Notes under the pieces: model-generated
Database searches by the model: none
What the model was told of the DNA's origin: nothing
What the model saw: the letters and a program-made list of their open reading frames with translations, nothing else
Program-made: the position numbers and the translations under genes
Part shown: positions 1-64,000 of the stretch, piece by piece
How positions within the stretch are numbered: the first letter of the stretch is position 1
Layout: each line of letters opens with the position of its first letter
DNA from: Moorella humiferrea
GTDB lineage: Bacteria; Bacillota; DSM-521; Neomoorellales; Neomoorellaceae
Length of the DNA stretch: 64,000 bases
NCBI RefSeq assembly: GCF_039233145.1
Contig: NZ_CP136419.1
Location: 1,834,001-1,898,000, forward strand
Direction: 5' to 3'

Positions 1-194
1 TCCCTTCTTATGCCCATCACTTCCCGTAGAGCACGGGTGTGTATATCAAGAATGTTAGAAGCCTGAACATAATAATCATCCAGATTTGCTGTTAAATCCT
101 GATAAGCCTCCAGGAGAACGACTTCTGTTCCACCCTCGCACACATAGCGTTCTAAATAGTTTCTGTATGTATCGTAAAAAGCTTCGTGGATCAA
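1..194 (-). CDS. RsbU-type N-terminal domain protein, 5' end only (stressosome output)
   Basis: Partial gene whose first 64 codons are in the window; the rest lies beyond base 1. It begins with TTG at 194-192, with AGGAGG 7 bases upstream inside the end of the preceding rsbX-like gene. The peptide starts LIHEAFYDTYRNYLER and contains GGTEVVLLEAYQDL followed by LDIHTRALREV. This matches the helical RsbU N-terminal domain that docks the RsbT kinase (seen by eye). In Moorella thermoacetica the stressosome is reported to feed a second-messenger (diguanylate cyclase) output rather than sigma B, so this may be that cyclase. The catalytic domain is not visible, so a PP2C or histidine-kinase output remains possible. 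Confidence 0.6.
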   Translation of the reverse strand, partial: MIHEAFYDTYRNYLERYVCEGGTEVVLLEAYQDLTANLDDYYVQASNILDIHTRALREVMGIRR

Positions 195-195
195 G

Positions 196-807
196 TTACC
201 ACCTCCTGCCCATAATAATGCTGGCATCGTCTTCTCCTATACCAAATTCCTCGAGGATGGAACAAATAATGGCCAAGCCATCATCCCACCACCATTGCCG
301 GGGTAAGTTTCCCGGAAAAAAACTGCGTTTAATCCCATCTGAACAAGTTAACAGCATAGATTGCTCACCCAATTGTACCCTGCGCAAAGCAGGTACTATT
401 CTCCGTCCACCAACAACTCCACTTTGGCCAAGAAGACAATCAATATCTCCCGGGTTTATTATCCAGGCGCGGATGTTGCCCACCAGTATGTATTCGAGAA
501 AGCGTTTTTCCAATTTGCCCAGAAAGAGCGCACAGCCCCGCAGATGAAATGCGGTTGTCTCGATGTTGTGGAAAATATCTACGAGGCTCTCCCCGCCCTT
601 CTCTATTACACTTTGAATTCTCTCTAAAGAACGATATGCCTCTTCCCCATGCCCCAGCACATCGACACAGGCCACCAACAGGCTATTTTCCTTATACCCG
701 CCTATATAACAAAAATCCCCCCCAACGGTGCACCCATGGCGGGGACGCCAGCAGCCCCAGACCTGCCAGCCACTTGCCCCTATCTTATGCTGGGAATATA
801 AAGTCAA
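196..807 (-). CDS. rsbX: RsbX-like PP2C/SpoIIE-family serine phosphatase
   Basis: 203-residue single-domain PP2C-type phosphatase of about the size of RsbX. Visible motifs are GGDFCYIG near residue 29, VACVDVLGHGEEA near 45-57 and LTCSDGIKR near 155, which carry the metal-binding aspartates of the SpoIIE/RsbU/RsbX family. The expected role is to dephosphorylate RsbS and RsbR and so reset the stressosome after a stress signal. It overlaps the rsbT stop by 4 bases and is followed by the RsbU_N gene one base after its stop, so it is translationally coupled in the operon rsbR-rsbS-rsbT-rsbX. Assignment rests on motifs plus context. Confidence 0.85.
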   Translation of the reverse strand: MTLYSQHKIGASGWQVWGCWRPRHGCTVGGDFCYIGGYKENSLLVACVDVLGHGEEAYRSLERIQSVIEKGGESLVDIFHNIETTAFHLRGCALFLGKLEKRFLEYILVGNIRAWIINPGDIDCLLGQSGVVGGRRIVPALRRVQLGEQSMLLTCSDGIKRSFFPGNLPRQWWWDDGLAIICSILEEFGIGEDDASIIMGRRW

Positions 808-1253
808 AATTTGCGTCCCTTCTTTCCAGCTATGACTACCGTGCCTTTACCTACTTCTGAATATATAGCAAAGGAATCCATGAGGCGTTTTACGCCGGTA
901 AGGCCAATACCCAAGCTGCGTTCATATGTAGTATAGCCTTTAGTCATGACCAGATCAATATCGGCAATTCCTGGCCCTTGATCAGAAGCTATTATTTCTA
1001 AATATGGTCCTTCCTTTTCTTCCGTCTTTTTTTTGAGCATAATCTTACCCTGGCCGGCATAACGATAAATATTGCGCGCCAGTTCGGAAACGGCCGTGGC
1101 AATCTTAGTGACATCGGCCAGGGAAAACCCCGCCTCCTGGGCTAGCTGTTTGGCCATTTGCCTGGCTACGGCGATGTCTTCTTCTCTGGTTATACGGATA
1201 AATACATCAAAATCATCCGCAGGGCTTTCATAGACCTTAGCGATATCAAACAC
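804..1253 (-). CDS. rsbT: Serine/threonine kinase RsbT (stressosome switch kinase)
   Basis: 149-residue GHKL-fold kinase. The N box ELARNIYRYAG (about residues 56-66), the G1 box DQGPGIAD (about 91-98) and the G2 box SLGIGLTGVKRL form the ATP pocket typical of RsbT/RsbW/SpoIIAB kinases. RsbT is bound by the RsbR-RsbS shell, phosphorylates both STAS proteins on stress, is released, and then activates a partner that carries an RsbU-type N-terminus. Such a partner begins at base 194. The gene starts 3 bases after the rsbS stop and overlaps the phosphatase gene, so all four are one operon. Length and motifs are complete. Confidence 0.92.
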   Translation of the reverse strand: MFDIAKVYESPADDFDVFIRITREEDIAVARQMAKQLAQEAGFSLADVTKIATAVSELARNIYRYAGQGKIMLKKKTEEKEGPYLEIIASDQGPGIADIDLVMTKGYTTYERSLGIGLTGVKRLMDSFAIYSEVGKGTVVIAGKKGRKF

Positions 1254-1256
1254 AGC

Positions 1257-1658
1257 TTACCCAACTCCTGATTGGCTATCCGCTAAAAGCAGGGCATGCT
1301 CTAGGTCCCGGGCAATGGTAATATCTTGCAGCATAACCCCCATTTGAGCCAGGGTTAATGCCACCGGAGGTTGAAGGCCGCATAATACCGTCCGGCATCC
1401 CATCAACCGCGCCATGGCCGCCGTTTCGGAAATGGTGTAGGAAATATAGCTATCCATAATATCCACCATGCGTACATCAATAATAACCGCTCTAGCTCTG
1501 GTTTTTTCTATTTCTTCCAATATTTGCTGCTGCAAGAGGCCTACCGTTCTATCATCAAGGTCAATCTGAATCGGCACGAGTAAAAACTCATTTAAAGCGA
1601 TTATGGGTACAACCCTGGAGTCACCGTAGTTAGATCTCAAGTTCTCCATCGTCTTCAC
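1257..1658 (-). CDS. rsbS: RsbS, single-domain STAS scaffold of the stressosome
   Basis: 133-residue STAS-domain protein. The core runs VVPIIALNEFLLVPIQIDL, then VIIDVRMVDIMDSYI, where the serine in MDSYI is the conserved phosphorylation site of RsbS, and ends TIARDLEHAL. RsbS is the small scaffold subunit that sequesters RsbT. The 5' end overlaps rsbR by 29 bases. The first usable start is GTG at 1658, with ATG at 1649 as the alternative; no strong ribosome site decides between them, and coupling to rsbR termination is likely. Family assignment is secure because of the adjacent rsbR and rsbT. Confidence 0.9.
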   Translation of the reverse strand: MKTMENLRSNYGDSRVVPIIALNEFLLVPIQIDLDDRTVGLLQQQILEEIEKTRARAVIIDVRMVDIMDSYISYTISETAAMARLMGCRTVLCGLQPPVALTLAQMGVMLQDITIARDLEHALLLADSQSGVG

Positions 1659-2397
1659 TCTCTCTGCTTCCAGTTATAACCCGAGCTAACTGGCGACGTT
1701 TTTTCTTCTCATCAGCTATGATGGCGATACCCTTTCTCAAAGCATCTTCCAGATCCCTGGCAATAGTTACCATACGGAAATCCACCCCCAGTTTTACCAG
1801 GGTATGGGCTACTTCCGGTTTGATACCGGTCAAAATAACTTCAGCCCCTAAAAATCTAATGGCGTTAAACATTTCAATTAAAAATCCGCCCACGGCCGTA
1901 TCAATCATGGGAACGCCCGTTACATCGACCAATACCACTTTAGTCCGGGTAGCGCTTACCCTGTCTAGCAGTCTCTCAGCTATGCTCTGCGCCCACTGGC
2001 TGTCTAGATTGCCGATCAGGGCCACGAGCAACATATCCGTCCATATACGAATTATTGGGGTTGCCAGTTCCGGAAGCATACGGCGTAGATTGGTGATAGT
2101 CTGCTCGTGTTCTTTACGGATTTCCCCACAAATCTTAATAATTGTAAAAAGCAGGTCGGTGATAGGCAGATCGGGATGGTTTTCAGCCAATACCTTTATT
2201 TTTTCCGTTAAAGCCTCCTCTCCAGTTTCAGCTAATAATAAGCTTAAGGTTTCTTTAAGTTGTTCTGGCTGCTTTTTGTCTTTATTGTCGGGGCTCAGGA
2301 TCGCCGCTAAAAACTCATACCATAGCTTTTTCGTCTTGCCTGTAGCTGCCACTTCATTAATCAGTTCTTCTATTTTAATGTGGGCTTTAAACTCCAT
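1630..2397 (-). CDS. rsbR: RsbR, stressosome sensor/scaffold protein
   Basis: 255-residue protein with an all-alpha N-terminal sensor region (about residues 1-125, globin-like in RsbR proteins) and a C-terminal STAS domain. In the STAS domain VDVTGVPMIDTAVGG and VILTGIKPEVAH carry the two threonines that RsbT phosphorylates in the family. I place the start at ATG 2397 because GGAGG lies 8 bases upstream; an upstream in-frame start at 2463 adds 22 residues without a ribosome site. It is the first gene of the stressosome operon. Its sensor domain presumably defines the signal, which cannot be read from sequence. Confidence 0.9.
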   Translation of the reverse strand: MEFKAHIKIEELINEVAATGKTKKLWYEFLAAILSPDNKDKKQPEQLKETLSLLLAETGEEALTEKIKVLAENHPDLPITDLLFTIIKICGEIRKEHEQTITNLRRMLPELATPIIRIWTDMLLVALIGNLDSQWAQSIAERLLDRVSATRTKVVLVDVTGVPMIDTAVGGFLIEMFNAIRFLGAEVILTGIKPEVAHTLVKLGVDFRMVTIARDLEDALRKGIAIIADEKKKRRQLARVITGSRESEDDGELEI

Positions 2398-2563
2398 TAA
2401 TTTCCCTCCAATTTCAGGTAATAATATCCACCTTCTAAAATAAATAGTGTTTATTTTATTCAATACCTATCACCTGTTTCCTGCTTCATATGCTAAATCA
2501 TTTATTTTTGAAAAATTATATTACTTACTCGACCCCCTCACTCATTAACTGGTTTGGATTTCC

Positions 2564-2593
2564 TTGACAAGAGGAGTTCGTTAAAGTTAATAT
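2564..2593 (+). promoter_or_regulatory. Promoter of the first c-di-GMP riboswitch transcript
   Basis: A TTGACA box at 2564-2569 and TAATAT at 2588-2593 are separated by 18 bases. Together they form a near-consensus vegetative promoter that points into the riboswitch starting about 30 bases downstream. Confidence 0.65.
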
Positions 2594-2625
2594 AAAAATT
2601 GGTTTAGAAAAAATAAATACAACTT

Positions 2626-2728
2626 CTCTACCGCCAAGGGCAAACTCGATCGAAAGACGGGGACGCAAAGCCACGGGCCTAAATCTCTTTTTTGAGATAC
2701 GGCAGCCGGGTTTCCGGTAGGATGCTGT
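2626..2728 (+). promoter_or_regulatory. c-di-GMP-I (GEMM-I) riboswitch aptamer 1
   Basis: The sequence carries the conserved GEMM-I core: AAGGGCAAAC, then a GAAA tetraloop hairpin (CGATCGAAAGACGG), then GGACGCAAAGCC, GGGCCTAA, and a second stem containing GCAGCCGGGTTTCCGG, which fits the tetraloop-receptor arm. It lies between its own promoter and a terminator hairpin and precedes the 92-codon gene at 2845 and the PAS/HD gene at 3147. GEMM-I aptamers bind cyclic di-GMP. Whether ligand turns expression on or off cannot be told by eye. Confidence 0.93.
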
Positions 2729-2736
2729 AGGATGGT

Positions 2737-2776
2737 GCCAGGCTAGTAAAATACGTATGTAGTTGCCTGGTTTTTA
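2737..2776 (+). terminator. Expression-platform terminator of riboswitch 1
   Basis: GCCAGGC (2737-2743) pairs with GCCTGGT (2765-2771) and is followed by TTTTTATTT. It sits directly after the aptamer, so it is the probable ligand-controlled terminator. Confidence 0.7.
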
Positions 2777-2844
2777 TTTAGGCTTTTTTCATTTAATAAT
2801 CTGTCTTTTGTTACGGTAGAGCAAGGTGCCTTTCTAAAAAGGCG

Positions 2845-3123
2845 ATGACTGGTATGGATAACTGGCGAGGGCACCAGTATTGGGCTGCAGTTAAAGACGG
2901 TAAACTTATAATCGAGCATCCTGAAGGTGAGCCATATTCATATCGGGAGCTATACCTATATAACCCGCGGTTACGAACAGTATATAAAATTTCGATTAAA
3001 CCCAGAGAGTGGAATAGATATCATTCCAATACACGCGGCCGAAATCTATTCGCCAGACCGATATATGGAAAAAAACGCCGAGAGGCAGATACGAGGTACC
3101 AGGTAGCCTGGGGAAAGGCTTAA
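2845..3123 (+). CDS. Unknown small basic protein under c-di-GMP riboswitch control
   Basis: 92 residues, no family recognised. The protein is rich in Tyr, Arg and Trp (for example GEPYSYRELYLYNPRLRTVY and a basic tail with KKRREAD), has no signal peptide, membrane segment or metal motif, and looks like a small soluble nucleic-acid- or protein-binding protein, but nothing proves that. A second possible start is the ATG at 2854; the upstream ribosome site (AAAAGGCG) is weak. It is the first gene after riboswitch 1 and its terminator, and the PAS/HD gene follows 23 bases later with its own strong ribosome site. Its position makes it a likely c-di-GMP response gene. Confidence 0.6.
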   Translation: MTGMDNWRGHQYWAAVKDGKLIIEHPEGEPYSYRELYLYNPRLRTVYKISIKPREWNRYHSNTRGRNLFARPIYGKKRREADTRYQVAWGKA

Positions 3124-3146
3124 AAAGAGCCGAAAGGAGACAAAAA

Positions 3147-4409
3147 ATGCCTGACAACTATACCCCCAATATAGCCACTATTTCTCCTACAACCAGCCTA
3201 GGGGAGGCCATCGCCACCATTATTAATACCGGTAGTTTCGTTTTAAAGATTGCCGGCGCAGGAGATAACCCCGAAGGATGGCTCAATTACCTCGACATAT
3301 TAAAAATCATTCAGGACGCCCCTGAAGGCGCGACCCTAAGGGCGCGTCGGATTAAGGATTACATACACCCGGATAACAATGCGCACGATCTGTATTCAGT
3401 CGAAAAACTCCTGGCCCAGGCCCTGGAAAATCACGCCAGGGAACAGGAATTGCGTCTGGTGCTTGAAGAGCTCATCAATGTAGTAATTGCCGAGGCGCCG
3501 GTGGGCTTGGCCTTTTTGAACCCCCAGGGCGAAATCCTGCATCTCAACTCCCTGGCGGAACAACTATTGCAAGCGGCTTCCCTCAGCTGTGTCGATTTAA
3601 TAAAAATGGCGAATAACAATGAAACGAAAACCATCAGGGCTAATAGTCGCACCTACAAATTGTGGGTGGTCAAGTCCGGAAAAGAAAAAGCCCCCGGGTA
3701 TTTAGCTATTTTCGTCGATGTAACTACCGAACAGCAGCTCGTAGAAAAAGTAAAATATGCCCAGCAGGAGGCCGAAATGGCGCTGGCCACCCTCCTTCCC
3801 GATCAGCGGGTGGAAGCCAGATTGCGAGCCATTGTAGAATATATGGACGAATACGACTCGGCGACGGGAAGGATCAAAATCACCGGTGTGATTCGGGAAG
3901 GCGTGTATCGTCATGTAATCAACATCCTGCGCCTGATAGCCGAACTCTCCAAACAGGGGCTTACCGAGCTGCCGGGCATAGATAAAGATGTCCTCGTTCA
4001 GGCGGCGATATTCCACGACCTGGCCAAGGTGCAGCCTTACTTACACCCGGGGGATGTCGTGGACCCGCAGGAAGTTTTTGAGCCCGGCTATGTGCACGCC
4101 TTCCGCAGCGCTTCCATGGCCAGGGGAATCTACAACATAGACGAGCGGACGGTTAATCTCATAAAATATCACCACCATGAAGAAAACGACCTGCCGGCAG
4201 AGTATCCCCTCTACCTCCTGCCCATGTACCGCCTCTTCCGGCTCCTAGACGGTTTATCGGCGGGTATCACCAGGAGGGGCTCCCGGGTAAAGTTAACAAC
4301 CAACGGCACCCTTATTAGCGTTAGGGAAGAAAGCTCCTTTCCCCTCTACAACCAACATCTGGAGCTGGACCTGTATTCCGGCAGAAAGGTCGTTAAACCT
4401 TTAGATTAA
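3147..4409 (+). CDS. CBS-like/PAS/HD-domain phosphohydrolase, signalling
   Basis: 420 residues with three parts. An N-terminal CBS-like region (about 1-85, SLGEAIATIINTGSFVLKI, then EGWLNYLDIL) is followed by a PAS-like segment (about 110-200, APVGLAFLNPQGEILHLN, then YLAIFVDVTTEQQL). The C-terminal HD domain (about 240-400) has IFHDLAKVQP, YHHHEEN and LLDGLSAGITRRGSR. The HD dyad and later His/Asp residues are intact, so hydrolase activity is plausible, but the GYP of HD-GYP c-di-GMP phosphodiesterases is absent. It starts at ATG 3147 with AAAGGAG upstream and lies behind riboswitch 1. A paralogue (4406-5518) is convergent, the two stops overlapping by 4 bases. Substrate unknown. Confidence 0.8.
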   Translation: MPDNYTPNIATISPTTSLGEAIATIINTGSFVLKIAGAGDNPEGWLNYLDILKIIQDAPEGATLRARRIKDYIHPDNNAHDLYSVEKLLAQALENHAREQELRLVLEELINVVIAEAPVGLAFLNPQGEILHLNSLAEQLLQAASLSCVDLIKMANNNETKTIRANSRTYKLWVVKSGKEKAPGYLAIFVDVTTEQQLVEKVKYAQQEAEMALATLLPDQRVEARLRAIVEYMDEYDSATGRIKITGVIREGVYRHVINILRLIAELSKQGLTELPGIDKDVLVQAAIFHDLAKVQPYLHPGDVVDPQEVFEPGYVHAFRSASMARGIYNIDERTVNLIKYHHHEENDLPAEYPLYLLPMYRLFRLLDGLSAGITRRGSRVKLTTNGTLISVREESSFPLYNQHLELDLYSGRKVVKPLD

Positions 4410-5518
4410 TAGTTCGTTTCCACTCGCTGCTCCAGGGGCTTCACTTCTACACGGCCGGAATGAAGATCGAGTTCCAGGCAACGGTTATAAATCGGATGGG
4501 CGCTTTCTTCCCTCACCTGGACGATCGCTCCCCTTACCGCCAGGCTTATCCTGGAGCCCCGCCTGGTGATCCCCGCCGAAAGCCCATCCAGCAGGCGGAA
4601 GAGCCTATGCATGGGTAAAAGGCCCCGAGGAAAATCGGACGGCAGTTCACCGTCGGGATGGTGATGATATTGAATAAGATAAACTATGCTCCGCTCCAGT
4701 TGGTAAACCTTGCGGGCCAAAGAGGCGCTGCGGAAAGCGTGGTACTGCCCCGGCTCGAAGGCTTCTTTAGGGTCGACCATATCGCCGACCTCTAGATGGG
4801 GCTGGACTTTACCAACATCGTGATAGATAGAGGTTTGTACTAATATTTCCCTTGAAATGCCGTCGACAGCCTTCAGCCCTTTCATAAACAATTCCGTCAA
4901 CAACCGAAGAATATTGATGACGTGGCGGTAAACCCCTTCCTTTATAATGCCGGTAATCTTTATTTTGCCGGTTGCCGAGTCGTACTCGTCCCGGTATTCC
5001 GGTATGGATTTAAGCCGGGCCACAACTTCGGGATCGACAATAAGGTTGCCCAGGGCCATTTCAAGTTCTTCCTGGGAATGGCGCAGCGTTGCAAGCTGGA
5101 CTTTTGATTCTTTTCGCAGTTCCCTTTCCCGGTCGCGTTCTTCCAGGGCTACCCGCAACAGCCCATACGTTGTAAAGATGCCCGATTTCCCCTTCCTGGT
5201 GAGGAAATAAGGTGGGTTGTGCTCCCTCTTTTCCGCCCATAAACATATAGCTGAAAGCCCTGCTTCTTCTTCCAGGTAGTCGTCCTCGGCAATAGGTTTT
5301 ATGAATACCCTTATGCCACTTTCCATTATCCTATTCATGCCGGGTTCCTTCACAAAGGTTCGCAGAATGTCCAGACCGTGCAGCCACCCTACAGGTTCTT
5401 CCGCATTATTGATTACCTGCAATACAAAACTATCATTTTCAAGCATCTTTTTTATGGCTTCTGCGATGCTGGCACCTTCCGCAATAGATGGTATTTCACG
5501 GGAATCCGAAGTAAGCAT
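4406..5518 (-). CDS. CBS-like/HD-domain phosphohydrolase, paralogue without PAS
   Basis: 370 residues, paralogue of the gene at 3147. It has the same CBS-like N-terminus (SIAEAIKKMLENDSFVLQV, then GWLHGLDIL) and the same HD domain (IYHDVGKVQP, YHHHPDG, LLDGLSAGITRRGSR), but the middle part has no PAS domain and instead a short charged coil. About two thirds of HD-domain residues look identical between the two copies. AAGGAGG precedes the ATG at 5518. It is the last gene of the MCP-CheW-HD set behind riboswitch 2, so both paralogues sit in c-di-GMP-controlled transcripts converging on each other. Possible nucleotide phosphohydrolase or partner of the MCP; substrate unknown. Confidence 0.78.
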   Translation of the reverse strand: MLTSDSREIPSIAEGASIAEAIKKMLENDSFVLQVINNAEEPVGWLHGLDILRTFVKEPGMNRIMESGIRVFIKPIAEDDYLEEEAGLSAICLWAEKREHNPPYFLTRKGKSGIFTTYGLLRVALEERDRERELRKESKVQLATLRHSQEELEMALGNLIVDPEVVARLKSIPEYRDEYDSATGKIKITGIIKEGVYRHVINILRLLTELFMKGLKAVDGISREILVQTSIYHDVGKVQPHLEVGDMVDPKEAFEPGQYHAFRSASLARKVYQLERSIVYLIQYHHHPDGELPSDFPRGLLPMHRLFRLLDGLSAGITRRGSRISLAVRGAIVQVREESAHPIYNRCLELDLHSGRVEVKPLEQRVETNY

Positions 5519-5572
5519 GTTCCTCTATAATTCCTCCTTGAAAACGTCGAGTAAACTATTAAGGGGCTTACC

Positions 5573-5794
5573 TTAAGCTCCCCGCTTTAAATTCAGCCGC
5601 TTAATACTCGGAAGAATGTTGCCCCTGAGGTTGGCGAGCCCCCGCATGTACGGGGGCGTCAGGGGCACCTTCACCACGTATGGAACACGAATGATCTCCT
5701 GGAGGTACTCTATCGCTATGCCGTAGCTTTTCTGTCCCAGACGAAAGACCACGTACTGGTCAAGGCTTGCAACCGTTGCCCCGGCTATTGCCAT
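5573..5794 (-). CDS. Half-length CheW-like protein
   Basis: 73 residues that match the N-terminal half of CheW. VVFRLGQKSYGIAIEYLQEI is the first strand pair, followed by VPLTPPYMRGLANLRGNILP, the region that contacts MCP and CheA. A normal CheW has about 150 residues, and here the second beta-barrel half is missing. The stop is TAA, so it is not a recoded selenocysteine site. The reading frame stays open for a further 17 codons after the stop but does not resemble CheW. It lies 30 bases after the MCP gene and 54 bases before the HD gene. It is either a decayed adaptor or a minimal one that works with the unusual MCP. Confidence 0.7.
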   Translation of the reverse strand: MAIAGATVASLDQYVVFRLGQKSYGIAIEYLQEIIRVPYVVKVPLTPPYMRGLANLRGNILPSIKRLNLKRGA

Positions 5795-5824
5795 ATACCT
5801 TCCTCCTCGTTCACTCCGATTTCT

Positions 5825-7753
5825 TTAGCCCTGCTGGAGCTCGTCCGCCAGAGCTGCAATTTCCTCGATAGCCTGGGCAAGCTCTTTCATGCCTTCTGCT
5901 TGCTGGCGGCTGGCGGCGGCTGCTTCTTCTGCCGCTTTACTGGCTTCCTGGGCAGCCGTACTTATCTGCTCTACTCCTCTGGCTGCCTTTTCTACCCTTA
6001 GGAGGCTTTCATCTGCCTGCTTTTTAACCATTTCCACCCCCTCAACGACCACCCGCATATCGGTTTCAATAAGGTCAAGGTCGGCCGTTGTTTTTTGGGC
6101 TTTTTCCGCTTCCTTTTGAATTACATCCCCAATAGTAGTAATGTCCCACTGTACGTTCATCACTTGCTCTTGAATGCCCTTTACCATTTCCTTGATCTGC
6201 TCGGCGTTGCGGGCACTCTCCTGGGCAAGGTTCCGGATGTCTGAAGCTACTACCGCGAACCCCTTACCGTACTCGCCGGCCCGGGCTGACTCTATAACGC
6301 CGCTTACCGCCAGCATGTTGGTCTGGATGCTTACGCTCTCTATGGTGTCTACTATCTTATCGATCATGCGGGCGTTCCACTCTAGCTGGTTAACCTTGTG
6401 TACGTTCTCAAGGTTGGTGGCTGCCGCCTGCTTGATCCCTTTAATCAACTCATTTACCCTGACTTTGTTCTCAGCCAGCAAGTCACTAAGTTCCTGTACT
6501 GCAGATTTAGACTCATCGGCCTCCTTCGCAATTACTCCCATCGATTTTTCGATCTGCTTGATGGCGGCGGAGAATTCCTCAGAAGCCGATGCCTGTTGCT
6601 CTGCCGATTTCGCTATTTGATTTAGGGCGGCGTTAATCTCTTCTGCCGAACGGCTGGCCTCCTCAATGGCCGAGGATAGTTCCTCCGCCGCTGCCGCCAG
6701 GCCCTCGGCCGATTTGACCACATCAGTCGAGTGCTTGAGTTCATCAGCCAGATCGGCTAAATTATTACTGTTATTGCTTATCTCCTCTAGTGCCCGGGCC
6801 TGTTGCTCAACCCCCTGCAAGGCCTGCTCAGTGGCGCTGGCCTGCTCCTCAGCAGTCGCAGCTATCTGTTCGCTACCTTTCTGGAACTCGGCTACCGCTT
6901 TTTCTACTTCCGTGACCAGCTGCTCAATCCTAGCAGCTCCTTCCACTACTTTGGCTACAGAAGTAGTAATCTTCTTAAGCTCTTCCGTGATAGTCTTACC
7001 TTTTTCCGCCTCGCCCCTGGCTACCTCAGCTGCCTTGTTGATGGCTTCAGCCACCGTGCGCACGTCTTCCTGCACACTGTCTACTATCTTCCGTATGTCG
7101 CTGGCCGCTTTCTCGGAAGTCTCTGCCAAGGTTCTTACTTCGTCCGCCACTACAGCAAACCCGCGGCCGTGCTCCCCAGCCCGCGCCGCCTCAATTGCAG
7201 CGTTCAGGGCTAGAAGGTTTGTCTGGTCGGCTATCCTTACTACGGTCCGGACGATCTCGTCAATCTTGGACGCCTCTTCTTCCAGTTTTGCTACGACCCT
7301 GGCCGACTCCTCGTTCCTGGCTGCGCTGGCGTCTACCCCTTGGATCAAAACCTCAATATCGTCAATCATGCGGCTCACCAGATTCTTTATGGCTTCACAC
7401 CGGTTCAAGGATTCCCGCGCTTGCTGCACCGAAAGCTTGGCAGCTTCGCCGATAGCTTGGATAGCGGACAAGGACTGTTGGGTAGCGCCGCTCGCTTTCT
7501 GGGCTCCGCTGGCTATTTGTTCCATGGCAGTTCGTAGTTCTTCTACCGCGCTGGAGGCTTCCTCCACGCCGGCAGAAAGTTTTTCCGCCGCGCTGGCTAT
7601 CCGCTCGGCAATCTGTTGCAGCTTTGCAAAAGTCCGTGCCTCCATTTCTTTCTTATCGCTTTCTTTGTCCGGTTCACCCTTGCGAGTCTCGCCGTATATT
7701 CCTCGGTTGGCAGAAGGTAAAGGCTCCAATGTTTTAGAGGCATTAATTGCCAT
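5825..7753 (-). CDS. Cytoplasmic methyl-accepting chemotaxis protein with two tandem signalling domains
   Basis: 642 residues, almost entirely coiled coil, with no transmembrane segment and no recognisable sensor domain. Two MCP hairpin tips are present. The first is near residues 175-220 with the canonical [16 protein letters not shown] and [16 protein letters not shown]. The second, near 470-515, is divergent, with [16 protein letters not shown] and [16 protein letters not shown]. The divergent tip may have altered CheA/CheW contacts. It is the first gene after riboswitch 2 and its terminator, and a half-length CheW follows. It could act as a soluble array component or a c-di-GMP-induced modulator of chemotaxis; the ligand is unknown. 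Confidence 0.85.
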
Positions 7754-7854
7754 GATTACAAACTTCTCCTTAATGTTTTCGGTATTTGTTTAACCATTTT
7801 AACCAAACATTGTTTGGATACGATAGTGACTAGAGGAAATAATTTTCGTCTAGC

Positions 7855-7886
7855 AAAAAATAAAGGGAACAGGTTACCTGTTCCCT
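7855..7886 (-). terminator. Terminator after riboswitch 2, before the MCP gene
   Basis: On the minus strand AGGGAACAGGT pairs with ACCTGTTCCCT with a one-base centre, followed by TTTATTTTTT. It lies between the aptamer and the MCP start, so it is the likely regulated terminator. Confidence 0.8.
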
Positions 7887-7917
7887 CTACGAGCCTATAC
7901 AATTCACTTTATCTCCT

Positions 7918-8015
7918 CGAAGGTCCACCGGCAACCTGGCAACCATAGCTTATACAAGCCTTAGGCCCATGGCTTTGCGACCCCGTCTTTTAACGGGTTT
8001 GCCCTTAACGTTGAC
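7918..8015 (-). promoter_or_regulatory. c-di-GMP-I (GEMM-I) riboswitch aptamer 2
   Basis: The minus strand reads AAGGGCAAACCCG, a GTTAAAAGAC hairpin, GGGGTCGCAAAGCC, GGGCCTAAGG, and a receptor stem ending GGTTGCCGG. These are the GEMM-I core elements in order, closely similar to aptamer 1. The intrinsic terminator at 7855-7886 and the MCP operon follow. Confidence 0.92.
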
Positions 8016-8275
8016 TTATTTAACAATTTGCTTAGTATCAGGGGTGATCGGGTGTAGTTAGTTTTTGCCAATTATAAGTCTTCAGGGTAGTTCCAATTTA
8101 ACCGCCCTTTAAACATTTGGCGTTATCGCTTATCGGGAAAGCAATCTGCTATTTTTCTTCAAAAGATCCACTATCGCCAGCTTCTTCCTGTAAAGGCAGC
8201 TAGGTGAGTGCCAACACTTTGCCCTCCTTAATCTGGGCTGTTAATTCTTCGTAACTTTGAAGGCTGGCCGGCAAA

Positions 8276-8366
8276 AAACCTGCTGCAGCCTGGCGATAAA
8301 ACCCATGAAAGGGGCTTAAGGCTCTGCGCCAATGTCTTTCGACATGGTTTGCCCTTGAGCATAAGA
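8276..8366 (-). promoter_or_regulatory. Degenerate third c-di-GMP-I-like element
   Basis: The minus strand reads AAGGGCAAACC, a perfect ATGTC-GAAA-GACAT hairpin, then GGCGCAGAGCCTTAAGCCCC and GCCAGGCTGCAGCAGG. The GGGCAAAC and GNNA-loop features match GEMM-I, but GACGCAAAGCC has become GGCGCAGAGCC and the CCTAA segment is displaced. No terminator follows directly. It could be a tandem aptamer upstream of riboswitch 2 or a decayed copy. Confidence 0.45.
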
Positions 8367-8520
8367 TACGCAGGGAAAGTGAGTTTAATGTTGATTTAGG
8401 GGAATTATGGAAAAAAAAGAATGATTTTACCGCGGGCGAGACAGAGGGAAAGAAGGTAAAATAGAAAGAGGATGGAGAGAGGATTTGTTTCCAATAATAG
8501 GGAGGTTTGGGAATTATATA

Positions 8521-8534
8521 CCCCCCCCCCCCCC
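8521..8534. repeat. C14 homopolymer tract
   Basis: Fourteen consecutive C on the plus strand in the gap between the MCP operon leader and thrS. Such tracts are prone to polymerase slippage and also to sequencing error, so the exact length should be treated with caution. Confidence 0.95.
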
Positions 8535-8695
8535 ATTTCTATATTTTGCCATTTTAACAATCTCCTTCCAAATTCCTTAGGTGTAATTATATATTCGCGT
8601 TTTTTTTCCAAAATCCTCCCAAAAAACTACAACAACGCAAAGTTAATTATGGCAGGTAAAACGTTCCGACTCCACGTTGCTTATCTTCTTTTCTT

Positions 8696-8875
8696 ATGGA
8701 TGAGGCCGAGCTTAACCTTCTTATGGAAGATATGGGCAACAAAGCGGCAACTATTGTCAATCTGCGCCCGGAGATCGGCGAGCTGATAAATGAATTAGCA
8801 GAAATACAGCCGTCGACCATAAAGGCCCTGGTGCATTTCATAAAATCCATGAAGCAGTCGTTGCATTCAAAGTGA
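8696..8875 (+). CDS. Small ORF, possible 3' remnant of an XRE-type regulator
   Basis: 59 codons from ATG 8696 to TGA 8873-8875: acidic N-terminus (MDEAELNLLMEDM), then LRPEIGELINELAEIQPST and a KALVHFIKSMKQSL ending. It resembles the C-terminal helices that follow the DNA-binding part in some XRE-family regulators (compare ILNFIQLYKRSH at the end of the gene at 63554), but no helix-turn-helix is present and no ribosome site precedes the ATG. A good plus-strand terminator follows 25 bases later, which suggests that a real transcript once ended here. Most likely the tail of a decayed gene. Confidence 0.4.
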   Translation: MDEAELNLLMEDMGNKAATIVNLRPEIGELINELAEIQPSTIKALVHFIKSMKQSLHSK

Positions 8876-8900
8876 AACTTATTTAAGCCGCCCTACATAG

Positions 8901-8937
8901 AAGCCCGCCCGGCTTCCTTGCCAGGTGGGCTTGTTTT
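8901..8937 (+). terminator. Terminator after the small ORF
   Basis: AAGCCCGCC (8901-8909) pairs with GGTGGGCTT (8924-8932), followed by GTTTT. The minus-strand side lacks a T run, so it serves plus-strand transcription. Confidence 0.6.
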
Positions 8938-8947
8938 AGCGAAAGTT

Positions 8948-10852
8948 TTATTCTCGTCTTTGAATCTCCCCTGTTACCCTGTCAATAAAGGTACGCAGCG
9001 GCACACTGCCCGTATCCCCGGCGCGGCGTTCCCGGACAGATACGGTACCTTCGGCTGCTTCCTTATCCCCCACCACCAGCATGTAAGGGATTTGTTCCAG
9101 CTGCGCGGTGCGGATCTTGTAGCCGATTTTGTCGTTGCGGTCGTTGACGTCGGCCCGGATGCCAGCCCGCACCAGTTCTTCTTTCACCTTATAGGCATAT
9201 TCATTATGACGGTCGGTGATGGGCAGCACCCGCACCTGTACCGGAGCCAGCCACACGGGAAAGGCTCCGCCGTAATGCTCGATTAAAATGCCGATGAACC
9301 GCTCTATACTGCCGAATACGACCCGGTGAATCATTACCGGCCGGTGTTTCTGGCCGTCTTCGCCGATATAATGAAGGTCGAATTTTTCCGGCATGAGGAA
9401 ATCTAGCTGGATGGTGCCGCACTGCCAGGTCCGGCCCAGGGAATCCTCCAGGTGGAAATCGATTTTGGGGCCGTAGAAGGCTCCGTCTCCTTCATTGACC
9501 ACATAGGCCATGCCCCTTGCCTCCAGGGCCTGGCGCAAAGCCGAGGTAGCCGTTTCCCAGATCTCATCCGAACCCATGGCATTGTCCGGCCGGGTGGAGA
9601 GCTCGACGTGATACTTAAAGCCAAAGAGGCTGTAGAAACGATCCACCAGGTCGATGACGCCCTGGATCTCTGCCGTTATCTGGTGGGGCAGCATAAAGAT
9701 GTGGGCGTCGTCCTGGGTAAAAGCCCGTACTCGCATGAGGCCGTGGAGGACGCCGGATTTTTCATGACGGTGCACCAGCCCCAGCTCGGCCAGGCGCAAA
9801 GGCAGGTCGCGATAGCTGTGCTGCTCTGATTTATAGACCAGAATGGCTCCCGGGCAGTTCATGGGTTTGATGGCGTAATCGGCCTCGTCTATCTTGGTGA
9901 AATACATATTTTCTCGGTAGTGATCCCAGTGGCCCGACTGCTCCCACAGGGAACGGTTCAAGATTATGGGCGTGCGGATCTCCAGGTAGCCGGCTTTGCG
10001 GTGCTCTTCCCGCCAGAACTGTTCCAGCTCGTTGCGAATAATCATGCCCTTGGGATGGAAAAAGGGAAAACCCGGCCCTTCTTCCTGGAGGCTGAAAAGG
10101 CCAAGCATAGCCCCCAACCGCCGGTGATCCCGCTTTTTAGCCTCTTCCAGACGATGGAGGTATTCTTCCAGGTCTTTAGCTTTGGGGAAGGCGGTGCCGT
10201 AAATCCGCTGCAGCATAGGATTGGCCTCGTTGCCCCGCCAGTAGGCCCCGGCCAGACTGGTGAGTTTAACGGCCTTGAGATAGCCGGTACTGGGAAGATG
10301 GGGCCCGGCGCAGAGATCGATAAAGTCGCCCTGGCGATAAGTGCTAATGGGCACCCCTTCCGGCAGGTCGTTAATGAGCTCGATTTTATAGGGTTCGTTG
10401 AGGCGGCGGAAGAGTTCCAACGCTTCCTCCCGGCTGATCTCCTGCCTTTCCAGAGGGAGATCCTCCTTAATAATCTTGGCCATCTCGGCCTCAATGGCGT
10501 TTAAATCATCTGGCGTGAATTTATGCTCGCTGTCGAAATCATAATAAAACCCGTCGGTGATGGCCGGGCCGATACCCAACCTGGTGCCGGGAAACAAATG
10601 TTTCACTGCCTGGGCTAATACGTGGGCCGCGGTGTGGCGGTAAGCCAGACGCCCACCTTCATCGGCAAAGGTCAAAATCTCGAGGCGGCATTCCTCCGGC
10701 AGAGGACGGGTCAAATCCCACACTTCGCCGTTAACCCGCGCCGCCAGGGCTTCCCGGGCCAGCTTCGGCGATATGTCCCTGGCCACATCTAAGGCCGTAG
10801 TACCGGCGGCATATTCCCTAACGCTGCTGTCTGGTAAAATTACCTGCATCAT
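8948..10852 (-). CDS. thrS: Threonine--tRNA ligase
   Basis: 634-residue class II synthetase with the full ThrRS layout. An N-terminal TGS domain (about 1-62) is followed by the editing domain with HTAAHVLAQAV near 75 and the CAGPHLPSTG metal/editing motif near 180. The catalytic core has motif 1 near RTPIILNRSLWEQSGHW, the zinc-binding cysteine in MNCPGAIL and histidines in FTQDDAHIF and VMIHRVVFGSIERF, then an anticodon-binding C-terminal domain (VRVLPITDRHNEYA). It charges tRNA-Thr with threonine. Expression is controlled by the T-box leader directly upstream. Length is normal for the family. Confidence 0.98.
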   Translation of the reverse strand: MMQVILPDSSVREYAAGTTALDVARDISPKLAREALAARVNGEVWDLTRPLPEECRLEILTFADEGGRLAYRHTAAHVLAQAVKHLFPGTRLGIGPAITDGFYYDFDSEHKFTPDDLNAIEAEMAKIIKEDLPLERQEISREEALELFRRLNEPYKIELINDLPEGVPISTYRQGDFIDLCAGPHLPSTGYLKAVKLTSLAGAYWRGNEANPMLQRIYGTAFPKAKDLEEYLHRLEEAKKRDHRRLGAMLGLFSLQEEGPGFPFFHPKGMIIRNELEQFWREEHRKAGYLEIRTPIILNRSLWEQSGHWDHYRENMYFTKIDEADYAIKPMNCPGAILVYKSEQHSYRDLPLRLAELGLVHRHEKSGVLHGLMRVRAFTQDDAHIFMLPHQITAEIQGVIDLVDRFYSLFGFKYHVELSTRPDNAMGSDEIWETATSALRQALEARGMAYVVNEGDGAFYGPKIDFHLEDSLGRTWQCGTIQLDFLMPEKFDLHYIGEDGQKHRPVMIHRVVFGSIERFIGILIEHYGGAFPVWLAPVQVRVLPITDRHNEYAYKVKEELVRAGIRADVNDRNDKIGYKIRTAQLEQIPYMLVVGDKEAAEGTVSVRERRAGDTGSVPLRTFIDRVTGEIQRRE

Positions 10853-10871
10853 TGTTCCCTCCGAAAACCGT

Positions 10872-11108
10872 GGTAAATAAAATAACTCCCGTCCCGCAAA
10901 GGGACGGGAGATTATCCCGTGGTTCCACCCTTCTTCAGGGGAAGCCCCCCCTCTAGGGCTGATAACGGTGCCGACCGGCCGGGCTTACTGTTTTTCGGCC
11001 CGGCAGCTCCGGAGTGGTGCGGCGCCCTGCCGTCGCCCGGGATGCTTCCAGCCGCGGCATCCCTCTCTGGAGGGCCGTTCCAGGGGCCTTGTCTCCTTCT
11101 TCGCCGTT
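10872..11108 (-). promoter_or_regulatory. T-box leader of thrS
   Basis: The 240-base leader between promoter and thrS contains the T-box signature AGGGTGGAACCACG (minus strand, 10932-10919), which pairs with the NCCA end of uncharged tRNA. An intrinsic terminator follows (10876-10910). Upstream are long GC-rich stems with an AGAGAG element typical of stem I. By context it reads tRNA-Thr; I could not place the specifier codon with certainty. Confidence 0.92.
10876..10910 (-). terminator. T-box terminator hairpin
   Basis: CTCCCGTCCC and GGGACGGGAG form a 10-bp stem around a short loop, followed on the minus strand by TTATTTTATTT. It is mutually exclusive with the T-box antiterminator. Confidence 0.9.
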
Positions 11109-11114
11109 ATGTAC

Positions 11115-11144
11115 ATTATACCGGCATCAAACAAATTGTGTCAA
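11115..11144 (-). promoter_or_regulatory. Promoter of the thrS T-box transcript
   Basis: On the minus strand TTGACA (11144-11139) and TATAAT (11120-11115) are separated by 18 bases: both hexamers are consensus. The -35 box lies just beyond the stop codon of the DUF445 gene. Confidence 0.85.
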
Positions 11145-11146
11145 GA

Positions 11147-11737
11147 TTACCTCCAGCCTGCCAGAAAAGCCTGAACTACACCGATCAATAAACCCAGGAG
11201 ACCACCCAGCCATTCTATATAACGCAATTCCCGACCGGCCACCGTTACAACTACATCTTCCATTTGGGCTATATCCAGCTTGTTAAATTTTTCGGCGAGA
11301 ATCTCACCTATAGAAAAAGAGGCGGGATTGCGGCTCAACTCTTCAATGAGCTCCTCGAGGGCCGAAGGCATCTCCTTCATTATAGTTTCTTCTATCGCCT
11401 TGCCCGCCGCTTCCCTGAGACCTAGGGGAATAAAGGATGGCAGGCGCTCCACTAGACGTCGCCTGACCAGATCCGCCACTATTTTCGTCAGCCCCGCGGT
11501 AGCTTCAGGCGTATTAAAATAGGCCAATACTTCCTTAACGGGCAGTAGGTCTTTGTCGACGACGCCGGCGATGTTGGCCGCTATTTCAGCCTTTCTCCTG
11601 GGTATAAGTCCCTGCAGCGTCCAAAAAAGAATTTTTACCGGCCGGCGGGGGCGAAAAAGCATCCTAATGGCTATAACATTGGTCATCCAGCCGATAAAGG
11701 CGCCGATAAGAGGGATAAAGATCCACCTGGCAAGCAT
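11147..11737 (-). CDS. DUF445 family membrane protein
   Basis: 196 residues. It has an N-terminal hydrophobic segment, IPLIGAFIGWMTNVIAIRML, which is the signature of DUF445/YheB proteins, then a basic stretch and an amphipathic helical middle, and a C-terminal hydrophobic segment (LGGLLGLLIGVVQAFLAG). It is shorter than many DUF445 members (about 380 in Bacillus YheB) and has the compact form common in clostridia. Likely a membrane-anchored protein of unknown function. It is monocistronic between a terminator and the thrS promoter. Confidence 0.82.
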   Translation of the reverse strand: MLARWIFIPLIGAFIGWMTNVIAIRMLFRPRRPVKILFWTLQGLIPRRKAEIAANIAGVVDKDLLPVKEVLAYFNTPEATAGLTKIVADLVRRRLVERLPSFIPLGLREAAGKAIEETIMKEMPSALEELIEELSRNPASFSIGEILAEKFNKLDIAQMEDVVVTVAGRELRYIEWLGGLLGLLIGVVQAFLAGWR

Positions 11738-11757
11738 TTATTTCACCCCATACAAGT

Positions 11758-11800
11758 GCAATAATAACAAAAGCCCGGCCAAATGACAACTGGCCCGGCT
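11758..11800 (-). terminator. Terminator after ytxC
   Basis: On the minus strand AGCCGGGCC and GGCCGGGCT form a 9-bp stem with one central mismatch, followed by TTTGTTATTATT. It separates ytxC from the DUF445 gene. Confidence 0.7.
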
Positions 11801-11823
11801 GGAGCAAAACTTGGTATAACTTA

Positions 11824-12690
11824 TCAGCGCTTCTGCAGGGACTGCTGGCAGCGGCTGCAGCCGCCGCACTGGATGAGCCGTTCCCCAAAAACGCTTTTTA
11901 TGGTGTTCACGGCGTTATGGTGGCGGCTTTTATCGACGGTATGGAGGATTACCTGGCGTGGGGCAATGGTGATTAAGGCACTTATTAACAGGTCTTCATA
12001 ATTAAGCTCACTATCGGCCATGTCCACGACAAAACCCTCCAGGTAGTCGCTGTTTAAATTGCGATTTTCACTGTCATAAAGCTGAAAACCGCCGCCCGGA
12101 CCCAAAACTACATGGACCTTTTCCACCCTCGGTTCCTGGGCATCTACAAAGTACCGTAAAAGGCGGATAAATTCATCATATTCCTTTTCCAATAGGTACT
12201 CATCAACGGCTTCTTCCAGGACCTGCTCCAATTCTGCTAAATAATCGGGCAGACGAAAACGCACGAAACCGTCGATATTCAGCCAGGAATTTTCTTGGAA
12301 ATATTCCTGCACGCGGGCGGCGATAGCCTCCTCCCGCTGCTGCAGCTGCAGGCAACTATTCTCCCCCTGATCCAGGATAAATCTGGCACGACGGCAGATC
12401 TCTTCAACACCCTCGGCATCTAAGCCTTCATACATGTTTAAAAGCATATTTTCCAGTAGAGTCATTTCCCATCTTTCGACAACAAAGGCGGCCACGATCT
12501 CGGCCACCTGCTCTTTAAAGGAATTCAGGTCTTTTTTTGCAGTCCGCCCTCTACCTGTTTCCATAAAACAGCGGCAGAAATTAAAGCCCCCCTCCTGCCA
12601 CAAGTGGAGGCCAACGCTGTAACCAAATCTATGGGTAAACTCGGCCTGTAAAAAATCAATGGGCCTGGCAGTAACTAGCGTAATATTCAT
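11824..12690 (-). CDS. ytxC: Sporulation protein YtxC
   Basis: 288 residues matching the YtxC sporulation family of Bacillus and clostridia. The middle contains RLPDYLAELEQVLEEAVDEYLLEKEY followed by FIRLLRYFVDAQEP and later a conserved NSDYLEGF-type stretch, as in that family. No enzyme motif is visible. Two CxxC-like cysteine pairs (CGGCSRC near the C-terminus) could bind metal. The molecular function of YtxC is not known; it is expressed for sporulation in Bacillus. It is monocistronic and flanked by terminators. Confidence 0.75.
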   Translation of the reverse strand: MNITLVTARPIDFLQAEFTHRFGYSVGLHLWQEGGFNFCRCFMETGRGRTAKKDLNSFKEQVAEIVAAFVVERWEMTLLENMLLNMYEGLDAEGVEEICRRARFILDQGENSCLQLQQREEAIAARVQEYFQENSWLNIDGFVRFRLPDYLAELEQVLEEAVDEYLLEKEYDEFIRLLRYFVDAQEPRVEKVHVVLGPGGGFQLYDSENRNLNSDYLEGFVVDMADSELNYEDLLISALITIAPRQVILHTVDKSRHHNAVNTIKSVFGERLIQCGGCSRCQQSLQKR

Positions 12691-12831
12691 GGACGCAGCA
12701 CCTCCTTGTGCTGCTATTATATGTGCCGCCCATGTTTTGTATACAGTTACGTCGCTGCCGACCCTTTTTAAAAGGCCATGTATTGTAAGGTTTTTTCCCC
12801 GGTGGAAATTGGCATTTAGGGATTTTTTTCA

Positions 12832-12859
12832 ATAAAAAAGGTCCTGCTTTCACAGGACC
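12832..12859 (-). terminator. Terminator after tRNA-Val(GAC)
   Basis: The minus strand reads GGTCCTGTGAAAGCAGGACC followed by TTTTTTATTG: an 8-bp stem and a T run just downstream of the tRNA. Confidence 0.9.
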
Positions 12860-12871
12860 GTTCTCTTCCTT

Positions 12872-12946
12872 TGGTGGGTCCGGCAGGGATTGAACCTGCG
12901 ACCCCCTCCGCGTCAAGGAGGTGCTCTCCCACTGAGCTACGAACCC
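12872..12946 (-). tRNA. tRNA-Val(GAC)
   Basis: Cloverleaf on the minus strand: acceptor GGGTTCG/CGGACCC, anticodon stem CCTCC/GGAGG around loop TTGACGC (anticodon GAC), T arm with GGTTCAATCC, discriminator A and an encoded CCA end. Confidence 0.97.
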
Positions 12947-12998
12947 GCTTTTTGTTTACCGTCGACACATTGTATTATGCCAAAAAAATCACCCTATG

Positions 12999-13895
12999 TC
13001 AAGGGACGTGTTTTCCAGCTACCTGCTCGCTGAACTCGGCCGCATGGTAGGAACTGCGGACAAAGGGGGCCGAAGCTACATATAAAAAGCCCATTTCGCG
13101 GCCTTTTTCTGCATACCAGGCAAAGGTTTCCGGGGTAATGAATTCTTTTATTTCTAGATGTTGGGGTGAAGGCCGCAGATACTGGCCGATGGTCAGGATA
13201 TCACAGCCTACCGCCCGGAGATCGGCCATTACCTGTAAAACTTCATCCGCCGTTTCGCCAAGGCCCACCATCAATCCCGATTTGGTATAAATGGTCGGGT
13301 CATAGTCTTTTATTTTTTTAAGAACCATAAGGCTCCGTCGGTAGTCGGCCTGGGGCCGGACTTCGGGATAGAGGCGGGGTACCGTCTCTACGTTATGGTT
13401 AAATATATCCGGCTTAGCAAAAGCAATAGTGGTCAGGGCCTTTTCATCGCCGCGGAAATCCGGCGTGAGGACCTCGATATAAGCCTGCGGCAGGGCGGCC
13501 CTTAAAGCGCTAATGGTAGCGGCAAAATGGCCGGCGCCGCCATCGGGCAGGTCGTCTCGAGTTACTGAGGTTACAACCACATGCTTTAAACCCAGGCGCC
13601 GCGCCGCTTCCGCCACACGGAAGGGTTCGTCCTGGTCCAGTGCTTCCGGCCGACCGTGTTCGACGGCGCAAAAGCGGCAATTCCGGGTGCAGGTATTGCC
13701 CATAATCATAAAGGTGGCCGTACGCCTGGCAAAGCATTCCCCCTGGTTGGGACAGAGGGCGCTCTGGCAGACGGTGTTGAGGTTGAGATCGGCTAAAAGT
13801 TGCCGCGTGGCTTCTATATTTCCCGAGGAAGGCAGCCGCTTGTGCAGCCAAGGGGGCAGGCGTCTGTGCCCGCCCCCTTGAAAGGAACTTGCCAT
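12999..13895 (-). CDS. lipA: Lipoyl synthase
   Basis: 298-residue radical SAM enzyme. The N-terminal cluster motif [12 protein letters not shown] (about residues 43-54) binds the auxiliary 4Fe-4S cluster that donates sulfur. CTRNCRFC (about 69-76) is the radical SAM motif, and the C-terminal RSSYHA carries the conserved serine ligand. It inserts two sulfurs into octanoyl groups on lipoyl-carrier proteins. It lies 25 bases downstream of dihydrolipoyl dehydrogenase, so both serve lipoate-dependent enzymes such as the glycine cleavage system (inference). Full length. Confidence 0.97.
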
Positions 13896-13919
13896 TTTAC
13901 TTCCCCGCTTTATAAGAAT

Positions 13920-15299
13920 TTAAATATGAATGCTCATCCCGTGCACCGCCTCGGCGGCTTCCATTACCGCTTCAGACAGGGTGGGATGGGCATGGATGGT
14001 CGCCGCAAGCTCGCCGGCAGTAATACCCTTGTTTACCGCCAGGGCGCCTTCGGCGATGAGCTCGGTGGCATGGGGCCCCATGATAAAGACTCCCAGGATC
14101 CGGTCACTTTCTGCCTCGGCAATTATCTTGACCATGCCTTCCGTTTCCCCGCTGCATAAAGCCTTGCCGCTGGCTTGGAAGGGGAATTTGCCTACCTTGA
14201 CCTTGAAGCCCCTTTCTTCAGCTGCTTCTTTAGTCAGGCCGACTCCGGCAATCTCTGGCAGGGTATAGATGCAGCTGGGCACGGCATCGTAGTTAACTTT
14301 TGTGGGTCGACCCATGATGGTGGCTACCGCCGCCAAACCCTGGGCTGAGGCCACATGGGCGAGCTGTACCTTATTGGTAATGTCACCGACGGCATAAATT
14401 CCGGGGACGTTCGTCCGCATATATTCGTCGACGATTACCTCGCCTTTGGGTCCCAGTTCGATGCCGGCTTCTTCCAGGCCTAAATCACGGGTATTGAAGC
14501 GGCGACCGATGGAAATAAGTACTTTGTCGGCCTCTATGGTCTGCCCGTCTGCCAAGGTGGCCCGCACCCGGCCACCTTCTTCGCGGACTTCCGTTATCTG
14601 GGCCTTAGTCTTAATCTCCACCCCGGCTTTTTTGAGCAGCATGCTGAAACGCCGGGATATCTCAACATCGATCATAGGGAGGATGGTGGGCATCATTTCT
14701 ACAATGGTAACCTTGCTACCCAGGGTGGCAAACAGGCTGGCGAACTCGCATCCGATGACCCCACCACCTATGATGAGGAGTTCCCCCGGCACTTCCGTCC
14801 AGGCCAGGGCTTCGTTGCTGGTAACAACGCTGCTCCCGTTGTAGCCCAGGGAAGTTAGCAATGCCGGTTCCGAACCGGTGGCAAGTATTATGTTCTCCGC
14901 CTCGATGTCTTCTACGGCACCTTCGGCGGTGGTCACCGCCACTCGCCCGGGTCCTTTAAGATAACCCCGCCCTTTAATGAGATCGACTTTATTCTTTTTA
15001 AACAAAAAGGCAATTCCCTGATTTAGCTGCTTGACCACAGCATCCTTGCGCGCCGCCAGGCGGCCGTAGTCTACCCGGTAAGAGGTTACGTCGATGCCGA
15101 AGGCGGCAGCTCCCTGAATACCTTTAATTAAGGCCGCACCGGCCAGCAGCGCCTTGGTGGGGATACAGCCGCGGTTGAGGCAGGTGCCGCCTAAAGCGTC
15201 CTGCTCGACTACCACCACTTTAGCTCCCAGTTGAGCCGCCCGGATGGCCGCCACATAGCCCCCGGGCCCGCCGCCGATGATGGCAATCTGGTAACCCAT
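13920..15299 (-). CDS. lpdA: Dihydrolipoyl dehydrogenase
   Basis: 459-residue flavoprotein disulfide reductase. An N-terminal FAD motif IIGGGPGGYVAAIRAAQLGA is followed by the redox-active disulfide GGTCLNRGCIPTKAL (about residues 37-51). A second nucleotide motif IIGGGVIGCEFASL binds NAD, and the C-terminal HAHPTLSEA contains the His-Glu catalytic pair. It reoxidises dihydrolipoamide with NAD+. It is 14 bases downstream of glnA's stop and immediately upstream of lipA. No E1/E2 or glycine cleavage genes lie in the window. Confidence 0.97.
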   Translation of the reverse strand: MGYQIAIIGGGPGGYVAAIRAAQLGAKVVVVEQDALGGTCLNRGCIPTKALLAGAALIKGIQGAAAFGIDVTSYRVDYGRLAARKDAVVKQLNQGIAFLFKKNKVDLIKGRGYLKGPGRVAVTTAEGAVEDIEAENIILATGSEPALLTSLGYNGSSVVTSNEALAWTEVPGELLIIGGGVIGCEFASLFATLGSKVTIVEMMPTILPMIDVEISRRFSMLLKKAGVEIKTKAQITEVREEGGRVRATLADGQTIEADKVLISIGRRFNTRDLGLEEAGIELGPKGEVIVDEYMRTNVPGIYAVGDITNKVQLAHVASAQGLAAVATIMGRPTKVNYDAVPSCIYTLPEIAGVGLTKEAAEERGFKVKVGKFPFQASGKALCSGETEGMVKIIAEAESDRILGVFIMGPHATELIAEGALAVNKGITAGELAATIHAHPTLSEAVMEAAEAVHGMSIHI

Positions 15300-15313
15300 C
15301 GCTGCCTTCCTCC

Positions 15314-16642
15314 TTAAAACTTAGTAAGATACTGGTCGATTTCCCATTGATGTACCCTTGTGCGGTATTCCTCGCACTCAATGCGCTTGGCTTCCAAAAA
15401 GCGCTGGTAAATATGGGGACCCAGAGCCTCCTGGATCACGGGATCCCTTTCCAGTTCATCCAGGGCTTCATCCAGGGTGGCCGGGAGGAGTTCTATGCCT
15501 TGGGCCTTTAAGGTGGCCTTATCCATGTGATATATGTTGCCGTTTACGGGAGGCGGCGGCTGAATCCGGTTCTTTATACCATCCAGGCCGGCCTTCAGCA
15601 TGACGGCAATGGCCAGATAGGGGTTGGCCGACGGATCGGGATGGCGTACCTCCAGGCGGGTAGAAAGGCCCCGTTTGGCTGGAATACGGATTAACGGGCT
15701 GCGGTTCTGGGGTGACCAAGCAATATATACCGGCGCCTCATACCCCGAAACCAGGCGTTTATAGGAATTGACCGTCGGGTTGGTAATGGCCGTCATACCC
15801 CGGGCATGGGCTATCAAGCCGCCGATAAAGTAGTAGGCAATTTCACTTAACTGCAATTTGTCTTGCGGATCGTAAAAGGCGTTTTTACCGTCGCGGAAAA
15901 GGGAAATGTTGCAGTGCATACCCGACCCGGCTATGCCGTAAATGGGTTTAGGCATAAAAGTGGCGTGGAGGCCGTGGCGCTGGGCAATGGTACGCACCAC
16001 AAATTTAAAGGTAGCAATGTTGTCGGCCGTCCGCAGGGCTTCGGCGTATTTAAAGTCTATTTCATGCTGGCCCGGTGCCACCTCATGGTGGGAGGCCTCG
16101 ATCTCAAAGCCCATCTGTTGCAGAGTCAGCACCATGTCCCGCCGGGCGTCTTCACCGAGGTCCACCGGTGTCATATCAAAATATCCGGCCCGGTCATGGG
16201 TTTCCAGGGTGGGCCGGCCGCTGGCATCGGTGTGAAAAAGGAAAAACTCCGCCTCCGGCCCCACGTTCATCGTAAATCCCATGGCTTCCGCTTCGGCGAT
16301 GACCCTCCTCAAGGTTCCCCGGGGGCAGCCGATGAAGGGGGTGCCGTCGGCGTTGTAGACGTCACAGATAAGCCTTGCCACCGCATCGCCGTTGGGGCGC
16401 CAGGGAAAGATGGTAAAGGTGGAGGGGTCCGGTCGCAGGTACATATCGGATTCCTCTATACGGACAAAACCTTCGATGGAGGAACCGTCAAACATGAGTT
16501 CATTGTTGAGGGCCTTGGGAAGTTGGTCGATGGTTATGGCCACATTTTTTAAAACGCCAAAGATATCCGTAAACTGCAGGCGCACGAATTTAACGCCCAG
16601 ATCGGCCGCTTTTTGTAGAACCGTCTCCCTGCCGTCGGTCAT
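15314..16642 (-). CDS. glnA: Glutamine synthetase, type I (GSI-alpha)
   Basis: 442 residues, the length of the Bacillus/clostridial GSI-alpha type. [20 protein letters not shown] near residue 50, [11 protein letters not shown] with the metal glutamate, [12 protein letters not shown] and the ATP-binding [12 protein letters not shown] are all present. The adenylylation tyrosine segment of GSI-beta enzymes is not present, so control is more likely feedback inhibition and a regulator such as GlnR. It makes glutamine from glutamate, ammonia and ATP. It leads the glnA-lpdA-lipA run. Confidence 0.97.
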
Positions 16643-16853
16643 TAACTAGTTTCTCCTCCCTAAAGATGAAAGCGCCCTATGAAAAGGACGCCTTTTCACT
16701 TATACAGGTAGATTATATCATCCCTTTTTACAGTATTCAACAATTTTTGTACCTGCAATCTGCCAAACCCCTTCAGTTATAACAGGGCCGTCCCCCGGTA
16801 ACAATAGGGTTGCCTGTAACTTCCCCTGGCAGGATAAAGGGGGATATTATAGA

Positions 16854-17342
16854 TTGGACATCGGCGAAAGCCTGGTCGGTTCTTATTTTAAATATGTCCT
16901 GGGCTGCAAAATCGTCGTCTACAACTGCCACCTGGAAGGCAACGGCGAAATAGATATCATCGCCCTGGCGCCGGACGGCAGCCGGGTGTACCTGTGTGAA
17001 GTAGCCACCCACCTGCGGGGTCTTCTTTACGGCGACAGCAACGCCGCCACCTGCACGCGTATTATTCATAAAATAAAAAGGGCAGCTGCCTTTGCCGCCG
17101 CCAATTTCCCCGGGCGGGTGCCGGTTTTCATGCTCTGGGCCCCGGTGGTATCCCGGGGCCTGGTGCGAGATTTGTTTGCCATAAAAGAAAACTGTCCTGT
17201 CTCGGACATTACAGTAGAGCTGGTCCTCAACCGCGACTATACCGCCTGCATCCGCCGCTTACGGGATGCGGCACGGCAAAATCTGAAAACGACCGACGAA
17301 CCCGCCTTCCGTCTGCTCCAGATTCTGGAACACCTGCGCTAA
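16854..17342 (+). CDS. Restriction-endonuclease-fold-like protein (YraN/Mrr-like), unknown function
   Basis: 162 residues from a TTG start at 16854 with AAAGGGGG upstream. ESLVGSYFKYVLGCKIV, then EGNGEIDIIALAP with EID and LCEVATHLRG, resembles the E-x(n)-D...ExK-like core of PD-(D/E)XK nuclease folds, here EID followed by CEV-x-TH, without the usual lysine. Function unproven; it could bind or cut DNA. It stands alone on the plus strand, and its stop overlaps the convergent ubiX stop by 4 bases. Confidence 0.6.
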   Translation: MDIGESLVGSYFKYVLGCKIVVYNCHLEGNGEIDIIALAPDGSRVYLCEVATHLRGLLYGDSNAATCTRIIHKIKRAAAFAAANFPGRVPVFMLWAPVVSRGLVRDLFAIKENCPVSDITVELVLNRDYTACIRRLRDAARQNLKTTDEPAFRLLQILEHLR

Positions 17343-17908
17343 AAACCCTTTTTCCCGCCGCGCCACCGCGTTGCCGTTCCCCCTCCAAGCCCTAGATGGT
17401 CTAAAATGCGATCTACCAGGTGCTCTACCAGGTCGTCGATGCTGTGCGGCCGGTAATAAAAGGCGGGCATAGGCGGCATAATGGTGACTCCCAGCCGCGC
17501 CAGGGCCAACATATTTTCCAAATGAATAGCATTTAAAGGCGTTTCCCGGGGAACAAGGATGAGTTTCCGCCCTTCTTTGATAGTAACATCGGCAGCCCGT
17601 ACTATTAAGTTCTCCGCGTATCCGTGGGCAATCGCGGAGAGGGTCTTCATGCTGCAGGGGACAATGACCATGCCTTGGTGCTGGAATGAGCCGCTGGCCA
17701 CCGGTGCCGTCAAATCTTCTTCTTTATAATAATACGAAGCTAAATGACGGATATCTTCCTCGGTCAGGCCTGTTTCCAGATGCAGGGTTTCCCCGGCCCA
17801 ACGACTTAGAATTAAATGCACCTCAACCTGTCTGGCCTTTAAAGCTTTTAGCAGTCGTACGGCATAGATGGCGCCGGTGGCCCCGGTAACCGCCACGACT
17901 AATTTCAT
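17339..17908 (-). CDS. ubiX: UbiX-family flavin prenyltransferase
   Basis: 189 residues with the flavodoxin-like UbiX signature: VAVTGATGAIYAVRLLKAL at the N-terminus, SGSFQHQGMVIVPCSMKTLSAIAHG in the FMN/DMAP site, LVPRETPLNAIHLENMLAL, and PPMPAFYYRP. It makes prenylated FMN, the cofactor of UbiD-type decarboxylases. No ubiD lies in the window. Its place at the end of the presumed catabolic run suggests that a UbiD enzyme, encoded elsewhere, may act on the same pathway, or that it serves another system. Confidence 0.93.
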   Translation of the reverse strand: MKLVVAVTGATGAIYAVRLLKALKARQVEVHLILSRWAGETLHLETGLTEEDIRHLASYYYKEEDLTAPVASGSFQHQGMVIVPCSMKTLSAIAHGYAENLIVRAADVTIKEGRKLILVPRETPLNAIHLENMLALARLGVTIMPPMPAFYYRPHSIDDLVEHLVDRILDHLGLGGGTATRWRGGKKGF

Positions 17909-17986
17909 GTTCCCGCTTCCCCTTTCGCCACCGGTTGAAGTATTTCGCCGCCGCCTCCATTTCTTCCTTCATGCCGGAAGCAATCT

Positions 17987-19093
17987 TTAGGCTATCCGCA
18001 TCATTTCCCGCGGGTAATCAGTGAGGATCTCGTTTTGCTTCTCGCCCACAAAGATAACATCCGTAACCCGGGGCCCGCCGATACCGGGGTAATAAACGGT
18101 CGGCAGGAGCAGATCCACCACCATGCCCGCCTCTATTATTTCTTCCCGGCCCTTACCGATAATCGGATAAAACTCCGATTGGCGCAGACCTACGCCGTAC
18201 CCGACCACGTCCAGGTAATTACTGCCGTAACCGGCCTTTTCTACTACCTGTCTGGCAGCGGCGTCGACCTCACCTGCCGTAGCTCCCGGCCTTAAGGCGG
18301 CAATAGCCCGCTCCTGAGCCTCTAAAAGGACCTTATAAACTTTTTCCTGCTCGGCCGGTATTTCCCCTACCGCCACCGTCCGGCACATTTTGGCGCAATA
18401 GCCTTCGTAGGTCGCTCCCAGGTGAATGACTACTACCTCGCCGGAAGCGATCCTTTTGTTGCTGGCACAGGGGTGGGTGAGGAGGGTACGCTCTCCGGAT
18501 ACCACCTGGGGTCGAAAAGAGGAACCGCCGGAACCTGCCTTCAACATGGCATATTCCGCCTCGGCTAAAATGTCCAGTTCCGTCACCCCCGGCCGTATGC
18601 TTTTGACGGCCGCTTCCATGCCGCGGCACGTGGCCGCCGCCGCCCGCCGCATAAGCTCGATTTCCTGCGGTTCTTTTATCGCGCGGATCCGGTAAAACAG
18701 ATCGGCAGCCCCTACAAAGTCGCTTTCCGGAAAGGCCCGGCGCAGGCCGTCATAAAGGGCGAAGTCGACGAAATAGCGTTCAAACCCGATTCGCGGCTTT
18801 TTAAACCCGTAGGCATTAATGCGTTCCACGACCTTGCTGGCCAGGCTCTCCCGCGGAAAGTGGTAGCCATAAGTTTTAAGCCCCGACTCTCGCTCTACAT
18901 AAGCGGCATCCAGCCAGAGGGTGACGGCACAGGGGTCGCCCTCTCGGGGTATTAACACGGCCAGGCACTCGATCTGGGTCAGGCCGGTAAAGTAAATCAG
19001 GTTTTCCCGGTTGACCACCAGGAGGAGGTCCAAGTTTTCTATAGCCATTAATTTTTGGACTTTTTCAAAACGGTTAGCGAAACGCGCCACCAC
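17987..19093 (-). CDS. M24-fold (creatinase/prolidase-like) protein lacking the metal ligands
   Basis: 368 residues from GTG 19093, chosen because AAGGAGG lies 7 bases upstream; a longer frame from 19132 lacks a site. It has the creatinase N-domain (about 1-135, NRENLIYFTGL) and the pita-bread domain. In metal-dependent M24 peptidases the five ligands are Asp, Asp, His, Glu, Glu. Aligned by eye they are replaced here: VVIHLGATYEGYCAKMCRT (His and Lys for the Asp pair), GYGVGLRQSE (Tyr for His), VVDLLLP (Leu for Glu) and RVTD (Thr for Glu). Creatinase itself is metal-free, so a C-N hydrolase is more likely than a peptidase. It lies between larC and ubiX. Confidence 0.8.
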   Translation of the reverse strand: MVARFANRFEKVQKLMAIENLDLLLVVNRENLIYFTGLTQIECLAVLIPREGDPCAVTLWLDAAYVERESGLKTYGYHFPRESLASKVVERINAYGFKKPRIGFERYFVDFALYDGLRRAFPESDFVGAADLFYRIRAIKEPQEIELMRRAAAATCRGMEAAVKSIRPGVTELDILAEAEYAMLKAGSGGSSFRPQVVSGERTLLTHPCASNKRIASGEVVVIHLGATYEGYCAKMCRTVAVGEIPAEQEKVYKVLLEAQERAIAALRPGATAGEVDAAARQVVEKAGYGSNYLDVVGYGVGLRQSEFYPIIGKGREEIIEAGMVVDLLLPTVYYPGIGGPRVTDVIFVGEKQNEILTDYPREMMRIA

Positions 19094-19204
19094 GATGGTA
19101 CCTCCTTCAGAACTGCCTGATGCCGGCAGCATTTTACCTCTCTGGTCTTTATTGCCCTTCCATCCTTATGGTGGCAATAAAAAGCCAGCCCCCTGGCATG
19201 TACC

Positions 19205-20395
19205 TTACTGTACCTTTACGGCCCGGGCGGCAGCCATGGCGGCGGCGTAGACTTCCTTCACAGGAACACCGGCGGCTAGCGCGGCCCGGCGGCAGGCTTC
19301 GTATTCCGGAGCAATGTTGGTGATTGCTCGGCCATCGGGATCATGATAAACTCCCAATTTGACAGCGACCGGCCCGTAGGGTGTCAGCACTTCGATACTC
19401 TGCCGCCGGCAGACCAGGCGCCGGTCGCGGCGGAAGCGCAGGCCTAGGGTACTGGAATGGCGAAAAATAGCCGCCGCTACTGCGGCAAGGCGGTTTTCCG
19501 GGCAAAGGGCTGTAAAGAGGACACCAGGGCGGCCTTTTTTCATCTGTACCGGGGTGAAGAAGGCATCAACAGCTCCGGCCGTCAATACCTGCTCCATTAG
19601 GGCGGGAAAAAACTCGGGGTTCATATCATCGATGGTTGTTTCGATAACCAGGCTGCTTTCTTCCCCTTCTAGTTGCCCGCTATTAACCTCACCCAGGACA
19701 AGGCGCAGGAGGTTGGGATGGGAGAGAAGGGTTTTACCGGCGCCAAAACCGACGCTGGTCAAATTCATAGCCGGAAAAGGGCCGAAACTATCAGCCAGGG
19801 TAGTGATGAGGGCCGCGCCGGTGGGGGTTACAAGCTCGGCTTCATCATCAGTGCCGTAAACAGGGTAGCCCTGGAGCAGGTAAAGGGTCGCCGGGGCCGG
19901 TACCGGTAGCTTGCCGTGATGGCATTCGACCCAGCCAGAACCCAGAGGCAGGGGTGAGGCCATAACCCGCTCAATACCTAGTAGGTGCAGTCCTAGGACG
20001 GTTCCTACGATATCGATAATGGCATCAACGGCCCCGACTTCATGGAAGTGGACCTTTTCGGGAGCAATGCCGTGCACTTTCCCTTCTGCCTGCGCTAGGC
20101 GCCGGAAGACAGCCCCTGCTTTTTCCCGCACCGGAGCAGGCAGCGGGCTATTGTCAATCAATTTCAGGATATCTTCCAGGTGGCGGTGGGGCTGGTGATC
20201 GGATACCTTTACATCTATGTCTATAGCCGCAATACCCTGCTGCTGGACTTCTTTGGCTTCTAATTCCCATCCCTCCAGGGCCAGGCTTTCTAATCCTGCT
20301 ACCAGTTCTTCTCGGGAGAGACCGTTGGCCAGCAGGGCCCCCAGGCACATATCGCCGCTGATACCGGAAAAGCAGTCAAAGTAGGCAATTTTCAT
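19205..20395 (-). CDS. larC: LarC, nickel insertion into the pincer cofactor
   Basis: About 396 residues. The N-terminus has [18 protein letters not shown], then [17 protein letters not shown] and TPTGAALI; the C-terminal half has [19 protein letters not shown] and a His/Lys-rich nickel region. LarC is the CTP-dependent cyclometallase that inserts nickel into the pyridinium-based pincer nucleotide used by LarA racemases. In Lactobacillus it is made from two overlapping frames; here it is a single uninterrupted frame. I choose ATG 20395 over TTG 20404. LarB and LarE are not in the window. Its placement near two LarA-family genes suggests a linked role. Confidence 0.9.
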
Positions 20396-20511
20396 CTTTT
20401 TCAACCCCTAATTATGTCTTTCCTATCGCCCTTCCAGGCTAAAAAACATTTTAAATTACTATTGTTTTAGCTTTACGAAACATAGCTACACACTTCCACA
20501 ATGTTGTCATC

Positions 20512-21546
20512 TTACCCTTTACCGAAGGCACAGGCGGGATAGCGGCACTGGGGGCAGCCCTGACAGAGACCCCCGGCCGCCAGCCCGGCTATATCTTTGC
20601 GCGTAAGCCTTTCTCCCGCAAAAATCCGTGGCAACACTAGATCAAAAATCGTCGCCCGGTAATACATGACGCAACCCGGCAGGCCCATAACCGGCACCTC
20701 CCCAAGGTAGGCCAGCATAAACATGGCCCCCGGCAGCACAGGGGCGCCGTAGGTGACGACCTCCGCCCCACTGCGGCGTATGCCTTCCGGCGTCACGTCG
20801 TCGGGATCTACAGACATGCCCCCCGTCAATACCACCATTTCCATCCTAGCGCCAATCATGGCGGCGATGGCCTGCTGTATTGCTTCGGCGTCGTCAGGTA
20901 CGACCTCTTCCCGCTCGACTTTAGAACCGTAATCGGCAATCTTGGCGCGAACAACCGGACCGAAGGCGTCCTTTATCCGCCCTTTGTAAACCTCGTTGCC
21001 GGTGGTGATTAGACCTACCCGCAGCCGGCGGTAAGGCGCCACCCGGATAATCCCTCCGGCCAGACGGCAGACTTCTTCTATCTTTTCAATCTCCACCCGC
21101 GGTCCCACCAGGGGTATAAGGCGCGTACCGGCCACCACCTGACCCGCCTTCACCGGATAGTTGTTGTGCAGGGTGGCCAGGATGACCTCCGATCTGCTGT
21201 TCACTTCCTCCAGGGCGGCCAGGTTTATTTTTAACAGGCCGTCCCTGGCGGCGATTATATTTACTTTTCCCTCCTGGGGTTCGCTAAACTCCAAACCGTG
21301 GTCGCCATCGCCCGCCGCCGCCCTTGCCAGGCGAATGGCAGCCTCATCTTCATGGATCTCGTCCGGCCCCAGGGCCATTACATAAAGGTATTCTTTACCC
21401 ATGCACAGCAGCTCGGGTATGTCTTCCGCCTGAATAATATGGCCTTTCTTGAAGCGCCGTCCTTTAAATTTACCCGGGACGATTTTAGTTAGGTCATGGG
21501 CCAACACCATGCCTACGCTGTCTTCTACGCGGACTCTCTGGAGCAT
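20512..21546 (-). CDS. Molybdopterin-binding protein (MoeA/MoCF-like) with C-terminal cysteine cluster
   Basis: 344 residues. A MoeA-like N-terminal half (VEDSVGMVLAHDLTKIVPG) is followed by a MoCF-biosynthesis domain (GLITTGNEVYKGRI, then VVLTGGMSVDPDDVTPEG, a GGxS-type molybdopterin motif). The extra C-terminal tail GGLCQGCPQCRYPACAFGKG has four cysteines and may hold an Fe-S or zinc site. Such proteins accompany molybdenum hydroxylases and are thought to help finish or insert the cofactor. It stands 108 bases upstream of larC in the same direction. Distinct from the housekeeping moeA at 56716. Confidence 0.82.
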   Translation of the reverse strand: MLQRVRVEDSVGMVLAHDLTKIVPGKFKGRRFKKGHIIQAEDIPELLCMGKEYLYVMALGPDEIHEDEAAIRLARAAAGDGDHGLEFSEPQEGKVNIIAARDGLLKINLAALEEVNSRSEVILATLHNNYPVKAGQVVAGTRLIPLVGPRVEIEKIEEVCRLAGGIIRVAPYRRLRVGLITTGNEVYKGRIKDAFGPVVRAKIADYGSKVEREEVVPDDAEAIQQAIAAMIGARMEMVVLTGGMSVDPDDVTPEGIRRSGAEVVTYGAPVLPGAMFMLAYLGEVPVMGLPGCVMYYRATIFDLVLPRIFAGERLTRKDIAGLAAGGLCQGCPQCRYPACAFGKG

Positions 21547-21647
21547 CTTTTCTACCTCTTCTAAAAAATAATTTAATCGTATGGCATTTTATATTGAAAG
21601 AACCCGTTCCCAATAAATTACCCAAATTTTTCCATATTAAATAAGGA

Positions 21648-21717
21648 AGGGACTGCCAGGCGGTCCAGTTAAGGGAACCTGTTTTGCGTCAATAGTAACG
21701 CTGATGCAGTCCCTCTC
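21648..21717 (-). terminator. Large hairpin, probable terminator after the AmiS/UreI gene
   Basis: On the minus strand AGGGACTGC (21716-21708) pairs with GCAGTCCCT (21658-21650), closing a 50-base loop that can fold internally, followed by TCCTTATTT. It is large for a simple terminator and could have a regulatory role for the MoeA-like gene. Confidence 0.45.
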
Positions 21718-21763
21718 TGCTACCTTCAATTCATCTCCCTACTTGCTAATACTATACTCAATA

Positions 21764-22258
21764 TTACCATTTACCGATCATTATTAGAAAAGCCGGGAAT
21801 AAGAGAGTGATTATACCTTCTACCGCCAATAGCCAGCCGATAAATTTTCCCCACGCCAGTTTCAAAGCCATAGACGCAAAAGCCGCCAGGAATAATACGG
21901 CCCACGACAAAGCGAAAATACCAAATCGTAAATCGCCGATACTAAAATAGTAATAACAGGTAAGGGCAACATAAAGCCCTGCCCCCAGGCAATAATATCC
22001 CAGGCCGGCCAGATCATGTTCACCAAATAAGTCCCAAGCAAGAATAAGATAAAACATCGAAAAGGCCATCGTAAGTCCCGCAACTATTAATGTCGCCCCA
22101 TCTTTAGCTGTACCAGACAACCACAAACCCAGAACCGCCATTAAGGAGCCTACTATGGCATTAGCGGTTGCGGCCCCTTTGGGATTGACTTTGCCAAACA
22201 TGAAAGCGGAATCTACCAGGAAAATAAAAGCAGCAATTAATAATACAATAGCAGCCAT
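21764..22258 (-). CDS. AmiS/UreI family channel
   Basis: 164 residues, six predicted hydrophobic helices (for example VLLIAAFIFLVDSAFMFG at the start and LLAVEGIITLLFPAFLIMIG at the end). This is the AmiS/UreI family, which passes urea or short-chain amides across the inner membrane. Typical length. GGAGG precedes the ATG. No urease or amidase gene lies beside it. In the catabolic island it could export or import an amide, urea or ammonia-related product; the substrate cannot be read from sequence. Confidence 0.85.
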   Translation of the reverse strand: MAAIVLLIAAFIFLVDSAFMFGKVNPKGAATANAIVGSLMAVLGLWLSGTAKDGATLIVAGLTMAFSMFYLILAWDLFGEHDLAGLGYYCLGAGLYVALTCYYYFSIGDLRFGIFALSWAVLFLAAFASMALKLAWGKFIGWLLAVEGIITLLFPAFLIMIGKW

Positions 22259-22300
22259 TATAAATCCTCCTAATTATTTTATTTAATTTCTTATTTTTGT

Positions 22301-22331
22301 CCGGGTACAGGCAAATTTTGCCTGTACCCGG
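22301..22331. repeat. Perfect 15-bp inverted repeat between the LarA-like and AmiS/UreI genes
   Basis: CCGGGTACAGGCAAA, one base, then TTTGCCTGTACCCGG. It is perfect over 15 bp per arm. On the minus strand no T run follows, so it is more likely an RNA-stabilising or processing hairpin between two cotranscribed genes than a terminator. Confidence 0.85.
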
Positions 22332-22349
22332 TTAATAACAATTCTGAGG

Positions 22350-23642
22350 TTACACCTCAAGCACGCTATAGCGTCCATAAGGAACAAAGGCCACCCGGGC
22401 ACTGGCACCATGTTTGGCCAGGGCATCTTTATAAGCCTTCTCTAAATTGTCATAAACAACAAACCCAAAATCACGTGCCATCTCCAGGTTTTCAGGGCGA
22501 GTAACAATATAATAATCAGCATGAAGCATTGCGTTATAGATCTTGTACCAGATGCATCCCGCCCATAATTCCCGGGAATGGGTATAGAAAGCCTTCAGGG
22601 CTTTTTCATTATTCTCTGGAGTAGGTGGCATAAAGTCCTTTACCAGGTCCATCAGGGCAAACCCCGGCCAGGAACCATAGCCCGGGCAAGGAGAGGTAAA
22701 GATTACCGTTCCTCCAGGTTTCAAAATTGGAAGGCAGTTGACAATTGCCCAGCCGGTATGGAAGAACAAATGATCAGTTGGTGCTGATGAACCGGTAATG
22801 ACTATATCAGCCTTATTATTCTTAAACGCATCGGCTTTAAAACGATAAACCTGATCATAAACTTTGACAGCTTCCTTGTGAGCCGTGACAAAATCACCAG
22901 CATTAACATAAGTTACTTCAAAACGATTATTGACGATCATGTTGATACCCATCGTTACTCCCGCCAGGCGAGCAGCTTCGTATTTATCAAGCTGCATCCG
23001 GCAATTATTATTACCGGGCACGCAATCCGGTGCTAGAGACATAATATGATTTATTTCAATCGTTTCGTTGCTGGATACAGCAGGTATAATCATACCCGAC
23101 CCACCATAACCCCATAAAGTAGCCTGCGTAGTACCTACTGTAAGAATAACATCTGCTTCTGCTACCTTACGGTGGATCCAGACAGGCGTCCCGGCAGAAG
23201 TGATACCTTTAAAAACATAGTTTTCTGGCTTACTTACATCATTGCAATAGACTTCGATACCGCTTTCAACAATATCATGCCCTAACTTTTCTTCTATTTC
23301 TTCAGCCGATAGAGCCGGAACCTTGCCGCAACCGATGACAATCGTTACCTGCGCGCCCGCGTTTTTAGCCTTTTCAATCAGTACAGGCAGGACCTCACGC
23401 ACCGGTGCCTGGCGAAATTGGTTTTCAGTGATAATTGTAACTTTCTTGGCACCAACTAGAAGTTCAGATAATTTTTTACTGCCCACAGGATTTTCTACTG
23501 CTTCAGCTACGGCCTTGGCGATACTGGGCAAGGGCGTCTGCTCACGAGGAATAAAACTTCCTGCAAAATTCTTTTCATCTACCTCAAGTTCAAGGAACAC
23601 GCCGCGATCCTCTGCAGTTTCATAGGGCACTTGCAGTTTCAT
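22350..23642 (-). CDS. LarA-family (DUF2088) protein missing lactate racemase catalytic residues
   Basis: 430 residues aligning with the nickel-pincer lactate racemase LarA along its length (VLTVGTTQATLWGYGGSGM, then NETIEINH). By eye, three of four key positions are changed. LarA His108 (GTHRP) is GCGKVP here, His174 is Gln, and Lys184, which anchors the pincer, is Gly in GGSGMIIP; only the last nickel His (INH) remains. A normal racemase reaction is therefore unlikely. GGAGG lies 8 bases before ATG 23642. The IS element ends 30 bases upstream of the start. It may be a different isomerase or hydrolase in the pathway. LarC lies downstream. Confidence 0.78.
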   Translation of the reverse strand: MKLQVPYETAEDRGVFLELEVDEKNFAGSFIPREQTPLPSIAKAVAEAVENPVGSKKLSELLVGAKKVTIITENQFRQAPVREVLPVLIEKAKNAGAQVTIVIGCGKVPALSAEEIEEKLGHDIVESGIEVYCNDVSKPENYVFKGITSAGTPVWIHRKVAEADVILTVGTTQATLWGYGGSGMIIPAVSSNETIEINHIMSLAPDCVPGNNNCRMQLDKYEAARLAGVTMGINMIVNNRFEVTYVNAGDFVTAHKEAVKVYDQVYRFKADAFKNNKADIVITGSSAPTDHLFFHTGWAIVNCLPILKPGGTVIFTSPCPGYGSWPGFALMDLVKDFMPPTPENNEKALKAFYTHSRELWAGCIWYKIYNAMLHADYYIVTRPENLEMARDFGFVVYDNLEKAYKDALAKHGASARVAFVPYGRYSVLEV

Positions 23643-23660
23643 AAAAGATACCTCCTTCAG

Positions 23661-23671
23661 TTAGGTTATTA
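23661..23671. repeat. Left 11-bp target-site duplication
   Basis: TTAGGTTATTA immediately outside the left inverted repeat; an identical copy flanks the right end at 25304. Confidence 0.88.
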
Positions 23672-25303
23672 TAGCCTCCTGCAAAACCCCAGAGGTCTTG
23701 AGAGACAAGGGATTTTGCAGGCTTTTTAAGCAGGGTTTCCTCCAGTTTTCATCGAAATACTTAGGAGAAATTACTCTGGAGGTGAGCCCCTGTTGCCCAA
23801 ACATAAGCAAATTTCCTTGTGTGATCTCTACGAAGAATTTGAACAGGCTTCAAGCAAAGACAAACTGAAAATGCTCACCGATTACGTAGACATCGAAGAG
23901 ATTATCCCCTTAGAGGTTAAACTGGCTTACTACAAATCCACTGGTCGCCCCCCTTATTCTTTAGCGTCCATGTTGTCTGCCTTAATCCTCCAGAAGATCT
24001 TATCCATTCCCACAGTTGAACTTTTGGTTACCTTCCTTGAATTGTCAGAGCCCCTGAGAGACTTTTGCGGCTTTACTCAAAGCGTTCCTGACCCCGCTAC
24101 TTTCTCGAGGTTTAAAGATAAAATCGGGCCAAAGGAGCTTAAAAAAATCTTAGACCGTTTGGTGGAACTAACCGAGCCCTACTTAAAAAAGCTCGACCCT
24201 TTTGCGGCCTCCCTTCTCGTCCTGGATACAACCGGCTTAGAAGTGCCGGTAAGAGAAAATAACCCGAAGTTCTTTTATTCCTTGAAAAACCAGGTCGAGA
24301 AGGGAGCCCCTGAAAAACCTGAAAACGAGATTTATGCCATGACTATTGCCAAAATGCCCAAATGTGCCAGGGCCGCCCCAAAGGCCAAACTCATGTATAC
24401 CAACGGTCACTTTGCTTATGCCTACACCGCTGCTATCCTGACTAACGGTTTCGGCCTCGTCCGGAATGTGATGCTTTTTGAAGGACAGAAAGATTCGCTT
24501 CTCGTAAAACCGGTCCTGGAGGATTTCCGGCAGCACCATGACCTTTCCCGTTACGAGTTTTTTGCCGGTGACGCCGGGTTCGACAGCACGGAAAACTTCC
24601 GTTACCTGGTGCAAGATTGCAACCTTAAGCCGGTTATTAACCTCAATCCCCGGAATACTAAAGAGCTGCCTGAGCCCCGGCTCGCTCCCGAGGGAGTACC
24701 AGTGTGCCCCAAAAATCCATCCTTAAAGTTTAAATACGCCGGCTTCTGTAAATCCAGAAACCGTATTAAATGGCTCTGCCCCTTAAGTAAGCCGGGGAAA
24801 AAGGGTTATACTTGCACCTGTCAAGACCCGTGTACCCCCTCTAAAAGCGGCCGGATGGTTTACACTTATCCCCAGGACAACTACCGAAAAAATACTCCCG
24901 TCCCAAGGAACTCTGAGCTATGGAAGAAAATCTACCTTTTGCGCATTGCCGTGGAGCAAGCCATCTCCCGGCTAAAGCTTCCCCTCATGCTTGGCCGATT
25001 AACGGTGACGGACTTTGCTAGTGCTTCTTGCGATCTTGTCCTGGCAGCGATTGCTCAAAATCTTGTCGCTTTAATCGCTTTGAGAGCCAAGCTCAATGAT
25101 AAAGTAAGGTCTATACGCTGGCTTGTTGCTTAGGGCAGAACTTGCTTCCCTATCTTGTCCATATAGCCGCGCCTCTTGGTTATCTTTTTCTTTGAAACTC
25201 GGTACAACAGGTACCTTAAATCCATTATTTGTAAGTAGAAGAACCTGACTTTGCATAAGGGCTCTTTTTGATTTTTAAAGAACGTTAGTTTTGCAAGCGC
25301 CTA
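23672..25303 (+). mobile_element. IS4-like insertion sequence, complete
   Basis: 1632-bp element. The terminal inverted repeats are TAGCCTCCTGCAAAAC at the left and the reverse complement of TAGGCGCTTGCAAAAC at the right (13 of 16 matching). Identical 11-bp direct repeats flank it. One transposase gene fills it. The duplication length fits the IS4 group. It sits between the molybdenum hydroxylase genes and the LarA-like gene, which are otherwise about 60 bases apart. Confidence 0.9.
23793..25133 (+). CDS. DDE transposase (IS4-like)
   Basis: 446 residues from TTG 23793 with GGAGGTGAGC upstream. It has an N-terminal DUF772-type helical region (TGRPPYSLASMLSALILQKI) and a split RNase-H catalytic domain with the first Asp in VLDTTGLEVP, the second in FFAGDAGFDS, and the Glu in AVEQAISRLK. 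A cysteine-rich insert (CPLSKPGKKGYTCTCQDPC) is seen in related transposases. The gene is intact and both inverted repeats are present, so the element could still be active. Confidence 0.92.
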   Translation: MPKHKQISLCDLYEEFEQASSKDKLKMLTDYVDIEEIIPLEVKLAYYKSTGRPPYSLASMLSALILQKILSIPTVELLVTFLELSEPLRDFCGFTQSVPDPATFSRFKDKIGPKELKKILDRLVELTEPYLKKLDPFAASLLVLDTTGLEVPVRENNPKFFYSLKNQVEKGAPEKPENEIYAMTIAKMPKCARAAPKAKLMYTNGHFAYAYTAAILTNGFGLVRNVMLFEGQKDSLLVKPVLEDFRQHHDLSRYEFFAGDAGFDSTENFRYLVQDCNLKPVINLNPRNTKELPEPRLAPEGVPVCPKNPSLKFKYAGFCKSRNRIKWLCPLSKPGKKGYTCTCQDPCTPSKSGRMVYTYPQDNYRKNTPVPRNSELWKKIYLLRIAVEQAISRLKLPLMLGRLTVTDFASASCDLVLAAIAQNLVALIALRAKLNDKVRSIRWLVA

Positions 25304-25314
25304 TTAGGTTATTA
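25304..25314. repeat. Right 11-bp target-site duplication
   Basis: TTAGGTTATTA, identical to the copy at 23661-23671. Confidence 0.88.
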
Positions 25315-25339
25315 TTTATTCTCCGGGTTAACCTCTTGG

Positions 25340-26344
25340 TTAACCTTTCTGCCGTTGTTCTTCCAGTGCTCGGAGAATCCTTTCAGGTGTTAACGGTAAC
25401 TCATAAAACTTAACCCCACCCAGGGCATTGGAAACGGCATTGACGATAGCAGGTCCTCCAACGTTGGCTACTATCTCTCCACAGCCTTTAGCACCGAAGG
25501 GACCAAAAGAACTGGGCTTTTCAATAAGAATACTTTCTATATGCGGCATATCCAATGCCGTAGGAATACGGTACTCTCGAAAACTTGTGCGCATATGTTT
25601 AATAGAGGGATAATATGGCAATACATCTTCGGACAAACCAAAGCCAATACCAAAACCGGCCCCGCCTTCTATCTGCCCTTCTAGCAACAAAGGATTTATG
25701 GGCGTGCCCATTTCCAGGGCGACATACATCTTCTCTACTTCTACAACACCTGTCTCGTCATCAACGGTAACCTCAGCTACACAGGATATATACTGGAGAG
25801 CCTGGAAAAAATCAGCCTTGCCTGTTTCATTATCCCGGGGTGCAAAAGTTGGGCAATGCCGTCCAATACCTATAAGCGCTTCCTGAGCTACCCAAAAAGC
25901 TTCACCTGCCAGTTCCTTTATACTTACACTCTTTTCTGGTTCTAAAATTGAGGTAATTATACCATCACTGTATATCAATTTTTCTACTGGCGTTTGGAAT
26001 TTAGCACCGGCATACTCCAGTAGTTTATACTTTAAGGCTTCAGCAGCTTTCTTCACTGCGTTGCCACAAACCAGGGTTGTCCTGCTGGCAAACTGTCCGG
26101 TACACATGGGGTCGGCATCGGAATCGCCGGCAATTACACTGACCAGATTCGGGTCGAGTTGCAAAACTTCTGCTGCTATCTGGCGTGCTACTGTTTTTAT
26201 ACCCTGTCCCATTTCGACCGAGCCTATATTAACTGTTACAGATCCATCTGCATGCAAACGTACAATAGCCTCGCTGGGGTCATTGCCTCCAGTTAAACCT
26301 GAAGAATGTATAGTTACTGCAACTCCCTTACCTCGTCTTTTCAT
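25340..26344 (-). CDS. Molybdenum hydroxylase, C-terminal half of the Mo subunit (NdhM-like)
   Basis: 334 residues equal to the second half of xanthine-dehydrogenase-family Mo subunits. VEMGQGIKTVARQIAAEVL is the Q-loop/cofactor contact, and GAKGCGEIVANVGGPAIVNA has the catalytic glutamate (GCGE). Nicotinate dehydrogenase of Eubacterium barkeri has the same two-chain split (NdhL about 50 kDa, NdhM about 37 kDa). It has its own GAGGAGG ribosome site and starts 20 bases after the NdhL-like stop, in another frame, so this is a designed split. Last gene before the IS element. Confidence 0.88.
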   Translation of the reverse strand: MKRRGKGVAVTIHSSGLTGGNDPSEAIVRLHADGSVTVNIGSVEMGQGIKTVARQIAAEVLQLDPNLVSVIAGDSDADPMCTGQFASRTTLVCGNAVKKAAEALKYKLLEYAGAKFQTPVEKLIYSDGIITSILEPEKSVSIKELAGEAFWVAQEALIGIGRHCPTFAPRDNETGKADFFQALQYISCVAEVTVDDETGVVEVEKMYVALEMGTPINPLLLEGQIEGGAGFGIGFGLSEDVLPYYPSIKHMRTSFREYRIPTALDMPHIESILIEKPSSFGPFGAKGCGEIVANVGGPAIVNAVSNALGGVKFYELPLTPERILRALEEQRQKG

Positions 26345-26364
26345 TACCCTGTCCCTCCTCAGGT

Positions 26365-27627
26365 TTATTTATTATACCAGCCGGAAGCCTTGATAACAGC
26401 TTCCAAGGTTTCCCTGACACCTACTGCTTCAAGTACTTGCTGGGTCGGGAGTATATCACCGTCCTTTAATAGATTTTTCATCCGTACTTCAATCGGATCC
26501 AGACCAGTTATTTCGGCAATAATTTCCATTTGTGTTTCGTTTGCCGAAACAGATTGGGTAATACTGTAACCCCGCATAGGACCAGTCACCTGTTTATTGG
26601 TGTAAACAACATATCCATCAAACCATACATTAGGAATTCGGTAAGGACCATTAATTTGAGAAGTTAATTTCATCATCCCGTAGGTGCCAAAATCATTGTA
26701 AGCACCAGTATCCTGGATATAACGAATTTTACGGGCTACCAACGTCCCATCCTTCTTAAAACCGGTCTTCATCCACATGATATCAGCACTGCGTACTGTT
26801 GAAATTAAAAACTCTTCTTCTCTAGTCCAGCGCCATTTTACAGGTTTACCGGTCTTCCTAGCCAAGAGGGCACAAACAAATTCTGTCGACGGGTTAGACT
26901 TGCCGCCAAAACCGCCACCAGTAGGACTGGAGACTATCCGCACAGTGTTAATAGGTACACCAAGTACACCGCAGATTAAAAACTGATGCCAGGAAGTAGT
27001 TTGAGAAGCAGTATAAATAGTAATATGGCCATTGGCATCTGCTTCTGCGACGCTGCAATGGGGTTCCAATGAAGCATGTTCATTCATAGAAGTACGGAAT
27101 TTATGCTCAATAATATAATCTGATTCCGCAAAACCTTTTTCGACATCACCTAGGCGAACCATCATGGCATCATAACCGCCAAATTTGGCAATATTGCCAC
27201 CCTCGTGAACTTCAGGAGCTCCTGGCTGCATTGCTTCTTCAGGGTCAAATACAGGAGTTAATTCTTCGTAATCGATTTTAACCTTATCTACGGCTTCGTA
27301 GGCGGTATCTTCATCCACTGCGGCAACAGCAACTACTGGCTGACCTAAATACCTTACAAACTTATCGGGTAAAACTGGTTGGTCCTGAACAAAAGGTCCC
27401 CAGTAATTATTGGGCACATCTTTATAAGTTATAACTCCTGCCACTCCTGCTACTCTTTCTGCGGCGCTGGTATCGATATTCAGAATGCGGGCATGGGGCA
27501 CTGGTATTTTAGCTGTTTTTACATAGAGCATACCAGGTAGATAAATATCATCCACATATTTAGTCTGCCCCGTCGTATGACGATAGCTATCATATAACGG
27601 AATCCTCTGGCCGATTACTTTTCCCAT
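26365..27627 (-). CDS. Molybdenum hydroxylase, N-terminal half of the Mo subunit (NdhL-like)
   Basis: 420 residues equal to the first half of the Mo subunit. TTGQTKYVDDIYLPGMLYV at the start is the conserved entry domain, PTGGGFGGKSNPSTEF binds the molybdopterin, and MRGYSITQSVSANETQMEII is the substrate-side loop. Together with the next gene it would form the active site. In xanthine dehydrogenases the Mo subunit is one chain of about 760 residues; the split and the sizes (420 and 334) match nicotinate dehydrogenase subunits, in which a labile selenium is also found. Substrate not determined by sequence. Confidence 0.88.
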   Translation of the reverse strand: MGKVIGQRIPLYDSYRHTTGQTKYVDDIYLPGMLYVKTAKIPVPHARILNIDTSAAERVAGVAGVITYKDVPNNYWGPFVQDQPVLPDKFVRYLGQPVVAVAAVDEDTAYEAVDKVKIDYEELTPVFDPEEAMQPGAPEVHEGGNIAKFGGYDAMMVRLGDVEKGFAESDYIIEHKFRTSMNEHASLEPHCSVAEADANGHITIYTASQTTSWHQFLICGVLGVPINTVRIVSSPTGGGFGGKSNPSTEFVCALLARKTGKPVKWRWTREEEFLISTVRSADIMWMKTGFKKDGTLVARKIRYIQDTGAYNDFGTYGMMKLTSQINGPYRIPNVWFDGYVVYTNKQVTGPMRGYSITQSVSANETQMEIIAEITGLDPIEVRMKNLLKDGDILPTQQVLEAVGVRETLEAVIKASGWYNK

Positions 27628-27640
27628 TACATATCCCTCC

Positions 27641-28123
27641 TCACGCTGTAATACTCTGGACTGCCTCTACTATCTTCTGGTAACCCGTGCAGCGGCAAAG
27701 GTTACCTGCGATAGCCCGCCTGATCTCTGCTTCTGATGGCTTGGGATTTTTATTTAATAAGGCTTTAATAGCTATTACCATACCGGGAGTACAATAACCG
27801 CACTGGGTACCGTGATATTCAGCCAGGCGTTTCTGAATAATATCCATTTCTCCATTGATAATTAAACCTTCAACTGTCGTCACGCTCTTACCCGCTACCG
27901 TTGGAGCCAAAACAATACACGAGTTCACTAGTTCCCCATCAAGTAAAACAGCACATGCACCACAATCGCCTGTTTCACAGCCCTTCTTAACACTGGTTAC
28001 ACCCAGTTTCTCACGCAAAACGTCAGTTAAAATAGCAGTAGGTTTGACGTCTACTTTTACTTCCTTTCCATTTAAAACAAACTTGACTTCCATTTCTTTA
28101 AACCTCCTTTTCCTCACTTGCAA
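27641..28123 (-). CDS. Molybdenum hydroxylase, 2Fe-2S subunit (NdhS-like)
   Basis: 160 residues with both [2Fe-2S] sites: the plant-ferredoxin type KKGCETGDCGACAVLLDG...NSC (about residues 45-72) and the helical type QCGYCTPGMVIA...GNLCRCTGY (about 110-155). It relays electrons from the Mo site to the FAD subunit. It may start at ATG 28093 (MEVKFVLNGKEV) rather than at 28123, because the first ten codons overlap the FAD gene; AGGAGG lies before the internal ATG. I keep the longer form as the outer limit. Confidence 0.92.
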   Translation of the reverse strand: MQVRKRRFKEMEVKFVLNGKEVKVDVKPTAILTDVLREKLGVTSVKKGCETGDCGACAVLLDGELVNSCIVLAPTVAGKSVTTVEGLIINGEMDIIQKRLAEYHGTQCGYCTPGMVIAIKALLNKNPKPSEAEIRRAIAGNLCRCTGYQKIVEAVQSITA

Positions 28124-28979
28124 GGCCGCTCGCCTCGGCCAGAGCCCTTTTAAGCAGCACCTTAATTACTTTACGACGGTACCATGCTGTCGCGTAAGTA
28201 TCATCAATAGGATTGATATGCGCATCTACCTCATTGGCCGCTTGTTCGATTAAATTCCAATTTATTCTTTTATCTACAAAAATTTCTTCCAAGCTGTATA
28301 AACGAACAGGGGTGCTTGCCACAGCACCGGCGCCAATCCGACAGGCCCTGCACATACCATCGGTATCCTGTTCTATTTCCACGGCGATGTTTATAATAGC
28401 CGTTGAACTACCTTTCAGGGTTCCAATCCTCTGGTAAGAACAACCTTTCTTTATACCAGTTGCCGCCTTGGGTAAATAAACACCATAAAGAATTTCGCCC
28501 GGTTTTAATACCGTCTTTCCTTTATCAACAAAAAACTCTTTAATAGGCACCAGCCTGTTTTCATGCAATGATTTTATACTGGCCAGGGCACCGGCTGCCA
28601 GTAAAGCCACACAACTATCGCCGGCAGGGGATGCATTGACAAGGTTGCCGCCGATAGTACCTACGTTACGGATGGCTGGCGTACCCATATGGTAGCTGGC
28701 GTACCAGACATTATAAGCCTTTTGTTTTATAAGTTCCGAGGCGGCTATGCAGGCATGGGTTACCAAGGCGCCAATGAAAATATGCTCATTATGCTCAACT
28801 ATCTTTTTCATTTCCACTATATTGCCGAGATAGATTAAACCCTGTAAACCCTTTACTTGCCTTAAATTCAGCCGCGGAACGACATCCGTTCCCCCGGCCA
28901 GTAGTGTATAATTGCTATTACGTTCCAGGACTTGTAAAGCCTCGGTAAAACTGCCGGGTGAATAATACTGAACGCTCAT
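28098..28979 (-). CDS. Molybdenum hydroxylase, FAD subunit (NdhF-like)
   Basis: 293 residues of the FAD_binding_5/CO-dehydrogenase flavoprotein type. TLLAGGTDVVPRLN (about 30-43) and TIGGNLVNASPAGDSC (about 108-123) contact FAD; the C-terminal half (ACRIGAGAVASTPVRL) is the flavoprotein C-domain. It passes electrons from the Fe-S subunit to NAD(P)+ or another acceptor. It overlaps the Fe-S gene start and is the first gene of the hydroxylase set. Its length, about 33 kDa, is like NdhF. Confidence 0.92.
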   Translation of the reverse strand: MSVQYYSPGSFTEALQVLERNSNYTLLAGGTDVVPRLNLRQVKGLQGLIYLGNIVEMKKIVEHNEHIFIGALVTHACIAASELIKQKAYNVWYASYHMGTPAIRNVGTIGGNLVNASPAGDSCVALLAAGALASIKSLHENRLVPIKEFFVDKGKTVLKPGEILYGVYLPKAATGIKKGCSYQRIGTLKGSSTAIINIAVEIEQDTDGMCRACRIGAGAVASTPVRLYSLEEIFVDKRINWNLIEQAANEVDAHINPIDDTYATAWYRRKVIKVLLKRALAEASGLASEEKEV

Positions 28980-29103
28980 ATCTTTCGCCCCTTTCGTTTA
29001 TTAATTGCCTTTTTTGTATTTTTTACGTAGCTGGCTTAATATTACTCCACTTTAAAAATCTTTACTTTGCCAGGCCGCAATTATTTTTTACTTTTCACCT
29101 CCT

Positions 29104-30525
29104 TCATCTGTCTACGCCCCGCTGCCGCAGCCATTTAGGCAGGAGCTCATTCTCTACCCGCTCGCTGACGGCCGGCGCTTTTTTAAGGAGCAGTTCCGCC
29201 ATGGGTTCGCTGACGTTGATGCCTCCCATGGCCCCGTCGAAGATAATGACCTTCCTGGTGCCGGTAACCTTATAGGCAAATTCCATGGCCGCTTCCGTGG
29301 TTTCCGCCACCACCGCGTGCTTCATATAGGTCAGGTTCTGCGGGTCGCGGTTGAAGAGGTCCGCCTGTTCCTGGCCCACTACCACCGTGGGGATGTGCTC
29401 GCTGAAGAAGGCGCTGGGATAACCCGTCCAGGCGTAGTTGTGCACGCACATCTTGATGGCCGGGTTGACCGGCGGTATATCCGCCAAAAGGGGCCTCCCC
29501 GCCTTGCCGTAGAAGGCCTCGGTATACCAGGTATAGGCCGGCAGGGGCAGATCCAGGTCGTAGAGGTCAGTATTGGCCCCGGCGAAGTTGGCGTAAATGA
29601 CCCCGGCCGAGAAGACATACACCACCGGGCAGGGGAAGTCCAGGGCGGCGATGCACTCGTCGATCTCGCCGAAGAGGGTCATCATCTTACCGTAATAAAG
29701 GCAGCCGATTTGGGTCACCCGGTCGTTCAGGGCATAGAGGTCGCTGTCGGCGTCGACGCCGATGATGCCGTTGGGCGCCACCGTCAGGAAGGAAGCAAAG
29801 GCAAATTTCTTCTGGACGAAGGGCGAGTCAAAGATGGCCCTGGCCGTAAAGTTGGCCGCCCGCGGCCCCAGGTTCTGGTGATAGGTGGACCGGGTTTCAA
29901 TGCGGGCGTAGGACATGCCGAAGGGCTTCACGGCCCGGTCTACCTGGCGGTGGAAGTGGACCTCACGCACGTCGCTGTTATGGGCGTGGACGATCCAGTC
30001 GGCGTCGTAAATCTTGCGGATGCCGTATAACGTGCCGATCTCCGTTTCAATGGGGATCCCCTGGTCGATGGGGGCCACACCGATGGCCTTGCCGTTAAAG
30101 TATTGGTCGAGGCCATAACGCTTGATATACTCTTCCGTCTCCCGGAAGCGCAGGCCCACACCGGCCCGCAAGCGGATATCCTTACACCCCGTCCGGGTTT
30201 CGATGACGTCTTTTATGGTTTTTAGCATTTCGGCATAGGGTTCGCCGCCTAAAAGGGTGAAGCCGTGGTGAGAAGCCAGAATGTTCACCGAATGCTCCGG
30301 CTTGATCTTGCTCATATCGATTTTTTGTAAGGCTTCCTCCGTAGCTTTACGGACGGCGGCCACTCCCCCTTCACCAGGGTAAATCACCTCCGGCAGGTCG
30401 GGGAAGAGCTCTTTCAGCAGTACGGAGGTCATTCCCGGCAGTTCGCAGACCCTGGTTTTGACTAACGCCGGGTCAATGCCATACTGGGACTGCCGGGGCG
30501 GTATAGGTTTAATGGGAGGACGCAT
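29104..30525 (-). CDS. Divergent LarA-superfamily-like protein, unknown role in the island
   Basis: 473 residues with no firm family. The order of blocks recalls LarA: ILASHHGFTLLGGEPYAEML, LRAGVGLRFRETEEYI, then IYDADWIVHAHNSDVREVHF and RAVKPFGMSYARIETRSTYH, which line up with the LarA Rossmann half and its nickel-site segment. Position for position, the pincer lysine would be Arg. Later blocks (FGEIDECIAALDFPCPVVYV) do not match LarA well. It overlaps the Fe-S gene upstream by 17 bases and therefore belongs to the pathway. It might be a ring-opening or isomerising enzyme; this is inference only. Confidence 0.5.
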   Translation of the reverse strand: MRPPIKPIPPRQSQYGIDPALVKTRVCELPGMTSVLLKELFPDLPEVIYPGEGGVAAVRKATEEALQKIDMSKIKPEHSVNILASHHGFTLLGGEPYAEMLKTIKDVIETRTGCKDIRLRAGVGLRFRETEEYIKRYGLDQYFNGKAIGVAPIDQGIPIETEIGTLYGIRKIYDADWIVHAHNSDVREVHFHRQVDRAVKPFGMSYARIETRSTYHQNLGPRAANFTARAIFDSPFVQKKFAFASFLTVAPNGIIGVDADSDLYALNDRVTQIGCLYYGKMMTLFGEIDECIAALDFPCPVVYVFSAGVIYANFAGANTDLYDLDLPLPAYTWYTEAFYGKAGRPLLADIPPVNPAIKMCVHNYAWTGYPSAFFSEHIPTVVVGQEQADLFNRDPQNLTYMKHAVVAETTEAAMEFAYKVTGTRKVIIFDGAMGGINVSEPMAELLLKKAPAVSERVENELLPKWLRQRGVDR

Positions 30526-31144
30526 CGGGTTCCCTCCTTCCCTGTACCGGTGCCGACACTACCCGATCTAAAAGCTTGATGTCCTCGTCGAAGTAAAAAC
30601 CGCGGGTGGCATACTTGCGCTTGACTTCCTCAGGTATCTCCCATACAGTCACTGTGCGGCCATACCACTGCCAGCCGTCTTTCGGCGGTTCCGGCTTAAT
30701 GCCGGCCGCTTCCAGGAGGCGCAGGATGGGCTGGATGCACTCCACCTTGCAGCCGGTACGGGCTCCCGTGAGGAAAGAAACCTCTTCCGGGGACCTCGCC
30801 CCCTGCAAAATGGCGGCGGCAACTTCTTCCGCCCGGGTGGCGGTGCAGTAGCAGATGATCTGCTCCGGGTTCAACCGGGCGCGACGGCAGAGTTCTTCAA
30901 TTTGCCCGTAATCGACGGCGTCGACGTCAACTTTGACGACTATCGGCTGCTCTCGTTTCACCATGGTAATGGCATAATCCGGGCAGCGCTGTTCGCAGGC
31001 GGCGCAGCCGCGGCAGCGTTCTGCATCGACGACAGCTTTCCTGTTTTCCACTTTGATGGCCAGCACCGGGCAGACCTTTTCGCAGGTTTTACAGCCCCGG
31101 CACTTTTCGGCATCGACTGCCGCCAGCAAATTGACTACCTTCAA
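30509..31144 (-). CDS. Ferredoxin (2x 4Fe-4S) fused to a BFD-like 2Fe-2S domain
   Basis: 211 residues. Two 4Fe-4S motifs are CRGCKTCEKVCP (about 16-27) and CRGCAACEQRCP (about 43-54). A BFD-like [2Fe-2S] domain follows at about residues 95-150 (CYCTATRAEEVAAAI, then TGCKVEC), and a C-terminal tail is rich in charged residues. It could pass electrons to or from the hydroxylase or a reductase of the pathway. It starts 4 bases after the aldolase stop and overlaps the next gene, so it is part of the operon. A fusion of this kind is not a common standalone protein. Confidence 0.8.
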   Translation of the reverse strand: MKVVNLLAAVDAEKCRGCKTCEKVCPVLAIKVENRKAVVDAERCRGCAACEQRCPDYAITMVKREQPIVVKVDVDAVDYGQIEELCRRARLNPEQIICYCTATRAEEVAAAILQGARSPEEVSFLTGARTGCKVECIQPILRLLEAAGIKPEPPKDGWQWYGRTVTVWEIPEEVKRKYATRGFYFDEDIKLLDRVVSAPVQGRREPDASSH

Positions 31145-31147
31145 AGT

Positions 31148-32167
31148 TCAAGCCCCTCCCCTCTTCTGTGCAAGCTGGTAAGCTACGTCGACAATCATAT
31201 CCTCCTGTCCCCCGACCATCCGCCTCCTTCCCAGTTCAACTAAAATGTCCCGGGGGTCGAGGTTGAATTTCTCGGCCGCCCGGTAGGTATGCAGGAGAAA
31301 GCTGGAGTAGACTCCGGCATAGCCCAGCATAAGCGGCGCGTTGCGCACCACCTGGGGCCGGTGCATGACGGGCTCGACGATATCCTCGGCCACATCCATA
31401 ATTTTGTAGAAATCGACACCCGTCTGGTAGCCCAGCTTATCCAGCACGCCGACTAAAGCCTCGGTCTGGGCGTTGCCGGCCCCGGCCCCCAGGCCCCGGC
31501 AGGCGCCGTCCAGGAAGGTGGCCCCCGCTTCCACAGCGGCCAGGGCGTTGGCTGTGGCCATGGTCAGGTTGTTGTGGGCATGGAAACCGACAGGGACTTT
31601 TACGGCTTCAACTACAGCCCCTACCCGGGCTTTGACGTCTTCCGGCAGCATGGCCCCAGCCGAGTCGGCGATATTAATATAATCGGCCCCGTATGCTTCA
31701 AAGAGTTTGGCCTGCTCCACCACCTTTTCCGGCGGCGCCATGTGGCACATCATCAGGAAACCTACGGCTTCCATGCCCATTTTTTTGGCAATGCCTATAT
31801 GCTGCTCCCCGATGTCGGCCTCGGTAACGTGGGTGGCCACCCGTACGACTTTGGCGCCGCAGTCGGCCGCCATTTTTAAATCTTCAACGGTGCCGATGCC
31901 GGGGAGAAGCAGGACGGTTAATTTGCCCTTCTTGATGGCCCCGGCCGCGGCTTTAAGCATTTCTTCGTCGCTGAGTTTGGCCCAGCCGTAGTTGTAGGAC
32001 GAACCGGCCAGGCCGTCGCCGTGGGAAACCTCAATATATTCCACCCCAGCGGCATCCAGCCCCCCGGCAATGGCGGCGACCTGTTCAGCCGTGAACTGGT
32101 GGCTGACGGCATGGCTGCCGTCGCGTAAAGTTGTATCGACGATGTGAATAAATGGAGTGCTGTTCAT
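31148..32167 (-). CDS. 4-hydroxy-2-oxovalerate aldolase
   Basis: 339-residue DRE-TIM aldolase of the MhpE/DmpG type. [20 protein letters not shown] (about residues 11-30) carries the metal Asp and catalytic Arg, and later [20 protein letters not shown] has the metal histidines. It cleaves 4-hydroxy-2-oxovalerate to pyruvate and acetaldehyde and normally forms a channelling complex with the acylating acetaldehyde dehydrogenase. That partner lies directly upstream, with overlapping ATGA. Usual context is oxygen-dependent meta-cleavage, which is unlikely in an anaerobe. Confidence 0.95.
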
Positions 32168-33045
32168 GCTGCCACTTCCCCTGCTAAAATCTTTTGGGCC
32201 AGTTTTTCCGCTACGGCCACAGCAGCGGAGGTGATGATGTCGAGATTGCCGGAGTACTTAGGCAGGAAATCGCCGGCCCCTTCAACTTCTACGATGACCG
32301 TCACTTTGTTGCCATCAAGCAGCGGCGGCACCCGGAGCCGATAGCCAGGCACGTAGCCCTGGATTTCCTTTACCATGGCTTCCACAGAGGCCTGAATGGC
32401 CTTCTCATCCGGTTTTTCTACTTCGACGTAAACGGTGTTGGTCATCATAATCGGGGGTTCGGCGGGGTTTAGAATAATAATAGCCTTGCCCTTCTTCGCC
32501 CCGCCCACAACCTCCAGGGCCTTGGCCGTAGTCTGGGTGAATTCGTCGATATTCTGGCGCGTCCCCGGCCCGGCGCTTTTGGAGGCGATGCAGGCTACGA
32601 TCTCGGCATATTTTGCCCCGGCCGCGCGGTTGATGGCGTAAACTATAGGTACCGTCGCCTGGCCGCCGCAAGTGACCATATTGAGATTGGGCTCGGCCTT
32701 GACCTGGTCCAGGTTGACGCAGGGTACCACATAGGGGCCGACGGCGGCTGGCGTCAGGTCGATGGCAATTTTGCCCGCCTCTTTTAACAGTGGTGCGTGC
32801 TGGAGGTGGGGTTTGGCGCCAGTGGCGTCGAAGACGATCTTGATGTCCTTTTCGGCCAGGACGGCATTGACGCCTTCAATGGAGGTTTTAATGCCTAAAT
32901 CCCTGGCCCTTTTGATGCCTTCCGATTCGACTATGCCAGTCATGAGGGCCATCTCTAAATGCCGGCTGCGCAAGATCTTGTACATCAAATCTGAGCCGAT
33001 ATTTCCAGGACCGATGACGGCTACTTTTACTTTTTCCACACTCAC
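32164..33045 (-). CDS. Acetaldehyde dehydrogenase (acylating)
   Basis: 293 residues, MhpF/DmpF family. [18 protein letters not shown] is the NAD-binding motif, [10 protein letters not shown] contains the catalytic cysteine, and [15 protein letters not shown] is the conserved following block. It turns acetaldehyde, CoA and NAD+ into acetyl-CoA and NADH; in the aldolase complex the aldehyde is passed directly. It ends inside the aldolase start (ATGA), so translation is coupled. In an acetogen the acetyl-CoA would enter the Wood-Ljungdahl endpoint and yield ATP through acetate. Confidence 0.95.
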
Positions 33046-33086
33046 ATCCCCTTTAATTTGACTTTGGTTGTCACTCGCTCACCCTG

Positions 33087-33860
33087 TTAAATAAACTTCA
33101 GGCTCAGGCTCCCCAGGCCGTAGAAGGAAACGGTGAAGACATCGCCAGCGCTGGCGTTTTCAGCTGCCGTGACGGCACCGGAAAGGATGATTTCGCCGGC
33201 CTCCAGGGCGATGTCAAAGGCCGCCAGTTTGTTGGCCAGCCAGGCCACGGCCGCCGCCGGATGGCCCCAGACGGCGGCACCGGCGCCCGTGCTGACCACT
33301 TCGCCGTTCTTCTCCAGCACCATGCCGATGAGGCGCAGGTCCAGGTCTTTGATGGGCACCATACGGCTGCCCAGGACCAGGCGGGCGCTGGAGGCGTTGT
33401 CGGCAATGGTGTCCGGGAGCTTGATCTTCCAGTCGCGGATGCGGCTGTCGACGATCTCAAAGGCCGGCATGATACCTTCCGTGGCCCGGAAGACGTCGGC
33501 AATGGTCACCCCGGGGCCTTTAAGGGTGTCCTTTAAGATAAAGGCCAGTTCCCCTTCCACCCGGGGTAAAAGGAGCTCATCCCTCCGGCAGGGTTCGCCT
33601 TCCAGTAGCAACATGTTATCCAGCAGGTGGCCGTAGTCGGGTTCGTTTACCCCCAAAAGCTTCTGCATGGCCCTGCTCGTCAGACCGATCTTTTTGCCGA
33701 TAACCCTGCTGCCCCGGGCTTTCTTCATCTCGATGCCGGCGAGCTGGATGCGGTAGGCATCTTCTACCGTTAAATCTGGATAAGTCTCGGTTAAAGGTTC
33801 AATGGGTTTGCAGCTGACTTCTGCCGTCAGAAGTTCAGCAGCAACGGCCTGGTAATCCAT
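33087..33860 (-). CDS. 2-oxopent-4-enoate hydratase / 4-oxalocrotonate decarboxylase family
   Basis: 257 residues from ATG 33860, where AGGAGG is 8 bases upstream; the ATG at 33866 is too close. The family markers are VIGKKIGLTSRAMQKLLGV, RVEGELAFILKDTLKGPGV and AFEIVDSRIRDWKIKLPDT. MhpD/DmpE hydratases and DmpH decarboxylases share this fold, and I cannot tell them apart by eye. The hydratase makes 4-hydroxy-2-oxovalerate from 2-hydroxypenta-2,4-dienoate, the substrate of the downstream aldolase. It lies just upstream of the acylating dehydrogenase. Confidence 0.9.
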   Translation of the reverse strand: MDYQAVAAELLTAEVSCKPIEPLTETYPDLTVEDAYRIQLAGIEMKKARGSRVIGKKIGLTSRAMQKLLGVNEPDYGHLLDNMLLLEGEPCRRDELLLPRVEGELAFILKDTLKGPGVTIADVFRATEGIMPAFEIVDSRIRDWKIKLPDTIADNASSARLVLGSRMVPIKDLDLRLIGMVLEKNGEVVSTGAGAAVWGHPAAAVAWLANKLAAFDIALEAGEIILSGAVTAAENASAGDVFTVSFYGLGSLSLKFI

Positions 33861-34755
33861 GTTCATGGCCTCCTTCTTTCATTACACTGCGCCAGCGTTC
33901 CCGCAGGGCGCCGGCTATATACTCCGCCAGGCTTTCTTTCTCCAGTCCCTGTTCCAGCCCGGACAGGAGCCGGTCGCAGCCCAACCTGGCTTCTTCGTGG
34001 GGACCTGGCAGGGCTACCAGGTAGGCCAGGCCTACCTTCCCCACGGCGATGCGCACCCCCTCTTTATGGTGCCTATGGTAATCAGGCTTAAATTTCAGGA
34101 TCCAGGGGGTACAGGCCCCGGGATCCAGGCGCAGGATGGCTTCGATGCTGAAGTCTTTGTCCTCGGCCCCCACACCGCCGGTAGTAATGATGAGGCCGTA
34201 GCCTTCTTCCAGGGCCCCTTCCAGACGGTTGGCCGCCGCTACAGCATCATCCTCGAGGATGCCGCCGTATTTTGCCCGGTAACCCGTTTTTTCCAGGGCC
34301 GATATTATATATGGTGAATTGGTGTCTTTAATTTTCCCGGCTATAACTTCGGATCCAGAGGCAAAGACGATAGCCCGCCGGGCGACAGCCTGGCCGATTT
34401 CCCGGGCCATGGCCTCCGATTCTGCCAGCACCCGGGCGGCTTCTTCCGGCTCTAGGGCAATTAAGCCAAGTACCCCTTCCGAGTGGACGGCGGCTCCCGG
34501 TTTAATATTCACTCCCGGCAATTCCGCCAGGGACCGTAAGATTTCTTGTTCTTTACCGGCCACCGTTTCCGCCTGCACCCGGCGCCGCAGGATGTCAAAG
34601 GCTACCAGCCCCGGCCGCACGTCCACCACCATCACTTCCCGGGGCTCCAGTTCTAAGGCGGCGGCCGCCGTTGCCGCTACGAGCCCCAGATCGGCGTTGT
34701 TCAGCTCGACGTTCTCAATCCAGAAGGTTGTTTTCTCCAGCAGGTCCCATTCCAC
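33835..34755 (-). CDS. Molybdopterin-binding (CinA/MoaB-like) protein
   Basis: 306 residues. The C-terminal MoCF domain (about 125-290) contains SGSEVIAGKIKDTNSPYI, LEDDAVAAANRLEGAL and LIITTGGVGAEDKDFS, the molybdopterin-contacting block. The N-terminal part (ELNNADLGLVAATAAAALEL) has no known fold. Proteins like it occur beside molybdenum hydroxylases and may load or check their cofactor. Its 3' end overlaps the hydratase gene by about 26 bases. Confidence 0.82.
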   Translation of the reverse strand: MEWDLLEKTTFWIENVELNNADLGLVAATAAAALELEPREVMVVDVRPGLVAFDILRRRVQAETVAGKEQEILRSLAELPGVNIKPGAAVHSEGVLGLIALEPEEAARVLAESEAMAREIGQAVARRAIVFASGSEVIAGKIKDTNSPYIISALEKTGYRAKYGGILEDDAVAAANRLEGALEEGYGLIITTGGVGAEDKDFSIEAILRLDPGACTPWILKFKPDYHRHHKEGVRIAVGKVGLAYLVALPGPHEEARLGCDRLLSGLEQGLEKESLAEYIAGALRERWRSVMKEGGHEHGLPGRCC

Positions 34756-34843
34756 TTCTTATCCCCTTTTTTTCATAATACTGGTTCGATGATTTTTATA
34801 ATTTGTTTTCAATGGTATATTATGTCATGTTCAATGCTTCCAT

Positions 34844-35650
34844 TTATAATGAAACTCTTTCTACATCCAGGCTTAAATCTAAGAGGGGGGCGTCGATAAT
34901 GGCCCGGCCGACGTCGACGATATCCGCTCCGACGGCAATTACTGCCTCAAGATTTGCCGGCGTAACGCCGCCGGCAAAGGCAATTTTCACTTTCTCCCGC
35001 CATCCTCCTCGCCGTGCCGCCTCGATTACGGTGGCCAGTTCTTCCAGACGACCGGTATCGACCATGATAATTCCCGCGCCGGCCTTTACAGCCGCCTCCG
35101 CTTCAGCGGCTACGGGCCTGGTCTCCCCGCGGATCTGCACGGCGATTACCCGTTTCGAGTCATATGTCCGTGCCCGGCCCACCGCCGGCTCAATACCTCC
35201 CAGAAGGCGGACGTAATTTTTATCCAGGTAGATAAAGGGTTCATCGCTAATGCGGATGCCGGCGCCGCCGGTGGCGATGGCCCGGCGCAGCTCGCTTCGT
35301 ATTTCCGGGGTTACCTTTTTCCAGGCGCCGCAGACGACTTTGATGCGTCCCCTCGCCCGGCGGACAAAGTCGGCCGCCGCCGTGGCAACTCCGGAAGGTT
35401 TTCCGATTATACCAAGGAGCATTTCTTCAGCCTGGATGATCACCGTGGCTTCGCCCATGGCCCGGAAAAGACAACTGCCCGGCTCTAAAGCATACCCCTC
35501 GGGGGCCGACCAGGTTACTTCCAGTCCCAGCTCATCGGCTACCTGCTTTAATCTGTCCGCACCGGATAATATCCCCTTTTCCCGGGCGGTAATGGCAAAA
35601 GATGCGGTCTGCCTTCCTAAAGGGGCAAAGAGAAATTCTCTAAGTTCCAC
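34844..35650 (-). CDS. Quinolinate-phosphoribosyltransferase-like protein (ModD type), altered motif
   Basis: About 268 residues from GTG 35650, overlapping the IclR stop by 11 bases; GTG 35659 is also possible. It has the NadC fold: ETVIIQAEEMLLGIIGKPSG is the dimer block, and the C-terminal barrel ends in IIMVDTG, IAFAGGVTPANLEAVI and DIVDVGRAI. The NadC phosphoribosyl motif (usually TRKTTPGLR) is here AWKKVTPEIR, so NadC activity is doubtful. ModD proteins with this fold occur with molybdenum genes. It might bind a pyridine carboxylate or help cofactor chemistry. Confidence 0.72.
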   Translation of the reverse strand: MELREFLFAPLGRQTASFAITAREKGILSGADRLKQVADELGLEVTWSAPEGYALEPGSCLFRAMGEATVIIQAEEMLLGIIGKPSGVATAAADFVRRARGRIKVVCGAWKKVTPEIRSELRRAIATGGAGIRISDEPFIYLDKNYVRLLGGIEPAVGRARTYDSKRVIAVQIRGETRPVAAEAEAAVKAGAGIIMVDTGRLEELATVIEAARRGGWREKVKIAFAGGVTPANLEAVIAVGADIVDVGRAIIDAPLLDLSLDVERVSL

Positions 35651-36431
35651 TAATATCACTTCCCACAGCAGGCCTGTATCCCAGTCCCGCCGATATCTCT
35701 GCCGCCGTACGTACAACTTGTTCTACGGCCAGCCGGAATTTTTCCCCCTCCAGCCTGGCGACGGGACCGGAAACGCTTACGGCGGCACAGACTTTGCCGT
35801 TATGGTCCCTTATAGGAGCTGCCACACAGCGCAGGCTGTCCATGATTTCTTCGTTGTCAACGGCATATCCCATCTCCCGAATTTTAGCCAGCTCCGCTTC
35901 AAGTTGGCGCGGATCGGTAATGGTGTGGCGGGTATAGCGGGCCAGCCCTTTTGTAGCTATGATACGTTTCACCTCACTGGGGTGCAGGTAGGCCAACAGG
36001 ACCTTGCCTACCCCGGTACAGTGGGCCGGCAGACGCATCCCCACCTGGGAAACAATGCGCAAAGACTGACGGCTTTCCCGCTTATCAATGTAAAGCACTT
36101 CGCCTTTATCGAGGACTACCAGGTGCACCGTTTCTTCTAGTTCATCTACTAACTTTTGAATATGAGGGGCCGCCACCTTACGAACGTCCCAATTGTTAGC
36201 TACGATGTTTCCGATTTCAAAAAGGCGCACCCCCAGTCGGTAGCGGCCGTCAAAGGGCGATTGCTCCAAATAACCGAAATCACGCAGGGTTGCCAGCAAA
36301 CCATGGAGGGTGCTTTTGGGCAAATCCAGGGCGCGGGCTATTTCTCCCAGGGACATATCACCTTGATGAGCGGCCAGCAAATCCAGGATTGTCAATGCCT
36401 TGGCCACCGATCGAATACGCGTCGTTACCAT
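35640..36431 (-). CDS. IclR-family transcriptional regulator of the island
   Basis: 263 residues. The N-terminal winged helix-turn-helix (MSLGEIARALDLPKSTLHGLL, about 26-46) is followed by an IclR effector domain (LPAHCTGVGKVLLAYL, CVAAPIRDHNGKVCAAVSVSGP). IclR regulators often control aromatic and heterocyclic acid catabolism and bind the inducer in the C-domain. It is the first gene in the block and overlaps the QPRTase-like gene, so it is probably co-transcribed and autoregulated. Repeated TTCGATATTATCG-like sites lie upstream. Confidence 0.92.
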   Translation of the reverse strand: MVTTRIRSVAKALTILDLLAAHQGDMSLGEIARALDLPKSTLHGLLATLRDFGYLEQSPFDGRYRLGVRLFEIGNIVANNWDVRKVAAPHIQKLVDELEETVHLVVLDKGEVLYIDKRESRQSLRIVSQVGMRLPAHCTGVGKVLLAYLHPSEVKRIIATKGLARYTRHTITDPRQLEAELAKIREMGYAVDNEEIMDSLRCVAAPIRDHNGKVCAAVSVSGPVARLEGEKFRLAVEQVVRTAAEISAGLGYRPAVGSDISGT

Positions 36432-36528
36432 ACCGCCAGCCTCTGTTCTATATAATCAAATCGTTTTCTATTATTAAGTATGTATGTAATAGTTTTCAAC
36501 TTTATATCCCCCTGAGAGGCCGGCGATA

Positions 36529-36661
36529 TTCGTTATTATCGAACTCAATGCTATAATATCGTGCTAACGTTAATATTTAAGTTCGCCGCTTATTTTGGTA
36601 TTCCTGCCGTACCAAAGCCCATTTTGTTCGATATTATCGCAAGTTTATTTGTAATATCGAA
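36529..36661. promoter_or_regulatory. Repeated palindromic sites, candidate IclR operators
   Basis: TTCGTTATTATCGAA at 36529-36543 and TTCGATATTATCGCA at 36627-36641, with a third half-site in the reverse orientation (AATATCGAAT at 36653-36662). The common form is TTCG-N-TATTATCG, partly palindromic and AT-rich in a GC-rich setting. They lie in the gap between the IclR start (36431) and the protease gene. That they bind this IclR is inference. Confidence 0.55.
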
Positions 36662-36751
36662 TATAAATCATGAACTCCTCTGCTTCAACCGGCATATCCT
36701 GGTGGTAATAAAGGGATAATATTGGAGCAGGGCCGAAGGAGGTAATCCCCC

Positions 36752-37582
36752 GTGGATATTTTTTTCAGCGTGATATGGGTCATCTTTCTAATTTCCGCCT
36801 TTTTGCCCATGCTGCATCAGCGTCGTATAGAGGCTGCGCGACTACACCTCATTCGGAGTTTCGAGCGTAAAAGTAATTCCCGTCTCATTACCCTCATTCA
36901 CCGCCAGGAGGCCTTGAGCTTTTTGGGTATCCCCCTTACCAGATATATCAACATCGAGGATTCGGAACAGCTTCTCCGGGCCATCCGCCTTACACCTGAC
37001 GATATGCCCATCGACCTGGTACTTCATACCCCCGGCGGCCTCGTCCTGGCGGCAGAGCAAATAGCCCATGCGATTTTAAAGCACCCGGCAAAAGTTACCG
37101 TTTACGTTCCCCACTATGCCATGTCCGGCGGTACCCTTATCGCCCTGGCGGCCGATGAAATAGTCATGGATGAAAACGCCGTTCTTGGGCCCGTAGACCC
37201 CCAGCTGGGCGAGTACCCCGCGGCTTCAATTCTCAAAGTCCTTGAGGAAAAGGATAAAAACGAGATTGACGACCGCACCCTGGTCCTGGCGGACATTGCT
37301 CGTAAAGCAATGCGGCAGGTCCGGGATAGCCTTGCGGAGCTCCTGGCGGAAAAAATGGAACGGCAAAAGGCCGAAGAACTGGCTACCATTTTAAGTGAAG
37401 GTCGATGGACCCATGACTATCCCATTGGCGTAGCGCAGCTAATAAAAATGGGGCTGCCGGTGAAAACCGGTTTGCCCCGGGAAATATATCAGCTTATGGA
37501 ACTCTATCCCCAGCCGGCCGGCCGCCGGCCTTCCGTCCAGTATGTTCCCCTGCCCTACACCCGCGAAGAACGCCGCCGTTAA
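36752..37582 (+). CDS. SDH-type serine protease (ClpP/crotonase fold), membrane-anchored
   Basis: 276 residues from GTG 36752 with GGAGGTAATCC upstream. An N-terminal membrane helix (FFSVIWVIFLISAFLPMLHQ) is followed by a ClpP-like fold: IDLVLHTPGGLVLAAEQIA, then VPHYAMSGGTLIALAADEIV with the nucleophile serine in MSGG, then GPVDPQLGEYPAASIL. This is the SDH_protease/SppA-related group of serine-lysine peptidases; the substrate is unknown. It is divergent from the IclR gene and convergent with nadE, overlapping its stop by 4 bases. Confidence 0.82.
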   Translation: MDIFFSVIWVIFLISAFLPMLHQRRIEAARLHLIRSFERKSNSRLITLIHRQEALSFLGIPLTRYINIEDSEQLLRAIRLTPDDMPIDLVLHTPGGLVLAAEQIAHAILKHPAKVTVYVPHYAMSGGTLIALAADEIVMDENAVLGPVDPQLGEYPAASILKVLEEKDKNEIDDRTLVLADIARKAMRQVRDSLAELLAEKMERQKAEELATILSEGRWTHDYPIGVAQLIKMGLPVKTGLPREIYQLMELYPQPAGRRPSVQYVPLPYTREERRR

Positions 37583-38307
37583 AAGGGCGGGGTCAAAGGC
37601 AGCCGTCGCTTGTGGGCGCTGGCGGCGGCCATGGCCTCTATTTTTTCTTTAACCGCCGGCGGCGCCTGTCCCGTCAGGATATAACGATCGAGGTCTTCAT
37701 AGGTTATACCCATCTCGCCTTCATCCGTCTGGCCGGCCCACAGCCCCGCCGTCGGGGGTTTGCCAATAATCCTTTCCGGCAGTTTTAAATAACGGGCCAG
37801 TTCCCGTACCTGGGATTTTACCAAATTGGCCAGGGGCAACAGGTCCACCCCACCGTCGCCGTACTTGGTAAAATAACCGACCGTCAATTCGCTTCTATTA
37901 CCCGTGCCGACAACCAAGTAATTGCGCTCATTGGCATGGAAGTACAGGGTTAACATCCTGAGGCGCGGCTTTAAATTGGCCAGGGCCAGGTTTCTTTTAC
38001 CTGGTGAAAAGGGTTGTCCCGTCAACAGCAGCACCAACCGGTCGTAGATATCATCCAGTACCACTTCCACTACCGGTAACTCCAGGTGTCGGGCTACAAG
38101 ATGGGCATCCTCGGCATCGGCCGGGTCGCTGTGGCAGGGCATGATTAGCCCCAGGCAATTGTCGGGAAAAGCCAGCCGGCATAAATTCGCCACCACGGCG
38201 GAGTCGATGCCGCCGCTTAAACCCAGGACCGCTCCCTTGGCTCCGGCTTTGGCGGCCTCTTCCTGCAACCATGCAACCAGGTCTGCGACCATTTTAGCTG
38301 CATCCAT
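37579..38307 (-). CDS. nadE: NH3-dependent NAD+ synthetase
   Basis: 242 residues. The N-type ATP pyrophosphatase P-loop VLGLSGGIDSAVVANL (about 27-42) and GTGNRSELTVGYFTKYGDGGVDL are the NadE signature; no glutaminase domain is present, so ammonia is the nitrogen donor. It makes NAD+ from deamido-NAD, last step of the biosynthesis. A 236-base leader follows the coat-gene terminator. Confidence 0.95.
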   Translation of the reverse strand: MDAAKMVADLVAWLQEEAAKAGAKGAVLGLSGGIDSAVVANLCRLAFPDNCLGLIMPCHSDPADAEDAHLVARHLELPVVEVVLDDIYDRLVLLLTGQPFSPGKRNLALANLKPRLRMLTLYFHANERNYLVVGTGNRSELTVGYFTKYGDGGVDLLPLANLVKSQVRELARYLKLPERIIGKPPTAGLWAGQTDEGEMGITYEDLDRYILTGQAPPAVKEKIEAMAAASAHKRRLPLTPPF

Positions 38308-38532
38308 AAATGATTACCTCCCGATTGCTTGACCGGCTCCAACCCGGGGCCGGTAACAGCAGATTTTTAGCCGCCGGCTCAGGCTCTCTCCCCGCTGCCA
38401 CGCACCTTCGCCGTTTTGGACAGCACTCCCCTGTGCTGCCGGAAACACCGGGTGACCGCACCGGGCGACTTTAAATCACCATGTTCGACACCGTAACGCC
38501 AATTCCTGCTGCCGTAAGGCCCCACCGGCCTG
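38308..38532 (-). other. Long GC-rich leader of nadE, possible structured RNA
   Basis: About 225 bases between the coat-gene terminator and nadE. On the minus strand several hairpins are visible, for example GGACAGCACTCCCCTGTGCTG in reverse complement form and CCGGCCCCGGGTTGGAGCCGG near the gene. One frame stays open across part of it but has no coding character. It fits no riboswitch class that I can name. It may simply hold the nadE promoter. Confidence 0.35.
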
Positions 38533-38571
38533 TTATAAAACAACCTCCGACAGTACATACCGCCGGAGGTT
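38533..38571 (-). terminator. Terminator after the CotF-like genes
   Basis: On the minus strand AACCTCCG (38571-38564) pairs with CGGAGGTT (38549-38542), followed by GTTTTATAAC. Confidence 0.75.
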
Positions 38572-38587
38572 ATTTGGTTTCTTCCCT

Positions 38588-38929
38588 CTATACCCTGTAT
38601 TGGGGTATTCCGCCACCACCCTGAAGAGCCGTCCCCATCTGGACGCCTGCCATCCCGCCTTGCTGCAGTTGCATTTGTTCCTGCTGTAGGCGCTGTAGCA
38701 GCTGGGCTATCTCCTGCTGGCTGGCCATATTTAATTGATACCATCCCCGGGAATGCATAACATCCCATACAGCCTTAAGGCAGTTCTGCTCATCCTGGTA
38801 AACGGTCATAAAATCCCGCCGCAATTGATCGTTGGCGCATTCAGTAATGGCCATATTATATGAGCTGGTTAAAAGCTTTTCGCTGGCCAGGCAATCGCTG
38901 CAGATTGTTTTATCATCAAAAAACTGCAT
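38588..38929 (-). CDS. CotF-family spore coat protein
   Basis: 113 residues. DKTICSDCLASEKLLTSSYN, then LRRDFMTVYQDEQNCLKAVW and MHSRGWYQLNMA is the four-helix CotF pattern, followed by a Gln/Met/Gly-rich tail typical of coat proteins. It is deposited on the spore or in the mother cell (family knowledge). It follows a smaller related gene 13 bases upstream, forming a two-gene unit with a terminator. Confidence 0.85.
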   Translation of the reverse strand: MQFFDDKTICSDCLASEKLLTSSYNMAITECANDQLRRDFMTVYQDEQNCLKAVWDVMHSRGWYQLNMASQQEIAQLLQRLQQEQMQLQQGGMAGVQMGTALQGGGGIPQYRV

Positions 38930-38942
38930 GGTCCTTCCCCCT

Positions 38943-39143
38943 CTACATCATATGTTGCCCACCCAAATGACGGAGCAAAGTATTATAGTGCCTCTGGTGG
39001 GCCTGCTGCACTGAACTCAACACCTGCTTCAGCTGGGGGTCGCTGCACTGGGCGGCGTAGGCCCCGAATTTCCGGATCATCAAGAGCTCATTGCTTAAAT
39101 TTTCCCGGAGCTGCATCAATTCAGCCTGGGTTAGACCTGCCAC
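38943..39143 (-). CDS. Small CotF-related spore coat protein
   Basis: 66 residues. I choose GTG 39143 because AAGGAGG lies 7 bases upstream; an upstream GTG at 39161 would place the ribosome site within the gene. LTQAELMQLRENLSNELLM, then CSDPQLKQVLSSVQQAHQRH, has the helical CotF-like form with conserved His/Gln. It is likely cotranscribed with the coat gene at 38588. Confidence 0.75.
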   Translation of the reverse strand: MAGLTQAELMQLRENLSNELLMIRKFGAYAAQCSDPQLKQVLSSVQQAHQRHYNTLLRHLGGQHMM

Positions 39144-39237
39144 GATGCTTCCTCCTTCCACAAATTAAAGCTGCCATGGATCATTTTGCCCAGAGGCCCA
39201 CCTTCTATTCACCATATTTTCTGCCAATAAAAACCAT

Positions 39238-39254
39238 GCCGGGAAACTCCCGGC
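39238..39254 (-). terminator. Hairpin just after the glutaredoxin stop
   Basis: GCCGGG-AGTTT-CCCGGC on the minus strand starts one base after the final TGA and is followed, after ATGG, by TTTTTATT. Most likely the terminator. Confidence 0.6.
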
Positions 39255-39255
39255 G

Positions 39256-39492
39256 TCAGTGCAAGACTTTTTTTAAACGGTTTTCATCAAAGCCGACTAT
39301 AACCTGTCCATCGACGATCAGGGTGGGAACCGCCGCCAGACCGCCGTTACGCCGGCACAATTCTTCCATGGCCTTTTCGTCTACACTGATATCCTTTTCT
39401 TCAAAATTTACACCATGTCGTGAAAGATACTCTTTCACCGCTTTGCAACTGGGTCAGGTCGGTGTAGTGTAAACAACGACGTTTTCGGGCAT
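39256..39492 (-). CDS. Selenocysteine-containing glutaredoxin-family protein (UGA at codon 13)
   Basis: 78 codons from ATG 39492 (GGGAGG 8 bases upstream) to TGA 39258-39256, with one in-frame TGA at 39456-39454. Read through, the protein is MPENVVVYTTPT-U-PSCKAV: the TGA stands exactly at the first position of the glutaredoxin CxxC site, here UxxC. The downstream part (GVNFEEKDISVDEKAMEEL, then VPTLIVDGQVIVGFDE with the cis-proline) is a complete NrdH/glutaredoxin-like fold. An ordinary start downstream of the TGA would lack the active site. It may reduce disulfides or peroxides. The final stop is also TGA, directly before a hairpin. A short stem follows the internal UGA, as needed for a bacterial SECIS. 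Confidence 0.85.
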
Positions 39493-39557
39493 CAGATTAA
39501 CCTCCCGGCAGACTTTTTTACTTAGTCTGCCTGGAAGGAGAAAGCTTTATGTGCGTT

Positions 39558-40946
39558 CTAGCGTTTTAAAAGGGAACCCAGGACGGTTTTGGCGCTGCTT
39601 AAAGTAACGCCTATAAAACCGTAACCGCTTAGAATGGATTCCAAAGCCGTCAGCACCTGCTGCATCTCTTCTTCGGTAACGATTAAAGGCGGCTCTAAAC
39701 GGATGACATTGGGATTATTTAGAGTATACGCCGTGATAATATGGTGTTTATTCATTAACTCTCCGGCTACCAGGGAACCAAAATATTCTCCCGCCAGCGC
39801 ATTTACCTTACCGCGTGTTAACCTGTCCAGCCATCCGCCCACAGGTTGGTTAAATTCCAGGCCGATGAGGAGGCCCCGGCCGCGCACGTCTTTTATGATA
39901 GTATATTTTCCTTTAAGCCGCCGCAGCTTTTCTAAAAAGAAGCTACCCAGGGCGGCCGCCCGTTTCGCCAGGTCTTTTTCCAGAATGCTTTCCAGGGCCG
40001 CCAGCCCGGCCGCCACCGCCAGGGTATTGCCACCAAAGGTGGAAGTATGGAGGAGGGCTTTATCCATGCCGCCGTAGGCTTTATCCCAGATGACCGGACG
40101 GGCGATGTAAGCGCCGATGGGCATGACACCGCCACCCAGGGATTTGGCCAGACACATGATGTCCGGCACTACGTCTTCATACTCGCAGGCAAAAAGACGA
40201 CCCGTACGCCCGAAACCCGTTTGAATCTCGTCGACAATCAACAATGCCCCGTAACGATCACATAGTTCCCGCGCACCTTTGAGATAGCCGTCGCGGGGAA
40301 CAATCACACCGCCTTCGCCCTGGATGGGTTCTACGATAAAGGCGGCCACATCGCCCCCCGCCAGTTTGGCTTCCAGGGCCTCCAGATCGTCGTAGGGCAC
40401 CGCCTCGCAACCGGGTAACAGGGGGGTGAAGGGGCGCTGGTATTTCTCCCTTCCCGTGACCGATAGAGAACCAAAACTTTTACCGTGGAAAGAATTTTGG
40501 CAGTAAAGGATTTTAACTTTACCGGTGGCGGCGCGTGCCAGTTTGAGGGCGCCCTCCACCGCTTCAGTCCCGCTGTTGCAAAAAAATACCCGTTCCAGAT
40601 CCCCGGGAGTAACCCGGGCCAGGTTGTGGGCCAGGGCGGCGGCCAGGGGATTTAAAGAGGCCTGCAGTATATTCGGCCGTTCCATCACCTTCTTTACCGC
40701 ATCCAGCACTTCGGGCGGGTTATGACCCAGATTTAAAGCTCCGTAGCCGCCTAGAAAGTCAAGATAGCGATTGCCCTCCCTGTCCCATACGGCAACGCCT
40801 TCTGCCCGAATAAAGGCTTTATCAAAATCCAGCAGGGACAGCATACCCGCCAGGCCGGGATTGACATGGCGGCGGTACAAGTCCCGAACCTCCTGGCGGG
40901 AAAACTCCATTGCTTCTGCCAAGCTAAATAATTTTTCTACACCCAA
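39558..40946 (-). CDS. Class III aminotransferase (putrescine/ornithine type)
   Basis: 462-residue PLP enzyme. NSGTEAVEGALKLARAATGK, SFHGKSFGSLSVTG, IVDEIQTGFGRTGRLFACE and the lysine block MCLAKSLGGGVMPIGAYI are those of PatA-like putrescine and ornithine aminotransferases. The C-terminus extends beyond the usual fold (GYGFIGVTLSSAKTVLGSLL). It probably transfers the terminal amino group of putrescine or another diamine to 2-oxoglutarate. speE and speB lie 12 kb away; no adjacent catabolic partner. Confidence 0.88.
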   Translation of the reverse strand: MGVEKLFSLAEAMEFSRQEVRDLYRRHVNPGLAGMLSLLDFDKAFIRAEGVAVWDREGNRYLDFLGGYGALNLGHNPPEVLDAVKKVMERPNILQASLNPLAAALAHNLARVTPGDLERVFFCNSGTEAVEGALKLARAATGKVKILYCQNSFHGKSFGSLSVTGREKYQRPFTPLLPGCEAVPYDDLEALEAKLAGGDVAAFIVEPIQGEGGVIVPRDGYLKGARELCDRYGALLIVDEIQTGFGRTGRLFACEYEDVVPDIMCLAKSLGGGVMPIGAYIARPVIWDKAYGGMDKALLHTSTFGGNTLAVAAGLAALESILEKDLAKRAAALGSFFLEKLRRLKGKYTIIKDVRGRGLLIGLEFNQPVGGWLDRLTRGKVNALAGEYFGSLVAGELMNKHHIITAYTLNNPNVIRLEPPLIVTEEEMQQVLTALESILSGYGFIGVTLSSAKTVLGSLLKR

Positions 40947-40974
40947 GGGTTGTTCACGTGCCTTTCCTTAAAAT

Positions 40975-41008
40975 AAATGACCCGGGAAGTCGTTCCCAAG
41001 GTCATTTT
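40975..41008 (-). terminator. Terminator after the radical SAM gene
   Basis: On the minus strand AAATGACC and GGTCATTT pair across a loop with its own small stem (GGGAACGACTTCCC), followed by ATTTTAAGG. Confidence 0.75.
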
Positions 41009-41030
41009 ACCATTTTCAGCCGCCTTTTGT

Positions 41031-42398
41031 CTAATGGTCCGCTGCCGCCCCAACCCCTTTTTCTTTTTCCGTCCAAATCCGGTCGGCAATTTCCCCCCAG
41101 GCCCGGGCGTAGGGAGCCAGCTTGGCGGCAAACTCTTCGGCCGTTTCATCTTCGTGGAGCTGCGTCGAATGGGCTCCTGCTTCCGTTACAATATCGCGCA
41201 GCATTTCTGGATTATCAATAAGGGGGCAAGGGCGACGGAGGTTTTGGTTAAAGGGCTGGCGCTTCTGATAGGCTTTAAAAAGGGGATTCTGAAGGGCTTC
41301 TATCAGGCTGACGTTTTTAATATTGCAGGTGCTGTAGTGAACAAAGGCACAGGGCTCCACTTCTCCGGCGGCGTTAATGTGGAAATAGCGCCGGCCGCCG
41401 GCAATGCAGCCGTTGCTGGCCTCGCCGTCGTTCCAAAAGTCGACCAGGAAGATAGGTTTGGTTTGACGGAAATACTGAATGCGCTCAAACATCCAGGCAC
41501 GCTGTTCGGGCGTGGCCATCATTTCCAGATCCACATCTTTGCCGATGGGGATATAGGTGAAGTACCAGCCGAAGGCAACTCCTTTATCTATCAGCATATC
41601 AATAAAGGCGTCACTACCAAGTTCTTCGGTATTATAACGACTGTAGGTCACCGAGACGCCGTAGACAACCCCGGCGGCCCGCATAAGATCCATGGCCCGC
41701 ATTACTTTAGCAAAAATACCCCTGCCACGACGGCTGTCGGTCTTTTCTTCGAACCCTTCTAAACTCAAAGCTACGGTAATATTGCCCAGACGAACCATCT
41801 CGTCGACGAAGCTTTGGTCAATTAAGGTCCCGTTGGAAAATAGATGAAAAACCTGATCCGGATGTTTCTCTGCCAATCGAATAATGTCATCGCGGCGCAT
41901 CAGGGGCTCGCCGCCGGAAAGAACTATAAAGTTAATACCCAGTTTTTCTCCTTCGCTGATGATGCGATCCATGGTAGCAAAATCCAGTTCCTGAGTTCGC
42001 TGGTAATCACCGGCCCAGCAGCCCACACAGTTCAAGTTACACTTTTCCGTTGGATCCATAAGAATGGCCCACGGTACGGATACACCGAGCTTTGCTGCCC
42101 ACTCTTTTTGGCGCGGTACGCCAATAAAAGTCGAGTTAACAAAAAAATCCATAGCTAAACGCAGTCTGACGTTGGGATGGGTCTGGGTCAGCAATCTCTG
42201 GGCAAAACGATACCAGTTGCCGTTTTTATCTTCAAGAACCTTTTTAACGTTAAAAACCATCTCCCGGTGATGGGGATCCCGGGCCAGCTTTTCCGCCAAG
42301 GCAATCAAACGGGGGATATTTTTTTCTGGATTATTGAGAATTAATTTTACGCCTTGTTCAATGAGCTTTTCCCCCACATAAGTTTCTGCCAGCTTCAC
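41031..42398 (-). CDS. Radical SAM protein with SPASM-like C-terminal region
   Basis: 455 residues. A helical N-terminal 110 residues precede the radical SAM core with DPTEKCNLNCVGCWAGDY (CxxxCxxC at about residues 117-124), SGGEPLMRRDDII, and ALSLEGFEEKTD. The C-terminal region has cysteines in GCIAGGRRYFHINAAGEVEPC and PCPLID, which could bind auxiliary clusters. The family occurs in anaerobes and in some hydrogen-metabolising archaea; the substrate is unknown. It is monocistronic. Confidence 0.8.
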   Translation of the reverse strand: MKLAETYVGEKLIEQGVKLILNNPEKNIPRLIALAEKLARDPHHREMVFNVKKVLEDKNGNWYRFAQRLLTQTHPNVRLRLAMDFFVNSTFIGVPRQKEWAAKLGVSVPWAILMDPTEKCNLNCVGCWAGDYQRTQELDFATMDRIISEGEKLGINFIVLSGGEPLMRRDDIIRLAEKHPDQVFHLFSNGTLIDQSFVDEMVRLGNITVALSLEGFEEKTDSRRGRGIFAKVMRAMDLMRAAGVVYGVSVTYSRYNTEELGSDAFIDMLIDKGVAFGWYFTYIPIGKDVDLEMMATPEQRAWMFERIQYFRQTKPIFLVDFWNDGEASNGCIAGGRRYFHINAAGEVEPCAFVHYSTCNIKNVSLIEALQNPLFKAYQKRQPFNQNLRRPCPLIDNPEMLRDIVTEAGAHSTQLHEDETAEEFAAKLAPYARAWGEIADRIWTEKEKGVGAAADH

Positions 42399-42629
42399 GC
42401 CTTAACCTCCTTTCCCCTCAAAAACTCAAAATGGTAGCCACCAACCACCCGCGCCGGCTACCACCTCCCAAAACACCCAAAAGACCAATTTTTGTTTTTA
42501 TTATACGCCTTCAGCCATACTTGGTCAAGGGTTCCCGTCGGGGTAAAAAATGCTTCTTATATTATTCATTTTTAGGGTCCAGACTATCAATTGAACAGGG
42601 AACCATACTGCAAAAGGAGGGCTTCCAAA

Positions 42630-42860
42630 ATGACCGTCGGTACGAAAATGCATCAGACCCTCACCAGCCTGGAAGGCGCCGCTGCGGATCTAAAAACCTA
42701 CGCCCTGGAAACCGAGGATAAAAACGCAAAGAAGCAGTTCACCGACTACGCCAATCAGATTGAAAGCATTGCCCAGGGCTTGAAAGGCCGCGTCAACTAT
42801 CTGGAAAGCCAGGAACCCCAGTACAAGGTATTCCAGCAGGCGCAGGGCAAAATGCAGTAG
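42630..42860 (+). CDS. DUF1657 family protein
   Basis: 76 residues from ATG 42630 with AAGGAGGG 8 bases upstream; an upstream ATG at 42591 has no site. MTVGTKMHQTLTSLEGAAAD, then QIESIAQGLKGRVNYLESQEPQYK is the DUF1657 pattern (helical, found in spore-formers, often near spoVA genes). The function is unknown. It is a single-gene unit with a strong terminator. Confidence 0.9.
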   Translation: MTVGTKMHQTLTSLEGAAADLKTYALETEDKNAKKQFTDYANQIESIAQGLKGRVNYLESQEPQYKVFQQAQGKMQ

Positions 42861-42873
42861 TTCCCTTTAATAT

Positions 42874-42900
42874 AGCCCCCGTAAATCGGGGGCTTTATAT
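42874..42900 (+). terminator. Terminator after the DUF1657 gene
   Basis: AGCCCCCG (42874-42881) and CGGGGGCT (42887-42894) form a perfect stem, followed by TTATATTT. Confidence 0.9.
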
Positions 42901-42936
42901 TTAAGCATATGCCGACTTAAGCAAAAATAACTACGT

Positions 42937-44500
42937 TTGTTGTTTGTGGCAATCGAAAAGGGGACCACTGTGGTAACCAGAAAGGGACCCACCCCCGCTT
43001 AGGCTACGCCTAAGCGGGCTCGCGCAGTTTTTCGCGTTCTGCCTCCTGCCGGCGCAGGCTCTCGCGGAAACGAAAACTCTCTCCGTTCATGACTAGGATA
43101 TGAGCGCGGTGGGTAAGCCGGTCCAACAAAGCACCCGTTAACTTTTCATCCCCAAACACCTCCACCCATCGGCTGAATTCCAGGTTGGTAGTAATAATCA
43201 TGCTACCCCGTTCATAACGGCTGGCGCAGAACTGATACAGCAATTCAGCCCCGGTTTTAGTAAAGGGCACATAACCTACTTCGTCCAGAATGACCAGGTC
43301 GTAGGATAACCACTGCTTTTCTAGTCGTCCCAGCCGGTACTCTTGTTGCGCTTCCAGGAGTTCGTTGGCCAGGGCGTTAGCCGTGTAAAAGCGGACTTTC
43401 TTGCCCTGGCGCAGGGCGCAGAGCCACAGGGCGATACTCAAATGGGTCTTGCCGGTACCGGGATTACCGAGAAAAATGATACACTCTTTTTTAGCGATAA
43501 ACTCACCCTGATCCAGGAACAAGACTTTATTCTTGTTAAGGGAGGGGATAAGGCTGAAGTCATACTCTTCCAGGGTCTTGAGATAGGGGAAGCGGGCCTG
43601 TTTAAGACGCCTTTTCAGGTTGGCCTCTTCCCGCTGGATAATTTCCTGTTCCATCAGGGCACAGAGGTATTCGGTATAACTCTGGTTACGGTCGGCCGCT
43701 TCCCGGGCCACCTGCTGGTAAGAGCGGAGGATAGCCGGAAGCCTTAGCTTCTTCAGGTAACTCTCCAGGAGCAGGTTGTTTGTCATGTCCCTCACCTCCC
43801 GGCCACCAGAGCGTCAAATTGTTGCAAGGTACTGCCCCCGGAGGCCGGCAAAGGGATAATATCCAAATTTAGCGGGGGCGAACCTGTCCGGGCAATAGAT
43901 GCCGCCACTTCCCGGACCACAAGGCAGGTCCGGGGCAGGTCCTGCTGGTAAGTTGCCTCCAGGGCCCTGGTCAGGAGGTCCAGGCCGAAAAGGGGTTCCA
44001 GGCCCAGGATACGCTGGAATTCCTGCAGGCCTTCTTTGCGCCGGGGGGCCAGTTCGGCCAGAACCCGCGAGTATACCGGCGGAAGAGTTCCATTTTTAAG
44101 GGGCCTGGCATAGCCAAGAGCCCGCGGCTTGCGTTCTAAAGCCTTAAGGTAATGGCGAGGGTCCAGGTGCTCTTCCCCTTTGCCATAGGACCTGGGGTGG
44201 GTGGCAATCAGCTCCTTCCTAGCCCAGACCTCAATTTTATCGACGTAAGCCTTAAGGACGAGCTGCTGTCGGGCATAGGATTGGGGGACGGAATAGGTGG
44301 TAGTTTCAAACCTTACCCGGCTATAGGAGTCGGCCCGCACTTCCACCTGGCGGTAACAGCCAAACTCTTTAGGTGGCAGGGGGAGCAGGACCTTCTTTTC
44401 CTCTTCCCATACTTCAGCGATAGTTCTGGTACTGCCGGGAACCCGGTGTTCCCTTGTATAGCGCAGGCAGTTTTGCCGGAGAACAAAGTCCAACCAACAG
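42937..44500 (-). mobile_element. IS21-family element, 5' part lost
   Basis: The right end carries IS21-like terminal repeats (TGTTTGTGGCAATCGAAAAGGGGACC at 42941-42966, given here only by its ends TGTTTGTGG and GGGGACC, and a second GAAAGGGACC copy). istB and the C-terminal part of istA follow. The istA N-terminus and the left end are missing; the IS607-type element begins there. The boundary near 44500 is approximate. Confidence 0.75.
43010..43795 (-). CDS. istB: IS21 helper ATPase IstB
   Basis: 261 residues. Walker A FLGNPGTGKTHLSIAL (about 107-122), Walker B DLVILDEVGYVPFTKTGAEL and sensor block IITTNLEFSRWVEVF. IstB is an AAA+ regulator that activates the IstA transposase. Complete, and overlapping the istA fragment by 4 bases (ATGA), as in intact IS21 elements. 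Confidence 0.95.
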   Translation of the reverse strand: MRDMTNNLLLESYLKKLRLPAILRSYQQVAREAADRNQSYTEYLCALMEQEIIQREEANLKRRLKQARFPYLKTLEEYDFSLIPSLNKNKVLFLDQGEFIAKKECIIFLGNPGTGKTHLSIALWLCALRQGKKVRFYTANALANELLEAQQEYRLGRLEKQWLSYDLVILDEVGYVPFTKTGAELLYQFCASRYERGSMIITTNLEFSRWVEVFGDEKLTGALLDRLTHRAHILVMNGESFRFRESLRRQEAEREKLREPA

Positions 44501-44520
44501 TTGCCTCCTTTCCTAATCAA
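43792..44520 (-). pseudogene. istA: IS21 transposase IstA, C-terminal fragment
   Basis: 242 codons equal to the C-terminal part of IstA: LPPKEFGCYRQVEVRADSYSRV, then GKGEEHLDPRHYLKALERKP and the helical tail. The N-terminal helix-turn-helix and the DDE catalytic domain are missing; the first ~10 codons probably come from the adjoining element. It is most likely nonfunctional. The break coincides with the left side of the IS607-type element, and no istA 5' part is found beyond that element. Confidence 0.85.
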
Positions 44521-44535
44521 TGCTATACTTAAACT

Positions 44536-45186
44536 ATGAAACCTGAATTAGAAGAACACTACCCGTTGCGCAAAGCCGCTGAAATACTGGGCGTCCACCC
44601 CATCACCCTACGCCGCTGGGAAAAGGAAGGCAAGATCCGGTGCGTTCGCACGCCTTCAGGTCAGAGGCGTTTTCCCAGGAGCGAGGTTCTGCGCCTTCTC
44701 GGCGGAGAAGCCCCTTCAGGCACGCGAGCAGTTATTTATGCCCGCGTGTCCAGCGCCAAGCAGGCCGGAGCCGGTAACCTGGAGCGGCAGAAAAAACGTC
44801 TGGAAGAATACTGCCGGGATAAGGGCTATCGAGTAGTGGCCGCCATAGCGGAGCAGGGGTCCGGGCTGAACGAGAAACGCAAAGGGCTGGCCCGGCTTTT
44901 CCGCATGGCCCGGGAAGGCAAGATGGACCTGGTGGTAATCGAGTTCAAGGATCGGCTGGCCCGGTTCGGGTTCACCTATATCGAGCGCTATTTTAACGCC
45001 TTCGGCGTGAGAATAGAAATAGTGAACGGGGAAGAGTCGAAATCCCTTCAGGAAGAGCTGGTACAGGACATGCTTTCCATCCTGACCGTTTTTTCCGCCA
45101 AGCTTTATGGTTCGCGGAGCAGAGAATTCCGCAAAAAAGTAAAGGAGGCCATGCTCGATGCGTCCAAGGGCGAGCAAGCCGATTGA
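44536..45186 (+). CDS. tnpA: IS607-family serine recombinase (TnpA)
   Basis: 216 residues. The N-terminal MerR-like helix-turn-helix (PLRKAAEILGVHPITLRRWEK) and the serine-recombinase domain with catalytic serine in VIYARVSSAKQAG, then LARLFRMAREGKMDLVVIEF and KDRLARFGF. It moves the element through a circular intermediate. Intact, overlapping the tnpB frame by 29 bases if tnpB begins at its first ATG. Confidence 0.93.
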   Translation: MKPELEEHYPLRKAAEILGVHPITLRRWEKEGKIRCVRTPSGQRRFPRSEVLRLLGGEAPSGTRAVIYARVSSAKQAGAGNLERQKKRLEEYCRDKGYRVVAAIAEQGSGLNEKRKGLARLFRMAREGKMDLVVIEFKDRLARFGFTYIERYFNAFGVRIEIVNGEESKSLQEELVQDMLSILTVFSAKLYGSRSREFRKKVKEAMLDASKGEQAD

Positions 45187-46630
45187 CATGATAACCGTGC
45201 CGGGAAGAATATACCCCGACGCCATCGCCCGGGAGGAACTGGTCTCCTTTATGGGCCGTTTTCAAGCGGCCAAGCGTTCCGCCTACCAGGCCTTGAGGCG
45301 CGGGGAGGAAGCCGGGGAAATTGTCAAAGCCCTCTACGAAAAGTTTTTTCCCAACGCCCGCTGGTGCCAGTGGGCGGTGGAAGACGCGAAGAGCACTATA
45401 GAGAGCCAGCAAGAGCTGGTGAAGATGTATGTCTCCGACCTGAAAGCTAAAATAGAGAAATCCGAGGAAAAACTAGAACGCGCCAGGGACCGGCTTCACC
45501 GTCAGGGTATCCACACCCGGCTGAATAAGCTCCGGGCCAAACTGGCCTATTGGGAGGGCTTCCTGGAAAGGGGCGAGGTGCCGCCCGCCGTGTTCGGGGG
45601 CAAGAAAAACCTGCTTCTCCTACAGGAAGGCAAGCTTTCTAAAGAAAAATGGCGTGAGCTGCGGTCCAATTCCTTTTACTCCGTGGGCCAGGCCAACATG
45701 AAAGGGCTGGAAGGGCAGCACGGCAACGCCAACACGGAAATCGTCTATCACGATTTAACCGGCGCCTTTCACCTCAACGTCTACATACCGCCGGAGCCGG
45801 AAAACAAGACGGGCCGCAGGAGAAAGGAAGAAGAATGGATCACGGTGCCGCTGGAAATCCCCGCCCGCTACCGGGACCTTCTCATCTTGCGTCTCCTCAA
45901 GGGAGAAGCCTACACGGTGCGGGTAGTGCGGAAAGACGGCAGGTTCGAATGCCTCATTTCCTTCCCCCTGGGGGACACCGCGTCCGTGGACAAGAATTCT
46001 GTCATGGCGGGAATAGACCTGAACCCCGAAGTGGCGGCCGTGACGGTAGTTTCGCCTGACGGCAACTTCAAGGCCTCCCACTGCTTCTGGTGCCCGGAGC
46101 TGGTCCACGTTTCCCACGAAAAACGGGAATGGCTTGCCGGCAACCTGGTTAAAGAAATAGCCGCCTGGCTGAAAGATATAGGCGTAAAGCAGGTCGCCCT
46201 GGAGGAGTTGTCCTTTGCTCAGGACCACGACACCAACCGGTATTTCAACCGCATAACCCACAACTTTTGCAAAAAGCTCCTGTTTAACCGGATTGTCGTG
46301 GCCTTGAGGAAGAGGGGTATCGCGGTCTTTACCGTACCCGCTAAGTTCACTTCGCTTATCGGGTATTTCAAATACTCGCGGGTTTATGGCCTTTCCACCC
46401 ACCAGGCCGCTGCTCTGGTGATCGCCAGGAGGGCTTTAGGCTTTACCGAGAAGATCCCCAAAGAGATCTTGAAAATGCTGGCACCAGGGGAAGGATGGCA
46501 GCATTTCAAGTTGTGGGGCAGGCTCTTCGGGCTGTTCAAGGCGGCCAGAAAGAGGGCGATAAGGAAAGACTGCCTCTTCCGGCGGTGGAACCCTGAAGAC
46601 TGGCTGTCTTTTATGTTCAATTCATCTTGA
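45158..46630 (+). CDS. tnpB: TnpB-family RNA-guided nuclease, divergent (no zinc ribbon; third RuvC acid not seen)
   Basis: 490 residues from ATG 45158, or 480 from ATG 45188. The RuvC-like first acid is Asp about 287 (MAGIDLNPEVAAVTV) and the second Glu about 349 (VALEELSF). The usual CxxC...CxxC zinc ribbon is not found. Where TnpB proteins normally end with D-x-N-A-A, this protein has LSTHQAAALVIARRALGF, so the third acid is Thr or absent. It could be a divergent active form, as in some TnpB-related proteins, or nuclease-dead. It overlaps tnpA, with a structured region beyond its stop that could encode its guide RNA. Confidence 0.85.
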   Translation: MRPRASKPIDMITVPGRIYPDAIAREELVSFMGRFQAAKRSAYQALRRGEEAGEIVKALYEKFFPNARWCQWAVEDAKSTIESQQELVKMYVSDLKAKIEKSEEKLERARDRLHRQGIHTRLNKLRAKLAYWEGFLERGEVPPAVFGGKKNLLLLQEGKLSKEKWRELRSNSFYSVGQANMKGLEGQHGNANTEIVYHDLTGAFHLNVYIPPEPENKTGRRRKEEEWITVPLEIPARYRDLLILRLLKGEAYTVRVVRKDGRFECLISFPLGDTASVDKNSVMAGIDLNPEVAAVTVVSPDGNFKASHCFWCPELVHVSHEKREWLAGNLVKEIAAWLKDIGVKQVALEELSFAQDHDTNRYFNRITHNFCKKLLFNRIVVALRKRGIAVFTVPAKFTSLIGYFKYSRVYGLSTHQAAALVIARRALGFTEKIPKEILKMLAPGEGWQHFKLWGRLFGLFKAARKRAIRKDCLFRRWNPEDWLSFMFNSS

Positions 46631-46940
46631 AATCGACTTTAAGCCTGCCGCTTTTCCCTGCCAGGCTTCCCGGGAGTCCGGCAACACTCTGCGGTGGGGC
46701 AGAGGGGCGGCAGGTAGGCGGGGTAACTCCCCCATCCGGCAGGTGCCTTAAGACAGATGCCGCCTACAGGGATTTTTCTGCAGCCCACAAACGTGGGATC
46801 TGTCTGAGGGACGGAAAACGCCGGAAAGCAGCCTGGTAGCCGGAGGCCCGAACCGGGGAGATGTGGGCCTCCCCATTATGGGGTGCCGGGCTGGCCAGAC
46901 GGTGACGGAGGTAGCCGTCGGCCCCAACAATATAGTACTT
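46631..46940 (+). ncRNA. Candidate TnpB guide (omega) RNA region
   Basis: About 300 bases of GC-rich sequence after tnpB with many hairpins, for example GGCGGGGTAACTCCCCC, GGCCTCCCCATTATGGGG and a terminal CCCCAAC...GTCGGGG. In IS605/IS607 elements the right end encodes the guide scaffold and the flanking host DNA serves as guide. Exact ends are not resolvable by eye. Confidence 0.5.
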
Positions 46941-47060
46941 GTCGGGGTCTGCACAATGAGTACCTAACAAAGTTATAGATTGTTTAGCTTTGTATAGGGA
47001 AAATTGACCTCTTCTAAGAATGTTAGAATAGATGCGGGAAAAATAGAGGGGGTTGAAAGG

Positions 47061-47768
47061 ATGGCGGTGGTCTTCACCAGGGGCAGACATATGCCGACCT
47101 ACGGGGACTGTCTAAAAGAACCGCTTTTTAAATATGATTTCCCCAACCGTTGCGACGGACGCGACCTCCTGGCCGCTGTAAAAGATGGTTCCGTGCCCTG
47201 CGTCTTTTTCGACCCCCAATATCGGGGCGTTTTAGACAAGCTAGCCTATGGAAATGAAGGTGAAAGCCGCGGCGTCAAACGCTCCCTTTTACCCCAGATG
47301 GACGAGGATACCATAAAAAATTTTATAGCAGAAATAGGGCGGGTGCTGATCCCCTCCGGCCATCTTTTCTTATGGGTCGACAAATTTCATTTGTGCGAAG
47401 GGATCACGGGATGGTTGCCGGCAAATTTGCAAGTAGTAGATATGATCGTCTGGGATAAACAAAAAATGGGGATGGGTTACCGCAGTCGCCGGCAGAGCGA
47501 ATATTTGGTGGTTATTCAAAAAAAGCCCCTCAGGGCCAAAGGAGTGTGGGCGGTACATAATATCCCGGACGTGTGGCAAGAAAAACCCGCACCAAACGAC
47601 CACGCCCATTCTAAACCGGTAAAACTTCAAGCCAGGCTCATTGAAGCCGTAACCAATCCCGGAGATGTGGTCGTTGACCCGGCGGCGGGCAGCTATTCTG
47701 TGTGGAAGGCCGCTAACCTTGTGGGACGGAAGTTCTTAGGAGGGGATTTAGTGTACGGTGCCGACTGA
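47061..47768 (+). CDS. Orphan DNA methyltransferase (beta-class, DPQY motif)
   Basis: 235 residues from ATG 47061 (GAGGGGGTTGAAAGG upstream); a longer frame from 47004 is less likely. The catalytic motif [12 protein letters not shown] (about 48-59, DPPY-type, here DPQY) precedes the SAM-binding block [16 protein letters not shown] near the C-terminus, so the order is that of beta-class N6-adenine/N4-cytosine enzymes. No restriction gene is adjacent. It follows the transposon and precedes the tRNA triplet, so it may be acquired. Confidence 0.8.
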
Positions 47769-47787
47769 TAAACAACCAAATAAAAAA

Positions 47788-47813
47788 GTTTATGGGTTTT
47801 CCCGCCCATAAAC
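47788..47813 (-). terminator. Bidirectional terminator between tRNAs and methyltransferase gene
   Basis: GTTTATGGG and CCCATAAAC form a 9-bp stem. On the minus strand TTTTTTATTT follows (end of the tRNA operon); on the plus strand CCTTATTTTT follows (end of the methyltransferase gene). Confidence 0.88.
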
Positions 47814-47824
47814 CCTTATTTTTG

Positions 47825-47913
47825 TGGTGCGAGAGGCGGGACTTGAACCCGCACGGACCAAAAGGTCCACGAGATTTTAAGTCTCGGGCGTCTGCCGGTT
47901 CCGCCACTCTCGC
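47825..47913 (-). tRNA. tRNA-Leu(TAA)
   Basis: Minus strand, acceptor GCGAGAG/CTCTCGC, anticodon loop CTTAAAA between CGAGA and TCTCG (anticodon TAA), long variable arm (GGACCTTTTGGTCC) typical of leucine tRNAs, and encoded CCA. Confidence 0.97.
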
Positions 47914-47929
47914 AGATAAAAAAATAACT

Positions 47930-48005
47930 TGGAGGCGCGGGCCGGATTTGAACCGGCGAATAGCGGTTTTGCAGACCGCGGCGTTAGCCACTTCGCCACC
48001 GCGCC
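47930..48005 (-). tRNA. tRNA-Cys(GCA)
   Basis: Minus strand, acceptor GGCGCGG/CCGCGCC, anticodon loop CTGCAAA (GCA), T arm GGTTCAAATCC, encoded CCA after discriminator T. Confidence 0.97.
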
Positions 48006-48016
48006 GTGATAAAAAA

Positions 48017-48091
48017 TGGAGCGGAAAACGGGATTTGAACCCGCGACCCTCGCCTTGGCAAGGCGATGCTCTACCACTGAGCTATTTCCGC
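48017..48091 (-). tRNA. tRNA-Gly(GCC)
   Basis: Minus strand, acceptor GCGGAAA/TTTCCGC, anticodon loop TTGCCAA (GCC) and encoded CCA. First of three tandem tRNAs, Gly-Cys-Leu. Confidence 0.97.
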
Positions 48092-48130
48092 TCGCTGCAT
48101 AAGTGATTATAGCATGTGCCAAAATTCATG

Positions 48131-48805
48131 TCAAGCGTTTTCATTTTTTCCCGCCAGGATAAACTCCAGCTCCCGCTGAACTTCTGGATTTGTAAGGGCA
48201 AATACCAGGTCGCCCTCCTCCAGGATAGTATTGCCGCAGGGCACTATTGCCGTCTCACCCCGAACGATGGTCACCAGGATGCATTCGTTGGGAAAAGGTA
48301 TCTCCTTTATTTTCCGCCCGCACACCGGCGCCTCAGGTTCCAACCTAAATTGTACCATTTTTAAATCTTTAATTCCCTGCATCCACAGGGCCGTAGTGGC
48401 GTCCATATCCACCCTTTCCTGAATTAAATCCATAACAAGGGAGGCCGGACCAATAACCTGATTTACTCCAAGCCAGCGAAAAAGTTTTTCATTACCGGGA
48501 TTGTTTACCAGAGCCAGGGTGCGTTTGGCTTTAAATTGGCGTTCGGCCAGCTGACATATTACTAGATTATCTTGATCGTCATCGGTAATAGCAATTACTA
48601 TATCGGCGTTTTCGGCACCGGCTTTTTTAAGGACCTGGGGCTTAGTACCGTCACCCACTATGACCGGAAGAGCTAGCTCCTCTTTTATCTTCTCTGCCTT
48701 CACCTGTTCTTGCTCGACTAGAATTACTTCATAACCAAAAGATTTACACTGTTTGGCTACCTGATAACCCACCTTACCGCCACCGACGATAATAATTTTC
48801 TTCAT
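48131..48805 (-). CDS. TrkA/KtrA-family potassium channel regulator
   Basis: 224 residues. An N-terminal RCK/TrkA-N domain with the NAD(H)-binding IIIVGGGKVGYQVAKQC and VIVGDGTKPQVLKKAGAENAD, then a TrkA-C domain (about 140-220; EAPVCGRKIKEIPFP). Such proteins gate KtrB/TrkH K+ transporters with nucleotide. The partner membrane protein is not in the window, so the exact system is open. Confidence 0.88.
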   Translation of the reverse strand: MKKIIIVGGGKVGYQVAKQCKSFGYEVILVEQEQVKAEKIKEELALPVIVGDGTKPQVLKKAGAENADIVIAITDDDQDNLVICQLAERQFKAKRTLALVNNPGNEKLFRWLGVNQVIGPASLVMDLIQERVDMDATTALWMQGIKDLKMVQFRLEPEAPVCGRKIKEIPFPNECILVTIVRGETAIVPCGNTILEEGDLVFALTNPEVQRELEFILAGKNENA

Positions 48806-48836
48806 AACTCGACTCCCTTCCAGGTCTCAAAGTGCT

Positions 48837-49643
48837 TTATTCACCCAAACCAAATACCTGCCGCGCCTCTTGCAAAAGCTCTGCCAGAGAAGGCGGAGGC
48901 ACCGGTACGGTTCGACCGGCGCTGCGGGCGATACGGCTTAAAGCCTGCCAGCGTTGCTTCATACGGCTGTAGAGGCGGGTTACATAATCTTCGAGTTCGT
49001 CTTCAAGCCAGAATTGCAGGTAATTGCAGACGTATTCACCGGCCGAAGCATCTATGATTTTGTAAAAAGCGGCACGCGTACCCCTTGCCCGACCGCCGGT
49101 AGTATAGGGCAGCCACCAGGGACGGTAAGGCTCATCACCCACATCGCTGTTTAAAAAACGAATATATTTGTTTTCGCTTAAAAATGACAGGGCCGGTTTA
49201 ATCCAAAAACGGGCGGCAGCGCCGACATGTAGAGCCCGGCCGTCACCCAGGAGGAGGAGACGCCATTGGAGGGCGCGCGCCTGGTGCAGGTAATTACTGC
49301 CCGTTTTATTGGCTACGCCCTTGAGATGCAGGATGGCGGCTTCTTCGGGGACAGAATCCTCTTCTTCTATTGCAACCAAATTGTCCCCTTCCCGGAGGGT
49401 CTTTAAGGCGCTCAAAACCTCTTCGTCCAGCTCCGGCCAGACGATGTTTTTCTTTTCCTTCCAATCGGGTCCAAGCTTGTCTGCCACCCTTTCCAGCTGG
49501 GATTTGACCGTTCCTATTTGTATACCCAGTGCCGCGGCAATCTCCCAGCGTTTTAACCCTTCCCTGGCCAGCAAAGCCACCCGCAGTTCAAGTTGGGCCA
49601 ATTCAAGACGGGCATCGACGATTTTTCGACAACTGGCATCCAC
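48837..49643 (-). CDS. Unknown protein with N-terminal helix-turn-helix
   Basis: 268 residues. The first 60 residues (LAQLELRVALLAREGLKRWE, then GIQIGTVKSQLERV) resemble a sigma-region-4/LuxR-like helix-turn-helix; the remaining part is not recognised and is rich in Trp/Tyr (FLNSDVGDEPYRPWWLPY). No membrane segment or metal motif. It may be a DNA-binding protein with a novel effector or helical domain. It lies between the trkA-like gene and an M24 peptidase gene, all on the minus strand but with gaps. Confidence 0.5.
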   Translation of the reverse strand: MDASCRKIVDARLELAQLELRVALLAREGLKRWEIAAALGIQIGTVKSQLERVADKLGPDWKEKKNIVWPELDEEVLSALKTLREGDNLVAIEEEDSVPEEAAILHLKGVANKTGSNYLHQARALQWRLLLLGDGRALHVGAAARFWIKPALSFLSENKYIRFLNSDVGDEPYRPWWLPYTTGGRARGTRAAFYKIIDASAGEYVCNYLQFWLEDELEDYVTRLYSRMKQRWQALSRIARSAGRTVPVPPPSLAELLQEARQVFGLGE

Positions 49644-49710
49644 CGGCTCTATACCTCACCTTTATTTACACCTTTATTTATTCGGCAAGCAAATGTTTTA
49701 TCCTCCCACA

Positions 49711-50862
49711 CTAGAAGGTCAGGCTTACCGCTCCTTTTTCCGTAACTACGTAAGTGTCCTCTATCCCTACGCTGCCCCGGCCGGGAAAGACGAATTTGGG
49801 TTCCAGGGCAAAGACCATACCCTCCGCCAGAGCGGTTTTATTTCCCTTGGCAATGACCGGCCATTCGTTCAATTCCAATCCGGTGCCGTGACCGATGTAG
49901 GAAACCTGGCGGCCGTAGCCCATAAAATATTCACCCAACCCGGCCTTCTCTGCCATTTTAACGGCGAAGTCGTAAAGCTCCCCGGCAGTTACCCCAGGTC
50001 TGGCCCTTTCCGCAACTTTGGCGGCGATCTCCTTTGCCACTTCCTGGGCCTTATGCATCTGCGGTTCTACTTCGCTATCCAGATAAACGCGCGTTTGATC
50101 TACGGTATAATCGCCGTAAACCCCGGCATAGTCAATGAGCAAAGGTTCGCCTTTTTCCCAGCGGCGCTGGCTGGGGCCCATGGGATAAAGGGGAGTAAGG
50201 CCGTTGCCAGCCAGGGGTAGATCATAGCAGGAAGTCAGGGTGGCATTGACGCCGGCGGCAACGATGCCGGGTATCATGCCCTGCTCCTGACCCCGGAAGC
50301 GTTTTGTCCCCTGGTGGCCGAGGCGGCGGGCAAAGGCTTCAAAGGCGGCGGCTATTTCCAGTTCCGTCATCCCCGGTTGAATGATATCGCCTATGTAACG
50401 GAAGACTGCGGCGTGTTTTTCAGCAGCATAGCGCAGGGCCGCCAGCTCCGCCTCAGATTTAATCATGCGCTGGGTGCGCAATATCCCGCTTATGTCCACC
50501 CACTGGCAACCGGGAAAAATTTCTTCATAGCGCCGGAAAAGATTTAAAGAAATTACATCCATGGCCAGACCCAAATGTTTGGGCTCCTGCAATCCGGCTG
50601 CGGCCAAAAGGGACGGTATCTCGCGAAAGCTCCGTAAAGGAAGGACGTTATTTACGGCAGCTTCGGTCCGGGCCCTGTTGAAGTCACGGAAAGCCAAAAG
50701 AAGCGGTTCTCCCTGGGAAGGAATGAAGAGGTGACAGCTCTGGGCGGTACCGCTTAGATAATATAAATCCACGGCCTGAAATATGATGGCGCCATCCAGT
50801 TCCCGGGCCTGCAAAGCATCCTGAAAATGGCTGATGCGCTGCCTGTATTCGTTCTTGTCCAT
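49711..50862 (-). CDS. M24-family Xaa-Pro peptidase
   Basis: 383 residues with the creatinase N-domain (about 1-135) and catalytic domain. All five metal ligands are visible: Asp in LLIDYAGVYGDYTVD (two Asp), His in SYIGHGTGLELNE, Glu in MVFALEP and Glu in VGIEDTYVV. It probably removes N-terminal residues before proline. It contrasts with the ligand-less M24-fold protein at 17987. Monocistronic, followed by a tRNA operon on the same strand upstream. Confidence 0.9.
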   Translation of the reverse strand: MDKNEYRQRISHFQDALQARELDGAIIFQAVDLYYLSGTAQSCHLFIPSQGEPLLLAFRDFNRARTEAAVNNVLPLRSFREIPSLLAAAGLQEPKHLGLAMDVISLNLFRRYEEIFPGCQWVDISGILRTQRMIKSEAELAALRYAAEKHAAVFRYIGDIIQPGMTELEIAAAFEAFARRLGHQGTKRFRGQEQGMIPGIVAAGVNATLTSCYDLPLAGNGLTPLYPMGPSQRRWEKGEPLLIDYAGVYGDYTVDQTRVYLDSEVEPQMHKAQEVAKEIAAKVAERARPGVTAGELYDFAVKMAEKAGLGEYFMGYGRQVSYIGHGTGLELNEWPVIAKGNKTALAEGMVFALEPKFVFPGRGSVGIEDTYVVTEKGAVSLTF

Positions 50863-50906
50863 ATCTATCCCCCTTTTGCTCCCGTTATAAATAGAAATAA
50901 ATAGAA

Positions 50907-50929
50907 AAGGCCTGGGGTTTCCAGGCCTC
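50907..50929 (-). terminator. Terminator after the Val-Asp-Phe tRNA operon
   Basis: The minus strand reads AGGCCTGG, a short loop, CCCAGGCCT, then TTTCTATTTATTT. Confidence 0.8.
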
Positions 50930-50935
50930 TGGTTC

Positions 50936-51011
<76 letters not shown>

Positions 51012-51016
51012 ATGTC

Positions 51017-51093
51017 TGGCGGAGCCGACGGGATTTGAACCCGCGATCTTCGGCGTGACAGGCCGACATGTTAAACCGCTACACTACGGCTCC
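51017..51093 (-). tRNA. tRNA-Asp(GTC)
   Basis: Minus strand, acceptor GGAGCCG/CGGCTCC, anticodon loop CTGTCAC (GTC), discriminator G and encoded CCA. Confidence 0.97.
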
Positions 51094-51098
51094 TTACC

Positions 51099-51173
51099 TG
51101 GTGGGCAGTGGCAGGATCGAACTGCCGACCCCCTGCTTGTAAGGCAGGTGCTCTCCCGCTGAGCTAACCGCCC
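51099..51173 (-). tRNA. tRNA-Val(TAC)
   Basis: Minus strand, acceptor GGGCGGT/ACTGCCC, anticodon loop CTTACAA (TAC) and encoded CCA. Heads the Val-Asp-Phe triplet. Confidence 0.97.
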
Positions 51174-51221
51174 GCCATTCCTTGACTGCGTTAGTTATTA
51201 TAGCATGGTACCGCCGGAAAG

Positions 51222-52019
51222 TCAAATATTTTTCTTGCCGCAGATAAAGTGCCTGATGCGGTAAAGTTTCTGTCTGTAGGCGACGGGGTCGCTGCAGGCT
51301 CCGGCAAAAGCCGCCAACCCCTGGGGTCGGTATCTGGCTATCGTTTTTTTAACACCGGCCACCGCCGCTGGATAAAAATTCATGGGATCGAATTCTACTT
51401 CCCGCGCTCCCGCCCCTAAAGCCTTTCGGGCAAGGGTAGCAAGTTCTTCGGGCGCGTCGTTTAAGCCGGGTATTACGGGGGCGACAAAAACCCACGTCTT
51501 TATACCGGAGGAAGCCAGTTTTTTCAGGGCCGCCAGGCGGCGGGAGGGAGGCGGAGCGCCGGGTTCCAGCTGCCGTGCCAGTCCGTCATCTAACGTGGTA
51601 ATGGTAAAACCTACTGACACGGCAGGCATGGCCCGCAGTAGGTCCAGATCTTCAACGATAATGTCCGACTTGGTAAGTATAGATACCGCCAGATTGCTCC
51701 GGGACAATAATTCCAGGCACCGGCGGGTCAATCTATATTTTCTTTCAATAACTTGATAGGCATCGGTAACGCTGGAAAGCATTACCCTGCCCCCTTTAGG
51801 ACGCCGCAGCTGGCCGGCGAGCACTTCGAGGAAGTTGGTCTTAACCTCGACAAATGAGCCCCACCGTTCATCACGACCCCGGAAACGCGCCATACAGGCG
51901 GCATAACAGTAGACGCAGCCATGGCTGCACCCCGTATAGGGGTTCAGGCAGTAATCTATACCCGGTATACGGGAACGATTGAGGGCGCTGCTGCAGGTAG
52001 TTTCGTATAATTTAAACAT
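51222..52019 (-). CDS. SPL-family radical SAM protein
   Basis: 265 residues. NPYTGCSHGCVYCYAACMARF (about 27-47, CxxxCxxC) and VMLSSVTDAYQVIERKYRLT are those of the spore photoproduct lyase-like radical SAM group often found next to unrelated genes. It has no N-terminal DNA-binding extension, so it is not a classical SplB. Substrate unknown. It is the last gene of the speE-speB unit (overlap not present, 32-base gap). Confidence 0.8.
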   Translation of the reverse strand: MFKLYETTCSSALNRSRIPGIDYCLNPYTGCSHGCVYCYAACMARFRGRDERWGSFVEVKTNFLEVLAGQLRRPKGGRVMLSSVTDAYQVIERKYRLTRRCLELLSRSNLAVSILTKSDIIVEDLDLLRAMPAVSVGFTITTLDDGLARQLEPGAPPPSRRLAALKKLASSGIKTWVFVAPVIPGLNDAPEELATLARKALGAGAREVEFDPMNFYPAAVAGVKKTIARYRPQGLAAFAGACSDPVAYRQKLYRIRHFICGKKNI

Positions 52020-52050
52020 GGCAGCCTACCTCTTCACCTGCAGGCAATTG

Positions 52051-52920
52051 CTAACGGCTCCAGGCGAGGATGGCTTCGCGAAGGATCTTGGCCGCCAGAG
52101 CGGCGGTGATATTGGCTTGATCGAAGGCCGGACAGACCTCCACCAAATCGAAGGCCACTACCCTGGCCCGGCTGAGGAGATAAATCGCCTCTAAAATCTC
52201 CCTGGGCGTACACCCTCCAGGTTCCGGAGTACCGGTGCCGGGAGCAAAGGCTGGGTCAACCACATCGATGTCTATGCTGACGTAAAGGGGGCGGCTGCCA
52301 AATTCCGGTACCAACCTGGCCAGGGGCTGGGTGATAACATCCATAAAAAAATTTGTTTCTTCCTGACCGTAGGCGAATTCCCCCCAGGTGCCGGAACGAA
52401 TGCCAAACTGGTACAGGTTCCCCGGACCGATTTCTTCGGCCACCAGGCGCATGACGGTGGCGTGGGATAACCTCTCACCGAGGTATTCTTCCCTCAGATC
52501 GGCATGGGCGTCGAAATGAAGGACGGCCAGGTCGGGGTAGTGCCGGCGAGCCGCCCGGATGAGGGGATAGCTTATTAGGTGCTCGCCCCCGAGGAATAGA
52601 GGCAGCTTGCCGTCCTGGAATAAGGCGGCGGCCGCTGCCTCCATGCGCTCAAGGTTGACCTCTACCCTACCGGGTACCAGATCGAGATCGCCGGCATCGT
52701 AAAAGGAGACCTCGCTAAGATCGCGATTGAGCCTCGGGCTGTATTCTTCTAAGACCTCGGACACGTTGCGGACGGCCTGGGGCCCCCAACGAGCGCCCGG
52801 GCGAAAACTGGTGGTGGCATCAAAGGGCAGGCCCGCCAGCACGGTGTGGGCACTTTTATACTCGCCGCCGCTCCCCAGAAATTTCCCTGTTTGGTTAAAT
52901 TTATACTTCAAATTCGTCAT
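52051..52920 (-). CDS. speB: Agmatinase
   Basis: 289-residue ureohydrolase. [23 protein letters not shown] (metal His-Asp-His-Asp cluster) and [20 protein letters not shown] are the conserved manganese ligand blocks of agmatinases. It makes putrescine and urea from agmatine. It overlaps the end of speE by 20 bases, so both form a polyamine unit; the urea formed might be exported by a channel such as the AmiS/UreI protein elsewhere (speculative). Confidence 0.93.
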
Positions 52921-53758
52921 CGTCCTTTTTGTTTAAAATGTCCTGGACGAAGGGCGGCAGGGCAAAGGCCGCCTGATGGACGGCCGGCGTGTAAAACCTG
53001 GTGGCCAGCTGGGGCACCTTTCTCCAGTCCACCTCCAGGGGATCATATTCCTTGCTACCCATGCTGAAGCTCCAGATACCGCCCGGATAGGTAGGAACCG
53101 TAGTCAGGTACAGGCGCGCAATGGGGAAAATTTCAGCCAGATCCCGCTGGATACGCCGGATAAGCCTGGCGTTGAAGAGGGGGGATTCCGTCTGGGCAAC
53201 AAAAAGGCCATCGGGTTTTAACGCACGGTACACATTGCGGTAAAACTCGGTGCTGAAGAGCCCCACCGCCGGGCCTATAGGATCGGTGGAGTCGACGATT
53301 ATTACATCATAGGTATTTTCCATCTGGCGGACATGCTCGATGCCGTCTTCAAAACGGATTTCCACCCGGGCATCGTCAAGGCCGCAGGCGATCTCCGGCA
53401 GGTATTCCCGGGCGTTGGCCACCACCCGGGCGTCAATTTCCACCAGAACCGCTTTCTCAATGCTGGGATGTTTAATAATCTCCCGGATTACGCCACCGTC
53501 GCCGCCTCCGATTACCAGAGCCGTTCGGGGATGGGGATGGGTGTTAAGGGGTACGTGGGCGATCATCTCATGATAAAAAAATTCATCCCCTACCGTCGTC
53601 TGGATTATGTTGTCTAAAAGGAGCATACGTCCGTATGCCTCGGTGTCGACAACCGCCAGTTCCTGGTAGGGCGTTTTTTCATGATGTAACGTCCTTTTTA
53701 ATTTAATAGAAAGGCCTAATCCTGGGGTCTGCAGTTCCGAAAACCATATGCCTTGCAT
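52901..53758 (-). CDS. speE: Polyamine aminopropyltransferase (spermidine synthase)
   Basis: 285 residues. [20 protein letters not shown] and [16 protein letters not shown] are the SAM-dependent aminopropyltransferase core, followed by [13 protein letters not shown]. It transfers an aminopropyl group from decarboxylated SAM to putrescine. The two-gene order speE-speB on one strand is common in thermophilic Firmicutes, where longer polyamines may be made. Confidence 0.95.
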
Positions 53759-53831
53759 TAATTCACCAACTCCTTCCCTTTTCCAGATAGCTATCTTAAC
53801 AAAAAATACCCTTTACCTCAAGGCCTGTCAA

Positions 53832-55439
53832 CTAAATAATTCCCAACACCGCCTGGGCTATGCTGACGCTGTGGAAGTTCAGGCGCAAAAGCTGGTTTAT
53901 GAGGTCCATATGCATAGATGTGGTTTCCAGGCTGAGGCGGTTTTCTTGCTGCAGGCGTTGAAAATGGGAGTAACGCAAAGTCTTCTCCAGGCGCAGTATC
54001 TCGGGGTGGCCCCTAATGACTCCTGCCGCCAGTACCTCGTCGTTGTCGGCAAAGGCCTTGATGGCCGTATCAAAATTCTCCTTAACCTTGTTAAACATCT
54101 CTTGAAGCTCAATCTGTCCCGCCGGCGAGAACTCTATTCCTCCGGCCTCTATCTTGCGCCACTGGTGGGCCATTTCCACTACCACGTCCCCTATATGTTC
54201 CAGGTCGTTGGCTATATATAGGAGCCTGGTCTGGGCGATCAATTGATCTTCAGTTAGATTCCCTTGATTTAATTGGGCAAGATACCTGGCCACCGCGCGG
54301 TACAGGTAGTCAAGGATGTTATCCAGACCGCGCAGCTTTTCCAACAGCTCAACCTCCCGCTCGGCCAGGGGTTGCATCACCCTGGGAAACATCTCTTCCC
54401 TGATGATGGCGGCCATGCGTAAAAGCTCCCTGGTTGCGCCGGCCAGGGCCAGCTCGGGAATTTCCAGCACCTCGGCATCCAAGTATTTAGCCACCTTCTC
54501 TTCCCCCGGCACATCAGGTAGTATCCTTACCATCAAGCGACCTACCGCTGGGGTGAAGGGGAGAAAGATTATCATGTTAATAACGTTAAAAAGGGTGTGG
54601 CCGTTGGCTACCTGATGGGCTATATCAGGTGAAGTAAACCGGCATAATGTTCCATATAATCCCAGTAAAGGCAAAAATAAGAGTACGCCCACCCCTTTAA
54701 AAAAGAAGTGGGCAAGGGCGACCCTCTTAGCCTCGCGGGAAAGGGCGATACTGGAGATGAGGGCGGTGGCGGTAGTACCGAGGTTGGCGCCAAGGACCAT
54801 GGCCAGGGCCGCATTTAAGGACAGACTGCCCTGGGCGGCCAGGGTCATGGCCAAAACTACCGGTGCCGCACTACCCTGCACTATTCCTGTGAAAAGGGTG
54901 GAACCCAGCATCATCAGCCACGGATGGTCGCCCAGAGCGGTCAGCAACCTTTTAAAACCGATAAAAGTATTTAAAGGTGTTACGGCTGTGCCCATCATTG
55001 CCGCCCCGTAAAAAATAAGGCCAAAACCCAGAATGGCCTGTCCCAGGTAACGCCATCGTAGACGTCTGGCAAAAAGGTAGGGGATAAGGCCGATCACTAC
55101 GGCCCACAGGGCATAATCGCCGAGGCGCAGGGCGATAAGCTGGGCCGTCAGGGTTGAGCCGATGGCCGCCCCTAAAATAACCCCCAGGGCCTGACCCAGA
55201 CTCATGAGGCCGGCGCTGACAAAACCTACTAAAAGGACGGTGGTAACGGCGCTTGTCTGGAGGAAAATGGTCACTACAAGTCCGGCCAGCATACCGAAAA
55301 AGCGGTTTTTAGTAACCGTCCCCAGAAGGTGCTGCACCTGGCGGGCCGCCGCCTTCTGCAGGCCGCTGCTGATAAGATGCATGCCGTAAAGGAAGAGGGC
55401 CAAACCGCCGGCCAGCATGGTGATCATGGTAAAAAACAT
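53832..55439 (-). CDS. Na/Pi cotransporter family protein with PhoU-like C-terminus
   Basis: 535 residues. Eight or nine hydrophobic helices in the first 310 residues carry the duplicated QTSAVTTVLLVGFVSAGLMS and VQGSAAPVVLAMTLAAQGSL repeats (QSSS-type motifs) of sodium-phosphate symporters. A cytoplasmic PhoU-like helical region follows (about 340-535). It probably takes up phosphate or a related anion. It is 24 bases downstream of phoU on the same strand. Confidence 0.9.
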   Translation of the reverse strand: MFFTMITMLAGGLALFLYGMHLISSGLQKAAARQVQHLLGTVTKNRFFGMLAGLVVTIFLQTSAVTTVLLVGFVSAGLMSLGQALGVILGAAIGSTLTAQLIALRLGDYALWAVVIGLIPYLFARRLRWRYLGQAILGFGLIFYGAAMMGTAVTPLNTFIGFKRLLTALGDHPWLMMLGSTLFTGIVQGSAAPVVLAMTLAAQGSLSLNAALAMVLGANLGTTATALISSIALSREAKRVALAHFFFKGVGVLLFLPLLGLYGTLCRFTSPDIAHQVANGHTLFNVINMIIFLPFTPAVGRLMVRILPDVPGEEKVAKYLDAEVLEIPELALAGATRELLRMAAIIREEMFPRVMQPLAEREVELLEKLRGLDNILDYLYRAVARYLAQLNQGNLTEDQLIAQTRLLYIANDLEHIGDVVVEMAHQWRKIEAGGIEFSPAGQIELQEMFNKVKENFDTAIKAFADNDEVLAAGVIRGHPEILRLEKTLRYSHFQRLQQENRLSLETTSMHMDLINQLLRLNFHSVSIAQAVLGII

Positions 55440-55462
55440 GCTTAAGCCTCTATTCCCTTATG

Positions 55463-56167
55463 TTATTTCCATCCCGGAGATACAATTTTTTGCGGCCCCT
55501 GGTAGTCTTTGAAGGCCCGCCGCTGGCCGGTTTCCCGATAAACAACCATTTCGGCGATGTTGACGGCATGGTCAGCGATGCGTTCCAAATAACGGGCCAC
55601 CAGGGCTAAATAACTGGCCTGATCTACATATTCCGCCCCTTTCTTCATGAAGCCGACCAGCTCGTTATAGAGCTCTTCAAAGAGGCGATCGACGGCGTCG
55701 TCGGCTTTGACTATTTCCCTGGCCGCTTCCATATCTCGATTTAGCAGGGCCTGCAAACTTTTCCTCAGCATCGCCCTGGCCAGATCGCTCATGCGGGGTA
55801 TATCTACCAGGGGCTTGAAATACGGTCCCAGGGAGGCGAGGCGCTCGGCAATCTCGGCAATATTTACGGCATAATCACCCACACGCTCCAGTTCCTTGCC
55901 GACCCGCATAACAGTAGCCAAGGTCCTAAGATCTTCTCCTCCCGGCTGCTGCAGGGAAATCAGGTCCAGGGCCGCCATTTCAATGTTATAATCCAGATCG
56001 TCGGCAAAATTGTCACCCTCCACCACCTGGCGAGCAAGGTCCGGATCCTGGGCTTTAAGGGCGGCCAGGGCTTTATCAACCTGATCGGCAACGTATTCTC
56101 CCAATTGCAAGATTTTATCCTGCAGGCCTATCAACGCCCGATCGTATGCGTTAAGGGGACGCTTCAT
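55463..56167 (-). CDS. phoU: Phosphate uptake regulator PhoU
   Basis: 234 residues in two repeated three-helix halves. The metal-binding E/D motifs are in LERVGDYAVNIAEIAERL and LERIADHAVNIAEMVVY. It damps phosphate uptake and signalling. It overlaps mobB by 4 bases (ATGA), so molybdenum-cofactor and phosphate genes share a transcript, perhaps by chance order. Confidence 0.93.
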   Translation of the reverse strand: MKRPLNAYDRALIGLQDKILQLGEYVADQVDKALAALKAQDPDLARQVVEGDNFADDLDYNIEMAALDLISLQQPGGEDLRTLATVMRVGKELERVGDYAVNIAEIAERLASLGPYFKPLVDIPRMSDLARAMLRKSLQALLNRDMEAAREIVKADDAVDRLFEELYNELVGFMKKGAEYVDQASYLALVARYLERIADHAVNIAEMVVYRETGQRRAFKDYQGPQKIVSPGWK

Positions 56168-56682
56168 ATCGAGCGCTTCCTCCCCGCCGGAGCAAGAATC
56201 CTTTCTTCTATTAAATCTACCAGGCCGGCGGCATCATCCAGATCGTAGCAGGGAACGCCTATACTTAGAGGCTCATCTGTAGCTACGGCAAGAAGCTCCT
56301 TAGCTTCACACAAGAGCTCTTTACTTACCGCCGCCCGATGGACTTCTATTTTGGGTTTGTCGCCGCGCTTGTAACCTTCGGTAATGATTAGATCTACGTT
56401 GTGAATGCGAGCGGCGATGGCATCCAGTGGGAGTTCCGTCTCTACTTTCTCGATGAAGGCTATTTTGGTCGGCGAAGATATTACGACAACGTCTGCCCCG
56501 GCTTCGGCGTGGCGCCATGTATCCTTCCCGGGTCGGTCGATATCGAAACCGTGGGTATCATGTTTTATCGTAGCCACCCGGTAGCCGCGCCGTTTCAATT
56601 CTGGAAGGAGCTTGGTAAGAAGCGTCGTTTTCCCCACATCGGATTTACCGACTACAGAAATAATTGGAGTTTCAGCCATCAT
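56164..56682 (-). CDS. mobB: Molybdopterin-guanine dinucleotide biosynthesis adaptor MobB
   Basis: 172 residues. The GTP-binding P-loop VVGKSDVGKTTLLTKLLPEL and TIKHDTHGFDIDRPGKDTWRHAEAGAD are MobB signatures. MobB binds GTP and assists MobA in adding GMP to molybdopterin. It forms a run mobA-moeA-mobB with small gaps. Confidence 0.95.
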   Translation of the reverse strand: MMAETPIISVVGKSDVGKTTLLTKLLPELKRRGYRVATIKHDTHGFDIDRPGKDTWRHAEAGADVVVISSPTKIAFIEKVETELPLDAIAARIHNVDLIITEGYKRGDKPKIEVHRAAVSKELLCEAKELLAVATDEPLSIGVPCYDLDDAAGLVDLIEERILAPAGRKRSI

Positions 56683-56715
56683 TCTGGGAGTGCCCTCCTT
56701 GCTTTTAATGTAATG

Positions 56716-57939
56716 TTATTCAATATCGCTTATCATAATTACCGTTACTTCCTCGCCCTCCTTCGGCGCCGCACCCGGGGGGAGATCAATAAGGGCGTTT
56801 GCTCCTACGGCGGCGCGAATCCCCCCCGGATACCGCGGTAGAGGCGTTACCTCAAAACGGCCGCCCCGGCATTCTACCCGGGCCCAGTAAAAGGTACGTT
56901 CCGCCCGAGGACGGTCAACGGCTTTTTTTAAAGGCGCCAAAAAAGCCGACAGAGCTCCTTGCCGACCGCCCATTGCTTTTAGTACGGGAACGACCAGGAG
57001 ATAAAAGAGCACCTGGGCGGCAGGCGGTGTCCCGGGCAGGCCTATCATTAATTTATTTCCCGCCCGCGCCGCCACCGCCCGCTTTCCGGGTCGAACGGCC
57101 AATTCTGTAAAGAGGAGCTCCCCTCCGGCGCCGCTGAAGGCTGCGGAGGTAAAATCAAAGGCGCTGCCCCCGGCACCGCCGGTGAACAAAAGCAGATCCC
57201 CTTCTTCTAACCCACGCCTGCAGGCTGCAACCTGTTCCTCCAAAACGTCTTTTAATATGCCTAAACATATGACTTGACCGCCGTAAGCCTCAACAGCCGC
57301 CGCCAGGGCATAAAGATTGCTACCATATATTGCCGCCCGATCGAAGAAATCTGCCACCCGCCCGTTTCCCGGCTCCCGCAATTCATTGCCCGTCGTGGCC
57401 AAGGCCACCCGCGGCCGCCGGTAAACCGTTATTTCACGGAACCCCAGGGCAGCAAGGAGGCTGATTTCTCCGGGGCCAATGACGGTTCCGGCTGCCAATA
57501 TTTCCTCGCCAGGCTTTACTTCTTCCCCCGACTGTTCCAAATAACGCCCGGAAGCAGGAAAATCTAAAACAACGATTTCTCCCTGCCGTTCTTTTACCGC
57601 TTCCACGGGAACTACGGCCACCGTCCCTTCAGGAAGCCGGGCACCGGTAAAAACGGCCGCCGCCGTGCCCTCCTTTAAGGCTATGGCGGTGGTACTGCCC
57701 GCAGTCACCGTCCCCACTAATCGGTAAATGAAGCTTGACCCGTCGCTATTTGCATCGTGGGGACCCAGGGCGTAACCGTCCACCAGCGAACGGGAGAAGG
57801 GGGGATAGGGGCCGGGAGCCCTGACGGCCTCGGCAAGAACCCTGCCGTTGGCTTCCTCCAGCCGGACCTTAATCCTTCCGAGGGGTCGAAGGCCGGCCAG
57901 CAATGCCGCCCTGGCTTCTTCCACGGATAAAGGGGCCAT
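56716..57939 (-). CDS. moeA: Molybdopterin molybdenumtransferase MoeA
   Basis: 407 residues with the four-domain MoeA form: PYPPFSRSLVDGYALGPHD, the MoCF block VALATTGNELREPGNGRV, LLFTGGAGGSAFDFTSAAF (GGxS-type motif) and the C-terminal domain. It inserts molybdate into adenylylated molybdopterin. It lies 6 bases after the mobA stop. Confidence 0.95.
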   Translation of the reverse strand: MAPLSVEEARAALLAGLRPLGRIKVRLEEANGRVLAEAVRAPGPYPPFSRSLVDGYALGPHDANSDGSSFIYRLVGTVTAGSTTAIALKEGTAAAVFTGARLPEGTVAVVPVEAVKERQGEIVVLDFPASGRYLEQSGEEVKPGEEILAAGTVIGPGEISLLAALGFREITVYRRPRVALATTGNELREPGNGRVADFFDRAAIYGSNLYALAAAVEAYGGQVICLGILKDVLEEQVAACRRGLEEGDLLLFTGGAGGSAFDFTSAAFSGAGGELLFTELAVRPGKRAVAARAGNKLMIGLPGTPPAAQVLFYLLVVPVLKAMGGRQGALSAFLAPLKKAVDRPRAERTFYWARVECRGGRFEVTPLPRYPGGIRAAVGANALIDLPPGAAPKEGEEVTVIMISDIE

Positions 57940-57945
57940 AGTTCC

Positions 57946-58554
57946 TCATCCCTTCGCATGCTTCATGCTGTTATCCAGCAACTGTCGTGCCCGCGCCAGG
58001 TCTTTAGGGGTATTAATATTGAAAAAAACCCTTTCCGGGTCAATCCCTTGCAGGCGGTCGATATCGACATAACGCACCTTTACCTTTGGATAAAAGGCAA
58101 AAGCTTTATACTGCCCCTCTCGCAAGCATTCTTCCACTGCTTTGAGGCATTCCCGGGAATAAACGGCATGGAGGGGCTGCAAATACTCGCCAAGGCGCGG
58201 TACCACCACATCGTAACCTTCGGCCTGTTTAATGAGATGGCTGATAAAACCAGGGTCGATAAAAGGCATATCGCAGGCAACGATAAAGTTGTAGCGATAG
58301 GGTGAATACATAAGGCCGGCATGGAAACCGCTTAAAGGACCCCGTCCGGGAATGACGTCCGTCACCAACCTGGTCCCGAGATCTTGATACAGCTCCGGGG
58401 TATTTGTTACTACTATTATCTCGGAAAATAAAGGCCGAAGGGCCGCCACCACCCTGGCCAACATGGAAACCTGCCCCAGGGGTAAAAGGGCTTTATTTGT
58501 ACCCATCCGGGTGCTCTTACCCCCCGCCAGGACGATCCCGGCTGCTTCATGCAC
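57946..58554 (-). CDS. mobA: Molybdenum cofactor guanylyltransferase MobA
   Basis: 202 residues. IVLAGGKSTRMGTNKALLPL is the nucleotidyltransferase signature, with VACDMPFIDPG as the metal Asp site. It makes the guanine dinucleotide form of the cofactor. The molybdenum hydroxylase of the island would probably need a cytosine form, for which another enzyme would be required (not seen here). Confidence 0.94.
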   Translation of the reverse strand: MHEAAGIVLAGGKSTRMGTNKALLPLGQVSMLARVVAALRPLFSEIIVVTNTPELYQDLGTRLVTDVIPGRGPLSGFHAGLMYSPYRYNFIVACDMPFIDPGFISHLIKQAEGYDVVVPRLGEYLQPLHAVYSRECLKAVEECLREGQYKAFAFYPKVKVRYVDIDRLQGIDPERVFFNINTPKDLARARQLLDNSMKHAKG

Positions 58555-58584
58555 GATGCTTACGCCTCGCTTACGACTGCTATA

Positions 58585-59697
58585 TTAAATAATTATATCA
58601 TCCTCATCGTCTACCGGTAAAACCCAAAAGGAATCTTTTTTTAAGGACACCGTTACCTGCTTACCGGGAGATATGTTCATATCGTGATAAATATAACCGG
58701 GAAGTTCCAGCTCTATCTCCCGACCCGTACCGTCCAGTTCTAAAAATAACAAATAACTGCCGAACTGATCGAAAACCCGCCGTACCTTGGCCGCAAAGAT
58801 ATTGGATTGCACCCGCGGCGTTAAAGGACGCGCGGGACGTATAATGACCACTTCCCGCGGGTTGATGCCGAAGTTGATGCCTTCGCCGGGTCGAAGGCCG
58901 GAAACTGCTGGCAGACTAAACTCGATGCCCTCCTCGCTCTCGGCCAACATGTCTTCACATCCCACGGAAATTATCCGGCCGCGAAAAGTGTTCCGGTTCA
59001 AGAGCAGCCTGGCTACGGCCATGGTCGCCGGCCGACGGTAAATTTCATCCCTGGTACCTACTTGATGCAGCCGCCCGGAGATTAAAACGGCAATCTTATC
59101 GCCAAGGAGAAAGGCCTCCTGAAGATCATGGGTGACATGGACGACCGTCACCTGAAAGCGGCTAAAAATCTCCGGCAAAAGGAAAATGAGCTGCCTCCTG
59201 GTGAAACTATCCAGGGCGGAAAAGGGCTCGTCCATTAAAATTATATCGGGCTGTACCAGCAGGGTCCTGGCCAGGGCCACCCGCTGTTTTTCACCCCCGC
59301 TTAAAGTCCGGGGATCGGTTCGGTTCAACAGGTGTTCAATGCCGAGGAAAGCCGCCAATTCCCTTGCCCTTTCGCGCGCCCTGGCCGGAGGAATGCCGTT
59401 GGGGCGAGCGCCGAAGGTGATGTTTTCCAAAACCGAAAGGTGGGGAAACAAAGCCAGATTCTGCTGAATGTACCCGATTTTCCTTTCTTCCGGCAGGGCC
59501 CTCGTTACATCCCGGCCGGAAAAGAGAATCCTTCCTTTGCGGGGTTTTTTAAGGCCCGCCAGGGTGTCCAGCAGCACCGTCTTGCCGGCCCCTGAAGGAC
59601 CTAGAACAATCAGGTATTCAGCTTTGTCCACCTGAAAAGATATATCGTCTAAGTGAAAGTTCGAGCCCGTTACGGTTAAATTTTCTACCCGGATCAT
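58585..59697 (-). CDS. modC: Molybdate/tungstate ABC transporter ATPase
   Basis: 370 residues starting at ATG 59697, which overlaps the permease stop (ATGA). Walker A LGPSGAGKTVLLDTLAG, ABC signature LSGGEKQRVALARTLL, Walker B DIILMDEPFSALD; the C-terminal region from about 240 contains an OB-fold/TOBE-like domain. An upstream frame to 59772 has no ribosome site. Powers uptake together with the next two genes. Confidence 0.92.
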   Translation of the reverse strand: MIRVENLTVTGSNFHLDDISFQVDKAEYLIVLGPSGAGKTVLLDTLAGLKKPRKGRILFSGRDVTRALPEERKIGYIQQNLALFPHLSVLENITFGARPNGIPPARARERARELAAFLGIEHLLNRTDPRTLSGGEKQRVALARTLLVQPDIILMDEPFSALDSFTRRQLIFLLPEIFSRFQVTVVHVTHDLQEAFLLGDKIAVLISGRLHQVGTRDEIYRRPATMAVARLLLNRNTFRGRIISVGCEDMLAESEEGIEFSLPAVSGLRPGEGINFGINPREVVIIRPARPLTPRVQSNIFAAKVRRVFDQFGSYLLFLELDGTGREIELELPGYIYHDMNISPGKQVTVSLKKDSFWVLPVDDEDDIII

Positions 59698-60509
59698 CGG
59701 TACAGCGCCCCTTTGTCCGTCAGGAGCCTTAAGACGAGCAGGATTAAAAAGGCCATGAATATCGTTATGCATATCAAGGCTACGGCCTTTTCAATTTTTA
59801 CTGACGATAGATTTAAATATATGGCTATGGGCAAGGTTTCTGTTTTCATCTTGGTGGCACCCGCCAGGGTGACGGTAGCGCCGAACTCCCCCAGCGCCCG
59901 CGCCCAGGAAAGGATAAAGGCGGCTGTTATGCCGGACCTGGCCATGGGGAGGGTTACCCTAAAGAAGGCCCCGGCCCGGCTCTCTCCGAGGACGCGGGCG
60001 GCCATTTCATAGGCCGGGTCGATGCCGTCAAAGATCGACTTCATCAGGCGAATGGCCAGAAAAACGACTATAGTGGCCTGGGCGACAATGATGCCTTTTA
60101 CGTCAAAAACTACCGGAAAGAAACGCTCCTGAAAAAACATGCCCGGAGCCGTATTAAAAAATATCAGCAGCATGGCTCCCAGGGCAACAGGGGAAATAAG
60201 GGCCGGCAGATCCATGAAGGTATCGATAACCGCTTTGGCCGGGAGGTTAAAGCGGGACAGGGCGTAACCGGCGGGAACGCCGATTAAAAGGGCTACGGCG
60301 GCCACTGCCAAAGCCGTTTTTAATGATAGAAGCAGGGCAAATTGAATTTCCCGGTCTTTTAAGCTTTCGACAATAACGCCTTTATTTAAATAAGTCGCCT
60401 GGGAAACAAGAAGGAGAATTATATACATCAAAACCATGATAAGCAGGCCGCCGCAGGCCACGCTAAATGCCCTGGCGGTAGCGACTTTCCTTAGCATCAA
60501 ATCCTTCAC
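59694..60509 (-). CDS. modB: Molybdate/tungstate ABC transporter permease
   Basis: 271 residues with about six membrane helices and the EAA-like loop MAARVLGESRAGAFFRVTLP. The end of the gene overlaps the ATPase gene. The assigned anion (molybdate or tungstate) rests on the neighbouring cofactor genes and the Moco riboswitch. Confidence 0.9.
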   Translation of the reverse strand: MKDLMLRKVATARAFSVACGGLLIMVLMYIILLLVSQATYLNKGVIVESLKDREIQFALLLSLKTALAVAAVALLIGVPAGYALSRFNLPAKAVIDTFMDLPALISPVALGAMLLIFFNTAPGMFFQERFFPVVFDVKGIIVAQATIVVFLAIRLMKSIFDGIDPAYEMAARVLGESRAGAFFRVTLPMARSGITAAFILSWARALGEFGATVTLAGATKMKTETLPIAIYLNLSSVKIEKAVALICITIFMAFLILLVLRLLTDKGALYR

Positions 60510-61385
60510 CTACTTGCGCCAGTCTGGAGGTAGTTCATATTCACCGCCTACTGGAGCATCGGGCGCAAACTGCCGTGCTTCTTCAAGATCTACCATATAG
60601 CCGTATTTACGAAAAACCCCTTTGCCCGCGTCTGAAGTTAGAAAATTTACAAAAGAGGCGGCCAGTTCCTTTTGCCGGGAATAAGTGGTTACCGCTGCCG
60701 GGATATAACCGATACGGGTTATCTGTTCCGGCGGCAAATATACGGTTTCGATTTTGTCCTGGTCCCACTTGGCAAAAACATCCCAACCCAAAACGGCGTC
60801 TACTTGCTTTAAGGCAACCAGGTTCGCCGTCTTTTCGCAGCTTTCCGCATACGTTACAATATTTTTCCTGACCTGATCGGCCAAACCGGCATTCTCGAGG
60901 ATTTCCACCCCGTATAGACCGACGCAGACCGTCTCCGGGCGCGCCATCCCCACCCGCACTCCGGGACGAGTTAAATCAGTTAACGTTTTTATCCCCTGGG
61001 GATTACCTTTTGGCACATTTATTGCAGGTAGCAAATAGACCAACACTTTTTCAGTTTGGGGATCGACGATGCCCTCTTTTTTGGCCAGCTCCATAAAATC
61101 GGAGGAACCAGGAATATAGACGTCGCCCTGTCGCGATAGTTTCATTTGGGAAAGGACGCTGCCCGAACCGCCAAAGGTAAGGTTTACTTCCACGCCGTAC
61201 TTTTCCTTATACATGGCTGCCAATTCCTCCAGAGGCGGTTTGCTGGCCGCACCAGCAAAAACCTCAAGGACTTTCTTTTCCCCCTGTGCCTCCGCCGTCA
61301 CCGCCGCCTTCCGGGAATTGCATCCGGCTAGTGGAAGGGTAATTAATAAGGTTATGATTGCCGCCTTCATTAGCCGCCGATACAA
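60510..61385 (-). CDS. modA: Molybdate/tungstate-binding lipoprotein
   Basis: 291 residues. Signal peptide with lipobox ITLPLAGCNS (Cys near 22), then a periplasmic type II binding fold: VFAGAASKPPLEELAAMY, NLTFGGSGSVLSQMKLSRQG, and VGMARPETVCVGLYGVEIL. ModA/WtpA family; I do not separate molybdate from tungstate. First gene behind the Moco riboswitch, and directly followed by the permease gene. Confidence 0.88.
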   Translation of the reverse strand: MYRRLMKAAIITLLITLPLAGCNSRKAAVTAEAQGEKKVLEVFAGAASKPPLEELAAMYKEKYGVEVNLTFGGSGSVLSQMKLSRQGDVYIPGSSDFMELAKKEGIVDPQTEKVLVYLLPAINVPKGNPQGIKTLTDLTRPGVRVGMARPETVCVGLYGVEILENAGLADQVRKNIVTYAESCEKTANLVALKQVDAVLGWDVFAKWDQDKIETVYLPPEQITRIGYIPAAVTTYSRQKELAASFVNFLTSDAGKGVFRKYGYMVDLEEARQFAPDAPVGGEYELPPDWRK

Positions 61386-61409
61386 TAAAATCGACCTCCC
61401 GCAATTTTA

Positions 61410-61444
61410 AAATAAATAACCCCGGCTCGCAAAGGATGCCGGGG
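61410..61444 (-). terminator. Terminator of the Moco riboswitch
   Basis: CCCCGGC and GCCGGGG form a 7-bp stem with an 11-base loop, followed on the minus strand by TTATTTATTTT, ahead of modA. Confidence 0.85.
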
Positions 61445-61446
61445 CG

Positions 61447-61588
61447 CCTAGTGCCCTTATATCATGCATCTCCTTTCCGAGCTTGGGGAGGCAGGCCCGT
61501 TTCCCGGCCTACCCCGTGGGTTGGTGAAAACCCAGGCCGGCATACCATAGGCGCCCTACACCCTTAGGTATACCAGCTCGGAGATGGT
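61447..61588 (-). promoter_or_regulatory. Moco (molybdenum/tungsten cofactor) riboswitch
   Basis: The minus strand has CTCCGAGCTGG near the 5' side and CCAAGCTCGGAAAGGAG near the 3' side, pairing to close the aptamer. Between them are GGGTGTAGGGCGCC, a GGCCTGGGTTTTCACCAACCC arm and GGGAAACGGGCCTGCCTCCC, which together match the conserved Moco motif. A terminator and modA follow. Such RNAs respond to the finished cofactor. Confidence 0.85.
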
Positions 61589-61605
61589 ATTATTTTAAGC
61601 TAATC

Positions 61606-62538
61606 TTAACCTATCAGACAGCATCTGTCAACAGCCGGGGGCTGTGGCGGATGTTTTTCTACATAACCGACAAAAACTTCTGCTGCAGGATTCAAGGGCT
61701 GACGACGGCGCACCAGATACAAATCGCGCTTTAAGTTAACTCCCTGGAGGGGCACGGCAACAAGCCGGCCCAATTTCAGTCCCTTTTCCGCCGCCCAGCA
61801 AGAAACTAGGGAAATTCCCAGGCCCGCCTCGACGGCGCTGACAATGGCTTCGGTACTGCCCAGCTCCATGACGATTTGGTCGGGGTTAACGTTAAAGCCG
61901 GCCTTCTGCAGGCGTTCTTCAACAACCCGCCGGGTTCCAGAACCCGCTTCCCGCCAGACCAGGGGTTCCCCTTCCAAGTCCTTTACCGTTACATTTTTAA
62001 GGCCACTCAGGCGATGGCCTGCAGGAACGATTAGTACAATCTCATCTTCAACCAGGCGGCTGTATGTCAAATTCCGACCGCGTCCACCGGCCCCAACTAA
62101 CCCCAAGTCTATCTCTCCGCTCTGCAGGCGCCGTATCACCTCTTGCGAATCGGCGATCTCCACAACCACCTCCACCTGGGGATACTCCTGCCGGAAATTG
62201 CCGATAAGCCGAGGGAGGATATACTGGCCCGGAATGGTGCTGGCACCGAGGAGCAGGCGCCCCTTTACCAGCCGCGTAAGTTCCGCCAGCTCCCGCCGGC
62301 TCTGTTCCAGGTGGCGCAAAATGGCCTTGGCATGCCGAAAACAGATCCTGCCGGCGGCCGTAAGACGCACCTCACGCCCCCTGCGTTCGAGAAGGCGCAC
62401 GCCGTAGAAATCTTCAAGGGCCTGCAGCTGTTTGCTTACCGCCGGCTGGGTCAGGTGAAGTTCTTCCGCCGCCGCGGAAAGGGTGCCCTTTTCAACGGTA
62501 GTGATAAAGGTTAGCCATAAATTCAGGTTCATCCCCAC
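61606..62538 (-). CDS. LysR-family transcriptional regulator (selenium-metabolism-associated type)
   Basis: 310 residues. N-terminal winged HTH (GTLSAAAEELHLTQPAVSKQ, about 19-38), then an effector domain with LLLGASTIPGQYILPRLIGN, typical of the LysR group annotated as selenium-metabolism-associated. The gene may start with GTG 62538 or ATG 62532. It lies between the ldh gene (divergent) and the Moco riboswitch. What it senses is unknown; the mod genes and ldh are candidate targets. Confidence 0.82.
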   Translation of the reverse strand: MGMNLNLWLTFITTVEKGTLSAAAEELHLTQPAVSKQLQALEDFYGVRLLERRGREVRLTAAGRICFRHAKAILRHLEQSRRELAELTRLVKGRLLLGASTIPGQYILPRLIGNFRQEYPQVEVVVEIADSQEVIRRLQSGEIDLGLVGAGGRGRNLTYSRLVEDEIVLIVPAGHRLSGLKNVTVKDLEGEPLVWREAGSGTRRVVEERLQKAGFNVNPDQIVMELGSTEAIVSAVEAGLGISLVSCWAAEKGLKLGRLVAVPLQGVNLKRDLYLVRRRQPLNPAAEVFVGYVEKHPPQPPAVDRCCLIG

Positions 62539-62599
62539 GAACCCCGCTCGTCGTATAACTAATTTGCTAAAAGTAGATTATAGGGATGGAGGTGATATA

Positions 62600-63553
62600 A
62601 TGCCCCCAGAGTTTCCGGCAAAGGTCGCCATCGTCGGTGCCGGATACGTCGGCGCCAGTACGGCATTTGCCCTCCTCTTCACTCCCCTGGTTAAAGAAAT
62701 AGTGCTCGTAGACATTAACCATGCCCGGGCCGAAGGGGAAGCCATGGACCTTGCCCATGCAGCCACTTTGATCCGCCCCGTAAAAATTTATGCCGGGCAT
62801 GCCTCCGACTGTGCCGGTGCCCGCATCGTTATCTTTACGGCCGGCGCCAATCAGCGTCCGGGAGAAACACGCCTTGAGCTGGTGCACCGTAACGCGGCCA
62901 TTGTAAAGGAAGCCCTGCCTCCTCTTTTGCCATACTGCCCCGACGCCTTAATCCTCATGGTTGCCAATCCCGTCGACGTATTAACCTATGTAGCCTGGAA
63001 ACTTTCCGGACTGCCGGAAAATAAGGTTTTAGGTTCAGGTACCGTTCTGGACAGCGCCCGTTTCCGCCACCTATTAAGCAGGCACCTTCACGTCGACCCG
63101 CGCAACATCCACGCCTATGTTATCGGTGAACACGGTGATACCGAAGTCCCCGTCTGGAGTCTGGCCAATGTTGCCGGCATCGACCTGGCAGATTTCTACC
63201 TCCTGGACGGTACAACGGAAGAAAACGCCCTGCGGGAGGAGATGAGCCGCCGCGTGCGCGAAGCCGCCTACGCCATCATTGAACGCAAAGGTGCTACCGC
63301 CTACGGCGTGGCCCTGGCTTTAAGCCGGATCACCGAAAGCATTATTAGAGACGAGAAGGCCGTCCTTACGGTTTCCAGCGTAATCCGCAACCTTTACGGT
63401 ATCGAAGGCGAAGTGGCCTTAAGCCTTCCCTGCATCGTGGGCAGCAGCGGTCGGGAAAAGATCCTGGCCATTCCCCTCGGCAGCGAAGAGCTTGCCGCCC
63501 TGCAGCATTCGGCAGTCACCCTTCAGGAGACTATCGCTGGATTGAACCTTTAG
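62600..63553 (+). CDS. ldh: L-lactate dehydrogenase
   Basis: 317 residues from ATG 62600 with GGAGGTGAT upstream; a longer frame to 62483 lacks a site and its first 39 residues are not LDH-like. KVAIVGAGYVGASTAFALLF binds NAD, AGANQRPGETRLELV has Gln at the specificity site (lactate rather than malate), and VIGEHGDTEVPVW has the catalytic histidine. Converts pyruvate and lactate. It is divergent from the LysR gene. Confidence 0.95.
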   Translation: MPPEFPAKVAIVGAGYVGASTAFALLFTPLVKEIVLVDINHARAEGEAMDLAHAATLIRPVKIYAGHASDCAGARIVIFTAGANQRPGETRLELVHRNAAIVKEALPPLLPYCPDALILMVANPVDVLTYVAWKLSGLPENKVLGSGTVLDSARFRHLLSRHLHVDPRNIHAYVIGEHGDTEVPVWSLANVAGIDLADFYLLDGTTEENALREEMSRRVREAAYAIIERKGATAYGVALALSRITESIIRDEKAVLTVSSVIRNLYGIEGEVALSLPCIVGSSGREKILAIPLGSEELAALQHSAVTLQETIAGLNL

Positions 63554-64000
63554 CTAATGGCTTCGTTTATAAAGCTGAATAAAATTTAAGATAAAACGCA
63601 GTTCTTCCTCGGTACAGTTGCATACCAGACGTAACACCGCCTGTACCTGGGGCTCCGTGAGCAACCGCCGTACGGCAGGGCACATTTGGTTCAATATCTC
63701 ATCCACTCCGGCATCGTCGGCTATAAAATAGCAGGGGGAAATATTTAAGACTTCACCTATTTTTTCCAGGGTTTTTAAGGAAGGTTGAACTTTCCCCTGC
63801 TCGATTTGGCCGATAAGGCCGGCGGAAACACCGGCGGCCCGGGCAAGCTCCGCCTGGGTGAAACCCTGCTCCTCCCGGGCCTGACGTAATTTTTGCCCCA
63901 GGGAACCAGGGGTCCCGAGGATGGTGCTGAGGGGTACCTGGAGGACGGCGGTAATTTTTTTTAAAGTATCCACCGCAGGGTACACGTTACCCCGTTCAAT
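63554..64000 (-). CDS. XRE-family regulator with two HTH domains, 5' end cut
   Basis: Partial gene, 148 codons in the window. A first XRE helix-turn-helix is seen only as its C-terminal end (IERGNVYPAVDTLKKITAV). A complete second one follows: LGQKLRQAREEQGFTQAELA, then GVSAGLIGQIEQGKVQPSLK. The C-terminal 60 residues contain a CNCTEEELRFILNFIQ motif. Two tandem XRE domains are unusual. It ends next to ldh (convergent). The start lies beyond the window. Confidence 0.85.
   Translation of the reverse strand: MERGNVYPAVDTLKKITAVLQVPLSTILGTPGSLGQKLRQAREEQGFTQAELARAAGVSAGLIGQIEQGKVQPSLKTLEKIGEVLNISPCYFIADDAGVDEILNQMCPAVRRLLTEPQVQAVLRLVCNCTEEELRFILNFIQLYKRSH

Follow-up and report, generated by a model that had tools for sequence, protein, structure and literature searches.

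The window analysed here, a 64,000-nucleotide stretch of a Moorella genome assembled as a single 2.67 Mb contig, includes a gene whose product is almost certainly a glutaredoxin of the YruB/UXX-star type that carries selenocysteine (Sec, U) where the CxxC active site has its attacking cysteine, with SECIS/SelB-directed incorporation at the UGA of codon 13 and termination at a second UGA. The gene, the conserved TGA, the constraint on the SECIS region and the Sec machinery were read directly from the DNA. Sec at the first active-site cysteine had been the central claim of an earlier, sequence-only reading of this stretch, and it is now strongly supported by the conservation of the TGA, the SECIS and the presence of the Sec machinery. 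The features are listed in Table 1.

Table 1. Features of the Sec glutaredoxin gene and its flanks (positions within the window)
Feature	Position	Strand	Basis or remarks
Sec glutaredoxin gene, UxxC active site, 78 residues (predicted)	39256..39492	minus	ATG at 39492; profile matches and conserved TGA
In-frame TGA, codon 13, predicted to be read as Sec	39454..39456	minus	TGA in 24 genomes; TGC/TGT in farther homologues
SECIS-type hairpin, GGUGAAAG-AGUAU-CUUUCAC	39420..39439	minus	G at loop position 2; apical loop 22 nt past the UGA
Terminal TGA, ordinary stop	39256..39258	minus	TAA or TAG instead in 17/24 Sec orthologues
Intrinsic-terminator-like hairpin, then ATGGTTTTTA	39238..39254	minus	GC-rich
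Leader hairpin, ribosome site GGGAGG paired with CUUCC, loop AGACUAAGNAAAAAA conserved in Moorella	39501..39537	minus	Folding and alignment

Translation from 39492 to 39256 on the minus strand, with TGA as U, gave MPENVVVYTTPT-U-PSCKAVKEYLSRHGVNFEEKDISVDEKAMEELCRRNGGLAAVPTLIVDGQVIVGFDENRLKKVLH followed by the terminal TGA, and the active-site motif around codon 13 was TPT-U-PSC. The sequence-only reading had named no strand; its placement of the TGA at the first Cys of CxxC (YTTPT-U-PSC) was confirmed on the minus strand, and the good ribosome site that it saw before the ATG was found there as GGGAGG. It had also described glutaredoxin-like flanks in one frame. The Pfam Glutaredoxin model (PF00462) matched residues 5–65, across the TGA, at 8.7e-18 (64.7 bits against a cut-off of 22.9), U being given as C in this and the other profile searches of the protein. 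The glutaredoxin-type motifs were all present on direct reading of the translation, namely UPSC, the cis-Pro motif AVPT and VGFDE (the GF/GG motif). Among the NCBIfam models, GlrX_YruB (TIGR02196) scored highest, and the top match to it in the genome was this same gene, but at 85.9 bits the protein (U as C) fell narrowly below the cut-off of 88.55, whereas the Uxx_star subfamily model (NF041212) was passed with 68.6 bits (cut-off 66). Scores for UXX-star families 1, 2 and 3 were below each cut-off; family 1 is listed as UxxT, whereas in the window protein the second Cys is retained (UxxC). Among solved structures, the closest in sequence were 7c10/7c12, named Glutaredoxin (E 2.1e-17). The named relative, Moorella sulfitireducens, showed 81% identity, and the orthologue in another Moorella genome (G005) was 72% identical.

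A set of 61 genomes, which includes 11 of the genus as well as relatives from the family, order and phylum, was searched for the gene. It was found in 11/11 genus genomes and also in family, order and phylum relatives. In 24 of the 61 genomes (the host and 23 others) TGA was present at the same aligned codon with conserved flanks, and more distant homologues had TGC or TGT at that position. The sequence-only reading had proposed a search for selA, selB and selC, and the host genome contains SelA (617 bits) adjoining SelB (378 bits), a tRNA-Sec with a UCA anticodon, and also SelD (408 bits). A second match of the tRNA-Sec model above its cut-off was a tRNA-Ser. Across the comparison set, SelA was above cut-off in 23/24 genomes with the Sec form, the exception being a genome that is only 58% complete, and in none of the four best Cys-only genomes (G040, G042, G046, G049). 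The association of SelA with the Sec form has a hypergeometric p of about 2e-4, computed without correction for phylogeny. As a separate observation, the host selD gene (locus L018, G000:C1:1711002–1711928, minus strand) itself contains one in-frame TGA (SCSSGUAAKVG), like other selenoprotein SelD.

The region downstream of the TGA, where a SECIS prediction had been suggested, was compared with the published bSECIS model, which has a 3–9 nt loop, a 4–16 bp stem, a spacing of 16–37 nt and an MFE of at most -7.5, and also requires a G within the first two loop positions (PMC13188914). The hairpin in the window agrees with this model, having a 5-nt loop AGUAU (G then U), a 7-bp stem GUGAAAG:CUUUCAC, a spacing of 22 nt and a folding energy of -8.7 to -9.1 kcal/mol. 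Compared with shuffles, the fold of this stretch in the host genome alone was unremarkable (z -1.35, or -0.34 for a longer stretch), so the case for the SECIS rests on conservation, and it was evaluated using a synonymous-site test, single-sequence folding being uninformative here. Among the 23 distinct Sec forms, the same codon was used for identical residues at a fraction of 0.90 in codons +5 to +11 and 0.46 elsewhere. Frozen codons in the stretch include GAG (23/23), Leu CTT (23/23) and Val GTG (22/22). Because these synonymous codons are frozen in the Sec forms and the Cys forms do not retain the SECIS sequence, the stretch after the TGA is, on this comparison, under selection as RNA. Most relatives have the serine codon TCC and a bulged U of GGU. 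The host has TCA instead, and the usually bulged U can therefore pair with A, a departure common to 4/23 distinct Sec forms.

Misincorporation of Trp or Cys at the TGA, or general readthrough, in place of Sec insertion is very improbable given that the genome encodes the full Sec machinery, that the synonymous sites are under SECIS constraint and that Cys takes the place of Sec in genomes without SelA. Alternatively, the TGA might have arisen from a TGC or TGT Cys codon through an error in sequencing or a mutation in a pseudogene, since in a single genome one TGC-to-TGA change would look alike and distant homologues do carry TGC or TGT. The chance of this is vanishingly small, as TGA is found at one codon in 24 genomes with the frames intact on both sides, and the synonymous sites are frozen in the SECIS. 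A sequencing error at the TGA, on which the sequence-only reading would have abandoned its claim, is thus excluded by the 23 other genomes. A true start after the TGA, at the GTG at 39438, would make the upstream similarity a relic. A table-11 ORF of this extent does exist, but the reading is exceedingly unlikely: every Moorella orthologue has the residues ahead of the TGA conserved and retains the ATG and ribosome site, and in this part of the gene synonymous sites change freely whereas the amino acids are constrained, which points to purifying selection on the protein. Sec at codon 13 is the reading adopted here.

The sequence-only reading had also noted that the final stop is a TGA with a hairpin one base on, and this is correct: a GC-rich hairpin begins one base after the TGA at 39258–39256. 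Its further point that recoding must discriminate the two TGA codons is true but does not make the gene special, as only the first is followed at the proper distance by a conserved SECIS. The terminal TGA was considered as a second Sec codon and rejected. In addition to the alternative stops in the Sec orthologues, most Moorella have a GC-rich hairpin and T-rich tail behind the stop, whichever stop codon is used, and the hairpin is therefore read as a terminator. The terminal TGA is a stop with a terminator, and no dual recoding is needed.

On the other side of the gene, the ribosome site lies within a leader hairpin that was present in 11/11 Moorella genomes searched and was strong only at the Sec glutaredoxin gene. 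For ten distinct Moorella leaders and that of G011, folding z-scores ranged from -1.8 to -4.8 and the ribosome site was paired with a probability of 0.73–1.0. In several species the fold would cover the start codon too. The loop letters AGACUAA and AAAAA were invariant across nine aligned Moorella leaders. A covariance model built from those nine sequences detected a single strong copy in each Moorella genome, in every case ahead of the Sec glutaredoxin gene (E 3e-14 or better), and no other copy near that score in the Moorella genomes searched. Sequences from most of these genomes went into the model, so what counts is the lack of further copies, not the hits themselves. The next match in the host genome (E 6e-4) was at an intergenic, terminator-like spot. 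The leader was also considered as a motif shared with other genes, and this was rejected: the strong copies are all at this gene, and the matches before another gene in G002, G003 and G009 have a different loop. A second gene, starting AUGUUUUAUACCAGC, likewise has its ribosome site concealed in several Moorella genomes, there by a different hairpin, CCUUCCCGGCUGAAUAAGCAUGUUAUAAGCCGGGAGG (loci L098, L099 and L100 in G003, G002 and G009, respectively).

In a search of Rfam the leader matched no family, the best chance match (E 0.69) being located elsewhere than the leader. Covariation in the leader was not significant; there was one compensatory pair in the nine sequences, a level reached in 114/500 shuffles. 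With only one compensatory change in the stem, support for the structure comes from energy and conservation instead of covariation. No match to a sigma-70-type promoter was found before the glutaredoxin gene, and in the literature we found no description of a leader hairpin hiding the ribosome site. We tentatively raise the possibility, which we consider somewhat doubtful, that the leader is an undescribed Moorella-specific cis-regulatory RNA with a conserved AGACUAAGNAAAAAA loop, which would switch translation of the Sec glutaredoxin in response to a ligand, a protein, or redox or selenium state.

From the comparisons above we infer the incorporation of Sec itself, as well as the catalytic mechanism, reductant and substrate. 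SelB would bind the hairpin within the coding sequence and supply the codon-13 UGA with Sec-tRNA(Sec), while the second UGA, with no hairpin at the right distance, would lead to termination. In the protein, the selenolate would attack oxidised substrates such as disulfides, and the resulting mixed selenenylsulfide would be resolved by Cys16. No match to glutamate-cysteine ligase was found in the host genome, so the reductant may be something other than glutathione, though this search covered one ligase family and its absence is still compatible with glutathione uptake. Judging from gene content, the protein is probably reduced in the cell by a thiol system, of the thioredoxin-reductase type or another, and not by glutathione. 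The gene order class-III aminotransferase, Sec glutaredoxin, 72-residue protein, Coat F protein (38588–40946, minus strand), in which the gene upstream of the glutaredoxin is the aminotransferase, was kept across the Moorella genomes and also in further genera and families of the order. The conserved neighbourhood with a Coat F protein suggests a possible link to sporulation.

Glutaredoxin is one of the six selenoproteins listed for Moorella thermoacetica, and a selenoprotein glutaredoxin is also listed for Geobacter sulfurreducens and Alkaliphilus metalliredigenes (Zhang et al. 2006; PMC1794560). Two reviews count the UxxC glutaredoxins (Grx) among the established selenoprotein families. The M. 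thermoacetica protein and the one found here share the Glutaredoxin domain, Sec in place of the first Cys and the genus; the host is probably a different Moorella species, and the two were compared by description. As cited in PMC9312934 and PMC13188914, Kim et al. 2011 reported that the selenoprotein glutaredoxin of Clostridium sp. OhILAs (C. oremlandii) can reduce a methionine sulfoxide reductase that is itself a selenoprotein. It too is a UxxC glutaredoxin from an anaerobic Firmicute. As the UxxC glutaredoxin family and a Moorella case are already published, the Sec glutaredoxin call is correct and well supported but not new, being of a kind known since 2006, including in the same genus.

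The gene is mainly an annotation issue. The sequence-only reading had predicted that standard gene calling would start after the TGA and lose the active site, and the longest table-11 ORF in the frame is indeed a 60-residue fragment from a GTG start (39438–39256) without it. The orthologue set also provides a clean example of a SECIS constraining codons within a gene. Should the leader hairpin prove to be a real switch, this would be a selenoprotein gene controlled at both initiation and recoding.
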